Shown: piece after piece, positions 1-46,526 of the stretch
Position numbering within the stretch: position 1 is the first letter of the stretch
Layout of the letters: each line of letters starts with the position of its first letter
Translations under genes and position numbers: made by a program
NCBI RefSeq assembly: GCF_001904745.1
Contig: NZ_MRCD01000070.1
Coordinates: forward strand, 1-46,526
DNA length: 46,526 bases
Source: Calothrix sp. HK-06
Lineage (GTDB): Bacteria > Cyanobacteriota > Cyanobacteriia > Cyanobacteriales > Nostocaceae
Direction: 5' to 3'
Notes under the pieces: generated by a model
Databases searched by the model: none
Told to the model about the DNA's origin: nothing
Seen by the model: only the letters and a program-made list of their open reading frames with translations

Positions 1-14
1 TGAGATGCACTGCC

Positions 15-416
15 TTAATTTTTATTATACCTCATTTGGCTGGGAAACGCTATATTGATATAATGATTCATAAGTTGCCATTGCAAAATTTCTGAACTAT
101 CAGTGTCATGGGCTTCCAAAATAATTAATTTAGCTATATAAGATGAATTTTCCCAAACTGAACCAACTTCTTTAGTTTGTGTTTTTAATAATTCTGCTTT
201 GCAATTATCATATATTTCCCAAATTATCTTCCAGTGATGATTGTTTAAACTTTTAGTCGAGAAATATTTATATTGCCCCACTTGAAGATTTAAGTTATCA
301 ATAATATTTTTAATCCATTTGTCAAATTCGACGTTATCTCTTATAGGTTCTTGCATAAAATAAACATTCAAAGCTAAAAAACTACAGTACATTAAGTATA
401 TTAATTTATACATCAT
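15..416 (-). CDS. Hypothetical protein, 133 aa
   Basis: I do not recognise this protein. It is complete in the window and ends at 15-17. The first 20 residues are hydrophobic (MMYKLIYLMYCSFLALNVYF), which could be a short membrane or signal segment, but an internal Met at 354-356 (start of MQEPIRDNVEFDKW) would give a soluble protein of 113 residues. The rest is mixed charged and aromatic with many Trp and Tyr residues and no motif I can name. No clear Shine-Dalgarno sequence supports either start. It stands alone, followed upstream by a long stretch without genes, so context gives no hint of function. Confidence 0.5.
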   Translation of the reverse strand: MMYKLIYLMYCSFLALNVYFMQEPIRDNVEFDKWIKNIIDNLNLQVGQYKYFSTKSLNNHHWKIIWEIYDNCKAELLKTQTKEVGSVWENSSYIAKLIILEAHDTDSSEILQWQLMNHYINIAFPSQMRYNKN

Positions 417-1301
417 TAATCAAGTAATTAAGAATACAAATTTTTATTATTTAAAAAAATAATTAATTTTAGTGTGTGGTTTACATTAATTTGTAATTAG
501 TTAAATAATTAGAACTGCACAAGTGTCTAAAGAATGATTATCTTTAAATCATTTGGAATATTTAGAAAAGTATAAACACATCCGGTAACTTTATTTCATC
601 CAGAAGCAAATCTAATCAACTCAGGTGCCGCGCACAGTTTTATTCCGTATACAAATGTTCTAAAGCGGGTAGGCGCCTTGGGGTGCGGAATGTGGGGTAA
701 CAAGTTAATAAAAATAATTAAATGAGTTTTTACGTATATATCCGCTAATAGTCTTTGCAACATCAGGCGCCGCAATGTTACCTCCAGATGATTAAATCAT
801 TTTATAGCTCTGCGCCAACACCTCTACCGATACCTTAGAAATCAACCACTTAGTCCTTGTACAAACAATATTGAATACAATACCAAATCTTGGAGAGAAT
901 ACCTTGCACCGATCTCAAAAGCTCAACTTCAGGATATGCACCAAAATGTGAACCGTGGTTCACATTTACATTTCTTAAACTTATTTTGTGACAGTACGGT
1001 GATATTTTATCTTTATCCGGCGCCTTAACTATAATTCTGATCCCAGAACAGGTACCTCTCGGAACAAGTTGGGTTTATTGGGGTTAGAAAATTTGGGCAT
1101 GTTAACATTAAGCAAATCAATCAATGTAATAAACGTAGGGTGCGTGATGCAATGAATAAACTTGAACGTAATTATAAGACTTGTAGCGTCACACACCAAC
1201 TTTTAATCGTGACTTCCAGTTCGCGAGTGAGTTTTCCCCTTTCCCTTGATAGCGGCGCCTTAAATACAGGTATATTTAAGCAGACGAGTTAATGTATAGC
1301 A
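417..1301. other. Long intergenic stretch, 885 bp
   Basis: No convincing gene is seen on either strand. The stretch holds four GGCGCC palindromes (near 673, 769, 1018 and 1254), a perfect inverted repeat at 944-967, and pieces of the GTAGGGTGCGTGA-type short repeat near 1136 that recurs near 9590. Promoter elements for ispE must lie at its right end, but I cannot place them. Confidence 0.6.
944..967. repeat. Perfect inverted repeat, 11-bp arms
   Basis: The arms AAATGTGAACC and GGTTCACATTT are exact reverse complements separated by only GT. Such a near-continuous 24-bp dyad with a two-base centre could be an operator for a dimeric regulator or a small cruciform. It has no T-run, so a terminator is less likely. 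Confidence 0.6.
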
Positions 1302-2252
1302 ATGCAAGGTTATAGTTTAGTAGCTCCTGCCAAAATAAATTTATATTTGGAAATCATCGGCGCCCGTGATGATGGGTATCATGAGTTAGCAATGGTGATG
1401 CAAAGTATTGACTTAGCTGACCAAATTGATATCACAGCAAATGGTAGCGAGAATATTCGTGTACAGTGTGATAACTTGGAAGTGCCTCTCGATCAAACTA
1501 ATCTTGCTTACCGTGCAGCGGAGTTAATGAGCAAAGAGTTTCCCGAACAGTTTGCCAAGTTTAGAGGAGTTGATATAAAAATTCACAAGCGTATACCTGT
1601 AGCTGCTGGGTTAGCTGGTGGTTCCACAAATGCAGCAGCGGTATTGGTTGGAATAGATTTATTATGGAAGTTAGGACTAACTAAAGTCGAGATTGAAGAA
1701 TTAGGCGCCACTTTAGGGTCAGATATTCCCTTTTGTGTGAGTGGTGGAACTGCGATAGCAACAGGACGAGGAGAAAAGCTTTCGCAAATTTTAGGTTTAG
1801 ACAATATATATATAGTATTAGGCAAGCACCGTAGTCTGAGCGTTTCTACTCCTTGGGCATATAAAACTTATCGTGCCACATACGGTGATACATATCCCCA
1901 AGATAACCAAAGTTTAACAGCACGCGCTTCTTCTGTACACTCGGCGCCGATGATAAAAGCTATAGTTCACAAAGATGCTAAAGAAATATCACAGCAATTA
2001 CACAACGACCTAGAAAAAGTTGTCTTGCCAGAGTATGCCAAAGTATTAGAGTTACGCGAAGTTTTCGCTTCATCTGGTGCATTAGGAACAATGATGTCTG
2101 GTTCTGGACCCAGCGTCTTTGCAATTTGCGAATCCTTGGAACATGCAGAAAATGTTAAACTACAAGTCCGCTCATCAATACCCGACGAAGATTTAGAATT
2201 GTTTACAACACGAACAATTTCCCAAGGTATTCATTTAAAGTCATCTATATAG
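1302..2252 (+). CDS. ispE: 4-diphosphocytidyl-2-C-methyl-D-erythritol kinase
   Basis: IspE phosphorylates the 2-hydroxyl of CDP-methylerythritol with ATP in the cytosolic MEP pathway, which makes isoprenoid precursors for carotenoids, phytol and quinones. The 316-residue length is normal. The GHMP kinase signatures are intact: APAKINLYLEI at 8-18 with the catalytic Lys11, the ATP-binding glycine loop VAAGLAGGSTNAAA at 100-113, GSDIPFC with Asp141, and a C-terminal MMSGSGPSVFA motif. In cyanobacteria ispE commonly precedes a DUF3082 gene, as it does here. The start ATG lies in a 15-base sequence that is repeated before the next gene. No strong Shine-Dalgarno is visible. The upstream rsmA seen in relatives is absent from this window. 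Confidence 0.96.
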   Translation: MQGYSLVAPAKINLYLEIIGARDDGYHELAMVMQSIDLADQIDITANGSENIRVQCDNLEVPLDQTNLAYRAAELMSKEFPEQFAKFRGVDIKIHKRIPVAAGLAGGSTNAAAVLVGIDLLWKLGLTKVEIEELGATLGSDIPFCVSGGTAIATGRGEKLSQILGLDNIYIVLGKHRSLSVSTPWAYKTYRATYGDTYPQDNQSLTARASSVHSAPMIKAIVHKDAKEISQQLHNDLEKVVLPEYAKVLELREVFASSGALGTMMSGSGPSVFAICESLEHAENVKLQVRSSIPDEDLELFTTRTISQGIHLKSSI

Positions 2253-2294
2253 ATAACAAAACTTACATATCCATATATCTATGGTTATATAGCC

Positions 2295-2318
2295 ATAGCA
2301 ATGCAAGGTGACATATGA
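2295..2318 (+). promoter_or_regulatory. Repeated start-site sequence with mini-ORF
   Basis: The 15 bases ATAGCAATGCAAGGT at 2295-2309 are identical to 1296-1310, which span the ispE start codon. Here they open a five-codon frame (MQGDI) at 2301-2318 whose TGA overlaps the ATG of the DUF3082 gene at 2315 (ATGA). The AAGG could serve as a ribosome binding site for the 2315 start. A coupling leader peptide is possible. The alternative is a chance duplication of the ispE start. Confidence 0.4.
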
Positions 2319-2641
2319 GTGAAAAAAAGATAGCCAAAGAACCAGAAACACCAGTTAAGGAAACTATAACACCATTAAAGTGTACAATAGGTGCCTTCTT
2401 AGCTGGTGCAATGTCATACGGTTCATATAACCTAACAAGTGCAATAGCAACAACCTTTGCCAACAAACCCATACACACAACCAACCAAATAGTAGCAAAC
2501 ATCTCCTCAGTAGTGCGCTCCCTAGTAGTAGGAGTAGTATCACTAGGAATATGGGTCTTTGGAATAGTCGCAATAGGTCTACTAGCACTAGGAATACAGC
2601 TACTAGTACAAAACTCCAAAAAACAATCCCCAAACACCTAA
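2315..2641 (+). CDS. DUF3082 family membrane protein
   Basis: A 108-residue protein of the cyanobacterial DUF3082 family, whose function is unknown. The charged N-terminus (MSEKKIAKEPETPVKET) is followed by two hydrophobic segments, about residues 24-48 (IGAFLAGAMSYGSYNL...) and 65-98 (rich in Val, Gly, Ile and Leu), so it is probably an integral membrane protein with two passes. It follows ispE by 62 bases on the same strand and is probably cotranscribed. This ispE-DUF3082 order is common in cyanobacteria. A hairpin right after the stop marks the likely end of the transcript. Confidence 0.8.
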   Translation: MSEKKIAKEPETPVKETITPLKCTIGAFLAGAMSYGSYNLTSAIATTFANKPIHTTNQIVANISSVVRSLVVGVVSLGIWVFGIVAIGLLALGIQLLVQNSKKQSPNT

Positions 2642-2645
2642 CCTC

Positions 2646-2690
2646 AGAAACCGGGTTTCTCTTTAACAAAACTCAATATTCCCGGTTTCT
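2646..2690 (+). terminator. Hairpin after DUF3082 gene
   Basis: Perfect 10-bp arms AGAAACCGGG and CCCGGTTTCT begin five bases after the DUF3082 stop codon. The sequence belongs to the AGAAACCGGGTTTCT-like short repeats found in cyanobacteria, also seen at 29598. No T-run follows, so it may act as an RNA-stabilising 3' end rather than a classical terminator. Confidence 0.5.
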
Positions 2691-2742
2691 CAACATTAAT
2701 GTAAAGGTGCCATAGGAATGAGACTTTACCACAGAAACGTAG

Positions 2743-2771
2743 GTAGAGACGCGATTGAATCGCGCCTCTAC
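2743..2771. repeat. Short palindromic cyanobacterial repeat
   Basis: GTAGAGACGCGATT and AATCGCGCCTCTAC form 14-bp arms with one mismatch around a single central base. It is a family member of the GTAGAGACG repeat seen as a perfect palindrome at 24167-24194. Confidence 0.65.
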
Positions 2772-2801
2772 TCTATAAATTTTAGGTAGAGTCGATGGGA
2801 G

Positions 2802-2941
2802 GTAGTCGGGTAAGGTTTGAGAGTTACCTTTCTCCCCTCCCCGCGTGAACCGTGCATGAGACTTTCGCACTCACACGGCTCAAGCCTTACTTCAAGCCTC
2901 GTTTCAACTTGGATTTTGAGTGTACTTGCACGACTAAGATA
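2802..2941 (-). mobile_element. Group II intron relic (domains V-VI, IEP tail)
   Basis: Read on the minus strand, 2881-2847 matches group II intron domain V: GAGCCGTGTGAG, a GAAA tetraloop, then CTCAT, a two-base bulge and GCACGGTTC, with the AGC catalytic triad and both helices able to pair. It continues into a domain VI-like GC-rich stem (GGGGAGG paired with CCTTACCC, leaving a bulged A as a candidate branch point) and ends near CCCGACTAC at about 2802. Upstream, a frame ending in SKSKLKRGLK stops at 2887-2889 just before domain V, as expected for the tail of an intron-encoded protein. Domains I-IV and the reverse transcriptase are missing, so it is a dead 3' fragment. Confidence 0.75.
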
Positions 2942-3047
2942 CCTTCCATCTAGTTGGTACTTATATATAAATAGGATTTATTTTTATTAAGCTTTAAAAT
3001 ATACATCAGCATTGCTTTAGTACTCAAGAACTTGTGACAATAACACA

Positions 3048-3949
3048 AGATTTGATGTAGATATTTCAACTTTCTCCAAAGCTAGTTCTCATAGAAGCCA
3101 AAAGCCATTTCAATAAATTTATCAAGAACTAAATCGATTAGTGCAAAACAAGAGTTCTAATAAATTGCATGAGAAATACGCTATTTGTCCAATTGATTCA
3201 ACAGTTATTACTTTAACAAGTAAATTGTTATGGATACTAGGGCATCACCAAGTTAAACTTTTTAGTTCTCTCAATATAGCAACAGGTAGTCCCGAAGATA
3301 ACTTTATCAATTTTGGACATGATGATGATTATAAATTTGGCTCACAAATGATGTCTAATTTACCTCCAGATGCAGTTGGAGTAATGGATAGGGGAGGCAG
3401 TGCGTTGGGCGGGTTTCGCGACTTGAAGCAACTACCGTGGTTTGCTGGATTGAAATTTATTCAAGAGCTAGTACAAGAAAATAAATATTTTGTTTTGCGA
3501 ATAAAGAATAATTGGAAGCTAGAATATCAAGAGTTAAGTAACCTAATTAAAGTTGGTACATTCGATGATGCCCAAGCCTATAGAGTAGTTAATTTTTGTG
3601 ATGAGCGAAACGAAAACTGAGTTTCGACTAGTCACTAATTTACCTGCGGATGGCGATGCGGCTGGAGCGTGATGATGAAGTTAGAGATATTTATCGATTG
3701 CGTTGGGGAGTTGAATTATTATGGAAGTTTTTAAAGATGCACTTAAAGCTCGACAGATTGATTACTAAAAATGTTAATGGTATCACGATACAAATCTATG
3801 TAAGCTTGATAGCTTATCTGATTTTACAATTAATATCTATCCCTAAACAATGGGGGCATACGTTATTAGATAAATTCCGCTATTTACAGTCTTGTATGTG
3901 TCAAAAAACTAGCTATGTTCATTGGTTCGAGGAGATAATGCTATGTTGA
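3048..3949 (+). pseudogene. Broken IS4-type transposase
   Basis: Three reading frames together give one transposase. The first shows CPIDSTVITLTSKLLW (catalytic Asp region), FSSLNIATGSPEDN and AVGVMDRGG. The second covers TEFRLVTNLPA around 3615-3650. The third carries the C-terminal YRLRWGVELLWKFLKMHLKL signature with the catalytic Glu. Net +1 shifts lie near 3600-3620 and again near 3645. Upstream, an in-frame TAA at 3114-3116 interrupts DVDISTFSKASSHRS, and the N-terminus is lost. A 45-base in-frame insertion splits the DRG-FAGL motif. The element is certainly inactive. Terminal repeats were not found. Confidence 0.85.
3396..3440 (+). repeat. In-frame repeat insertion in transposase
   Basis: Forty-five bases (15 codons, GSALGGFRDLKQLPW) sit between DRG and FAGL of the transposase, which are adjacent in relatives I remember. 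The sequence GGCAGTGCGTTGGGCGGG... matches the type of repeat seen within the other transposase at 45064-45123 (CAGCGCGTTGCGGGGG on the minus strand). It keeps the frame open. Confidence 0.6.
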
Positions 3950-4323
3950 GTAATTTCAGCTTTCCAGAATTACTTTAACTTGCAATGTAAAGTTTTGTAT
4001 CAGTATTCAACATTTCTGGCTATTGCCATAGATAATTTTGGTTTAAAGCTTTACTTTATACTATACACGTAAATATTTTTACGTAAATATAGTGCTTTTA
4101 ATTTTGTCTTTAGCTTATAGCATATAACTTCATCAACAGCTTTATGTGACATTTCGATACCTACTAAGACAAAAGGCTAAGTACGAATTCCCTTATCAAT
4201 TTGAAATCTTTATTGAAATGATATAATTACCTTGAAAACTGCTATAATAGATAAAAAATAAATTTTAAACCCTGCGTCTTCGATTACTTCTCTTTAACTT
4301 AGAAAAAAAATTGGATATCAAAT
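3950..4323. other. Intergenic stretch, 374 bp, no gene seen
   Basis: AT-rich sequence between the transposase relic and the histidine kinase. I see no gene, no strong hairpin and no GGCGCC. The kinase promoter should lie at its right end but cannot be placed with confidence. Confidence 0.5.
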
Positions 4324-7300
4324 ATGTCAGCTCATCGAACTGTCCTGGTAATTGAAGATTCAGACGAAAGTCATAAAAAATATAGACAACAGTTACAGGA
4401 GGATGAGAGCGTAGCATACAAAATTTTGGCGGAGCAATATAACACCCAAATTGTAGGATTGTTCAAATCACAGCAAATTGACGGCATCCTTTTAGAAATT
4501 GATTTTTCCCATTATTCTGATAGTATCAAGTTTCTTGGTCAATTAAAAGAGCAAATAGGTGATTGCTGCCCGCCAATCGTTGTGATTGGGAGTAAAGACA
4601 CAAAAGTTGCAGTACAGGCTCTCAAGAATGGAGCAGTAGATTATCTGGTTAGAGATGAGATAACCCCCGACGATTTGTGCCTAGCAATGCGGAGTGCGAT
4701 CGAAAATGCCGAGCTACAGCGGAAACTGCGGTGCAGTCAAGAGCTGTTTCAAACATCAGTTGAGAACATGCTGGACTGTTTCGGCATCTTTTCGGCTATG
4801 CGAGATAAGTCGGGACAGATTTTAGATTTTCGCATCGATTACCTCAATACAGCAGCGTGCAAAAACAACCAGATGCCTAAAGAGATGCAGGTTGGTCAAG
4901 GACTGTGTGAGGTTTTTCCTGCCCATCGTGAATCAGGGTTATTTGATGAGTATTGTCAATTGGTTGAAACAGGAGAGCCTTTAATCAAAGACTCGCTAAT
5001 CTACGATGACACTTTTGGTGATCATCGGCTGATTAGGGTGTTTGATATTCGCTCGACCAAGCTTAATGATGGCTTTGTTGCCTCCTGGCGCGATGTTACC
5101 GATCATAGGCAAATGGAACTGGAACTGAGCAAGACCGTTGCTGCTCTCAAAACCAGTCAAAAACGGCATCGTGATTTAGCAGAGGCGATGCCCCAGATTG
5201 TTTGGACAGCCGATGCAACAGGGGCAGTCAATTACTTGAATCAACGCTGGTATGAATACACAGGTTTGAGCGAAGTTGAATCGATGGGTTTGGCTGGGGT
5301 TAGTATGGTTCACCCCGATGAGCGCGATCGTACCCTAGCCCAATGGAGTCAGTCAATCACCAACGGTGAAGCCTTTGAGATTGAATACCGAATTCAGAGC
5401 CGAGATAGCGATTACCGCTGGTTTATCAGTCGAGCCATCCCAACGCGAGATAGTCAGGGAAAAGTTACAAGCTGGGTAGGCACAATTACCGATATTGATA
5501 ATCAGAAGCGGTTAGAAGCAAAACTGCTTAATGAAATTGTTAGCCACCAGGACACCGAGCAAGAACTGCGTCGAGGCAAGGAGCGTTTGAGACTTGCCCA
5601 ACTTGCAGCCGATGCGGGTCACTGGGAATGGGAAATAGAAACAAACAGGGTGTTTTGGTCAACCGAATATTACAAGCTTTACGGACTTGACCCTGCCATA
5701 CCATCATCTTATGAGAACTGGTTGGCTAGCATTTTAGAAATAGATCGAGAACGGGTGGATCGGGAAGTTCGTGCTACTCTTGCAAGTAAACACAGTGAAG
5801 TATGTGTTGAGTATCGCATTCGTCACCCAATTCGAGGCGTGCGGTGGTTGGTAGCAAAAGGGCAAACTCGATTTAATGCTGTCGGGCAGCCGGAGGGAAT
5901 GAATGGTTTTACCTTTGATATCACCGATCGCAAGCAAACCGAAATAGAGTTACGACAAAACCAGGAGCGACTTGACCTCGCAATGAAAGCCGCTAATATG
6001 GGAAGTTGGGATTGGGACATTCAAACTGGTAAGGTTAACTGGTCTACAAACCTGGAACATTTATTTGGTATGGTGCCTGGTAGCTTTGATAGACGGTATG
6101 AAAGTGTCAAGGCAATGATTCATCCGGACGATTTGGCTTGGGTAGAGCAAGCCATGCACCGCGCCATTTATGAACAAAAAGAATATAATATTGAGTTCCG
6201 CTTTATTAAAGCAGATGGAACAATGCGTTGGGCATTGGGTCTAGGACAAGTTTTTTATGATGCAATGGGCAACCCAGTTAAGATGACTGGTGTTGATATG
6301 GATATTTCGGAGCGCAAACAGGTAGAAGCGGCTCTACGAGCCAGTGAAGAACGATTCCGCGATATGGCAGACAATGCGCCAGTGATGATTTGGGTAACAG
6401 ATCCTACAGGCTACTGCACCTATCTCAACCAGGGCTGGTATGACTTTACAGGTCAAACCGAGGAAACAGGTCTGGGGTTTGGCTGGCTCAATGCTGTATA
6501 TCCCGAAGACAGCGAATTTACCAAAAACATTTTTTTAAGGGCAACTGAATGCCGTGAAGCTTTTCGGTTGGAATATCGGTTGCGTCGCCAGGACGGTGTA
6601 TATTGTTGGGCAATAGATGCAGCAAGTCCCTGGTTCGGGGAAGATGGGGAAATCAAAGGATACATCGGCTCTGTAATTGACATTAGCGATCGCAAACAAG
6701 CAGAAGCAGCGCTTGCCGCCAACGAAGCGCGACTGCGAGGATTTGTAGATGCTAATGTGGTTGGCATTCTCTACGGCGATATTTACGGAAACATTTATAA
6801 AGCTAATGATAAGCTATTACGAATTATTGGCTACACGCGAGAAGACGTGCAAGCAGGTAGTCTCCGCTGGATTGATATTACGCCACCAGAGTACTTAGCA
6901 CTTGACGAACAAAGAATTGCAGAGGCACGGGTAAACGGCGCCTGTACCCCTTACGAAAAAGAATACATTCGCAAAGATGGTAGCCGAGTTCCGGTTCTCA
7001 TTGGTTATAGTCTGGTTGGCGAGACAAGAGAAGACACAGTAGTGTTCGTTCTCGATTTGAGTGATTACAAACAAGCAGAAGAAGCATTGCGCCAGAGTGA
7101 AGATCGCCTCCGCATGGCGATCGAATCTGCCCAGTTAGGAACCTGGGACTGGAACCTGATCACAAATGAACTGGCTTGGGATGCAGGTTGCAAAGCCATG
7201 TTTGGTTTACCACCTGAAGCCAAAACCAGCATTGAGGTATTTTTTGAAGGGCTGCATCCCGACGATCATGAGCGTTTAAAACAGGTATTACAATGCACCA

Positions 7301-9528
7301 TGAACCCAGCCAATGGTGGCGCCTATGACGTAGAATATCGCACAATCGGCATTCAGGACGGTATAGAACGCTGGATTGCGGCAAAAGGGCAAGCCTATTT
7401 TGATGTAGCTGGAAATCCGCTCCGCTTCGTTGGCACTGTTATGAACATTACTGATCGAAAACAGGCAGAGGAAGCGCGACGCGAGAGTGAAAACCGATTC
7501 CGCATCCTTGCCAGTCATGCCCCTGTAGGCATCTTTATGACCGATTTGGAAGGAAATTGCCTCTATGTCAATGAGCGCTGGTGCAAGATGGCAGGCATGT
7601 CAACAGAGGAAGCTCAAGGCACCGGATGGGTGTCTGCTTTGCACCCTGACGATCGAGAGCGCATTGCGGATTTTTGGTATCGAGCAACTCAAGATAAGCA
7701 AGTTTTTGCGGCTGAATACCGCTTTCAAACACCGCAAGGCAAGGTTACTTGGATACAAGGGAGTGCAACAGCCTTACAGCGCGAAACTGGCGAAGTTGCT
7801 GGCTACATCGGTACCTTAACAGACATTACGGAGCGGAAACAAGCCGAAGCAGCACTGCAAGAGCGCAGTGACCATATTCAACTGCTGTATGAAACCAGTC
7901 GCGATTTGCTCTCAGAGACTCAACCGCTTAACCTGGTTGAAACTGTATTTAATAAACTCAAGGATCTGATGGGGTTGGATATTTACCTCAACTATGTTTT
8001 GGACGAACCGCAGCAAAAGTTACATCTAACCTTTTACGGGGGTATTCCGCAGGACGTTACTGAGCAGCTAGAATGGCTGGACATGGGGCAAACGATTTGT
8101 GGCACAGTTGCCCAACAGCGACACCAAATTGTGCAGGCAGATATTCAGAACTCGAATGATCCGAAATTGCAACTGGCACGATCGCTAGGGGTTGCTGCAT
8201 GTGCTTGTCAACCCCTGATTGCTCAGGGCAAACTGTTTGGAACGTTAAGTTTTGGTAGCCTCAGTCGCACGCAATTTACAGCATCTGAGCAGTCTCTGTT
8301 TCAAGCCATTTGCGATCAGATTGCAATTGCTCTGGAACGTTCCGAGCTACTTACCTCGCTACAACAACAGACCGAGGAACTCGTGCGGGTAAATCGCATC
8401 AAAGATGAGTTTCTCGCAGTACTTTCCCACGAGTTGCGATCGCCCCTCAACCCCATTCTGGGCTGGACAAAATTATTGCAAATGCGTAAGGTTGACGAAA
8501 CCAAAATGGCTGAAGCTCTCGCTACTATCGAACGCAATGCTAAATTGCAGACACAATTGATTGATGACCTGCTGGATGTTGCCAAAATTCTACGCGGCAA
8601 ACTCAGCTTGAATATGACCTTTGTTAATTTGTCTTTTGTGATCGAAGCGGCGCTCGAAACAGTTAGAACAGCAGCAGTCGCTAAGTCCATCTCACTGCAT
8701 CCCGTATTACCCAATATTGGTCAAGTATCCGGAGATAGCGCTCGTCTTCAGCAGATTGTCTGGAACTTGTTGTCTAATGCGATCAAATTCACGCCTAGTG
8801 GTGGACAAGTAAACATTCGGCTCCAACAAGTCGGCAATCAGGCAGAAATTACAGTGAGTGACACAGGTAAAGGCATCAGCCGAGACTTTCTTCCTCACAT
8901 TTTTGAATCCTTCCGACAAGAAGATGCCTCGATTACTCGCAAGTACGGGGGATTAGGTTTGGGCTTGGCGATCGTCCGTCAGTTAGTTGAAGCTCATGGC
9001 GGCACCATCACAGCTGACAGTCCTGGTGAAGGGTTAGGCGCCACGTTTACGGTTCGATTGCCACTGTTGAATGTTGTACCGGAAATCGAGCAGAGAGATG
9101 AGTTGCCACAGAAAGAACTTAATCTTAAGGGAATTCGAGTCCTTGCCGTCGATGATGACCCCGATGCTCGTAACCTATTAGCAGCATTACTGACCCAATA
9201 TGGAGCAGAAGTTTTAACTGTTACCTCTGCCTCAGAGGTACTGGCAAATTTGGAATCTTTCCAACCGGATGTGTTAGTCAGTGATATTGGTATGCCCGAA
9301 GTCGATGGCTATGCCCTGATCAAACAAGTTCGTGCCTTATCCACCGACAAAGGAGGACAGCTTCCCGCAATTGCCTTAACTGCCTATGCCAGAGAAGGCG
9401 ATCGCGAGCGCTCTATAAGTAGTGGATATCAACAGCACGTAACAAAGCCACTTGAGCCAGAACGGTTAGTTGAAGTTATGGTCACACTTATACGTAGTAA
9501 ACTAAATCGTTCCACAAGCCAAAATTAA
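4324..9528 (+). CDS. Hybrid multi-PAS sensor histidine kinase
   Basis: A 1734-residue cytoplasmic signalling protein with no membrane segment. In order: a receiver-like domain (5-125), eight PAS/PAC modules (about 140-265, 282-400, 421-540, 549-670, 677-795, 803-920, 928-1050, 1058-1175, most ending in a DI(T/S)(D/E)RKQ-like linker), a GAF domain (1190-1345), HisKA with the phospho-His in [10 protein letters not shown] (His1369), HATPase with [17 protein letters not shown] and GGLGLGL (1468-1585), and a C-terminal receiver (1603-1725) with DDD at 1610 and phospho-acceptor Asp1654 in [11 protein letters not shown]. The N-terminal receiver has Glu58 where Asp is expected and Arg for the conserved Lys. 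Base composition is richer in GC than the neighbours, and HIP1-like GCGATCGC sites occur here. The ligand is unknown. Confidence 0.95.
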
Positions 9529-9638
9529 TGGCATTATAATGCGTGACAGCAGTTAATTTACCTGTTTATGTTGTGGTTTGTAATGCCGTCACACACCCTA
9601 CGCACGAATGTTACTTACCTAAGCTAAAAAACTTGCTC

Positions 9639-9673
9639 GTAGGTTGGGTGAAACGCAGTAGAACTCAACCTAC
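9639..9673. repeat. GTAGGTTG inverted repeat
   Basis: GTAGGTTG and CAACCTAC pair across a 19-base loop in the 285-bp gap between the kinase and amt, which are convergent. It is one of several GTAGGTTGGGT repeats in the window (28408, 32040) and may form a bidirectional 3' hairpin. The flanks also carry CACACCCTACGCAC-type repeats. Confidence 0.5.
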
Positions 9674-9813
9674 AGTTCCTAAATAAGCGCCATTCCACCC
9701 TACGCACAATTTTTATTTCTATACAGATTATAGAGGCACTATATATACTGCACCCCTACAATCTATTATGAGAACAAATATCCTACTGTGCGTCTATCTC
9801 GTAGAGAAATCGC

Positions 9814-11418
9814 TTACAGTGGCTTTTTATCATAGTATGAGGGTTCAGAAAAACCAGCGGTGTCAGCTTCTTTCACAAATCCGTGGTAAGCTTCCATGCC
9901 ATGTTCGCTAATATCCAAACCTTCGATTTCCTCGGCAGCAGTAACGCGAATACCTAAAGTAGATTTAAGTGCAATCCAAAATATTGTACTCAAAAGTACT
10001 GTCATTCCACCAACAGAAACTATTCCTACAAGTTGGGGAATAAGCGATGAAAGTCCACCACCCATAAATAAACCGTGAGGTCCAACAGGTTTACCAGCAA
10101 GGTCAACCATCCAAGGATAACCACCAGGCCCAACAGAAAATAATCCGACTGCTAAAGTACCCCAAATACCACATACTAAGTGTACAGAAGTGGCGCCAAC
10201 AGGGTCATCAATACCTAGACGGTCGAAGAAGGTGACTGAGAAGACGACAATTATACCAGCAATTAAACCAATTACAATGGAACTAGCAATACTAACGTAA
10301 GCACAAGCTGCTGTTATTCCTACTAAACCCGCTAGAACACCATTGATAATCATTGATAGGTCAGGTTTTTTCAGGTATAACCATGCGGTGACAGTTGCGG
10401 CAATTCCACCAACTGCACCTGCCATGTTAGTTGTCAAAGCAATGTGAGTAATTGCTTTAGGGTCAGCTGCCATTACGGAACCTGGGTTAAAACCAAACCA
10501 ACCTAACCAAAGAATTAAACAACCAAGGGTAGCAATACTCATATTATGACCGGGTATCGCAACCGCTTGCTTACCTTGATATCTACCAATACGGGGTCCT
10601 AAGAAAGCCGCACCCATCAAAGCTGCCCAACCACCAGCTGAGTGAACAACGGTGGAACCAGCAAAGTCAAAAAAGCCCATGTCAGCTAACCAACCACCAC
10701 CCCAAATCCAGTGTCCAGTAATTGGGTAAGCTATACCAACAAGTAAAAGGCTAAAAATTAAGAAGTCAACAAATTTTATCCTTTCGGCAACGGCGCCAGA
10801 AACAATAGTAGCAGCAGTTCCGGCAAAAACTAATTGGAACAAGAATTTTGCTTCAAGGGGTACACTAGTCCAATTTAAAGAACCAAAAATTCCTTTGTAA
10901 GCATCACCTACGGCAGGACTATTATCGGCGCCGTTCAAAAAGAATCCACTCAAACCGATAAAATCGTTACCATCACCGAACATCAACCCAAAACCAATCG
11001 ACCAAAATGCAATTGTCGCTAATGCAAATACAATCAAATTCTTTGCAAGAACGTTAACAGCATTCTTCTGACGACAGAACCCGGTTTCTAACATACAGAA
11101 TCCGGCATTCATAAAGAAGACTAGAAACGCTGCAATTGCAACCCATAATGTATCTAGTGCAACCTTTAAATCGCCAGTACTTGGACCAGCAGGTGTTTGT
11201 GCGACAGCAGCATAACCCCATGCCAAAACTATCATTGCGGCTAAAGGAATAGTAGCCTGCCAGCTTGGAGATAAACGTTTAATTGTGCTTTGGAGGCGCC
11301 ATGCAATCAAATTATACTTAGAATAATTCAGAGGCAAAGTCACATGCGCTCGATTTCTTCTTGGTCTTTTTTTTGTTGGTATAGGTTTCAACATTTTCTT
11401 TTCAGCAATACTTGACAC
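9814..11418 (-). CDS. amt: Ammonium transporter (Amt family)
   Basis: An inner-membrane channel for ammonium/ammonia of the Amt/Mep/Rh family, working with GlnB/NtcA-controlled nitrogen assimilation. After a long basic N-terminal extension (to about residue 50) there is a signal-like hydrophobic stretch ending in YAAVAQTPA, then about eleven membrane helices. Family marks include [32 protein letters not shown], the twin pore histidines in [16 protein letters not shown] and [18 protein letters not shown], and the acidic tail after the last helix. The total of 534 residues is slightly long because of the N-terminus. The frame opens with GTG at 11418, and the ATG at 11394 (MLKPIPTKK) is a good alternative start. 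It is monocistronic in this window. A possible NtcA site lies upstream. Confidence 0.96.
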
Positions 11419-11704
11419 TACAAAACCGTTAAATGTAAATCAACCTCGCTTTTCAAAAAAACTCAACTTCATCCTGTTTCTGAAACTAAATACAGGACGG
11501 TTAAGTTTTTATTAAGATTTTATTATGAGGTTATTTTGGAAACAGTCAAGACTTTTGATAAAGTCTTTAAAAAATTAATAAATATTCAGGATATTTAATA
11601 CATCTTTTTGAGTGTATACATTGTTAAGTTACAATTTGTTAAGAATTTTAGGGAAACTCTAACTAATTAATATAGATTGTGTATTTTTAGACCGAAATAA
11701 TTCT

Positions 11705-11718
11705 GTAGCAGTTAATAC
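11705..11718 (-). promoter_or_regulatory. Candidate NtcA binding site upstream of amt
   Basis: GTAGCAGTTAATAC fits the NtcA consensus GTA-N8-TAC. It lies about 290 bases upstream of amt, and NtcA control of amt genes is well known. On the minus strand a TAN3T-like TATATT occurs about 30 bases downstream, somewhat further than the usual 22 or so. A match of this kind has about a one-in-ten chance in a gap of this size. Confidence 0.4.
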
Positions 11719-11829
11719 TGTTTTTTGTACTTACTAGCTTTGGCACAATCTTTCAGCCTCGCATAAATGCTTGTATTGGTTGCTGTGTTAGGGTTTCTTA
11801 ACTTAGCGAGGAGTTAAAACAAATTTATG

Positions 11830-11853
11830 AATTTTTTCATGGCGCCACGCACC
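11830..11853 (+). repeat. 24-bp repeat with GGCGCC, copy 1
   Basis: This sequence (AATTTTTTCATGGCGCC followed by ACGCACC) is identical to 36275-36298. At both places it creates an ATG that could mislead gene callers. Confidence 0.75.
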
Positions 11854-11898
11854 GTATTTTATGGTATGAATGTGAATGGTATCTGAAAAGCAACCTAC

Positions 11899-12240
11899 TC
11901 ATACTTCCGGTAAATTGTTAGGGTCTATTCCTTGAGATAGCAAATAAGCAGCTAGTCGCTCTTTTTGTTGACGTTCTTGTTCAATTTGTTCAACTGCCCA
12001 CGGCAATAAATTGCCAGCTTGTCGCACCAACGTAGGCAAAAATCCGTGCGTCCTTCTTTAGTTCCTTGCCAAGTTCCGAAAAATAAGCCCATAGAGGGAA
12101 GCCAATGGCGCCCTAAGCATCTGGCATTTGCAGATTGCAACGTCCATTTTCAAGTTTATAAAATTCTAGCAATCCCCCTCTGGCTCAAAAACAACAAAAA
12201 TGGGAACTTGTAATATTTGCTCATAAAAAGCCATTTACCA
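11899..12240 (-). pseudogene. Decayed Uma2-type (DUF820) nuclease gene
   Basis: Frames on the minus strand can be joined into the C-terminal half of a Uma2-family protein (PD-(D/E)XK nuclease fold, cyanobacterial expansion): FYEQILQVPIFVVFEPEGDC, then LEFYKLENGRCNLQMPDA, then GLFFGTWQGTKEGRTDF, LRWCD, and finally AGNLLPWAVEQIEQERQQKE...LAAYLLSQGIDPNNLPEV ending at 11899-11901. At least three frame changes and an in-frame TAG after PDA separate the pieces, and the N-terminal part is absent. It is clearly a dead gene. Confidence 0.7.
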
Positions 12241-12307
12241 GGTGAATACGTTGATTTTTCTGAATATTCCTCACCTTGAACATTTTTCTCAGATTTATTC
12301 GTGCAAA

Positions 12308-12339
12308 AAACATTTAAACATCTAGATGTTTAAATGTTT
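12308..12339. repeat. Perfect 32-bp palindrome
   Basis: AAACATTTAAACATCT is followed directly by its exact reverse complement AGATGTTTAAATGTTT, with no spacer, centred on TCTAGA. It lies just upstream of the Uma2 relic (minus strand). It could be an operator, a relic of mobile DNA, or a cruciform. The 346-bp stretch from 12296 to 12641 holds no gene. Confidence 0.8.
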
Positions 12340-12641
12340 AATAAAGGAAAAATTTGCAGGTGCCTGGATGATTTTGTAAAATTATTAAAATAATTTACAC
12401 ATAAGTATTTATCAATGTATCTCAAGACTTCTACTAATATTTCGCTATGCTGAATTTTAAATACGTAAACTACGTATAGCTGATGTCAGCATCAAATACT
12501 AGAATGGTCAGCCCTGTTTATTATAGAATTATCGAGTGTCGTGGGAATGGTTAGGGTTTTAAGAAAGGCGCCCCTTTGATAAATTGATTGAATGCGCCAT
12601 TATTATCTCAATAAGAATTATTTGCTGCTTTTGATACATCA

Positions 12642-12809
12642 ATGAAAAAAGTAGCGGTTGAGTTATTCCGTATCAATGGTGGTAAACAAGGCTATTATAT
12701 AGCAAATATTTTAGACAAAAAATATTACTACTGTGGAATTGAATGGGAAGATGTGAAAATTAAATAAATAGAGTTAGGGATAGGTAAACCAGACCCTTTA
12801 TCCATGTGA
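12642..12809 (+). pseudogene. Small conserved protein with premature stop
   Basis: An ATG at 12642 opens a frame reading MKKVAVELFRINGGKQGYYI...KKYYYCGIEWEDVKIK and then a TAA at 12765-12767. The same frame continues directly with IELGIGKPDPLSM and a stop at 12807-12809. The continuation resembles the LQELGIGRADP-type ending of small cyanobacterial proteins that start like this one, as I remember them. I read it as one 56-codon gene broken by a nonsense mutation. The 41-residue product may still be made. Its function is unknown. Confidence 0.55.
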
Positions 12810-12834
12810 GAACCCTGACTCATTACTTTGTAAA

Positions 12835-14658
12835 TTAGGTCAATTGCGGATTAACCTCAAACTGACTTACAATCTTTGGCGCCTGTTTAGTAATTTTATC
12901 AGGATTCGCTTTTAGTTCTGCTTGCGTATAGAATGGTATTCCATAAGTTGTGACAGTCAATTTTTGCGTTTCTTTGTCAATGTCAAATTTTGTCCAACCG
13001 TAGGTGGTGGTTGAGAGGTAATCTCCTTTCAAAAGTTTCGCATCTATTAAACCATTTGCAACAGGTAAATTTTCGTTTAATCCAATTGGGTCATAACCTA
13101 ATGGTACTAATTGAGTTTTGATTAATTGTTTGAAAAAGTCGTCTTTATCGTTAGGGAAGCTATTAGCGTCATTAGTCACAGGTAATAAATCGTACAATGT
13201 TTTCACGTAGGATGGAATAAAACCTAGCTCGACTCCGCTTTCAACAGTAAAAGGTGCAAAAGGAGTATCGGCGACGGGGCCAGTAATTACTTCAAAGGCA
13301 TTGGTGGCAATTTGTGGTTGACCAGGGCCAAGTTGGTAAGTTAGGTTATTAACAACCATCCCGTGTAAATCGGCGGCGATAAAGACAACGTTATCAATTT
13401 TATTGTCGTTGATAAACTTTAGTAATTCAGTACGTTCTCTGGCGTAACCTTCATAACGGTCTCGTCCCCCTACGACCTCTAAATTTTGAATTGGTTCTGG
13501 TATCATGATAAATTTCCAAGTGATGCCGTTTTGCTCTGCTTGGAATAAATCATTTTTCAGGTTTTCTAATTGTGGCTGACCTAATAAAGTACGCTTTTTC
13601 TCTGTTGGATTTCCTGTTGCAGGGTCTATATCGAAAGAGCGCGCAAGAAATTCTCTAACTTGCTTTTGGTCAAAAGGATTTGTTACAGCAGGTAATTCTT
13701 CATCGCGGAACGAGCGTGCATCTAGTACAAAAGTAGCAGCATCGCTACCAAAAGTGTTGTAACGATAAAGTTTCGGTTTTCCTTCGGTTAGAGAATTATC
13801 TGTTTGGTTATAAACTTGATTGCTGATTGGGTTATATTCCAAAAAAGCTTGCAAACCATTTTTATACAATTGAGTTTCATTAATTAACCCATTCAGAGTT
13901 TGAAATCGAGGGTCAGATACAGATAAGGCACCACCAGCAAAGTCATTTGTCACTTCATGGTCATCGATAGTCGCTAAAATCGAAGTTGACGAACGTAAAT
14001 CACTCCAAGTATTCAATCCCAAACGACTGCTATACACTTCATCGTGTTTACTGCGAAACTCTTGGAGACTTTTAGCTTGGTCAATGTTAACGGCAGGTGA
14101 AGGAGAGTCAGCGAGTATAGAATCACCCAGTTGCACGAAAAAGTCTAATTTATTTTCATCTACATTAGAAATCGACGCATAGGGACTTAAATCTCCTCGC
14201 CAATCACCTGTAGCACCAAATGATAACCCAGCCCGAGTACCTACTGGCGCCGCAGTCCGAAATTTGCCATTGTTAGTTGCTCCGGACTCGTCGAGCGCAC
14301 TATAGTAATAATCAGTTCCTGGTAGCAAATCTCGTAGCTGAACCTTCACAGGTACAGAAACATCATTAGTAGAGGTAGTTACCACCTTGGCATCTTGAAA
14401 ACTTGAATTAGTAGAGTATTTAAAAGTAACTACTCCAGGAACGCTAGCGCGCGCCCATAAAACTGTAGAAGTTTGGCTTGTATCTCCTGCTGCAACACCA
14501 TTTGGTAATGATTTATACATTATGTCACTAGGAATTATTGAATTTAAGAGACTACTACTATTGGTATTTAGTTTTAAACCATCTAACGGCGCCAATAAGT
14601 TGCCACTTTTACCAAGAACGCTATCAGCTATTGCTATAGAGAGATTTAAGTCTTGCAT
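12835..14658 (-). CDS. PhoD-like alkaline phosphatase/phosphodiesterase
   Basis: A 607-residue member of the PhoD metallophosphoesterase family, which releases phosphate from mono- and diesters, usually outside the cytoplasm and under phosphate limitation. The N-terminal domain has the family opening SLPNGVAAGDTSQTSTVLWAR, then a fibronectin-like strand region ending in LRDLLPGTDYYYSAL. The catalytic domain carries SFGATGDWRGD, FFVQLGDSIL, ATIDDHEVTNDF, FVLDARSFRDEELP and FIAADLHGMVVNN, all positions of metal ligands in the family. No Tat or Sec signal is visible at the N-terminus, as in several cyanobacterial relatives, so export, if any, is by another route. No convincing Pho box was found upstream. 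Confidence 0.9.
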   Translation of the reverse strand: MQDLNLSIAIADSVLGKSGNLLAPLDGLKLNTNSSSLLNSIIPSDIMYKSLPNGVAAGDTSQTSTVLWARASVPGVVTFKYSTNSSFQDAKVVTTSTNDVSVPVKVQLRDLLPGTDYYYSALDESGATNNGKFRTAAPVGTRAGLSFGATGDWRGDLSPYASISNVDENKLDFFVQLGDSILADSPSPAVNIDQAKSLQEFRSKHDEVYSSRLGLNTWSDLRSSTSILATIDDHEVTNDFAGGALSVSDPRFQTLNGLINETQLYKNGLQAFLEYNPISNQVYNQTDNSLTEGKPKLYRYNTFGSDAATFVLDARSFRDEELPAVTNPFDQKQVREFLARSFDIDPATGNPTEKKRTLLGQPQLENLKNDLFQAEQNGITWKFIMIPEPIQNLEVVGGRDRYEGYARERTELLKFINDNKIDNVVFIAADLHGMVVNNLTYQLGPGQPQIATNAFEVITGPVADTPFAPFTVESGVELGFIPSYVKTLYDLLPVTNDANSFPNDKDDFFKQLIKTQLVPLGYDPIGLNENLPVANGLIDAKLLKGDYLSTTTYGWTKFDIDKETQKLTVTTYGIPFYTQAELKANPDKITKQAPKIVSQFEVNPQLT

Positions 14659-14789
14659 ATTAAAAAAGTAATACTAGTGGTACTATTTTTCATATTTAAC
14701 ACTAGATATTACTCAGTAGTTTCTTTGACTTATGATTTATTAAAGAAAATAAACAGTTTATACAGTAGTTTACGTGAAGAAATGTTTTT

Positions 14790-14835
14790 TCTCTGTGTCA
14801 TTGTAGTAATTTTATTTACCACAGAGGCACAGAGA
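14790..14835. repeat. TCTCTGTG/CACAGAGA inverted repeat
   Basis: Eight-base arms lie in the 200-bp gap between the PhoD-like gene and the desaturase, downstream of the desaturase stop. The ACCACAGAGGCACAGAG sequence is a dispersed repeat type common in cyanobacteria. Confidence 0.45.
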
Positions 14836-14858
14836 CCACGAGAGTTGAGAGAAAAAAA

Positions 14859-15803
14859 TTAAGGTAGATATCCTAGTTTAGCGATAATGTGTTGGTTAAC
14901 TTTTAAGTAACCTGGGTCGATGTGCGCGAAGTGAGTGTTTAAATATTGATGTGATATTGGTAGTGCGTGGAAAGGAATGGATGGATATAAATGGTGTTCT
15001 GCGTGGAATGACATGTTCCACATTAAAAATTGTGTTGGTATAAATGTTAGTGTGGTACGGGTGTTTGTCAGAAGGTTGGCATCGCGCGTGCAACCTGTGT
15101 GTTCTGCCAGTAAAATAAAGCGTAAGATTGGTTGACCGACCATTAAGGGTAGTAACCAGTATGTGAAAAACCAAGGCTGACCATAAAACAGTGAGATACC
15201 GAGAGCTACTATATATATAGTTAATTGTAAGCGAGTAGAACGAATAACTTCGGCGCCTGCGGACTCTGGGATAAATGGGTAATCTTCAACTTTCCCCTGT
15301 GCAATACGAAAATGCCCCTGTATTTTACCTTTCCACCAAAGAAAACCGCTCAATATCAGTAAGTATTCTCTAAAATTACTTGGTGTCAAGTCAGTTAGCT
15401 CTGGGTCTTTACCAGGAACTCGTGTATATAAATGATGCCATTTATGGTAGTGACGAAAAAAGGTGCTGTTATAGAACGAAAGCACTCCAGCAAACCAAGC
15501 TACTATTTTATTGAGGTTCGGTGAAGCAAAAGCAGTACGATGAACAGCTTCATGCATCGGTGCAAACATCGAAGCGATACTAAACCCGTAGATGAAAAGT
15601 GCTGGTATTGCTACAAATAGATTATGGTTTGTCGTCCATAAGTAGCCGCTGCATCCCATAATGGTGAGATGGAGAGTCAATTGTACTAAACCTGAAATAT
15701 TAGAACGCGCGTTGAGTTCATTTAATTGCTGTTTATTCAGTATTCGATGTGGATTGTGTGCTTGGGTTGCTTTGTTAGGTAAAGTAATCACATTATCGGA
15801 CAT
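14859..15803 (-). CDS. Membrane fatty acid desaturase family protein
   Basis: A 314-residue membrane di-iron enzyme of the fatty acid desaturase superfamily. The three histidine boxes are intact: HEAVHRTAF (HXXXH), HKWHH (HXXHH) and, after the second hydrophobic block, HAEHH (HXXHH). A fourth His lies in LLAEHTGC. Four hydrophobic stretches fit the usual topology with the iron site on the cytoplasmic face. The substrate cannot be assigned: lipid desaturation or carotenoid oxygenation are both possible in this superfamily. The motif NTRTTLTF...LMWNMSFHAEHHLYP is typical of a cyanobacterial subgroup annotated only as fatty acid desaturase. The ATG start (MSDNVITLPNK) precedes a 361-bp gap. Confidence 0.88.
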   Translation of the reverse strand: MSDNVITLPNKATQAHNPHRILNKQQLNELNARSNISGLVQLTLHLTIMGCSGYLWTTNHNLFVAIPALFIYGFSIASMFAPMHEAVHRTAFASPNLNKIVAWFAGVLSFYNSTFFRHYHKWHHLYTRVPGKDPELTDLTPSNFREYLLILSGFLWWKGKIQGHFRIAQGKVEDYPFIPESAGAEVIRSTRLQLTIYIVALGISLFYGQPWFFTYWLLPLMVGQPILRFILLAEHTGCTRDANLLTNTRTTLTFIPTQFLMWNMSFHAEHHLYPSIPFHALPISHQYLNTHFAHIDPGYLKVNQHIIAKLGYLP

Positions 15804-16164
15804 AAGTTAAGTTGGCGCCTCCATTGATAAATCCTTTTCCTTATAAGTATTTTAATCGGCACCGTTTGTATATTGTAGCCTTCACGCACCAAACTTATAT
15901 ATTTTCGCACTCAAGGCGCCAGTAATTAGTAATCACAATTAATAATAAAAAAATCATTATATAGAATAACTTATTGTTATATCTAAATTTGTGTTAAATA
16001 GTGATTTTTTTGTTAAGGTTAATGAGTAAGTAAAAACACTGCTGGAATTATCAATCCAAAATTTTTACTCTTCGTGACAAATAAGGTTGATTTATACATA
16101 GGCTGGCAGTCCAGTTGATTAAGTCGATTGTTAACTGAATTTTAAATTTTTGGAGTAGCAGATT
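15804..16164. other. Intergenic stretch between divergent genes, 361 bp
   Basis: Holds promoters for the desaturase (minus) and the 142-aa gene (plus), neither placed. Two GGCGCC sites (15813, 15914) and a CACGCACC repeat piece are present. No coding sequence is seen. Confidence 0.5.
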
Positions 16165-16593
16165 ATGATTAAGAATGAACAAGAATTGGCGATTGCAAAA
16201 CAGCAAGTAGAAGTTATCGCATCAGAGAATAAAAGCTTGATGCAAAAGCTTCAAGCAGAAATAGCAGAATACGAAACATTAGTTGCTCATAACCCAGAAA
16301 ATCCTATCCTTTTAGAAGTAGAAAGTGCAGAACAAATTTCTGATTTACCAATCAAAGCGAGTATAGCTTTTAAAATTACCTCACAAGAACTTGCAAAAAT
16401 ATGCGAATTTGAAACGGAACCTCAAAATAATATCGATTATACATCTGAGTGTTTGAAAGTTATGAAAATTTTAGGTGTGCAGTTGATTGATGATTTATTT
16501 TTTGTGGCTCAAATGAGCAATGAGTTAAAACAAAAGCTGCAATTTTTACGCATGGGAGAAGGTTTGCATAGCGTTATCCAAGAAGCTGTTTAA
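16165..16593 (+). CDS. Hypothetical protein, 142 aa
   Basis: I do not recognise the family. Residues 1-38 are a charged, heptad-like helix (NEQELAIAKQQVEVIASENKS...) that could form a coiled coil, and the opening MIKNEQELAIAKQQVE recalls small regulators of antitoxin type. The rest (KASIAFKITSQELAKICEFE and LKVMKILGVQLIDDLFFV) is a mixed alpha/beta globular segment without a known motif. GGAG lies 10 bases before the ATG and supports the start. The following frame is a relic of a response regulator, so any operon partner may have been lost. Confidence 0.65.
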   Translation: MIKNEQELAIAKQQVEVIASENKSLMQKLQAEIAEYETLVAHNPENPILLEVESAEQISDLPIKASIAFKITSQELAKICEFETEPQNNIDYTSECLKVMKILGVQLIDDLFFVAQMSNELKQKLQFLRMGEGLHSVIQEAV

Positions 16594-16643
16594 AAGTGTG
16601 TATATTCAGGAGGGGAGGGAATTATCCTTTCCTCTTTGTCTTA

Positions 16644-16799
16644 ATGAATATCTCTCCTGCTTGCCTTGCCGGGGTTAAAGTTTTAGTAATTGATGACGAT
16701 GAAGATAGTCGCAAATTTGTTCGTTTTGTTTTTAATAAACCTGTAGAACCTACAGAGTTAGTTGCTATTATTGCAAGTTTAATCAATCAGCAAACCTAA
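16644..16799 (+). pseudogene. Collapsed response-regulator receiver domain
   Basis: The frame joins the first strand of a receiver (GVKVLVIDDDEDSRKFVRFVF) directly to its last helix (NKPVEPTELVAIIASLINQQT). About 70-80 residues are missing, including the phospho-acceptor Asp and the Ser/Thr switch. The start is probably the ATG at 16644 (MNISPACLAGVKV), and the open frame begins upstream at 16596. It is best read as an internal deletion in a former receiver, perhaps the end of a hybrid kinase. A functional 51-residue remnant is unlikely because no phosphorylation site remains. Confidence 0.75.
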
Positions 16800-16856
16800 C
16801 TTTTCATATATTATTTATCCAATATTTTTGGTAGTCTTGAATATATTGACGGATGG

Positions 16857-17669
16857 TTAATGGTGGACGGTTGAGTAATTGCTCTGTTTCTGGTGTAATT
16901 TGACTTGCCAGTCCAAACGTGTTGTTGTATATATTGCTGCCATTATCAGAATAAAATTAATTGGTAATCCTCTAGCACGCATTGTAATAATAAAACTTAT
17001 TAGCGAAGGATTTGTGTATTTAATTGGTTTATTTAAAACCTCGGTAAATATATCAGCTACTTTATAATACGTTAAAGCTTCGCCACCTGTAAGGGAATAT
17101 GCTTTATTGATATGTTCGTTTTCTAACAGTGCGCGTGTTGCGACTGCGGCAATATCACGTATATCAATAAAGCTTGTTTTACCATTCCCTGCTGGCATAA
17201 ATAATTCACCACGGGTTTTGATATCTTCTAGATGTACAGTGTTGAGGTTCTGCATGAAAAAACCTGCACGTAAAAATGTGGCGCCTATTTCTAGTTGATT
17301 GATGTAGCGTTCGATTTTAGAATGCGGTACAATTCGATTACGCTCGGCGCCGGCTATAGAAAGAAATACAATTTGCTCAATACCTGCTTGTTTTGCTGCT
17401 TCTAGTGCTGGAGCAATTTCGCGAATATTCGCAAGTGCAGGTGGACGTACCAAGAAAACTTTGTTTATTTGACGAAAAGCGTTTGTAAAAGTGCTTGGCT
17501 TTGTAAAGTCAAATTCAACGTAACTAATTTTACTCGAATCACCTAATATTTTTTTAGCTTGTTCAGGATTTCTGACTGCTGCATAAATATGACAGTCTTG
17601 GTCAGTTAATAAGCAAACTAGTTCTTTCCCGACATTTCCAGTGGCGCCTGTTACAAGTATATTTAACAT
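16857..17669 (-). CDS. NmrA-type NAD(P)-binding protein, 3' frameshift
   Basis: An atypical short-chain dehydrogenase of the NmrA/NAD(P)H-binding family. It starts with the dinucleotide loop ILVTGATGNVGKEL, then YAAVRNPEQAKK, the conserved acidic strand YVEFDFTKPSTF, FLSIAGAERNRIVPHSKIERYI, FLRAGFFMQNL and SFIDIRDIAAVATRALLE. The real substrate is unknown. The last 21 residues (RLDWQVKLHQKQS...) do not fit the family. A one-base deletion near 16915-16917 explains this: the other frame reads FGLASQITPETEQLLNRPPL...YQKYW and ends at 16804-16806. So the ancestral protein had about 288 residues. It is divergent from the AtzH-like gene with only 33 bases between start codons. Confidence 0.85.
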   Translation of the reverse strand: MLNILVTGATGNVGKELVCLLTDQDCHIYAAVRNPEQAKKILGDSSKISYVEFDFTKPSTFTNAFRQINKVFLVRPPALANIREIAPALEAAKQAGIEQIVFLSIAGAERNRIVPHSKIERYINQLEIGATFLRAGFFMQNLNTVHLEDIKTRGELFMPAGNGKTSFIDIRDIAAVATRALLENEHINKAYSLTGGEALTYYKVADIFTEVLNKPIKYTNPSLISFIITMRARGLPINFILIMAAIYTTTRLDWQVKLHQKQSNYSTVHH

Positions 17670-17702
17670 TAAGACTCACTATGCTGCTATCTGGAGGTTA
17701 TA

Positions 17703-18089
17703 ATGACTATTGTAAATGATGCTGCAATTGTTGCCGAACTGACTGAGTTATATATGAAATACGAGGATGCCCTCTGTAACAATAACTTAGAAGTGATGGA
17801 TGAACTGTTTTGGCAGGCGCCTGAAGTAGTGCGATTTGGGTTAGCAGAGAATTTATATGGAAGTGATGAAATACGCGCATTTCGTGCATCGCGACCCACA
17901 CACAACATTAAACGAGAAATTTATAACTTAAAAGTTGTTACCTTTGATAGTAATTTTGCAAGCGTGACATTAGAATTTCGTCGCGTAATGGATGGAGTAG
18001 AGCGTCAAGGAAGGCAAAGTCAAATGTGGTATAAATTTGACATTGGGTGGAAAGTTGTTTCGGCACATGTTTCACTTCTACCTATCTAA
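17703..18089 (+). CDS. AtzH-like (DUF3225) protein
   Basis: A 128-residue protein of the AtzH-like/HpxZ group (NTF2-like fold, SnoaL relatives). Typical marks are LTELYMKYEDALCNNNLEVMDELFW, VRFGLAENLYGSDEIRAFRASRP and WYKFDIGWKVVSAHVSLLP. In other bacteria such proteins accompany AtzE-type amidases in ureide or triazine breakdown. No amidase is found here, so the role is unknown. A strong Shine-Dalgarno (GGAGG, seven bases before the ATG) fixes the start. It is divergent from the NmrA-type gene. A tiny frame with its own ribosome site follows 14 bases downstream. Confidence 0.85.
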   Translation: MTIVNDAAIVAELTELYMKYEDALCNNNLEVMDELFWQAPEVVRFGLAENLYGSDEIRAFRASRPTHNIKREIYNLKVVTFDSNFASVTLEFRRVMDGVERQGRQSQMWYKFDIGWKVVSAHVSLLPI

Positions 18090-18103
18090 TAAATAGGGAG
18101 TAA

Positions 18104-18190
18104 ATGAACGCTCATCCAAACCGGACACCTATGTCGGCAGAGGATGCAGTTGCTGAACTTCAAAGACAAGTTGCACAAGGACGACGCTAA
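18104..18190 (+). CDS. Possible 28-aa small protein
   Basis: The frame MNAHPNRTPMSAEDAVAE... ends in QRQVAQGRR and is preceded by GGGAG five bases before the ATG. It lies 14 bases after the AtzH-like gene on the same strand, so it may be translated from the same transcript. It may also be the remaining head of a longer deleted gene, since the sequence after its stop is non-coding. I do not recognise it. Confidence 0.35.
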   Translation: MNAHPNRTPMSAEDAVAELQRQVAQGRR

Positions 18191-18273
18191 CGCTGTTCGG
18201 TTTTGGAGAAAGGGAAAAGGAAAAATTTTTATCCGCGTACTTTTTAAACCTTTTCCCGCAACTCCAGTACACT

Positions 18274-18440
18274 TTAAGCGACTATTCGTTCAATGCATTC
18301 TTCTATATTACTTAAATACAAGCGTTCGTCCTTCATAACATAACAGATTCTCTTAATACTTTTTCTTTAATTAAATCATGTAGACTTTCGGGTTCAGCTA
18401 CATCGAATTTACGTCCTAGTAATTTCGTCAAATCTGACAT
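18274..18440 (-). pseudogene. Relic of MntA/HepT toxin-antitoxin pair
   Basis: On the minus strand MSDLTKLLGRKFDVAEPESL...KEKVLRESVML (18440-18333) matches the C-terminal part of MntA-type nucleotidyltransferase antitoxins. Its TGA overlaps the next ATG (ATGA), the usual arrangement with HepT. The second frame, MKDERLYLSNIEECIERIVA, is a clear HepT (DUF86) N-terminus but stops at 18274 after 20 residues, where a full HepT has about 110. The N-terminal catalytic half of MntA is missing. Downstream sequence shows no HepT continuation. Both genes are dead. Confidence 0.6.
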
Positions 18441-18532
18441 ATTTGATTTCCGGTCTTATCATTTTTACTACCAACAAAAGAAATTATTTCTTGGCGATTG
18501 GTTTGTAGAGGAACTAAGGGAAAAGAAGAGTC

Positions 18533-18922
18533 TTATTGCAAGTACAGTTTAGCCAGGTAAGCCTGGGTGGGCTTTGTAGGATTTACAAAGGCATTCAGGC
18601 GGTCGCCTACTTTTATTCCGTACAAATTCCAGCCAATCACTACATTGACTGCTTCATACACGCTGCCATCAAAGGCATATTGATATCGTAAAATCCACTC
18701 ACCTTTGGAACGACGTTTGTAAGTGAGGATGGCATCCACGGGCTTGCCATCGGCAATGACTTTACGAATCTTTCCCACCCGTCGGAAAGCAAAAAAAAGT
18801 CCTATGGGAATTGTCAGTAACGCAAATGGTCCAAGAACGATGGTAGCAAGGGATACACCAAACAGGATAGCAGACCAATAATCGCGGAAAATGACTTTGA
18901 AGCGACCCGGTTTTGTACTCAT
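18533..18922 (-). CDS. DUF3592-like membrane protein
   Basis: A 129-residue protein with one or two hydrophobic segments (about 15-47, AILFGVSLATIVLGPFALLTIPIGLFF) followed by a soluble beta-rich domain: GKPVDAILTYKRRSKGEWILRYQYAFDG and VIGWNLYGIKVGDRLNAFVNP. This layout of membrane anchor, VxAxV-type strands and a GDxVxVxVNPxxP-like turn fits the DUF3592 family, whose function is unknown. It ends LAKLYLQ at 18533. It stands alone between the MntA/HepT relic and a MITE. Confidence 0.7.
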   Translation of the reverse strand: MSTKPGRFKVIFRDYWSAILFGVSLATIVLGPFALLTIPIGLFFAFRRVGKIRKVIADGKPVDAILTYKRRSKGEWILRYQYAFDGSVYEAVNVVIGWNLYGIKVGDRLNAFVNPTKPTQAYLAKLYLQ

Positions 18923-19115
18923 AGTGGCAACTTAAGTAATTGAACTTCGTCCACAGTTTAAAACAAAGTAACCGGAATACACCTGCATGATTATACGTAA
19001 TACCATTTCATTAAAAAGGTGCATTACTGTCTATTTTTGAAAACTGCACCTTTTATGCAGTTCTCTATAAACTAAAATTATGATTTTGTGAGTTATAAAC
19101 AACAAAAGCTTATCT

Positions 19116-19296
19116 AGAACTTACGCAAGAATTTTGTCATGCTGAACGTAGTGAGTCCACTTGGCGGTGTCGGTTTCCGTCCCGCCAAAGTGGCGAACCC
19201 GAAGGGTGAAGCATTTCAGGGATTCTAGCCTGCGGCAAATGCTTCGCATTACGCTACGCGACTAATGACAATTTCTCGTTAAAATGCGTAAGTCCT
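19116..19296. mobile_element. MITE-like element with 12-bp terminal repeats
   Basis: AGAACTTACGCA at 19116 and the inverted AGGACTTACGCA ending at 19296 (11 of 12 bases alike) bound 181 bases with no gene. The similarity continues inward, with TTTTGTCAT against AATTGTCAT. The interior contains a hairpin CACTTGGCGG...CCGCCAAAGTG and GC-rich repeats. A solitary copy of the same end lies at 44596-44607. No clear target duplication is visible. Confidence 0.65.
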
Positions 19297-19303
19297 ATTA
19301 TCA

Positions 19304-19370
19304 TTGATTTTGCTTGAATAACTAGTCAACCCTTAAGATTGCTTTTTCATACTTTTTCAGCAAACCCTAA
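19304..19370 (-). mobile_element. Solo end of the IS5/IS1182-type element
   Basis: On the minus strand from 19370, TTAGGGTTTGCTGAAAAAGT is identical to the end of the transposase element at 44777. The match continues with few changes (AAAAAGCA.TCTTAAG.GTTGAC.AGTTATTCAAG.AAAATCAA) to about 19304, next to the MITE. It includes the last codons of the transposase. The TAG stop of the VanZ-like gene (19367-19369) lies in this terminal repeat. Confidence 0.75.
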
Positions 19371-19759
19371 TTATGAAATTGTGATGTTTTGCGTATGGAG
19401 GTACGTTCGGCAAGATAGGTAAATACAATGATACCGCATACGTCAGCGATAAGGTCTACAATATCTGCGCTGCGATGCGGTGTAAATTTTTGAATGATTT
19501 CGTCTAGTATACAGAAAAAGAATACTATGAACGGCGCCAGAGGCAAGGCGGTACCAAGTATATGAAGTTGTCGTTTGTTTAAGGCAAGATGACTCAAGTA
19601 AGCTGCAATTCCTAGTAAAACAAAGTGTAAAACGGTATCGTAGTGAGGAAAGCTTGCTATTTCTGTTGGTATAACCTTCAAGTACGCTGATATCGAGATA
19701 GCCAATAAAACACCCAGGTAGAACCAAAAAGCAATAATCCAAAAACGATGTGACTTCAT
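19367..19759 (-). CDS. VanZ-like membrane protein
   Basis: A 130-residue protein with four hydrophobic segments (about 7-27, 44-62, 70-90 and 103-120), the usual size and layout of the VanZ-like family. Charged positions typical of the family are present: FPHYDTVLHFVLLGIAAYL after helix one and ILDEIIQKFTPHRSADIVDLIADVCG before the last helix. The cellular role of stand-alone VanZ-like proteins is unknown; the name comes from a teicoplanin-resistance gene. The stop codon is provided by an insertion-sequence end, so the original C-terminus may have been longer or different. Confidence 0.82.
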   Translation of the reverse strand: MKSHRFWIIAFWFYLGVLLAISISAYLKVIPTEIASFPHYDTVLHFVLLGIAAYLSHLALNKRQLHILGTALPLAPFIVFFFCILDEIIQKFTPHRSADIVDLIADVCGIIVFTYLAERTSIRKTSQFHN

Positions 19760-19875
19760 AAGTTTATTTCAAAGTGATTTATTTATTCTTCACTTTTAAT
19801 AAAGATTTTTATGCGAATTTTAGCGCCAGTTTAGTAAAGATTAGATAAATTTATTTGAAAGCTTTTTTACGCGCT

Positions 19876-21018
19876 TTATTCCCTTCGGGACACTACGTGA
19901 ACACGTAACTTCTGTGTAAATAAATACCCAAAACCAAGTTTCTCCATTATCAAGACAAATTCCTCATCGGTTCGTAATAAAGCTTTGGCTGTCTGGGAAA
20001 TGTTCCAATTATTTTCATCAAGTTTGCCCAAATAGTAAACTCGATTTATTTGCTGTTGAGAAAGGCGATATGTATGTAAATATTCTACCTCTCCATTATC
20101 ACGCAATATAACTTCACCAATATGATTTTCATTACTTACATCTAAAGGTGAATTGACATTTGTCATAAATCGTTGTAGATTAAAACGACCTGCTGTATAT
20201 ACTGTTTTTGATTTTACTGAGCGTCCAATTAATCCAGTTGACATTACTCCTTGATGAAATTTTGTCCAGTCGGAACGCATTTTAACAACAGCACTTCTCA
20301 AATCGGCTAAGTTATTAACTTTCGATGCATCAATAGATAAGCTCATCTCATAAGTTTTATCATATAATGATGCATATTGATATATTAACTCGCCGTAAAA
20401 ATCTTCGAGCAAGGTATAGTGTAAACAAAGGTAGTCTTCAGGTGTGGAGACAACAAACGCTGATGCTAATGCGTCAGCAACATATATTAGTACTCCTACT
20501 TGGTTTGGATGAATTTCAAAAACACGCAGTGCTTCTTCTAACCCAACTATCGCACGTCCTGAATAGGAATATTCGCTACGGCAACCCAACCCATAAGTAA
20601 GTGCATACCTCGAATATTCTTCCCATGCAATTTTGGGGCCATTGAAATATAACGATAGAAAACCTTCCATTGCCAAATGTAATGGTAGAAACCGTAATGA
20701 ATTTTTGGTTTCACGTTTTGCCATACGTTGCATTACTTGCACATTACGTCCACTTTTACCACTTTTACCATCTTTTTTAATAATATCTGCGCCTATATTT
20801 GCTACAGCACTACCATCATCCGCCCAAGACATAACCATTCCATGAGGAATGTAGGACATATACTGCATATCATCTTCGAGTGAAACAACACTATATTTAG
20901 CATCGTAGCTACGACGTTGTAATCGTAAATCTCCACGAATTTTACGACGAATAAGGGGTACAATACGAATACTGCCACAAATTTGAGAAGGGGCAACTTC
21001 AAGTCCTTTTAATAACAT
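19876..21018 (-). CDS. Partner of vWA protein, ARPP-like, 380 aa
   Basis: Second gene of a two-gene operon. I do not firmly recognise it. From memory it resembles the ARPP-2-type proteins that accompany vWA and ADP-ribose-linked genes, but I cannot verify this. There is no signal peptide or membrane helix. Visible parts: SIRIVPLIRRKIRGDLRL near the N-terminus, a basic stretch IIKKDGKSGKSGRN around 80-93, the segment RFLPLHLAMEGFLSLYFNGP, a globular core GLEEALRVFEIHPNQVGVLIYVADAL with ALASAFVVSTPEDYLCLHYTLLEDFY, and a C-terminal part with QTAKALLRTDEEFVLIMEKLGFG that looks like a helix-turn-helix or repeat helix pair. Its position 89 bases after the vWA gene suggests that the two proteins act together. 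Confidence 0.55.
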   Translation of the reverse strand: MLLKGLEVAPSQICGSIRIVPLIRRKIRGDLRLQRRSYDAKYSVVSLEDDMQYMSYIPHGMVMSWADDGSAVANIGADIIKKDGKSGKSGRNVQVMQRMAKRETKNSLRFLPLHLAMEGFLSLYFNGPKIAWEEYSRYALTYGLGCRSEYSYSGRAIVGLEEALRVFEIHPNQVGVLIYVADALASAFVVSTPEDYLCLHYTLLEDFYGELIYQYASLYDKTYEMSLSIDASKVNNLADLRSAVVKMRSDWTKFHQGVMSTGLIGRSVKSKTVYTAGRFNLQRFMTNVNSPLDVSNENHIGEVILRDNGEVEYLHTYRLSQQQINRVYYLGKLDENNWNISQTAKALLRTDEEFVLIMEKLGFGYLFTQKLRVHVVSRRE

Positions 21019-21036
21019 AATTAGTTAGTAGATAAA

Positions 21037-21131
21037 TGGCAACGGGTGTAACGAATGGGTTATGAAAACATAATAAAATCTTATTTCTAATTAATAACTT
21101 ATCCGTTTCATCCGTTCATCATCCGTTGCCA
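21037..21131. repeat. TGGCAACGGAT inverted repeat, copy 1
   Basis: On the minus strand TGGCAACGGATGATGAACGG and following bases pair imperfectly with ATAACCCATTCGTTACACCC and GTTGCCA on the other side, giving a long hairpin between the vWA gene and its partner. Its outer arm encodes the last residues of the vWA protein (WQRMMNG and stop). A second copy is at 27591-27660. It could reduce transcription of the downstream gene or set the two transcripts apart. Confidence 0.7.
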
Positions 21132-22517
21132 TAAATATGCTTCTAGATCAGATAATGTAGTAGAACCTTGAGCAAATTTAGCAAAGCCTAACATTGTAGG
21201 CATATCTTCAGCATCACGTAACCCAACTGTAGGGATATAGGGACTAAGGGTACGCAATGAGTAGTCTTCAGTACTAAATACTGGGTTACAGTGAATAATC
21301 GAGGTTTTATGACAACGGTCGAGTTTTTGATATACACGCAATACTTCAGTGGCGCCGTTGGGTGGGTCATTATCGCAACCGTCAGATACTATAATAATAG
21401 TTTCGGCGCCGGAACCAAGTGCAGCAAGTAATGGTGTAGCTAAATCAGTTTGTCCATATGGATATACAAGTAATGGATGTTTTGGTGGAACCGTCCAAAA
21501 CGCGCGATAGTTTTGTGATGCTGCTTTAAGTAGATAATGTGCAGCAAGTACCACACCCAAAGGACGGCGCCTTTTTTCAGATGAACCAGAGCTAGAATAG
21601 CTACAGTCCAAAACAGCAGCAACTCGTCCTAACTGCATTGGTGCTTTTTTCAAAGCGTTACGAGCAGCAGCTTCCATCGCTTGGCTAAATTTATCAAAAT
21701 CTTTGGTGCGTGCTTCAAGTGAAAGTGACAGAACATATAAAGCTAACTTGGTCAACGGTAAACGCTCCCAATTTACATTTATATCAACTTCACTACGTGA
21801 TGCGGCGCTTTGATAGCGTAGCTTTTCTGCTACAGTCATTTTTGGTTGAATGCGCTTAAGAAAAATTTCACGTTTAATATTATGTTTGGCAGCAAACCCT
21901 TCGGCAATAGTAAAAGGTAATTCATATACTGCCTCAGTACTATAATGCGCTTTGCGGAATTGTTCAAATAATTTTGTATTAAAAGCCTTTTGTTCGTGAA
22001 AATTAAACAAAAACTTAGGAAGCTCACCAGATAGTTTTAAATGAGCATGTGATACTGCCGCTTTAACTTTAGTACGATACTTGATAGCATCAAAATCCAT
22101 ATCTCGACGCATAGCTATATAATCGCGTGCAATGGCTCTGGCACGACGATTATTTACTCGTAATCGCTGTAACTCTTGTAATATGCCCCAACCACGCTGA
22201 GGTGGTAGTTGATTTAGGGCAGATGTAATTAAGGCAGATTCTTCAGTACGATACTGAGGTAATGTATTGCGTCCAGTAGCCAAAAGTTTGATAATAATTT
22301 GTGCTTGATTAAAGTGGTTAATACCAGCAGCTAAAGTGCGAGCATAAAGTAAACGATAATTACCTAATATATAATCATGCAAAAAATTAATAGATAGCTT
22401 TTGCCCATAAGCATCATCATAAAATTCACGCTGACCACTACAAGAAAAGCAAGCATTGATAAACATCACCAAATCTTCCTGCGCTACCTGCTGCGCGCGG
22501 AACTCTAAATTTAACAT
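21108..22517 (-). CDS. TROVE-like protein with C-terminal vWA domain
   Basis: A 469-residue soluble protein. Residues 1-290 are almost entirely helical and basic, reminiscent of the ring of helical repeats in TROVE/Ro60 proteins (ITSALNQLPPQRGWGILQEL, RRARAIARDYIAMRR, SLSLEARTKDFDKFSQAMEAAA). Residues 298-450 form a von Willebrand A domain with a complete metal site: DCSYS at 304-308, Thr357 in YGQTDLATPL and SDG at 378-380. The TDLATPL box is like that of TROVE vWA domains. Ro-type proteins bind misfolded RNA and Y RNA; whether this one binds RNA is inference. It is the first gene of an operon with an unknown partner. The last codons come from a dispersed repeat. Confidence 0.7.
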   Translation of the reverse strand: MLNLEFRAQQVAQEDLVMFINACFSCSGQREFYDDAYGQKLSINFLHDYILGNYRLLYARTLAAGINHFNQAQIIIKLLATGRNTLPQYRTEESALITSALNQLPPQRGWGILQELQRLRVNNRRARAIARDYIAMRRDMDFDAIKYRTKVKAAVSHAHLKLSGELPKFLFNFHEQKAFNTKLFEQFRKAHYSTEAVYELPFTIAEGFAAKHNIKREIFLKRIQPKMTVAEKLRYQSAASRSEVDINVNWERLPLTKLALYVLSLSLEARTKDFDKFSQAMEAAARNALKKAPMQLGRVAAVLDCSYSSSGSSEKRRRPLGVVLAAHYLLKAASQNYRAFWTVPPKHPLLVYPYGQTDLATPLLAALGSGAETIIIVSDGCDNDPPNGATEVLRVYQKLDRCHKTSIIHCNPVFSTEDYSLRTLSPYIPTVGLRDAEDMPTMLGFAKFAQGSTTLSDLEAYLWQRMMNG

Positions 22518-22912
22518 AATATATTAAGACTCAATATAAATTATTAAAAGGGAAAGCAGTTCGGGGAATGTCGGTACGACTTTGTGAGACAGTTTAACAG
22601 ACTGGTACGGAAATCATGCCATAGTCCCGCGAACCACCTTCGTAAATATAGAGTACCCAAATTGTCTTCCCCAAAGCTAATTTTGAGAAAAATGGCTATA
22701 AAGCTTGCAAATATTAGGTTTCCGGAGTTAAGGGAAGCTTGAGTTTCTAGGGGACTCCCTTAAGTTGTCAGCAAAGTATTTAATAATGATTATATTTCTT
22801 CTAATAAATTAAGAAAATATTTTTATTTTAAGACAAATAAAAAATAATGCGGTTAGAATCGAACTGAACTAAAAAGCAAAACATTTTAACAAACCAGTAG
22901 AAAAGTGCATTT
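22518..22912. other. Divergent intergenic stretch, possible RNA
   Basis: It lies between the vWA gene (minus) and the Rpn gene (plus). No gene is clear. GGGGAA at 22563-22568 can pair with TTCCCC at 22667-22672, enclosing about 100 bases that contain the small hairpin GTCGGTACGAC. TTAAGGGA and TCCCTTAA form another hairpin at about 22728-22763. The GC-richer 22555-22680 part differs from the AT-rich flanks. It may be a small RNA or gene debris. Confidence 0.3.
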
Positions 22913-23725
22913 ATGTTCGACAAGACTTGTAAATTCTTAGCAGAAAATTTTCCAGATGAATTTGCGACATGGCTATTAGGAAAACCAGTAACACTTAGTA
23001 AGTTGAGTCCTAAAGAGTTATCACTCGAACCAATTCGTGCGGATTCCCTCATATTAATGCAATCCGACGAGTTAATTCTTCACATTGAGTTTCAAACCCT
23101 ACCTGATGAAGACATACCCTTTCGGATGACAGATTATCGCTTACGTGGGTATCGTCTCTTTCCCGAAAAAGCTATGTATCAGGTGGTAGTTTATCTACGA
23201 AAAGTAACAAGCAAAAAAGATTTAAAGCTAGTCAAAATAAACAAATTTAAACTTGAAAACACAACTCATAAATTTCAAGTTATACGTCTGTGGGAACAGC
23301 CAGTTAATCAGTTCATGACCAACCCAGGTTTGCTACCCTTTGAAGTTTTAAGTAACACCGATAATCAAATCAGTACGTTACAATCGGTAGTAGCCCAGAT
23401 TGAAAACATTACCAACCCAAGAACGCAAAATAATATTACAGCATCTGCTGCCATTCTTGCTGGCTTGGTTTTGGATAAAACACTCATTCAACGTATATTA
23501 AGGAGAGATAACATGCGCGAGTCAGTAATATACCAATCTATTGTAGAAGAAGGTAGAGAAGAAGGTAGAGAAAAAGGTAGAGAAGAAGGCGCCGAGGAAA
23601 CAACACGAAAACTTGTCATTAACTTCTTGAAAGAAGGAGTTTCAATAGACTTAGTAGCAAAAGCAACAGGTTTAACAATAGAACAAATCCAGCAAATACA
23701 AACAACACAACCAGAAAACCAGTAA
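22913..23725 (+). CDS. Rpn family PD-(D/E)XK nuclease/putative transposase
   Basis: A 270-residue protein of the Rpn family (recombination-promoting nuclease, PD-(D/E)XK fold), which is abundant in cyanobacteria. The nuclease core shows the N-terminal MFDKTCKFLAENFPDEFATWLLG, the acidic ADSLILM strand and LILHIEFQTLPDEDIPFRMTDYRLRGY with the E-x-Q catalytic strand. The C-terminal part has four GRE/GAE units (EGREEGREKGREEGAEE) encoded by a 12-base tandem repeat at about 23545-23590, then KLVINFLKEGVSIDLVAKATGLTIEQIQQI, a short helix-turn-helix-like tail. These proteins are probably DNA nucleases linked to mobile DNA. The gene is intact and stands alone. Confidence 0.88.
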   Translation: MFDKTCKFLAENFPDEFATWLLGKPVTLSKLSPKELSLEPIRADSLILMQSDELILHIEFQTLPDEDIPFRMTDYRLRGYRLFPEKAMYQVVVYLRKVTSKKDLKLVKINKFKLENTTHKFQVIRLWEQPVNQFMTNPGLLPFEVLSNTDNQISTLQSVVAQIENITNPRTQNNITASAAILAGLVLDKTLIQRILRRDNMRESVIYQSIVEEGREEGREKGREEGAEETTRKLVINFLKEGVSIDLVAKATGLTIEQIQQIQTTQPENQ

Positions 23726-23814
23726 GTGTAGGATGCATGAAAGCTTGAAAAATCATCATTCAAACGCAAAATTCAGTGCTTTCACGCACCATCTAATAAT
23801 TTTCTATACTGCGC

Positions 23815-24078
23815 CTATCCTGCTTCTAAATTAGCTTGTTCAACTAACCAAGGGTCAACAGGTTGTCCGTCTTTGCGCTGGAACTCAATTTCTACTACCA
23901 TCACAGACTTAGAACCAGGAGGCGCCGGCTTTTGTTTAAAAGTAATATCATAATCATTTGGTTCATGTCCATGTTCTTTCAACCAGTCATGCACTTTTGT
24001 GGTTGCAAAGAATGATTGCCCTTGCTCGAACATGCGGGTAATCTGTAATTGTAACGAGAATGGATTTAAACGTCCCAT
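23815..24078 (-). CDS. Conserved hypothetical protein, 87 aa
   Basis: A small soluble protein whose family I cannot name. MGRLNPFSLQLQITRMFEQGQ is followed by VHDWLKEHGHEPNDYDITF and VMVVEIEFQRKDGQPVDPWLV, an alpha-beta arrangement. The start ATG at 24078 is the only reasonable one. It is downstream of the HtrA-like gene? No: the protease gene lies upstream on the same strand at 24206-25246, 127 bases away, with a palindromic repeat between them, so cotranscription is possible but not evident. Confidence 0.6.
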   Translation of the reverse strand: MGRLNPFSLQLQITRMFEQGQSFFATTKVHDWLKEHGHEPNDYDITFKQKPAPPGSKSVMVVEIEFQRKDGQPVDPWLVEQANLEAG

Positions 24079-24166
24079 GCTTTTCTACCTAGTGTAAGTT
24101 CCAGCCATAATTCCTATGTTATCTCTGAGACTAAATATAGATGGATTATTAATTATTGTTTAGAAT

Positions 24167-24194
24167 GTAGAGACGTTACATGTAACGTCTCTAC
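24167..24194. repeat. Perfect 28-bp palindrome
   Basis: GTAGAGACGTTACA is followed directly by TGTAACGTCTCTAC, with no spacer. It starts 12 bases after the HtrA-like stop codon on the minus strand and may act as its transcript end. It belongs to the same family as 2743-2771. Confidence 0.7.
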
Positions 24195-24205
24195 GCGAGG
24201 ATTTT

Positions 24206-25246
24206 TTACATGTTGGGTGATTCTTCGGGGATGATTTCTAGGACTAATTTTTGGTTTTGACGCAATATAGTGACATACGCGCGCTCTCCAACTCGTTCGT
24301 GAGTTAGAAATTTATGTAGTTCGTCAACGCTTCCTATAGGTTGGCTGTTAAATCCTACTATTACATCTCCTTCTCGAAGTCCTGCTTTTTGTGCTGGGCT
24401 TTTGGCTTCGGTAGATATGATTAATATGCCTCGTTCTTTGTTAAGTTCATGGTATAAAACGAGGCGCCTTGGTAATTCTACGTTTTGTCCGCCTATACCT
24501 ATGTAACCACGTCTGACTTTTCCATCTTTGAGTAATGCTGGAATTATTAGCTTGGCTGTATTTATTGGTACGGCAAAGCATAGTCCTTGGGCAGATAATA
24601 TTACTGCTGTGTTTATTCCTATTACTTCTCCGTGTGATGTTACGAGTGGCCCACCTGAGTTACCTGGGTTCAGTGCTGCATCGGTTTGTATCATGTTGTC
24701 TATTAACCGACCTGAACGACTTCTGAATGAACGTCCGGTTGCACTAATTACACCGCTGGTAACTGTTGCTTGGAAACCGTAGGGATTACCTATTGCGATT
24801 GCTAGTTGACCAACTTGGAGCGTTTCGGAGTCACCTAAACGTGCCGAAATTAAGTTGGGTGCATTAATTCTGATAACCGCTAAATCGGTGTCTGGGTCAT
24901 CTCCAATTAATTGGGCGCCTATTCTACGACCGTCTGATAGTGTAACCTCAATTTTGGTGGCGCCGTTAACGACGTGAGAGTTGGTAAGAATATATCCATC
25001 AGGTGTGAAGATAAACCCAGAACCGTTACCTTGTACTTCCTGGGTTTGTGGATAATTACGGTTACGTCCTGTTACTTGCCGTTGCACGTCGATGTTAACA
25101 ACTGCGGGACTTACCTTTTGTACCACGCTAATTACAGCCTGCGAATATGCATCAAGTAGCTGCTCCGAGGCTTTTGACATACTTTGCCCAACTCCACTGT
25201 CGCGCGCGAAATAATCATTTGACACTTGTTGCAGATTTCCTTTCAT
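24206..25246 (-). CDS. HtrA/DegP-like serine protease with PDZ domain
   Basis: A trypsin-like protease of family S1C that degrades or refolds damaged proteins. The triad is complete: His91 in ILTNSHVV, Asp121 in DTDLAVI and Ser197 in NPGNSGGPLV. A single PDZ domain occupies about 250-340 (RRGYIGIGGQ, AGLREGDVIVGFNSQPI). I chose the ATG at 25246 (MKGNLQQVSND) because GGAGAGG lies six bases upstream. The longer open frame to 25309 starts with TTG and lacks a ribosome site. The resulting 346-residue protein has no signal peptide or membrane anchor, unlike most HtrA, HhoA and HhoB proteins, so it may be cytoplasmic or exported by another route. Confidence 0.9.
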   Translation of the reverse strand: MKGNLQQVSNDYFARDSGVGQSMSKASEQLLDAYSQAVISVVQKVSPAVVNIDVQRQVTGRNRNYPQTQEVQGNGSGFIFTPDGYILTNSHVVNGATKIEVTLSDGRRIGAQLIGDDPDTDLAVIRINAPNLISARLGDSETLQVGQLAIAIGNPYGFQATVTSGVISATGRSFRSRSGRLIDNMIQTDAALNPGNSGGPLVTSHGEVIGINTAVILSAQGLCFAVPINTAKLIIPALLKDGKVRRGYIGIGGQNVELPRRLVLYHELNKERGILIISTEAKSPAQKAGLREGDVIVGFNSQPIGSVDELHKFLTHERVGERAYVTILRQNQKLVLEIIPEESPNM

Positions 25247-25503
25247 GTCTGCCTCTCCTATCGTGGCACAGTGATTGATTGAGTTTTTGTTCACTTGGGA
25301 CTTTTTCAATTATCGACAATGTATCGAGAACATCAAAGACGGGGGTGAACACAAATACTAGCGTATCTGTTCAATTAATTGAGATGGGTTATTACGTCAA
25401 TGAATGTACAACTAACCGAACCTAAGTTAGATGCGTTTTAACTTTAAAATTATTTCTAATGGTACAAGATTTTATATGTTTAATAATGGAGTATTAAATT
25501 ATT

Positions 25504-25899
25504 ATGGACATCACTAAAAAACTAGAAACTCTTAATCGTATCCGCAAATTCAGCCGTCTGATGGATACTGCTTTTGGCATTCCCGGTACAAAGTTTCGCT
25601 TTGGTTTAGACCCTATTATTGGTTTAGTTCCTGGACTGGGTGATTTGATAAGTACTGTTGTGTCGGCTTATATTATATATTTAGCTATGCGCTTTAATCT
25701 TCCTCAAGGTATGCTGGGTAAGATGATTTTTAATGTTGGTTTAGAATCTGTTATTGGCGCCGTTCCTTTTGTTGGTGATATATTTGACGCTTTTTATAAA
25801 TCTAATATTCGGAATTTAGAAATATTAGAGCAGCATTTAAATCAAGTTGACCCACAGTTAGAAAAAGTTGAGTTTAAGGGGTTTCAAAGAGTAGTGTAA
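25504..25899 (+). CDS. DUF4112 family membrane protein
   Basis: A 131-residue DUF4112 protein of unknown function. The family signature is clear: FSRLMDTAFGIPGTKFRFGLDPIIGLVPGLGDLI followed by a hydrophobic helix STVVSAYIIYLAMRF, then GKMIFNVGLESVIGAVPFVGDIFDAFYKSN. The two G-x-x-P-G/F-x-GD turns flank membrane segments. GGAG lies about 12 bases before the ATG. It is a single gene convergent with the polyphosphate glucokinase gene; a hairpin lies between the two stops. Confidence 0.85.
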   Translation: MDITKKLETLNRIRKFSRLMDTAFGIPGTKFRFGLDPIIGLVPGLGDLISTVVSAYIIYLAMRFNLPQGMLGKMIFNVGLESVIGAVPFVGDIFDAFYKSNIRNLEILEQHLNQVDPQLEKVEFKGFQRVV

Positions 25900-25924
25900 C
25901 TATAATTTAACAAATTATTCTCTC

Positions 25925-25998
25925 TCTTGTGGGGCATCCCTGCCCGCCCTTAATATACGACTAGATGAAGAACGGGCAAGGATGCCCATTCCACAAGA
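25925..25998. terminator. Hairpin between convergent genes
   Basis: TCTTGTGG, GGCATCC and TGCCCG on the left pair with CGGGCA, GGATGCC and CCACAAGA on the right, giving an imperfect hairpin of 70-odd bases between the DUF4112 and PpgK stop codons. It belongs to the GGGCATCCTTGCCCG-type repeats of cyanobacteria and could end transcription from both sides. Confidence 0.55.
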
Positions 25999-26005
25999 TG
26001 TAAAA

Positions 26006-26713
26006 TTAATATTTCCACAGGTTAATGCCACCCAATAAGCCATTGAGGTTGGAGATAATTTTTGTGTTTTCTGGTAGTTTAATTTTGACTAATTTAGCTT
26101 CTCCACCACCTATATATAGATAATCATAGTTAAATAAATGTTTTAGTGAGGCTATTGCTTTTTCTAGTCTTTCATTCCACTTTGATTCCCCAACTTTTTC
26201 TAACGCTGCTCTTCCTAATTGCTCTTCATAGGTTTCTCCTTTTCGGAAGCGATGATGTCCCATTTCGAGGTTGGGTACTAATTTACCATCTAAAAATAAT
26301 GCAGATCCAAATCCGGTTCCTAGGGTAATTACTAATTCTACTCCTTTACCCGCAATGGCGCCTAATCCCTGCATATCAGCGTCGTTTATAACTCGTGCGG
26401 GTTTTTGAAATTGCTTTGATAATGCGGTTCCTAAATCATATCCTACCCAGTCAGGATGTAAGTTAACGGCTGTTTCTGTTACCCCTGCACGCACTACACC
26501 CGGAAACCCCGCAGAAATTCTATCGAAGTCTCCAACTGATGTTACTAATTGGGCTATTGTGTTCATTACTGCTTCGGGTGTTGGAGGTTTTGGAGTATCT
26601 AAACGTACACGTTCGGTTAAAGGGTTGCCAGTTTCATCTAATACCATTACTTTTATACCACTTCCACCAATATCTATTGATAAAGTGCGAGTAGATGCAT
26701 TTGTGTCAGCCAT
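26006..26713 (-). CDS. ppgK: Polyphosphate glucokinase (ROK family)
   Basis: PpgK phosphorylates glucose with polyphosphate (or ATP) in the cytosol, linking polyphosphate stores to sugar metabolism. The 235 residues carry the ROK fold marks: SIDIGGSGIKVMVLD at the N-terminus, the catalytic NDAD in PARVINDADMQGLGA, the glycine loop VITLGTGFGSALF, LEMGHHRF (substrate-binding Glu and His) and LYIGGGEAKLV near the end. The short ROK length without a zinc-binding CxCGxxGC motif is typical of the PpgK group. AGGAGA about nine bases before the ATG supports the start. It is divergent from the creatininase-family gene, with 86 bases between. Confidence 0.9.
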   Translation of the reverse strand: MADTNASTRTLSIDIGGSGIKVMVLDETGNPLTERVRLDTPKPPTPEAVMNTIAQLVTSVGDFDRISAGFPGVVRAGVTETAVNLHPDWVGYDLGTALSKQFQKPARVINDADMQGLGAIAGKGVELVITLGTGFGSALFLDGKLVPNLEMGHHRFRKGETYEEQLGRAALEKVGESKWNERLEKAIASLKHLFNYDYLYIGGGEAKLVKIKLPENTKIISNLNGLLGGINLWKY

Positions 26714-26799
26714 TGAAATTTGTTCTCCTTCTGTATTATGTTCTTAAATCTGGCAAACCCAGGTAAAATTTGAGTTAAGGATTACATATATATACCCCT

Positions 26800-27603
26800 A
26801 TGCATAGTTTTATCCCTCCTAAGCGTTTTTTTCCATATTTAACCTGGACAGATATCGAGTTAATGCCCGATAAAGAAAATGTGGTAATCATTCAACCTGT
26901 GGGAGCTATTGAACAACATGGTCCACATCTACCATTAATTGTGGATGCTGCAATTGGCATGGGAGTATTAGGAAAAGCGCTCGAAAAACTAGACTCTAGT
27001 GTTCCTGCTTATGCAATGCCATCCCTCTACTACGGTAAATCGAATGAGCATTGGCATTTTCCTGGAACTATTACTTTGAGTACAGAAACACTCTCCGCAA
27101 CACTAATGGAAGTTGGAGATAGCTTATATCGCGCAGGATTTAGAAAGTTAGTACTAATGAATTCGCATGGTGGACAACCACAAGTGATGCAAATGGTAGC
27201 GCGAGATTTACACGTAAAATATAGTGATTTTATAGTATTCCCATTATTTACATGGCGTGTGCCACATATTTCTAAAGAACTAGTAACACCCAAAGAAGCG
27301 CAGCTAGGAATGCACGCAGGGGATTTAGAGACGAGTATAATTTTAGCACTTTTACCCGAACAAGTAAAAATGGAGCGTGCAGTTACCGAATATCCACCCG
27401 AACAACCAGAAGGGAGCTTACTTTCACCAGAAGGTAAACTACCTTTTGCATGGACAACGCGCGACCTAAGTAAAAGTGGTGTAATAGGAGACGCAACAAC
27501 AGCAACTAAAGAAAAAGGAATAAAAATTCTCGAATCTGTATCTGATGGTTGGGTAACAGCACTCAAAGACATTTATACTTTTCGTCAACCTGGCAACGGA
27601 TAA
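26800..27603 (+). CDS. Creatininase family amidohydrolase
   Basis: A 267-residue metal-dependent amidohydrolase of the creatininase superfamily. The metal ligands are visible: GAIEQHGPHLPL (Glu38, His40), the conserved Asp49, NSHGGQ near 120-125 and the final HAGDLETS Glu. The GKSNEHWHFPGTITLS segment is also characteristic. The substrate is not known; members act on creatinine, formamides or cofactor precursors (mycofactocin MftE, riboflavin FAPy). The last three residues (GNG before TAA) are encoded by a dispersed repeat that also ends the facing gene. It is convergent with the dienelactone hydrolase. Confidence 0.87.
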   Translation: MHSFIPPKRFFPYLTWTDIELMPDKENVVIIQPVGAIEQHGPHLPLIVDAAIGMGVLGKALEKLDSSVPAYAMPSLYYGKSNEHWHFPGTITLSTETLSATLMEVGDSLYRAGFRKLVLMNSHGGQPQVMQMVARDLHVKYSDFIVFPLFTWRVPHISKELVTPKEAQLGMHAGDLETSIILALLPEQVKMERAVTEYPPEQPEGSLLSPEGKLPFAWTTRDLSKSGVIGDATTATKEKGIKILESVSDGWVTALKDIYTFRQPGNG

Positions 27604-27660
27604 AACGGATGAGTTATTGAAAATTACCTATCCGTTACATCCGCTCATCATCCGTTGCCA
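27591..27660. repeat. TGGCAACGGAT inverted repeat, copy 2
   Basis: TGGCAACGGATAAAACGGAT and onward on the left pairs with ATCCGTTACATCCG...ATCCGTTGCCA on the right. The element fills the gap between two convergent genes. Its left arm supplies the stop codon and last residues of the creatininase-type protein (PGNG) and its right arm those of the dienelactone hydrolase (IFGNG). It probably works as a two-way 3' hairpin. Confidence 0.75.
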
Positions 27661-28391
27661 AATATCCGCTTTAAAAATGTGGTAACTTCAAACCAAGCCA
27701 GTGTTGATTGCTCTGAGTCATACCGATACCCATCATCGCGCATAAAAGTATGTTCAGCCTCATACAACAAAACTTTATGTTGTATATCAGCATTTGAAAG
27801 TGACTTTAAAATTATTTGACGGTCATTTTCAGGAATATGTGGGTCTTGGGTTCCAAAAACTACTAACATCTCACCTTTAATTTCATTACACCGCTCAATA
27901 CTATCTGCTACAGTCGCACCCAACTTTCCACTCGGAATGCCCGTAGGATAACAACATACAGTCGCTTTAACTTCACTTTGAAAAGCGGCTCTAAAAGCAA
28001 GGTGTCCTCCTATACAAAAACCAAAGGCGCCTATTTTCTCAGAATTTACAGAAGCATCACTTTTAATAAATTCCAAAACAGCCTTACAGTCAGCATCATA
28101 TTCAGAAATAGTAGTACGACGTGCATCATCATTTCCTCGCATTCTCCCAATATCATCGGGTTCAATAACTTGACCAACAGGTTCAACACGATGGAAAATT
28201 TCCGGCGCCGCTACAACATACCCAAACCCTGCTAAATAATTGACAGCACGTAACATGGCGCCGCCCAATTGATAAATATCACTATAAAAAATAATACCTG
28301 GGTAACGACCTGGTGGTTTCGGAGTAGCCACATAAACACGCATCAAACTATCGTCAACTCGTAACTCAACATTGCGCTTAGTTATTTGCAT
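27648..28391 (-). CDS. Dienelactone hydrolase family protein
   Basis: An alpha/beta hydrolase of the dienelactone hydrolase family. The catalytic triad is complete: nucleophile Cys126 in GAFGFCIGGH, Asp183 in FGTQDPHIP and His214 in YEAEHTFMRD. I start it at ATG 28391 (MQITKRNVELRV, 247 residues) because GGAGAAG lies seven bases upstream. The longer frame to 28430 runs through a palindromic repeat. It is cytosolic, with no signal peptide. The substrate is unknown; many members cleave small lactones or esters. The stop codon lies in the repeat shared with the facing gene. Confidence 0.92.
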   Translation of the reverse strand: MQITKRNVELRVDDSLMRVYVATPKPPGRYPGIIFYSDIYQLGGAMLRAVNYLAGFGYVVAAPEIFHRVEPVGQVIEPDDIGRMRGNDDARRTTISEYDADCKAVLEFIKSDASVNSEKIGAFGFCIGGHLAFRAAFQSEVKATVCCYPTGIPSGKLGATVADSIERCNEIKGEMLVVFGTQDPHIPENDRQIILKSLSNADIQHKVLLYEAEHTFMRDDGYRYDSEQSTLAWFEVTTFLKRIFGNG

Positions 28392-28407
28392 TATTCTTCT
28401 CCACGTA

Positions 28408-28427
28408 GGTTGGGTGCTAACCCAACC
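28408..28427. repeat. GGTTGGGT hairpin
   Basis: GGTTGGGT and ACCCAACC flank the loop GCTA, just upstream of the dienelactone hydrolase ribosome site. It belongs to the GTAGGTTGGGT repeat family and could form a strong hairpin in the leader or act as the transcript end of the coiled-coil gene, whose stop is at 28456. Confidence 0.55.
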
Positions 28428-28455
28428 CAATATTCAACCAATATTCAACTAAATT

Positions 28456-28746
28456 TTATCCCGCATTACCATTACCGTTTGTTCGGATTTGGCTTTCGAG
28501 ATATAACCATATGCGGTCTATGTTTTGTTGATTAGCCTTTAAAGCTTGCTGATGCAACCGCGCGATATCCAAAAGTTCTGCGACACTACGCTCAACCCTC
28601 GCTATAGTTTGAGAATTTGCGCGCGTTTCTCTGCGGTTAGCATTCTGGATAGTGCGTATTAAATCAATTTCGTCTCCTAATTGCTCTAACCGCTCATCCA
28701 TTTGTTCCAATCTGACGTTTATATTTTCTGGTTGCGCGTTTGTCAT
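28456..28746 (-). CDS. Coiled-coil hypothetical protein, 96 aa
   Basis: A small, strongly helical protein. Residues 10-80 show heptads (VRLEQMDERLEQLGDEIDLI and TIARVERSVAELLDIARLHQ) that predict a coiled coil, ending in a flexible NGNGNAG tail. Similar proteins are frequent in cyanobacteria and have no known role. GAGG lies 10-13 bases before the ATG. The leader carries a hairpin with the loop sequence CTTGGCTGGACACCTT (plus strand) that also occurs in front of the gene at 29668-29907. Confidence 0.72.
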   Translation of the reverse strand: MTNAQPENINVRLEQMDERLEQLGDEIDLIRTIQNANRRETRANSQTIARVERSVAELLDIARLHQQALKANQQNIDRIWLYLESQIRTNGNGNAG

Positions 28747-28763
28747 GATTTTATCCTCATTAT

Positions 28764-28821
28764 AACGTGAAAAGTTGTTAGTTTCCGCTACATTCCTTGG
28801 CTGGACACCTTAATGCTGGCG
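28764..28821 (-). promoter_or_regulatory. Conserved hairpin leader, copy 1
   Basis: In the 5' leader (minus strand) a stem GCC/CATT paired to AATG/GCG holds the loop AAGGTGTCCAGCCAAGG. TTTTCACGTT follows before the ribosome site. The loop and the CACGTT segment are shared with copy 2 at 29921-29986, while the stem sequence differs but still pairs. It lies 18-75 bases upstream of the coiled-coil gene start. Confidence 0.5.
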
Positions 28822-29027
28822 TTTACTAAAATTTATATTAAAGCGACATGATTCATTCGTAAAGCATATTTTAATTGAAATTGATTACGATATGATACTT
28901 ATTTTCCATATATGACTGCGCCTCATCACGTTTATTTTGAAAATAGATATTTTCTTGTATTTTTGATATTTTGAAGTCATTGGCTTTTTTTATGTTAGCA
29001 GCAAAGTAGTAATTTTGAATTATATTT

Positions 29028-29561
29028 ATGTATATTGAAGATATTCTTGAAAAGGCAACTGACCCTTGCACTCATCCAGATGAGCTTTATCAAATTTATG
29101 ATGAGCATAAAGTTCGCGGTTATAAACGTCAGATATTAGAAGCAATTGGCAGTAATCCTAATACTTCTACTGAATTACTAGAGTATTTATTTACCCAAGA
29201 GCCGAATATGGCTGATATTGTGTTTGATAACCCTGTTATGCCTTTGCTTATACTTGAAGACCCTTTACTTGTAACTAATTGGTTTATAAAATTTCATAGT
29301 TCAATTTTTAGGTATAATAAATTACTGTCTTTAGAGTTACAAAACATTGCGGTTAGAACAGAGCGTATAGAGATTTTTTTACATCTTCTTAAATCAAAGA
29401 CAACGGCGCCTTCTATTATCGAAGATATTGCGAAACGTATAAATATAGAAAAATATATCATTGGAAATTACGAAATTGCGAATTTGATTTTTAAACATGC
29501 GAATGCACCGGAAAGTATCAAAAATTTACAGTTGAAAAAACCGCCCTTGGCTACTGTGTAG
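29028..29561 (+). CDS. Hypothetical helical-repeat protein (LRV-like)
   Basis: A 177-residue soluble protein built of helix pairs. The phrases ATDPCTHPDELYQIYDEHK, AIGSNPNTSTELLEYLF and DNPVMPLLILEDPLLV are like the leucine-rich variant or HEAT-like repeats of cyanobacterial proteins, where each unit reads NPxxPxxxLxxL. The C-terminal half (RIEIFLHLLKSKTTAPSIIEDIA) continues with similar helices. Such scaffolds bind other proteins, but the partner is unknown. The ATG at 29028 is the only good start. The gene ends in front of a strong hairpin shared with the convergent small gene. Confidence 0.65.
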   Translation: MYIEDILEKATDPCTHPDELYQIYDEHKVRGYKRQILEAIGSNPNTSTELLEYLFTQEPNMADIVFDNPVMPLLILEDPLLVTNWFIKFHSSIFRYNKLLSLELQNIAVRTERIEIFLHLLKSKTTAPSIIEDIAKRINIEKYIIGNYEIANLIFKHANAPESIKNLQLKKPPLATV

Positions 29562-29597
29562 TAGTTAAGGGCGCATTTAGGTGATGGGAAACTTTAT

Positions 29598-29663
29598 AGA
29601 AACCGGGCTTCTCGCAGAGTATTTTGTATTCTTAATTGTAATTTTTCTAGAAGCCCGGTTTCT
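29598..29663. terminator. Bidirectional terminator-like hairpin
   Basis: Perfect 15-bp arms AGAAACCGGGCTTCT and AGAAGCCCGGTTTCT enclose 36 bases, placed between two convergent stop codons (29561 and 29668). The right arm is followed by few Ts on either strand. The same repeat type occurs at 2646. Confidence 0.7.
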
Positions 29664-29667
29664 TAGG

Positions 29668-29907
29668 TTAGGCGCCTGCTCCTAGATAGAAGCCCATTTT
29701 CTCTACATAAGCGCTAACTTTATTCGCTCCAAGTCGAACTGGACAAGCTAAAGGTGAGGCAACAGCGACTACTGCGTGTGTACTGGCGCCAGCAATTAAT
29801 TCCTCAGCATGACTTGAGTCGATAGCACGACGGACAATGTTGCTGTTGCAAATAGTTTGTTCGTCATACTGGTGTGTACAGTTGTAAATCAGTTCAAATT
29901 TGGTCAT
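29668..29907 (-). CDS. Hypothetical small protein, 79 aa
   Basis: I do not recognise this protein. The N-terminal half is polar (TKFELIYNCTHQYDEQTICN, RRAIDSSHAEELIAGAS) and the C-terminal half is small and hydrophobic, rich in Ala, Val and Gly (THAVVAVASPLACPV, ending GFYLGAGA). Three Cys residues are present (10, 20 and one in LACPV). The charge pattern with AEELIAGA in the middle looks somewhat like a leader-core precursor peptide, but no maturation or export gene is nearby. The leader carries the conserved hairpin described at 29921-29986. The ATG at 29907 follows without a clear Shine-Dalgarno. Confidence 0.6.
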   Translation of the reverse strand: MTKFELIYNCTHQYDEQTICNSNIVRRAIDSSHAEELIAGASTHAVVAVASPLACPVRLGANKVSAYVEKMGFYLGAGA

Positions 29908-29920
29908 TATAGATAGACAA

Positions 29921-29986
29921 CCTTTTCAAACGTGGAAAGGGTAGCCTCGCGACTGTATTGCTTGGCTGGACACCTTAATACAGTCG
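29921..29986 (-). promoter_or_regulatory. Conserved hairpin leader, copy 2
   Basis: On the minus strand CGACTGTATT and AATACAGTCG form a perfect 10-bp stem with the 17-base loop AAGGTGTCCAGCCAAGC, followed by CCTTTCCACGTTTGAAAAGG, itself a small hairpin. The loop and CACGTT are shared with copy 1 at 28764-28821, while the stem bases differ. It ends about 14 bases before the start codon of the 79-aa gene. Confidence 0.55.
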
Positions 29987-30138
29987 TCTGGCTACATCTT
30001 CTATAATAATCGAAAACGAGTCATTAATGAATTTTTAGTGAAATTTATTTGACTCAATATTGATGTAAAAAATATTACTGATTTGACTTTTCGCTTATGA
30101 GGTTGAATAGTAACAAAAGTACCTTAAAATTTACATCG

Positions 30139-30441
30139 ATGAATCAGCGACGGGAAGACCGTTTAGAACGGCTACAAATTCCTGCTTTGGGGGAATATTA
30201 CGATGATTTACTAGATATTGACGCTGAACTCAGTAACCGCACTAAGGTTCAGCAAGCACAAAGTCTAATATCTGAGAGACTTCAGGAGCGGTTACTTGGC
30301 ATTAAAGACAGAGTTCAATACCTCGCTGACAAGAGGGGTGTTACGTTTAATCAAATGTGGGGCGAAATTCTTGCAAAGCGAGGAAAAGTCACCGCTTTTA
30401 CCGAAGGCGCCATTCAGTATAAACCTGGAGAAGAAGGATAA
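30139..30441 (+). CDS. Small conserved protein, paralog A
   Basis: A 100-residue helical protein starting at ATG 30139 (MNQRREDRLERLQIPALGEY). An open frame extends to 30097, but the paralog begins with MNQRRE, which supports 30139. It shares with the gene at 31764 the core LLDIDAELSNRT.VQQAQSL, then RI/RVQYLADKRGV and GEILAKRGK.TAFT. I do not know the family. The pattern is soluble, highly charged and mostly helical. The two paralogs flank the DAHP synthase gene in the same orientation. A GGGGGG-type hairpin follows the stop by about 100 bases. Confidence 0.65.
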   Translation: MNQRREDRLERLQIPALGEYYDDLLDIDAELSNRTKVQQAQSLISERLQERLLGIKDRVQYLADKRGVTFNQMWGEILAKRGKVTAFTEGAIQYKPGEEG

Positions 30442-30543
30442 ATAGCCTTTTTTAAGCACATCCAAAGCAGTATTACATAATGTTACGAAAAATTAGATTT
30501 TCAATGAAATTGTAACATTCCCCTTAATATTGACTTGGATTTG

Positions 30544-30568
30544 ATCCCCCCAACGGGCTAGGGGGGAT
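30544..30568. terminator. ATCCCCCC/GGGGGGAT hairpin
   Basis: Eight-base arms ATCCCCCC and GGGGGGAT enclose AACGGGCTA between paralog A and the DAHP synthase gene. TTATGTTTT follows, which makes a weak T-rich tail. The same repeat type occurs around 35768-35850. Confidence 0.5.
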
Positions 30569-30637
30569 TATGTTTTGCTCGACAAATTAATCTATAATTG
30601 TAACGCCCCCAACATTGACGCACTACTATAAACGAGC

Positions 30638-31702
30638 ATGAAAGATATGTCAAACATGCATGACAATTTAATCAATAATATTAATATTGAAAGCTCTGAT
30701 GTATTATTAACGCCTGATGAGTTAAAAGCCAAAGTGCCTTTAACAGAATCAGCAGAACAAAATATTTTAAAATTTAGACAAGAAATCAAAAATATCTTAG
30801 ACTTTCAAGATAGAAGAAAATTTGTAGTAGTTGGTCCCTGTTCAATTCATGATACAAAAGCTGCTATTGAATATTCAGAGAAATTAAAGGCTTTGGCAGA
30901 GAAGGTGCAAGATAAGCTTTTACTGATTATGCGAGTCTACTTTGAAAAGCCTCGCACGACAGTTGGATGGAAAGGTTTAATTAATGACCCTGATATGGAT
31001 GATTCTTTCCATTTAGAAAAAGGGTTATTAATAGCACGTAGTTTACTAATTCAAATTGCCGAATTAGGATTGCCGTCGGGTACAGAAGCTCTTGACCCGA
31101 TTGTACCTCAGTATATCAGCGAACTTGTGGCATGGTCTGCAATTGGCGCCCGCACTACCGAGTCACAAACGCACCGAGAGTTAGCAAGTGGACTTTCGAT
31201 GCCAGTTGGTTTTAAAAATGGTACAGATGGGAATATTCAAGTAGCGTTAAATGCAATGCAAGCTGCTAAAAGTCCGCATAATTTCTTAGGAATAAATCAG
31301 CAAGGACAAGTCAGCGTATTTAAAACGAAAGGCAATACCCACGGACATATTATTCTACGAGGTGGCAACGGTCAACCTAACTACGATGCGGCAAATATTA
31401 CGCGTGTAGAAGCAAAGCTAAAAGAAGCTAAAGTCTCACCAGCTATTGTCATAGACTGTAGTCACGGGAATTCCAACAAAGATTATAAATTACAAGGTGC
31501 TGTCTTTGAAAATGTGATTCAACAAATTGTAGATGGGAATAACTCAATAGTGGGTATGATGCTAGAGTCACATTTATCTGAGGGTAATCAACCAATCCCT
31601 AGTAACCTAGAAGACTTGAAATATGGTGTTTCCGTGACAGACCAGTGTATAAATTGGCAGGAAACAGAAGAGATTATTTTAGGTGCCTACGAAAAGCTGT
31701 AG
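30638..31702 (+). CDS. aroF: 3-deoxy-7-phosphoheptulonate synthase (class I)
   Basis: DAHP synthase joins phosphoenolpyruvate and erythrose 4-phosphate, the first step of the shikimate pathway, in the cytosol. The 354 residues match the AroF/AroG/AroH type (E. coli enzymes have about 350). Family marks are FVVVGPCSIHD, MRVYFEKPRTTVGWKGLINDP, ELGLPSGTEALDPIVPQYI, WSAIGARTTESQTHRELASG, PVGFKNGTDGN, IVIDCSHGNSNKDY and MLESHLSEGNQP. The N-terminal extension used for feedback regulation is present, but the inhibiting amino acid cannot be read with confidence. It lies between two paralogous small genes. The symbol aroF versus aroG is not resolved. Confidence 0.94.
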   Translation: MKDMSNMHDNLINNINIESSDVLLTPDELKAKVPLTESAEQNILKFRQEIKNILDFQDRRKFVVVGPCSIHDTKAAIEYSEKLKALAEKVQDKLLLIMRVYFEKPRTTVGWKGLINDPDMDDSFHLEKGLLIARSLLIQIAELGLPSGTEALDPIVPQYISELVAWSAIGARTTESQTHRELASGLSMPVGFKNGTDGNIQVALNAMQAAKSPHNFLGINQQGQVSVFKTKGNTHGHIILRGGNGQPNYDAANITRVEAKLKEAKVSPAIVIDCSHGNSNKDYKLQGAVFENVIQQIVDGNNSIVGMMLESHLSEGNQPIPSNLEDLKYGVSVTDQCINWQETEEIILGAYEKL

Positions 31703-31737
31703 TACTGATTCCAATTTGTCACATGTTTGATTCAATA

Positions 31738-31762
31738 GTAAAGGTGTCTAATTTACCTTTAC
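31738..31762 (+). promoter_or_regulatory. Hairpin touching start of paralog B
   Basis: GTAAAGGT and ACCTTTAC (8 bp, loop of 9) end one base before the ATG at 31764. The only purine-rich ribosome site candidate (AAAGGTG) is in the left arm, so the fold would hide the start region and could limit translation. Confidence 0.4.
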
Positions 31763-31763
31763 A

Positions 31764-32036
31764 ATGAATCAACGCCGAGAAGAGCGCTTACAAATCCCAG
31801 CTTTGGGAGAATTTTTTGATGACCTGCTAGATATTGATGCGGAACTAAGCAACCGTACCAGAGTTCAGCAAGCACAAAGCTTACTATCCGAAAAACTCAA
31901 TGAACGAATACCAGATATTGAACAACGGATAAGATATCTTGCTGAAAAAAGAGGTATTACCTCTGACCAACTGCGGGGGGAAATTCTTGGGAAACGCGGC
32001 AAGACAACTGCCTTTACAGCGGGCGCCGAGGAGTAA
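31764..32036 (+). CDS. Small conserved protein, paralog B
   Basis: A 90-residue paralog of the protein at 30139. The two share MNQRRE.R, LQIPALGE, DDLLDIDAELSNRT.VQQAQSL and the C-terminal GEILGKRGKTTAFTAGAEE, with clear divergence between (IPDIEQRIRYLAEKRGITSDQL). This indicates an old duplication around the DAHP synthase gene. Function unknown. It ends five bases before a repeat that forms a hairpin with the 3' end of nifJ. Confidence 0.65.
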   Translation: MNQRREERLQIPALGEFFDDLLDIDAELSNRTRVQQAQSLLSEKLNERIPDIEQRIRYLAEKRGITSDQLRGEILGKRGKTTAFTAGAEE

Positions 32037-32039
32037 TAT

Positions 32040-32144
32040 GTAGGTTGGGTGTCAGCGAGTGCGTTTACGTAGTATGCTGTAGGCGCAACCCAACATTAGC
32101 TATATATATATGTTGGGTTCCGCGTTTCGCTCCACCCAACCTAC
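32040..32144. terminator. Nested hairpins between convergent genes
   Basis: Perfect 12-bp outer arms GTAGGTTGGGTG (32040-32051) and CACCCAACCTAC (32133-32144) enclose an inner pair AACCCAACAT/ATGTTGGGTT separated by an AT-rich loop. The right outer arm contains the nifJ stop codon (TAG, 32141-32143). The element lies between paralog B and nifJ. Confidence 0.65.
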
Positions 32145-35100
32145 AGTTGAGCTAAATATTCATACATTTTCCAACGCGCGTTAACTTCAGCTTGTGCTTC
32201 ATCAAGTAAGCGCTTGGCTAGTTCGGGTTTAGATTTAGTCAACATTTTAAAGCGGTTTTCTTGATACATTGATTGCTCTACAGGTTGTTTGGGTTTTTGC
32301 ATGTCTAACAATAAAGGTTTTTTACCTTGTTTAAGTAGGTCGGGGTTATAGCGATATAGTAACCAGCGTCCACTATCGACGAGGCTTTTTTGGTGGCTCA
32401 TTGCTGTTGTCATGTTGATACCGTGGGCAATACAGTGACTGTAAGCAATTATCAATGATGGTCCATCATATGCTTCTGCTTCAATAAAAGCTTTGAGTGT
32501 ATGCTCATCACGGGCGCCTATAGCAACGCTAGCGACATATATATTACCGTAGGTCATAGCAATTAAACCGAGGTCTTTTTTTGCCGCAGGTTTACCACTA
32601 GCTGCAAATTTGGCAACGGCACCTTTAGGTGTTGATTTGGATGATTGTCCACCTGTATTAGAATATACTTCTGTATCCATTACTAGGACATTTACATTGC
32701 GACCACTAGCGAGTATATGGTCGAGTCCACCAAAGTCTATATCATACGCCCATCCGTCACCACCTACTATCCAAACGCTTTTACGAACCAGATAATCAGC
32801 AAGGGATTTTAGATGGCTGGCATTTTCAAGCTTTTGCTTTAATACTTCTACTCGTTGACGTTGTTCGTATATATCAGCTTCGGTGTTTTGCGAAGCGTTT
32901 AATATTGATTTTACTAACTCTTTGTCTCCTGCTTCTCCCCATTTTTTTAATAACTCTGCTGCATATTGTGCGTGTTTATCTAAAGCAAGACGAAAACCAA
33001 AGCCAAATTCCGCGTTATCTTCAAATAAATTATTCGACCAAGCTGGTCCTCTACCTTCGGCATTTTTTGTCCAAGGAGTTGTTGGTAGGTTTCCTCCATA
33101 TATAGATGAGCATCCTGTGGCGTTGGCTATCATTGCTCTATCGCCAAATAGTTGTGTTAGTAGTTTTAAGTAGGGAGTTTCACCACATCCTCCACAGGCG
33201 CCAGAAAATTCAAACAATGGTTCTTGGAATTGTTGCTGACGAATTTGGTTTAATTTGAGTTTGGTACGGTCGGGTAGAGGTAAGTTTAAAAAGAAATCCC
33301 AGTTTTCAGATTCTTGTGTACGCAAAGGTAACTGTGGTTCCATGTTTATCGCTTTGCGTTCGGGTTGCTCTTTGTTCCTAGCTGGACATACTTCTACACA
33401 TATACCGCATCCTGTACAATCTGATGGCGCCACTTGAATAGTAAATTTATCGCCAGCAAAGTCTTTGTCTTTGGCATTAGTTGACTTAAAAGTTGTAGGT
33501 GCCTTAACTAACTCACTTGGGTCATAAGCTTTACTACGTATTGCCGCATGAGGACAAACTATAACGCATTTACTGCATTGGATGCACAAGTTTGTATCCC
33601 ATACAGGTATATTTTCTGCTACGTCGCGTTTTTCCCATTTAGCTGTACCCGTGGGGAAGGTGCCATCTGCGGGTAATGCACTCACAGGCAAATTATCGCC
33701 TTCCCAAATCATCATTTTACCAAGTACATCGCGAACAAACTCAGGCGCACTTACTAAAGTTTGGATTTGTGGTTTTTGATTTTTGATTAAATTGGGGATA
33801 TCTACTTTTTGGAGGTTATTTAGGGTGTTATCAACTGCCTCTAAATTTTTACGAACTACATCGGCGCCTTTTTTACCGTAAGTTTTTTCTATAGCTTGTT
33901 TAATTTTGGCGATAGCTTCGTCTTGGGGTAGCACACCTGCTAAAGCAAAGAAGCAAACCTGCATAATAGTGTTGATGCGTCCACCCATACCGCTATTACG
34001 AGCGACTTTATTCGCATCAATAACATATAGCTTGAGTTGCTTATCAATAATTTGCTGTTGAACTGATGTTGGGATGTGTTCCCATACAGAATTACTATCG
34101 TAAGGACTGTTAACTAAAAAAGTGGCGCCATTATTAGCGTCTTTGAGAATATTGACTCTTTCTAAAAATACCCATTGATGACACCCAATAAAATTAGCTT
34201 TGTCGATCAGATACGTTGAGTGAATAGGTGTACTACCAAACCGTAAGTGGGATACTGTCATTGAACCTGATTTTTTCGAGTCATAGACAAAGTAACCCTG
34301 AGCATAATTATCTGTTTCTTCGCCAATAATTTTGATAGAGTTTTTATTGGCGCCGACAGTACCATCTGAACCAAGTCCGTAGAACATTGCGCGGACTACT
34401 TTATCTGACTCGGTAGAAAAGTTAGTATTTAAAGGTAGCGAAGTATAACTAACATCATCGTTGATACCTACTGTAAAGTGATTTTTTGGTTTTTCGCTGG
34501 CTAAGTTATCGAAAACAGCTTGTACCATTGCGGGTGTGAACTCTTTTGAAGATAACCCATAACGACCACCAATTATTTTAGGATAATTAGAACCAGACCA
34601 AGCTTCGTGAATAGCGGTGACTACATCTAGATAAAGTGGTTCTCCAGCACTTCCAGGTTCTTTAGTACGGTCGAGAACAGCTATTGATTTTACGGTATTG
34701 GGTAATACGTCTACAAATTTTTGGACATCAAAGGGACGATATAACCGTACTTTCACAACACCGACTTTTTCACCGTGTGCGTTTAAGTAATCTACTGTTT
34801 CGTGTACTGTTTCACATCCCGACCCCATAATAACGATAACTAAAGTAGCATCACTGGCGCCGTAATATTCATATATCTTGTAATATCTACCTGTACGCTT
34901 TCCAAAATCATCCATTACTTGCTGAACAATATCTGGACAAGCTTGATAATGAAGATTGGCGCCTTCTCTAGATTGAAAATATACATCGGGGTTTTGGGCT
35001 GTACCACGTAACACAGGACGGTCAGGGGTTAAGGCACGCGCGCGGTATGCCAAAATTAAATCTTCATCTATTAGACTTTTTAAATCATCATCTTGTAATA

Positions 35101-35653
35101 ATTCTACTTTCTGCACTTCGTGAGAAGTACGAAAACCATCAAAGAAATGCATAAAACTCACTCGTGCTTTGAGGGTAGCAGCTTGAGCTATCAAAGCAAA
35201 ATCATGTGCTTCTTGTACTGAAGCAGAACACAACATCACAAACCCAGTTGCACGCGCTGCCATTACATCACTATGGTCGCCAAATATTGATAATGCATGG
35301 GTAGCAAGCGCACGTGCCGCAACGTGAACAACAATACTCGTAAGTTCACCAGCAATTTTATATAAGTTGGGAATCATTAACAACAACCCTTGTGATGAGG
35401 TGAAAGTTGTTGTTAGTGAACCAGCTTGCAAGGCGCCATGTGCAGCAGCTACGGCGCCACCTTCACTTTGCATTTCAATAACACTAGGAACAGTACCCCA
35501 TAAATTTGTACGGTTATCAGCAGACCAAGCATCTGTCCATTCTCCAATAGCTGAAGAAGGTGTTATTGGATAAATAGCAATTACTTCATTCAAACGGTAA
35601 GCTACACGAGCAACCGCTTCATTTCCATCTATAGTGGCAAATTTTTTACCCAT
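32141..35653 (-). CDS. nifJ: Pyruvate:ferredoxin (flavodoxin) oxidoreductase
   Basis: NifJ oxidises pyruvate to acetyl-CoA and reduces ferredoxin or flavodoxin, supplying electrons to nitrogenase or hydrogenase in low-oxygen or fermentative conditions. The 1170 residues equal the usual length. In order: the pyrimidine-binding domain (AYRLNEVIAIYPITPSS at the N-terminus), the transketolase C-terminal-like and gamma domains, a two-cluster ferredoxin domain with CIQCSKCVIVCP and CTGCGICVEVCPA, and the TPP pyrophosphate domain with GACGGCGETPY, ANATGCSSIYGG and VWIVGGDGWAYDID. All cluster cysteines are present. The ATG start (MGKKFATIDGNEAVARVAYR) is certain. It is a single gene with its stop codon in a repeat. 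Confidence 0.97.
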   Translation of the reverse strand: MGKKFATIDGNEAVARVAYRLNEVIAIYPITPSSAIGEWTDAWSADNRTNLWGTVPSVIEMQSEGGAVAAAHGALQAGSLTTTFTSSQGLLLMIPNLYKIAGELTSIVVHVAARALATHALSIFGDHSDVMAARATGFVMLCSASVQEAHDFALIAQAATLKARVSFMHFFDGFRTSHEVQKVELLQDDDLKSLIDEDLILAYRARALTPDRPVLRGTAQNPDVYFQSREGANLHYQACPDIVQQVMDDFGKRTGRYYKIYEYYGASDATLVIVIMGSGCETVHETVDYLNAHGEKVGVVKVRLYRPFDVQKFVDVLPNTVKSIAVLDRTKEPGSAGEPLYLDVVTAIHEAWSGSNYPKIIGGRYGLSSKEFTPAMVQAVFDNLASEKPKNHFTVGINDDVSYTSLPLNTNFSTESDKVVRAMFYGLGSDGTVGANKNSIKIIGEETDNYAQGYFVYDSKKSGSMTVSHLRFGSTPIHSTYLIDKANFIGCHQWVFLERVNILKDANNGATFLVNSPYDSNSVWEHIPTSVQQQIIDKQLKLYVIDANKVARNSGMGGRINTIMQVCFFALAGVLPQDEAIAKIKQAIEKTYGKKGADVVRKNLEAVDNTLNNLQKVDIPNLIKNQKPQIQTLVSAPEFVRDVLGKMMIWEGDNLPVSALPADGTFPTGTAKWEKRDVAENIPVWDTNLCIQCSKCVIVCPHAAIRSKAYDPSELVKAPTTFKSTNAKDKDFAGDKFTIQVAPSDCTGCGICVEVCPARNKEQPERKAINMEPQLPLRTQESENWDFFLNLPLPDRTKLKLNQIRQQQFQEPLFEFSGACGGCGETPYLKLLTQLFGDRAMIANATGCSSIYGGNLPTTPWTKNAEGRGPAWSNNLFEDNAEFGFGFRLALDKHAQYAAELLKKWGEAGDKELVKSILNASQNTEADIYEQRQRVEVLKQKLENASHLKSLADYLVRKSVWIVGGDGWAYDIDFGGLDHILASGRNVNVLVMDTEVYSNTGGQSSKSTPKGAVAKFAASGKPAAKKDLGLIAMTYGNIYVASVAIGARDEHTLKAFIEAEAYDGPSLIIAYSHCIAHGINMTTAMSHQKSLVDSGRWLLYRYNPDLLKQGKKPLLLDMQKPKQPVEQSMYQENRFKMLTKSKPELAKRLLDEAQAEVNARWKMYEYLAQL

Positions 35654-36283
35654 GATATGCGCTCAAGCAACAGCAAATACTTAACATTGTTAGTTTTTAA
35701 GTATCAATTTTCTGTTACTCCCAGACAAACTTTACACCTATAAATGTCTACTAGATGCACATTTTGATCCCCCCAACAAGAACGCGAATTCGGGAAGCTA
35801 AAATTTGTTCTTTTTCCTGTCCCCCCCTTATTAAGGGGGGCTAGGGGGGATTAAAATCATATACAGCAACTTTTTAAACTTTTTTCCAAACTTTAATATC
35901 TATATCTTGTCCGCTATATCTATCTGTAGTAGCATAAACAAGTGTCTGTTGATTCTGGCTGAGCCATTGAATCTATTAAATCTAATGTACTAAAAGTATG
36001 AATATATTTAAAGTTGCTAAACATATATTATATCAATAATCAATTATAGTTTGCTAGTTTCTGCTCTTATTGACGGCGCCTGTTGATGGCTTGGTAATAA
36101 AAACAACATACTATTTAAGTCTAAATAAAAAGGAATACTACTAGTAGAGTAGATTAATTTCGTTTAAATAGTACTATTGATAGAGATATAATTAATTATA
36201 AGATTTTATAATTATTTGTTACGTTGAAAATTATATTTTGGTGCTTGGTGCCTGGGGTCTTGTAACTACGTTCAAATTTTTTC
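35654..36283. other. Intergenic stretch, 630 bp
   Basis: Upstream of nifJ. It contains a GATCCCCCC/GGGGGGATT repeat pair around 35768-35851 with a perfect palindrome CCCCCCTTA-T-TAAGGGGGG at 35822-35840, a WD40 relic at 35874-35972, one GGCGCC near 36075 and the 24-bp repeat at 36275. Promoters of nifJ and of the hydrolase are not recognised. Confidence 0.55.
35874..35972 (-). pseudogene. C-terminal scrap of a WD40-type protein
   Basis: The minus-strand frame reads IQWLSQNQQTLVYATTDRYS followed by GQDIDIKVWKKV and a stop at 35874-35876. The pattern W/L-S-x-x-x-T-L-x-x-A-T/S-x-D-...-I-K-V-W is that of a last WD40 blade. A stop codon directly precedes the frame, so only about 32 codons remain. 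Confidence 0.4.
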
Positions 36284-36298
36284 ATGGCGCCACGCACC
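36275..36298 (+). repeat. 24-bp repeat with GGCGCC, copy 2
   Basis: Identical to 11830-11853. It contains the ATG at 36284 that opens the longest frame of the next gene, but the repeat origin argues that the real start is the ATG at 36317. Confidence 0.75.
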
Positions 36299-36316
36299 CT
36301 ACGTTATTATCAAATT

Positions 36317-37966
36317 ATGTTAAATAAATTATTTTTGAAGTCGTCATTATCGTTGTCGGTAGCTTTGATGACTGTTGGTGCCAATTTTGTACCAACTGTA
36401 CGTCCTGCGTTTGGCGCCGAGCGAATTAATATTTCTTATGGAATTTTACAAAGGTCTATTCCAATTAAATCTTTGGAGTTGTTCGCTAGGACTGGTGAAA
36501 TAGATGAAGATTTTGCTGCTTATGCTCGGTATGTTGATCAAAAGGAGCTAGCGCAGTTAAGACGACTTCTAGTTACTCCTATTCCTCTTGGTGCTGTTGA
36601 GGTTTCACAGTTTTTATATACGGCTATTGGTCAGACTTTGTTAGAACGTTTGGGGGATGTTATTCAGTTGGAGTCTGGGCTAAATGGTTTTTATGCTATT
36701 CGCTCTGCTTTGATTGTTTCGGCGGCGCAAAAACAAGGGTTTACTTTACTTGATGTTTTTCGGAATTATTCTTCTAATGCTATTTCGGTTAATTTATCTC
36801 GTACTCAGGAGATTGCCCAAACTGTTCAGATTTTAATTAATCAGACTCAAAATGCCGTTGGTTTGATTAATCAGGAGTCGAGAGAAGAGGCGGGAAGCGC
36901 TAAAGTGCTTACAACGAGGGTTACTACGAGACGTTTTCAAGCCCAGCAAACAACTTTTAATTTTAATGATGTGTCTCGTAATCGGGTAATTACTACTGAT
37001 GTTTATGTGCCTGTAACGTCTAGTCGGCGCCCTATTGTTGTTATTTCTCACGGTCTTGGGTCTGACCGCACTAGTTTTGGGTATTTGGCTCAATATTTGG
37101 CTCGGTCGGGTTTTGTTGTTGTGGTTCCTGAGCATCCTGGTAGTAATGCTGCACAGTTACAAGCTTTGTTATCTGCTAGAGCGGATACTGTTACTGACCC
37201 TAGGGAGTTTGTTGACCGTCCTTTGGATATTAAGTTTGTACTCGATGAATTGACACAGTTACAATATTCTAATGCTAATTTGCGCGGGCGCCTCAATTTA
37301 CAGCAGGTTGGTGTGGTTGGACAGTCGTTTGGTGGTTATACTGCTTTGGCTTTAGCTGGCGCCAAAATCAATTTTGAGCAGTTAAATAAAGATTGCCCTG
37401 CTTTGAAGAGTTCTTTGAATGTTTCACAGTTACTTCAGTGTTTAGCAGTACGTTTACCAAGGACTGAGTATAATTTGTCTGATTCAAGGGTGAAGGCTGT
37501 AATTGCTATTAACCCTGTAGCTAGCAGTATATTAGGACAAACTGGACTGAGCCAAATTAAGATACCTGTAATGATTGTTGCTGGTAGTAATGATACTGTC
37601 GCTCCTGCGCTTCCAGAACAAATTCAACCTTTTACTTGGTTGACGACTCCCAATAAATATTTAGCGTTAATTAATGGTGGTACTCACTTTTCTACTATCG
37701 CTGAATCTCCTGGTGATGCTCTGCCTATTCCACAAGAAGCTGTAGGCGCCAGTCCGGAAGTTTCACGCTCCTATATTGAATCTTTAAGTTTTCCCTTCTT
37801 TCAAACTTATGTTGCTCAACAACCAAGTTATATAAATTACCTGAATGCAGGCTACGCAAAAGCTATTAGTCAAGCACAGTTGCCTCTGAGTTTGGTACGA
37901 AATATCACTCCCAACGAGTTGCAACAAGCACTGAATAGTTCTCCTTTATCTTCTAATCAACAATAA
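36317..37966 (+). CDS. Secreted DUF1400 alpha/beta hydrolase
   Basis: A 549-residue exported hydrolase. The signal peptide MLNKLFLKSSLSLSVALMTV ends near PAFGA before ERINISYG. Residues to about 170 are the DUF1400 helical domain typical of cyanobacteria (SIPIKSLELFARTGEIDEDF, LLERLGDVIQLESGLNGFYA). The hydrolase domain resembles platelet-activating-factor acetylhydrolase: RRPIVVISHGLGSDRTSF (oxyanion), nucleophile in GVVGQSFGGYTALALAG, Asp in IVAGSNDTVAPA and His in LINGGTHFSTI. The start was chosen because MLNKLF opens a proper signal peptide, while the upstream ATG is in a dispersed repeat. The substrate is unknown, probably a lipid or ester in the periplasm. Confidence 0.88.
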   Translation: MLNKLFLKSSLSLSVALMTVGANFVPTVRPAFGAERINISYGILQRSIPIKSLELFARTGEIDEDFAAYARYVDQKELAQLRRLLVTPIPLGAVEVSQFLYTAIGQTLLERLGDVIQLESGLNGFYAIRSALIVSAAQKQGFTLLDVFRNYSSNAISVNLSRTQEIAQTVQILINQTQNAVGLINQESREEAGSAKVLTTRVTTRRFQAQQTTFNFNDVSRNRVITTDVYVPVTSSRRPIVVISHGLGSDRTSFGYLAQYLARSGFVVVVPEHPGSNAAQLQALLSARADTVTDPREFVDRPLDIKFVLDELTQLQYSNANLRGRLNLQQVGVVGQSFGGYTALALAGAKINFEQLNKDCPALKSSLNVSQLLQCLAVRLPRTEYNLSDSRVKAVIAINPVASSILGQTGLSQIKIPVMIVAGSNDTVAPALPEQIQPFTWLTTPNKYLALINGGTHFSTIAESPGDALPIPQEAVGASPEVSRSYIESLSFPFFQTYVAQQPSYINYLNAGYAKAISQAQLPLSLVRNITPNELQQALNSSPLSSNQQ

Positions 37967-38195
37967 GTTTATGTTAAGTTTATGTCAAGCAAATTGATAT
38001 ACAATTAAAAGTTATAAAAGTAAGCGTAACAGAGGTGTATCAGTTGCCCTAGATGTAAGTTAGGCGCCTGTGTTTAGGGTAAATATAAGTAATATAAGTA
38101 AGTAAAAAAATACTTATGCGATTTTTTTCGTGATTTGCTGTGGTTGGTTCGTATAAAGATTTTAGCCCAGCTAATTACGGAGATATTTACCCAGC

Positions 38196-38435
38196 ATGTC
38201 TAATTCTAGTACTCTTATATTCTTAGTAGTTACATTAACTATCGCGCAAATTCTATTGATGTTTTTTGTGCATTTTCTCAAACCCAAAAAATTAAGTGAT
38301 GCTCAGGAACATTCACCTGAATTAATAAGTCAAAGTAAATTTAAACCACCAGGTTCGAGTAAACCTAAAGGTTCTTCTGGCGCCGGCTCTCGTCGTATGT
38401 CTAATAATGATAGACATAAGAATATGAATAGCTAG
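38196..38435 (+). CDS. Small membrane protein, 79 aa
   Basis: One N-terminal membrane helix (LIFLVVTLTIAQILLMFFVHF, about residues 7-27) is followed by a hydrophilic, basic tail rich in Ser, Lys, Gly and Pro (KFKPPGSSKPKGSSGAG). I do not recognise a family. GGAG lies about 14 bases before the ATG. It is convergent with the CHASE2 gene, and its stop is only 28 bases from that gene's stop. Confidence 0.55.
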   Translation: MSNSSTLIFLVVTLTIAQILLMFFVHFLKPKKLSDAQEHSPELISQSKFKPPGSSKPKGSSGAGSRRMSNNDRHKNMNS

Positions 38436-38463
38436 TGTACGGATAGTAGAATTTTGACATCGG

Positions 38464-41199
38464 TTAGTAAGTGTTATTTTTCAGTATTTTATCTATAAAA
38501 ATTTGATTTTCTAGACTTTCAGATTGTTTCAAATATTCAATTGCAATTTGCCCAGCTACAGGTTGTTCTTGAGTAAACTTAATTAGCTGTTGTACTATTT
38601 GACTTAATTGAATTTTCTCTGAATGTTTGGTGATAATTATTATCTGAGTAATTACACCAGCTAGTAAAGCAATTATTGCAGGTATAATTGGAATCCACCA
38701 TCCTAGTATAAAGGCAATGTAGGTACCTAATGTTAGTATTAATATACAGAGTATAACTAATACTACAACATATTTCAATGGTTTCAAAAAGTAACTAATA
38801 AGTGTTCCCATTCCAGACCATAGTAAAATCCAAAACCATTCAATTTGATGCAACCATACTTTTAATAGTGGGCGCCCGTCGAGTGCTGCACTTAAAATTG
38901 AACTAGCAATATTAGCGTGAATAACAACTCCAGGCATTCGAGCCGGGTTATCGAAACGACTATTACTATAAGGAGTATGATATAAGTCGTTCACACTCTC
39001 TGCGGTTGCGCCAATTAAAACTATGCGATTGCGTATTAAATCAGGAGGTATCTGATTTTTTAGTACATCTTGAATAGAAATAACTTGAAACTGTTTTTGG
39101 GTACCATGAAAGTTAAGCAAAATCTGATATCCCCCTGCATCTGCTCTCACATATCCTCCATCATTCGGGTGAAAGGGGGTAAGAAGTACTTTCCCTATTT
39201 TGATTTGGTGATTTGGTAAATCTAAAGCGTAAATATTACGGGTTTTTAAATAGCGTAATGCTAATTCTAAACCCAAGTTTAAAGTTATTCCATTATCTTC
39301 TTCAATCGACAGTAACGCACGACGGACTTTTCCATCTCCGTCTAGCACTTGGTCGGCAAGGCCTATTTGTTTGAGTTCAGCTAAAACTGGTGGAGGGGCA
39401 ATTTTATCAGCAATTGCCTTCTTCACACCTATTAAATTTGGTGTTACTCTGTATATTTGTATTAGTTTCTCGGCGCCGGGTTCTATTGGTAAGTCTCGAT
39501 ATAAGTCTAATCCTATAGCTTCTGGATTGTAGCTTTTTAATGTTTGCAATACTTGTGCAAGGGTGGCATCTGACATTGGATACTGACCAAATTGCCGAAT
39601 GTGCAATTCATCAATAGCAACAATTACAATTTTAGGGTCAACTGTTGTAACAGGACGCACTTGAAATAATTTATCTAAGCTCGTCAACTCTATTCCTTCT
39701 AATACACCACTAAAACGTACAATAATTACTGCTATGGCAACAATAAAAGTAATTGAAATAATATAAATTCTACCTAATCGTAGTTTCTGTATATTCTTTT
39801 TGGCAGTTTTACGTGCATTCGCTAAAAACTGCTGGGCAAGTCGGTTAGTTTCAAGGACAAATTGCGCTTTTTCTTGTTCAAGATATCTTGCTTGTTTTTC
39901 TGCTAATAAGTCTTTTTCAATTTCTCGCTTCGCTGCTTTTTGACTTGCCGTTAAAAAACGGTAGTCTTGGTCACTAAGTCTTTTACTGTATGACCATGCG
40001 AGCGCTTGTTCTAAAGTTTCTCCACGCAGCAAATACTCAGTTTCTTTTTGTTCCGAAGCTATCCATGCTTTAATTTTTTGGGCGTAAGGACGTAAATTTT
40101 CCATTTGTTTACAAATCCATTGTAAATCAAAAACTGCTTCGTAAATCAAATTTTTGACTTTTAATTTACCTTGTGAGTTAATTACCAATCCTGATAGTAG
40201 TAACTCTATTTGCTCTCGACTATCATCAACTACAACTTCTTCCCCCAAAAGAATTCGCTGATACACCTCTAAATGGCGCCCTGCAATATATTCATTTTTC
40301 AAAATTCGGTCTGAAATTGTTCGTAAATGCTGCGGCTCATCTTGAAATTCCCAGTTGTTGATAATATAATTTACGACGATATGTTTTACTATTGTTTCTG
40401 CTGATTGAGTAGTATTTATTTTTGGAGTTAAATCACATAATAATTGACAAAGTTTATGAGTCAAGAAAGGTTGTCCGTTCGTCCATATTAAAATTTGACG
40501 CATTATTTCAGAAACATTATGTCCTGGAATATTTAGTCCATCAGCTAATGGCTGAACATTATCTACAGTAAAACCATCTAATTGTATCGATTTACCAATA
40601 TTGAACGGTGTACGTTGCTTATCTTGAACTAAGTCTGATGGTTTGGCAACTCCAAAAATAGCAAAAGTTAAACGATTATATTCTGGATTGACAGCACGCT
40701 GATTATAACAGAAGCGGATGAATGTAAAAAAATCATCTACTGGAAAACCCAGTGCCAGTACATTATCAATTTCGTCTATAAAGATAATTATTTGTTCGTT
40801 TTTAAATTCGACTAAAAGTATCTCTGAAATAAATAGACTTAATTTTTGAATAAAAGATATATCTTCTTGTTCTTGCCACCACGCTTTTAAATTAATTTTA
40901 TGAAATAAATTAAATCCTGACAATAAATCTGTAACTAATCCTTTATACCATTGTAATGGGGTTATATTCTCGCTACCTATATTCGTCAAGTCAACTACAG
41001 CACATTTATAATTATCTTGTTGTAAACGGTGACTCATTTTCACTAAAAGTGACGATTTCCCCATTTGTCGAGAGTTAAGAATATAGCAAAATTCACGCTT
41101 CTTTAATGCTTGGTAAAGTTCGCTATCACACGCACGCTCCACATAACTAAGAGCATTACTTCCTAAACTGCCTCCAACTTGATATCTGTAACGGGTCAT
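38464..41199 (-). CDS. AAA-like plus CHASE2 membrane protein
   Basis: A 911-residue sensor-like protein. The N-terminal 1-340 are an AAA-like ATPase domain of the type found before WD40, CHASE2 and caspase-like modules in cyanobacteria: Walker A NSRQMGKSSLL (Lys48) and Walker B IIIFIDEIDNVL (Asp142, Glu143), both intact. A helical linker with a coiled coil (about 400-470, KAAKREIEKDLLAEKQARYL) leads to a membrane helix (about 477-497), a periplasmic CHASE2 sensory domain (about 500-760, VDPKIVIVAIDELHIRQFG, AIGLDLYRDLP, VLIGATAESVNDLYHTP) and three further membrane helices (780-860). No kinase or cyclase output is attached, so signalling must go through the AAA part or a partner. Confidence 0.9.
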   Translation of the reverse strand: MTRYRYQVGGSLGSNALSYVERACDSELYQALKKREFCYILNSRQMGKSSLLVKMSHRLQQDNYKCAVVDLTNIGSENITPLQWYKGLVTDLLSGFNLFHKINLKAWWQEQEDISFIQKLSLFISEILLVEFKNEQIIIFIDEIDNVLALGFPVDDFFTFIRFCYNQRAVNPEYNRLTFAIFGVAKPSDLVQDKQRTPFNIGKSIQLDGFTVDNVQPLADGLNIPGHNVSEIMRQILIWTNGQPFLTHKLCQLLCDLTPKINTTQSAETIVKHIVVNYIINNWEFQDEPQHLRTISDRILKNEYIAGRHLEVYQRILLGEEVVVDDSREQIELLLSGLVINSQGKLKVKNLIYEAVFDLQWICKQMENLRPYAQKIKAWIASEQKETEYLLRGETLEQALAWSYSKRLSDQDYRFLTASQKAAKREIEKDLLAEKQARYLEQEKAQFVLETNRLAQQFLANARKTAKKNIQKLRLGRIYIISITFIVAIAVIIVRFSGVLEGIELTSLDKLFQVRPVTTVDPKIVIVAIDELHIRQFGQYPMSDATLAQVLQTLKSYNPEAIGLDLYRDLPIEPGAEKLIQIYRVTPNLIGVKKAIADKIAPPPVLAELKQIGLADQVLDGDGKVRRALLSIEEDNGITLNLGLELALRYLKTRNIYALDLPNHQIKIGKVLLTPFHPNDGGYVRADAGGYQILLNFHGTQKQFQVISIQDVLKNQIPPDLIRNRIVLIGATAESVNDLYHTPYSNSRFDNPARMPGVVIHANIASSILSAALDGRPLLKVWLHQIEWFWILLWSGMGTLISYFLKPLKYVVVLVILCILILTLGTYIAFILGWWIPIIPAIIALLAGVITQIIIITKHSEKIQLSQIVQQLIKFTQEQPVAGQIAIEYLKQSESLENQIFIDKILKNNTY

Positions 41200-41552
41200 A
41201 CTAAACTTTTACTTCCCTTAGTTAAAAGTGACTATTCCGGATAACTTCATCTAAACTAACGACAATTACGTAAAATTTACAAATATTTCTTACCTTTTTT
41301 GAAATCTTTCACAAAACAAACTTACTTTTATAACTAATATAACTAATTTGTTTCACCAATTTATTAAGAATTATGTTTGTTTTTCTTTGTATGGCGCCAT
41401 TAGGTAGTAAGTAGAAAGCTATATACTTTTTTGGATTAAAAATAAATTTTATAAAGTTTAATGAAAAGCATAGTCAATCAATATTTATAGACTATAATTA
41501 TCAGCTAGTATGAAATTATTTACGATTTTAATGATAGAGACTATTTATCCAG
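41200..41552. other. Divergent intergenic stretch, 353 bp
   Basis: It separates the CHASE2 gene (minus) from the GGDEF-like gene (plus). Very AT-rich, with one GGCGCC in GATGGCGCCATTAGG-type context near 41393. I see no gene or clear promoter motif. Confidence 0.45.
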
Positions 41553-42278
41553 ATGAATCAAAACTACATTAATTTATTTGTCCAGCCTGTCACTGATGCC
41601 ATGTTACCATCAAGGGTCAATCATCCTAAAAGCGATGACTTAGTTTTTAAAAAGGTTGATGATATCAACGAAAAACAACATAAACATTTTTATCAATTTT
41701 GGCTGCTTATGTGTATCAGCCAACAGTTAGAGATAAGGCAGCTCGAAAATATCTGTTATACCGATGACTTAACACAACTCCGTAACAAACGATACTTTGA
41801 CTTTTACCTAGAAAATTGCTGGGAAGACTTAGCTAACGAGAAGGCGCCGCTTTCGGTTATCTTTTTAGATATCGATAATCTCAAGGTCTATAATTTAATG
41901 CGGGGACAAGAAATGGGTGATAAGTGTGTATATGAAATTGCTAATACAATTCCTAAATGCTTAAATAAGTATGGCACCTTAGTTGCACGCTATCAAGATG
42001 ACGCATTTGCAATAGTTCTTCCCAACACTACAGCAAGTAATGCAGCAGAAATAGCTGAGGTAATTCGCGAGGAAGTAAAAAATTTGAATATTCAGCACGC
42101 TGTTGCTCAACTTGGTGGACTGCGTTTTCCTATTGTCACAGTTAGTTTAGGAGTTGCAAGCACAATTCCCACTTTAGAACAATCTCCAAATGTTTTGCGC
42201 GATGCAGCTTTAAATGCATTACATCGCGCGAAAAAGTTAGAAGGAAATTGTACTTGTGTTAGCAAAACTCTGAAATAA
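41553..42278 (+). CDS. Degenerate GGDEF domain protein
   Basis: A 241-residue cytosolic protein with a diguanylate cyclase-like domain at about 65-238. The entry motif DDLTQLRNKRYFDFYL and the metal site FLDIDNLKVYN (Asp106) are good, as is the VSLGVAS strand. The signature that should be GGDEF reads YQDDAF (147-152), so the GTP-binding glycines are lost and cyclase activity is unlikely. No I-site RxxD is seen in the usual place. It may act as a GTP or c-di-GMP sensing or scaffolding domain. Residues 1-60 are a short helical extension of no known family. It is convergent with another GGDEF-like gene only 19 bases away. Confidence 0.85.
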   Translation: MNQNYINLFVQPVTDAMLPSRVNHPKSDDLVFKKVDDINEKQHKHFYQFWLLMCISQQLEIRQLENICYTDDLTQLRNKRYFDFYLENCWEDLANEKAPLSVIFLDIDNLKVYNLMRGQEMGDKCVYEIANTIPKCLNKYGTLVARYQDDAFAIVLPNTTASNAAEIAEVIREEVKNLNIQHAVAQLGGLRFPIVTVSLGVASTIPTLEQSPNVLRDAALNALHRAKKLEGNCTCVSKTLK

Positions 42279-42297
42279 TCTTATGTATATATATAGA

Positions 42298-44157
42298 TTA
42301 TGCGCTAACTCTATTCCTTCCAAGTTTTTTAGATTGCATCATTGCTTGTTGAGCAGCAGCAATTAACGTATTTGGATATAACTCCGAATTTGGTTCAATA
42401 GTCGCTACCCCCAAACTCATAGTTAAAACCTCTGACGGTTCACGAGTTATTGATAAATCTTCAACACACGCACGAATTTGTTCTGCAAGTGAAATTGCTC
42501 TGTCAGTACTAGTTTGAGGTAATACTACAATAAATTCTTCCCCTTTGTGACGCGCTATTAAAGTTGCTTGCTGCTTTACACAGTCGCACAATGCTGTACT
42601 AATTTGTTGTAACGCTGCATTACTGGCACCTAAACCATAAGATTGATTGTATGATTTAAAGTAATCGATATCACACCAAATCATCGATAACGGTAATGCT
42701 TCAGAATTCCACTGGCGCCATTCGGTTTCTAAATAGTGCTTGAAATAAGCGTATTGTGTTTCAAATTCGAGTGATTCATCTGCACTATTATGCCTTCGCA
42801 CGCTAAATATACTCGGATTCAAACCTTCTAAGTGTTGGCGAAAATATAAACGATACAATTCGCAACTTGTAAAAGCTAAATTACCATCCAAATGTATCAA
42901 CCCTACACTCTCTAGCTTATACGCTGCCATTGCATCGAGAAACACACCTTCGTTCGTTATCAAAACTTGTTCTAAAGAAAGTGCTAATTCCGGTTCCTGT
43001 TGTAAAACTGCTAACAGACCTCGCAAATGGTCACTATAAATACCTGCTAGGGTTGGAGCATTGTCTAGTAACTGCTCTAAATTCATCTCTCCTCTATAAA
43101 GATGATAAAAAGCAAGATTAATTAAATAAGGATGTCCCCCCACCATTGACATTAACTGTTGAATTTGCTTTTCCTGAATAGATTCTAGTCGATAGCGAAC
43201 AGCTAATAATTTAACTTGTTCGCTAGAAAACTCAGGTAACTTAACTGCTAAACCCACATTAAACGGAGATTGATGCAACTTTAAAGGTATATATACTTCG
43301 GTTGAATGGGCAATTACTAAGCGTAATTTTTGCCAAACTTGTTGCGAACGAGCAATTTCGTGCCAATACCGCAGCATTGGTAAAAATTCTGAGGCAATAC
43401 TTGTATGTTCAAAAATGCAGTTTACCTCATTTAACACCAAAACTAACGGATTTTTGATTCTAGGAAGTAAATATTCTTGGAAATAAACTTTAGAACTCAC
43501 TTTGCTGCCAATATCTTCATCCCAATAGTCATCGAGTTTCGAGCTAAGGTTTAATTGTCTACTGATTGTGCTACAGAACCAACGCAAAAATTTATCAAGG
43601 TTAGCAAATATTGCTTTGTCTGGTTCCTGAAAGTCTATATAAGCTGATTCGTAATCCTCCTCTTTCACACTGCTAATTATTTTGTTAATCAAAGAATTTT
43701 TGCCCATTTTTTTGGAAGCTCTAATTCTGACCACGCTACCCGGTTTTCTCACTTCTGTAAAAACAATATCTTCAATTGGAGAACGGTTAATGTAAAAAGG
43801 AGAATCAGATGGTAGAGGACTACTGAGTAGTTCTATTTCAAAGTTTGTTGTTATATTTGATAATATCTTATTTGTATTGGCATTTAAATTATTTGGTGCT
43901 TGCGGAATATTTTGTAAGTACTTGGGCAAAATTAAATGTATATTTTTTTTTGTCACTCTTTGTCCAAGTACAGTAGAAATATGATTCCACAAATCAAAAC
44001 CAATTACTTTTAAGTAATTGCTAGAATAATTTGTATTGTGCGCCATTTCTTCATAACTTTTTCCCATCCATGACTGACGCAATATTAATTGCTCAATAGG
44101 AGTTAATTGTCGAAATAGCAACCTTTCTACTATTTCCAAAGCATTTTCGCTATCCAT
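42298..44157 (-). CDS. vMAP-type HTH, AAA-like and GGDEF fusion
   Basis: A 619-residue cytosolic protein. I start it at ATG 44157 (MDSENALEIVERLLF), where homologous N-terminal HTH domains of vWA-MoxR-associated proteins begin. The open frame reaches 44211. In order: HTH-like domain (about 1-80, LTPIEQLILRQSWMGKSYEE and VTKKN), AAA-like domain (about 115-430) and GGDEF-like domain (about 465-619). The ATPase looks impaired: Walker A reads KKMGKNSL and the Walker B motif reads LVLVLNEVN, with Asn243 and Asn246 for the usual Asp. The cyclase signature reads KGEEF (538-542) instead of GGEEF. So both catalytic domains carry non-standard residues, which suggests a regulatory role. Confidence 0.85.
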   Translation of the reverse strand: MDSENALEIVERLLFRQLTPIEQLILRQSWMGKSYEEMAHNTNYSSNYLKVIGFDLWNHISTVLGQRVTKKNIHLILPKYLQNIPQAPNNLNANTNKILSNITTNFEIELLSSPLPSDSPFYINRSPIEDIVFTEVRKPGSVVRIRASKKMGKNSLINKIISSVKEEDYESAYIDFQEPDKAIFANLDKFLRWFCSTISRQLNLSSKLDDYWDEDIGSKVSSKVYFQEYLLPRIKNPLVLVLNEVNCIFEHTSIASEFLPMLRYWHEIARSQQVWQKLRLVIAHSTEVYIPLKLHQSPFNVGLAVKLPEFSSEQVKLLAVRYRLESIQEKQIQQLMSMVGGHPYLINLAFYHLYRGEMNLEQLLDNAPTLAGIYSDHLRGLLAVLQQEPELALSLEQVLITNEGVFLDAMAAYKLESVGLIHLDGNLAFTSCELYRLYFRQHLEGLNPSIFSVRRHNSADESLEFETQYAYFKHYLETEWRQWNSEALPLSMIWCDIDYFKSYNQSYGLGASNAALQQISTALCDCVKQQATLIARHKGEEFIVVLPQTSTDRAISLAEQIRACVEDLSITREPSEVLTMSLGVATIEPNSELYPNTLIAAAQQAMMQSKKLGRNRVSA

Positions 44158-44369
44158 AACGCAAATTACAAAGTTTGTAAAAACTTGGGTCAATCTTAGC
44201 AGAGGGAACATTCACTTATTTTACATGCACTCCCTTTATAACGAGTAGTTATAGCAAAGTGGATGTTGTAGTATTATATAGGCATTTTTGAGAAGAAGAC
44301 AATAATTATCAATTACAATACAATCATAATTTCAAATAATTTGTAAACACTAGATGTTTCACACCTTTT

Positions 44370-44404
44370 TATTTTATTGTACTATGAAGTAGTACAATAA
44401 AATA
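44370..44404. repeat. Perfect 15-bp inverted repeat
   Basis: TATTTTATTGTACTA and TAGTACAATAAAATA surround TGAAG, about 210 bases upstream of the vMAP-type gene. As AT-rich DNA it could be an operator. A terminator is less likely since no gene ends here. The surrounding 44212-44830 stretch holds no gene; it ends with a solitary MITE end (AGGACTTACGCA, 44596-44607) and the IS end at 44777. Confidence 0.65.
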
Positions 44405-44830
44405 GTAGGCATTGCCTTTCGTAATTTACCTTATTAAGAAAACATATTTCTAAACTAGTTGTTAAGATTTATTAAGATTTTTTATCACATTCATTTTTTT
44501 AGACAGATGTTACAAAGTCAAGGATTTTACTCGCGTCAAAACTTTTTGTACGAATAAAAACAAATTTTAAAAGTTAATATTGATGAGAAGCATACAGGAC
44601 TTACGCATTTTTACGAAGAACTGTCATAAAGAGACTGCTGACGAATACTCAGTGATAAAAGTAATATTTGTTACATAAAAATGTAAGAATCAAGGAAAGT
44701 GAGAATAAAAATTTATGCTAAAATGAGCGTTAATATCAGTAAATATACTAAACAGATATGAATTGAAAATTTATAATTAGGGTTTGCTGAAAAAGTCGTA
44801 AAAAAGCAGTCTTAAGTGTTGACCAGTTAT

Positions 44831-46389
44831 TCAAGTAAAATCAAATATAAACTTTTGCTGCCTATACATATTAAGTTTATAAGTTTTACTTATTATAGAC
44901 TGTAAAAAAGGCGTTATTTTCGGAAATAGACATAAAAAAGCATAAAAAACCCGTGACAGGTAGGTAGAAAGATTCATTACTAAAAAAGTAATAGCGATTG
45001 CAGTTTGAGAAGTATGAGAAAGTTTAGCCATCACACGATTGAGGCTAAATCTTCTTTTAGCTTGTCCCTTACGGGTTCGCCAGTCGCTACAACGGGGGGA
45101 ACCCCCGCAACGCGCTGACTCACCAAATTTTCCTTCAATGGAATTACGAGTTCTCTCAGATTCTAAAGCTTGTTTCTTTTGTTCCTTACTAATATTTACT
45201 GGTGGTCTACCTAACGCTGGACCACTCATTACAATACGTCTTTCTTTACACCAAGCTCTATTTTCTCTTGTTCGATAAATTTTATCTACATGAACGGATT
45301 CTGGATAATAACCAGTATAATTTTTATATGCTTCAACTTGTGCTTTTAAATCTCCTGATTCGTTAAAGTTATCCCAACTAATATGGTCTAAAAATACATA
45401 CCCATCAAAGTAACTAGCTGATAATTTGGCACCAAATTCTACTGCCTGACCCGCCTTACCTCGAACTATTGGGCGAATATGTGGTTGATTTAAGCTAACA
45501 ATACGGTCATCAATACTCTGTTTTTTATTTTCATACAACCATAATTGTTGATGATAAACTTCCGTAACTACAAGCAACATCTTATATTGTCTGTTACTTA
45601 AATTTTCTAGGGATGCTCCCAACGAAACTAAATGCCCGATGTGAGATAAATTTCTTTTAATGTACTGAAGTTGCTTTTTAATCGCCTTTCTCCTATCTTT
45701 TTGGGATACGCGGCGTTTTTTCGCTACTTCTAGATAGTCTTTCCTAGCTATTTCCCGATAAGTTATTGGTTTTTTCTCCAATGTTCCGTTTATCTGTTCA
45801 AATAGTAAGTCTATAATTATTTCTGTCTGCCTTCTGGCTTGATTTAATAGCCCTAATCTGTCGGATAGCTGATATCTCCTGGCGCGCAAGTTGCATCTAA
45901 TATTAATTTTCCACGGTTTTTTAGAGTATTATCTTCTCTTTCTGTATTTTCTTTTTTTTTTCGGTTGACTCTTCAGATGCGGTCTCTAACATCTTCTTAA
46001 CCATTCTCTGATTTATTTCGTTGACTAGTTCAGCACTAATTCTTTCGCGGAAGTGGGCTAACATGGACGCATCAAATGGCGCTTCATTACTATAAGATGA
46101 TAATCCTATAAAGTACTGTAGATAAGGGTTTTCTTTGATTTGTTCTACTGTTTCTCTGTCGCTTATACCTAATTTTTCTTTGATGATTAATGCACCTAGT
46201 GCCATGCGAAACGGCTTTGCAGGCGCCCCCATGACCGCAGAGAAAGAAGAAGAATATTCTTCTTCAAATTCCGACCACGGTACAAACTCCGCCATAATTA
46301 CCCAGCGATTATATAAGCGATAACTTTCCCTCGAACGGAAGTTCAAAGTTTTCTGCTGAAATTGGATGCTGCCCCTGTTTGCGATACAT
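44831..46389 (-). pseudogene. IS5/IS1182-type transposase with frameshifts
   Basis: The true start is ATG 46389 (MYRKQGQHPISAENFELPFE). Joined frames give a DUF772 N-terminal domain (MALGALIIKEKLGISDRET, FIGLSSYSNEAPFDAS) and a DDE transposase domain (GKLILDATCAP, RPIVRGKAGQAVEFGAKLS, YPESVHVDKIYRTRENR, MAKLSHTSQTAIAITFLV). Three defects break it: one extra base near 46315, a shift at a run of ten A residues near 45952-45961, and one lost base near 45854 (GATTAG). A repeat of about 60 bases is also inserted in frame near 45064-45123. It ends at 44831 and is inactive. Confidence 0.88.
45064..45123 (-). repeat. In-frame repeat insertion in second transposase
   Basis: On the minus strand CAGCGCGTTGCGGGGGTTCC, CCCCGTTGTAGCGACTGGCG and following bases add about 20 codons (ARCGGSPRCSDWRTRK) between KFGE and the conserved KRRFSL segment. 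It is the same repeat class as at 3396-3440. Confidence 0.6.
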
Positions 46390-46526
46390 AGTTACTAATA
46401 AGCACAAGGCGTGTTAGTCAGGTAAATGCAAGGATTTTAAGTAATTTTACCCTCTAGCCTTGCATCTGAATATACAGCAGATTGCAGGTAAATGAGGTAC
46501 AATAAGGATGGCGTGCATCAACAAAT

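Follow-up and report, generated by a model that had tools for sequence, protein, structure and literature searches.

A candidate three-part Ro/Y-like ribonucleoprotein module in Calothrix: a TROVE-like vWA protein, a conserved hairpin RNA and an ARPP-2 partner

Results

Organization of the gene pair

The stretch of DNA analysed here, referred to as the window, comprises 46,526 nucleotides of Calothrix sp. HK-06 (contig NZ_MRCD01000070.1). The pair under study lies on its minus strand, with the ARPP-2 gene downstream of the vWA gene:

21108-22517, minus strand: gene of a TROVE-like vWA protein, 469 aa, with a helical N-terminal part and a C-terminal vWA domain carrying a full MIDAS site
21019-21107, minus strand: gap of 89 bases between the two genes, which lie on the same strand
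19876-21018, minus strand: ARPP-2 gene, 380 aa, with PF22549 over residues 3-277 and a C-terminal tail

The short same-strand gap makes it likely that both genes are carried on one transcript. The original prediction had described the first protein as a helical N-terminal half joined to a vWA domain with a complete metal site, and this description held. The motifs DCSYS, TDLATPL and SDG are all present, and among 21 diverse vWA homologues D304, S306, S308 and D379 were invariant and T357 was retained in at least 90%; the vWA protein thus has the complete MIDAS metal site of Ro60/TROVE proteins. It matched no Pfam family at E ≤ 1, and no match was obtained in NCBIfam, PADLOC or the PDB sequences, the last by single-sequence search. 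The second protein, which had been tentatively called ARPP-2-like and is indeed ARPP-2, matched PF22549 with an E value of 5.6e-115 (383.6 bits, against a cut-off of 27). Its structure model was poor (pLDDT 45.9) and was left out of the fold search. HTH_8 matched 5 of 10 ARPP-2 proteins at E ≤ 10 and 3 of 6 C-terminal pieces at E ≤ 1, the best scoring 21.9 bits, below the cut-off of 22, and the window's own C-terminal piece gave no HTH_8 match. These matches hint, at the level of sequence, that the tail may be HTH-like in some relatives. Elsewhere in the window, an Rfam match to a group II intron was found at 2805-2883 on the minus strand.

Predicted fold of the vWA protein

An AF2 model of the vWA protein showed helices up to residue 291 and the vWA domain after them, the order of parts seen in Ro60/TROVE. 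In a Foldseek search of the PDB with this model, Ro60 entries were the only matches under 1e-3, and in structural alignment (VIA-align) those of the 50 entries listed that covered both halves were all Ro60/TROVE. The superposition of the model on Ro60 was loose, with a TM-score of 0.25-0.32 and an rmsd of about 16 Å. PF05731 (TROVE) gave no match at E ≤ 1 in 10 members of the vWA family and none at 0.5 in five distant homologues, and hhalign comparison of the family with eight closely related TROVE proteins yielded probabilities of 4% and 17%, which are not significant. A sequence bridge from the vWA family to TROVE through wider profiles was also attempted and failed. Because the superposition is loose and the profile comparison is not significant, membership of the vWA protein in the TROVE family is unproven. 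The Ro60/TROVE architecture originally proposed was therefore sustained as a likeness of the modelled fold, which is shown here, but not as a relationship detectable in sequence; the structure prediction, one of the two checks named beforehand as able to refute the proposal, returned a likeness to Ro60. A canonical TROVE gene with PF05731 is also present in the home genome (L047:874-2475; G000:C2, ~132 kb), which therefore holds two Ro-like proteins, the canonical TROVE protein and the divergent vWA protein.

A conserved structured RNA upstream of the vWA gene

Alignment of six Calothrix-group genomes revealed a strongly conserved block in the otherwise diverged sequence that precedes the vWA gene; myxobacteria and a planctomycete have the same hairpin ahead of their vWA genes. 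The possibility of an RNA near the pair had been raised in the original prediction, and a conserved structured RNA was indeed located, with two further features beside it:

22551-22640, minus strand: Y-like structured RNA of about 90 nt, with a closing stem bearing one bulged pyrimidine, an inner stem and an apical hairpin; not in Rfam
22645-22650, minus strand: -10-like box TATATT just before the RNA, recognised by consensus only and absent from the promoter-scan output
22651-22770, minus strand: further upstream stretch (~110 bp) conserved among Calothrix relatives, possibly a promoter/operator or else a second RNA

The structure common to 39 sequences consists of a bulged closing stem, an internal loop, an inner stem, a conserved UUCCG and a small apical hairpin; the bulged base is C in 25 of them and U in 14. 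Two-sided compensatory changes were observed at 20 of the 25 base pairs, and 96.7% of cells were paired, falling to 35-46% in slid controls of the alignment. Cells with two-sided changes numbered 161, compared with 20-46 in the slid controls and 47.5 in shuffles that do not preserve the relatedness of the sequences (0 of 500 reached the observed number). Folded as single sequences, six of six gave the same bulged hairpin, with z from -2.8 to -8.0. No Rfam family (Rfam 15) scored above threshold for the RNA, and ARAGORN, which is no test for tRNA-like mimics such as those in bacterial YrlA, found no tRNA in the window. In the open-access literature, a body that excludes most subscription journals, no published account of the RNA or of its link to the vWA gene was found. 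The RNA is a structured family present in three phyla and absent from Rfam 15. A mobile repeat or attC-like DNA element was considered and rejected, because a search of the 9.99-Mb home genome with the covariance model of the RNA (R1) gave a single match.

Association of the RNA with the vWA gene

The RNA was present upstream of the vWA gene, on the same strand, at 45 of 45 distinct places in cyanobacteria, myxobacteria and planctomycetes. These were found through the protein and have at least 1.2 kb of upstream sequence; 30 fed the seed alignment and the RNA at the other 15 was found by the model. Conversely, a vWA gene lay downstream of the RNA at five of five further places found through the DNA of the RNA and counted apart (L113, L114, L115, L117 and L119). 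Altogether R1 found the RNA at 16 distinct places outside model building, 15 of them protein-found. Its matches outside the seed include four planctomycetes and six distant myxobacterial loci with vWA proteins of 39-44% identity (E 4e-10 to 9e-5; L126 is the weakest and partial). R1 gave no match at 18 canonical TROVE loci, nor at the two ARPP-2-only places of G078 and G101, genomes in which the RNA stays with the vWA gene on another contig. In arriving at these counts, G038 (L033), with 3 bases upstream, was set outside the RNA count; L129, with 2 bases upstream, is from the same genome as contig L164; L164 agrees with L017 in length and RNA, and the two were counted once; and L155, equal to L131 in length and score, was counted as that place. 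A 90% match over 30 bases in G393 (E 0.006), obtained in the DNA search, was discarded, and a regular-expression match at L105 was judged false and excluded from the RNA alignment.

This fixed position bears on whether the RNA is a discrete product or part of the vWA mRNA. The main rival to a Ro/Y-like particle is that the RNA acts in cis, as a leader of the vWA mRNA by which the vWA protein or a ligand would govern how the operon is translated or transcribed, with no separate particle. Its constant place upstream of the vWA gene on the same strand fits such a leader, as does the distance, the nearest RNA copy lying 9-165 nt from the extrapolated vWA gene start in 48 of 50 distinct places, with a very short gap in Sorangium. 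A consensus scan of the window gave no promoter at the RNA and no terminator following it, the latter again in keeping with a leader; the scan placed a promoter-like site only between the RNA and the vWA gene.

In 30 representatives, hand-picked from 57 rows, a TAnnnT box starting 6-17 bases before the RNA model was found in 18, compared with 4, 6 and 5 in control windows, and the planctomycetes L161-L163 carry a TTGnnA box 17 bases before GATACT. A run of at least four U after the stem was found in nine of the 30, compared with 1 and 5 in controls; the lack of a general U-run is what a leader would predict, whereas the U-run 3' ends of four of five planctomycetes speak against it. Also speaking against a leader are the tandem pairs of RNA copies at L068, L070, L072, L081, L117 and L119, six places that all belong to the window's family, and an ORF that separates RNA and vWA gene by 546 nt in L114 and 577 nt in L115. 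A single switch helix (GGGA with a downstream UUCC) was examined and rejected for lack of covariation, which likewise counts against a leader. Weighing these points, we favor a small RNA gene from which transcription probably continues into the operon, and consider a pure leader rather unlikely.

We also noted, in the window's family, a family of ORFs of ~125 aa starting MLKLTY or MLKLIY that adjoins the RNA and vWA gene (e.g., L068:882-1247 and L115:1080-1478). It lies before the RNA in L068, L069, L070 and L072 and between the RNA and the vWA gene in L114 and L115, and has no Pfam match.

Conservation and spread of the pair

The proposal of a two-gene module was followed up by examining the gene neighborhoods of vWA relatives at 17 loci. 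The nearest relatives are from Calothrix and Dulcicalothrix (88-96% identity), and further ones from a Prochloraceae MAG (61%), myxobacteria (54-62%) and the planctomycete Rhodopirellula (48%). ARPP-2 lay downstream of the vWA gene in 14 of the 17 loci; the remaining three are L017, where the contig ends inside the vWA gene, and L015 and L018, which are broken vWA copies. At L007, an FAD-enzyme ORF and a GNAT ORF are placed between the two genes.

In the window's phylum, ARPP-2 was present in 17 of 386 genomes, and the vWA profile found the same 17 plus one weak partial match (G229, E 1.7e-11), in a genome without ARPP-2. In 15 of the 17, about 1.5 kb at most separates the two genes; G078 and G101 retain both as well, although on separate contigs. 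In the phylum of Sorangium, strong ARPP-2 matches were found in 8 of 235 genomes, and the same eight carry the vWA gene; 9 of 17 myxobacterial ARPP-2 rows, short matches to the tail only (E 1.4e-4 to 8.3e-4), had been dropped. In the phylum of Rhodopirellula, the vWA gene was present in 8 of 294 genomes, five strong and three distant. The pairing of the vWA and ARPP-2 genes is therefore conserved across three phyla, and the second check that could have refuted the proposal, conserved pairing, also went in its favor.

The vWA gene was also found on three Nostoc plasmids, two of them typed as conjugative. Phage records yielded one distant vWA homologue, and none of the seven stretches of viral contigs that fitted the search pattern encodes a relative. 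On two Nostoc plasmids an XisH/XisI gene pair is located between the vWA gene and ARPP-2 (L153:7478-8217 and L155:7499-8238). Sorangium cellulosum So ceGT47 has a second, truncated vWA copy (L018:5874-6531), with an upstream RNA matching the model at 85 bits.

Distant vWA homologues are paired with ARPP-1

Five remote vWA homologues (22-26% identity) were identified, on the Alkaliphilus plasmid pB6464, in an uncultured 462-kb phage (LR756500.1) and in three planctomycetes. In all five loci the next gene after vWA encodes ARPP-1 (PF20208; PMC9503650; the Alkaliphilus member is annotated DUF6569), and R1 gave no match at any of them. Sequence comparison showed that ARPP-1 and ARPP-2 are homologous. 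Neither of the two cysteines conserved in the five ARPP-1 rows occurs in the seven ARPP-2 rows. Of the ARPP-1 motifs, QDH and C-[IV]-Q-Q are missing from ARPP-2, as is the cysteine of CYGS, and ARPP-2 has the extra C-terminal tail; one glutamine, Q12, is common to all 12 rows. ARPP-2 therefore does not retain the conserved cysteine and glutamine of the active site proposed for ARPP-1 in PMC9503650, where we infer which of the two cysteines is meant.

In the planctomycete locus L160 (478-2474), the same-strand genes after ARPP-1 encode first a calcineurin-like phosphoesterase and next an RNA ligase. The ligase matched PF09414 (E 8.1e-21) and has a PHA02142 OB-fold. Relatives of these two genes were found nowhere else in 165 sequences, save in L149, which is the same place.

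These loci bear on a second alternative, an antiviral ADP-ribose system of the kind proposed for ARPP-1 (PMC9503650), with the vWA protein as a peptide-binding co-chaperone and ARPP as a ribose- or ADP-ribose-acting factor. That paper proposes that ARPP acts on ribose in ARG operons, and describes ARG-centred operons that contain genes for ARPP, vWA proteins and calcineurin-like phosphatases. The homology of ARPP-2 to ARPP-1, the phosphoesterase of L160, and the occurrence of the module on plasmids and of its distant form in a large phage genome are all consistent with such a system. However, the cysteines conserved in ARPP-1 are missing from ARPP-2; no ARG, macro or Nudix gene was found in the annotated plasmid stretches or in the 20 flanking ORFs scanned with Pfam, a minority of all flanking ORFs; the PADLOC defence database returned nothing for the module; and the conserved RNA has no place in the model. 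We regard this alternative as very improbable.

Other neighbors were also recorded. A TerD-family gene (L156:2006-2773) is located upstream of the distant vWA-ARPP-1 pair on the Alkaliphilus plasmid. Related R2K-clade ATP-grasp ORFs lie no more than a few kb from the pair in a myxobacterium (L125:11317-12072) and in the phage (L157:1465-2268), where a CYTH-domain ORF follows. A shared third neighbor gene was sought at L079, L080, L083, L125 and L161 and rejected: 6 of 10 flanking ORFs matched Pfam, all ordinary and differing by place. The R2K ATP-grasp ORF of L125 and phage L157 was the only recurring neighbor.

Discussion

In animals, and in some bacteria too, damaged RNA is dealt with by the Ro60-Y RNA particle. 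We consider that the genes and their co-occurrence, the structure of the RNA and its association with the vWA gene, and the fold-level likeness to Ro60 established here are probably best explained by a three-part Ro/Y-like ribonucleoprotein module, composed of the vWA protein, the RNA and the ARPP-2 partner. What suggests the analogy with Ro-Y RNA is how the RNA is shaped, its constant position at the vWA gene and a protein model resembling Ro60, and from it we infer RNA binding by the vWA protein, the substrate and the role of ARPP-2. In the proposed module, a hairpin RNA of ~90 nt would be made from the upstream gene, its base-paired ends carrying a bulged pyrimidine. The TROVE-like vWA protein would most likely bind the closing stem, as Ro60 binds Y RNA. 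Such binding would stabilize the RNA and control whether damaged or misfolded RNA can reach the vWA protein, so that the RNA may serve as both scaffold and gate, by analogy with Y RNA. ARPP-2 would be a dedicated partner that acts on, or reports, what the particle captures; the HTH-like tail in some of its relatives suggests that its role may be regulatory or nucleic-acid-binding.

A broader proposal, which we offer tentatively and hold to be unlikely as a whole, is that these loci represent an undescribed, horizontally spread class of Ro/Y-like RNPs, distinguished by a TROVE-like ring together with a Y-like RNA family of its own and a partner of the ARPP kind. The distant form, on a plasmid, in a large phage and in planctomycetes, would use a possibly catalytic ARPP-1, followed in a single case by genes for a phosphoesterase and an RNA ligase. 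The form in cyanobacteria, myxobacteria and other planctomycetes would use an ARPP-2 that no longer has the putative active site but has acquired an HTH-like tail at its C terminus, and may thereby couple RNA capture to gene control or stress defence.

To our knowledge, bacterial Ro-Y particles have so far been sought through recognizable TROVE sequences. If the module works like Ro-Y, Ro-like RNPs are more widespread than profile searches show, and the roles of bacterial Y RNAs and their partners could be tested in a compact three-part system in culturable Nostoc- or Calothrix-type cyanobacteria.

Comparison with known systems

Other vWA proteins with helical N-terminal parts, NorD for example, also align well over the vWA domain, but among the 50 listed entries their matches cover the vWA half only, and no MoxR-type ATPase gene was recognized beside the pair among the flanking ORFs scanned. 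Known Ro systems include the rsr-yrlBA-rtcBA operon and the RYPER of Deinococcus radiodurans (PMC4726728, PMC7790460). In the latter organism, Y RNA is described as gating Rsr and tethering it to PNPase. The partner in these systems is RtcB/RtcA or PNPase, whereas here it is ARPP-2. Unlike Ro60/TROVE, the vWA protein has no detectable TROVE sequence match, and unlike known Y RNAs, the RNA is not in Rfam, nor does its model match at canonical TROVE loci; bacterial Y RNAs are themselves described as not homologous to vertebrate Y RNAs (PMC4726728). The vertebrate Ro60 site, a seven-pair helix with a bulged cytidine and a three-nucleotide bulge opposite, is not reproduced in full, the RNA having four pairs after the bulge and then an internal loop. 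On the other hand, the paired ends and single bulged nucleotide in the lower stem by which Y RNA is described (PMC4726728) are both present in the RNA found here. As with Ro60 and Y RNA, the module encodes a protein with a helical part and a MIDAS-bearing vWA domain and, beside its gene, a small RNA.
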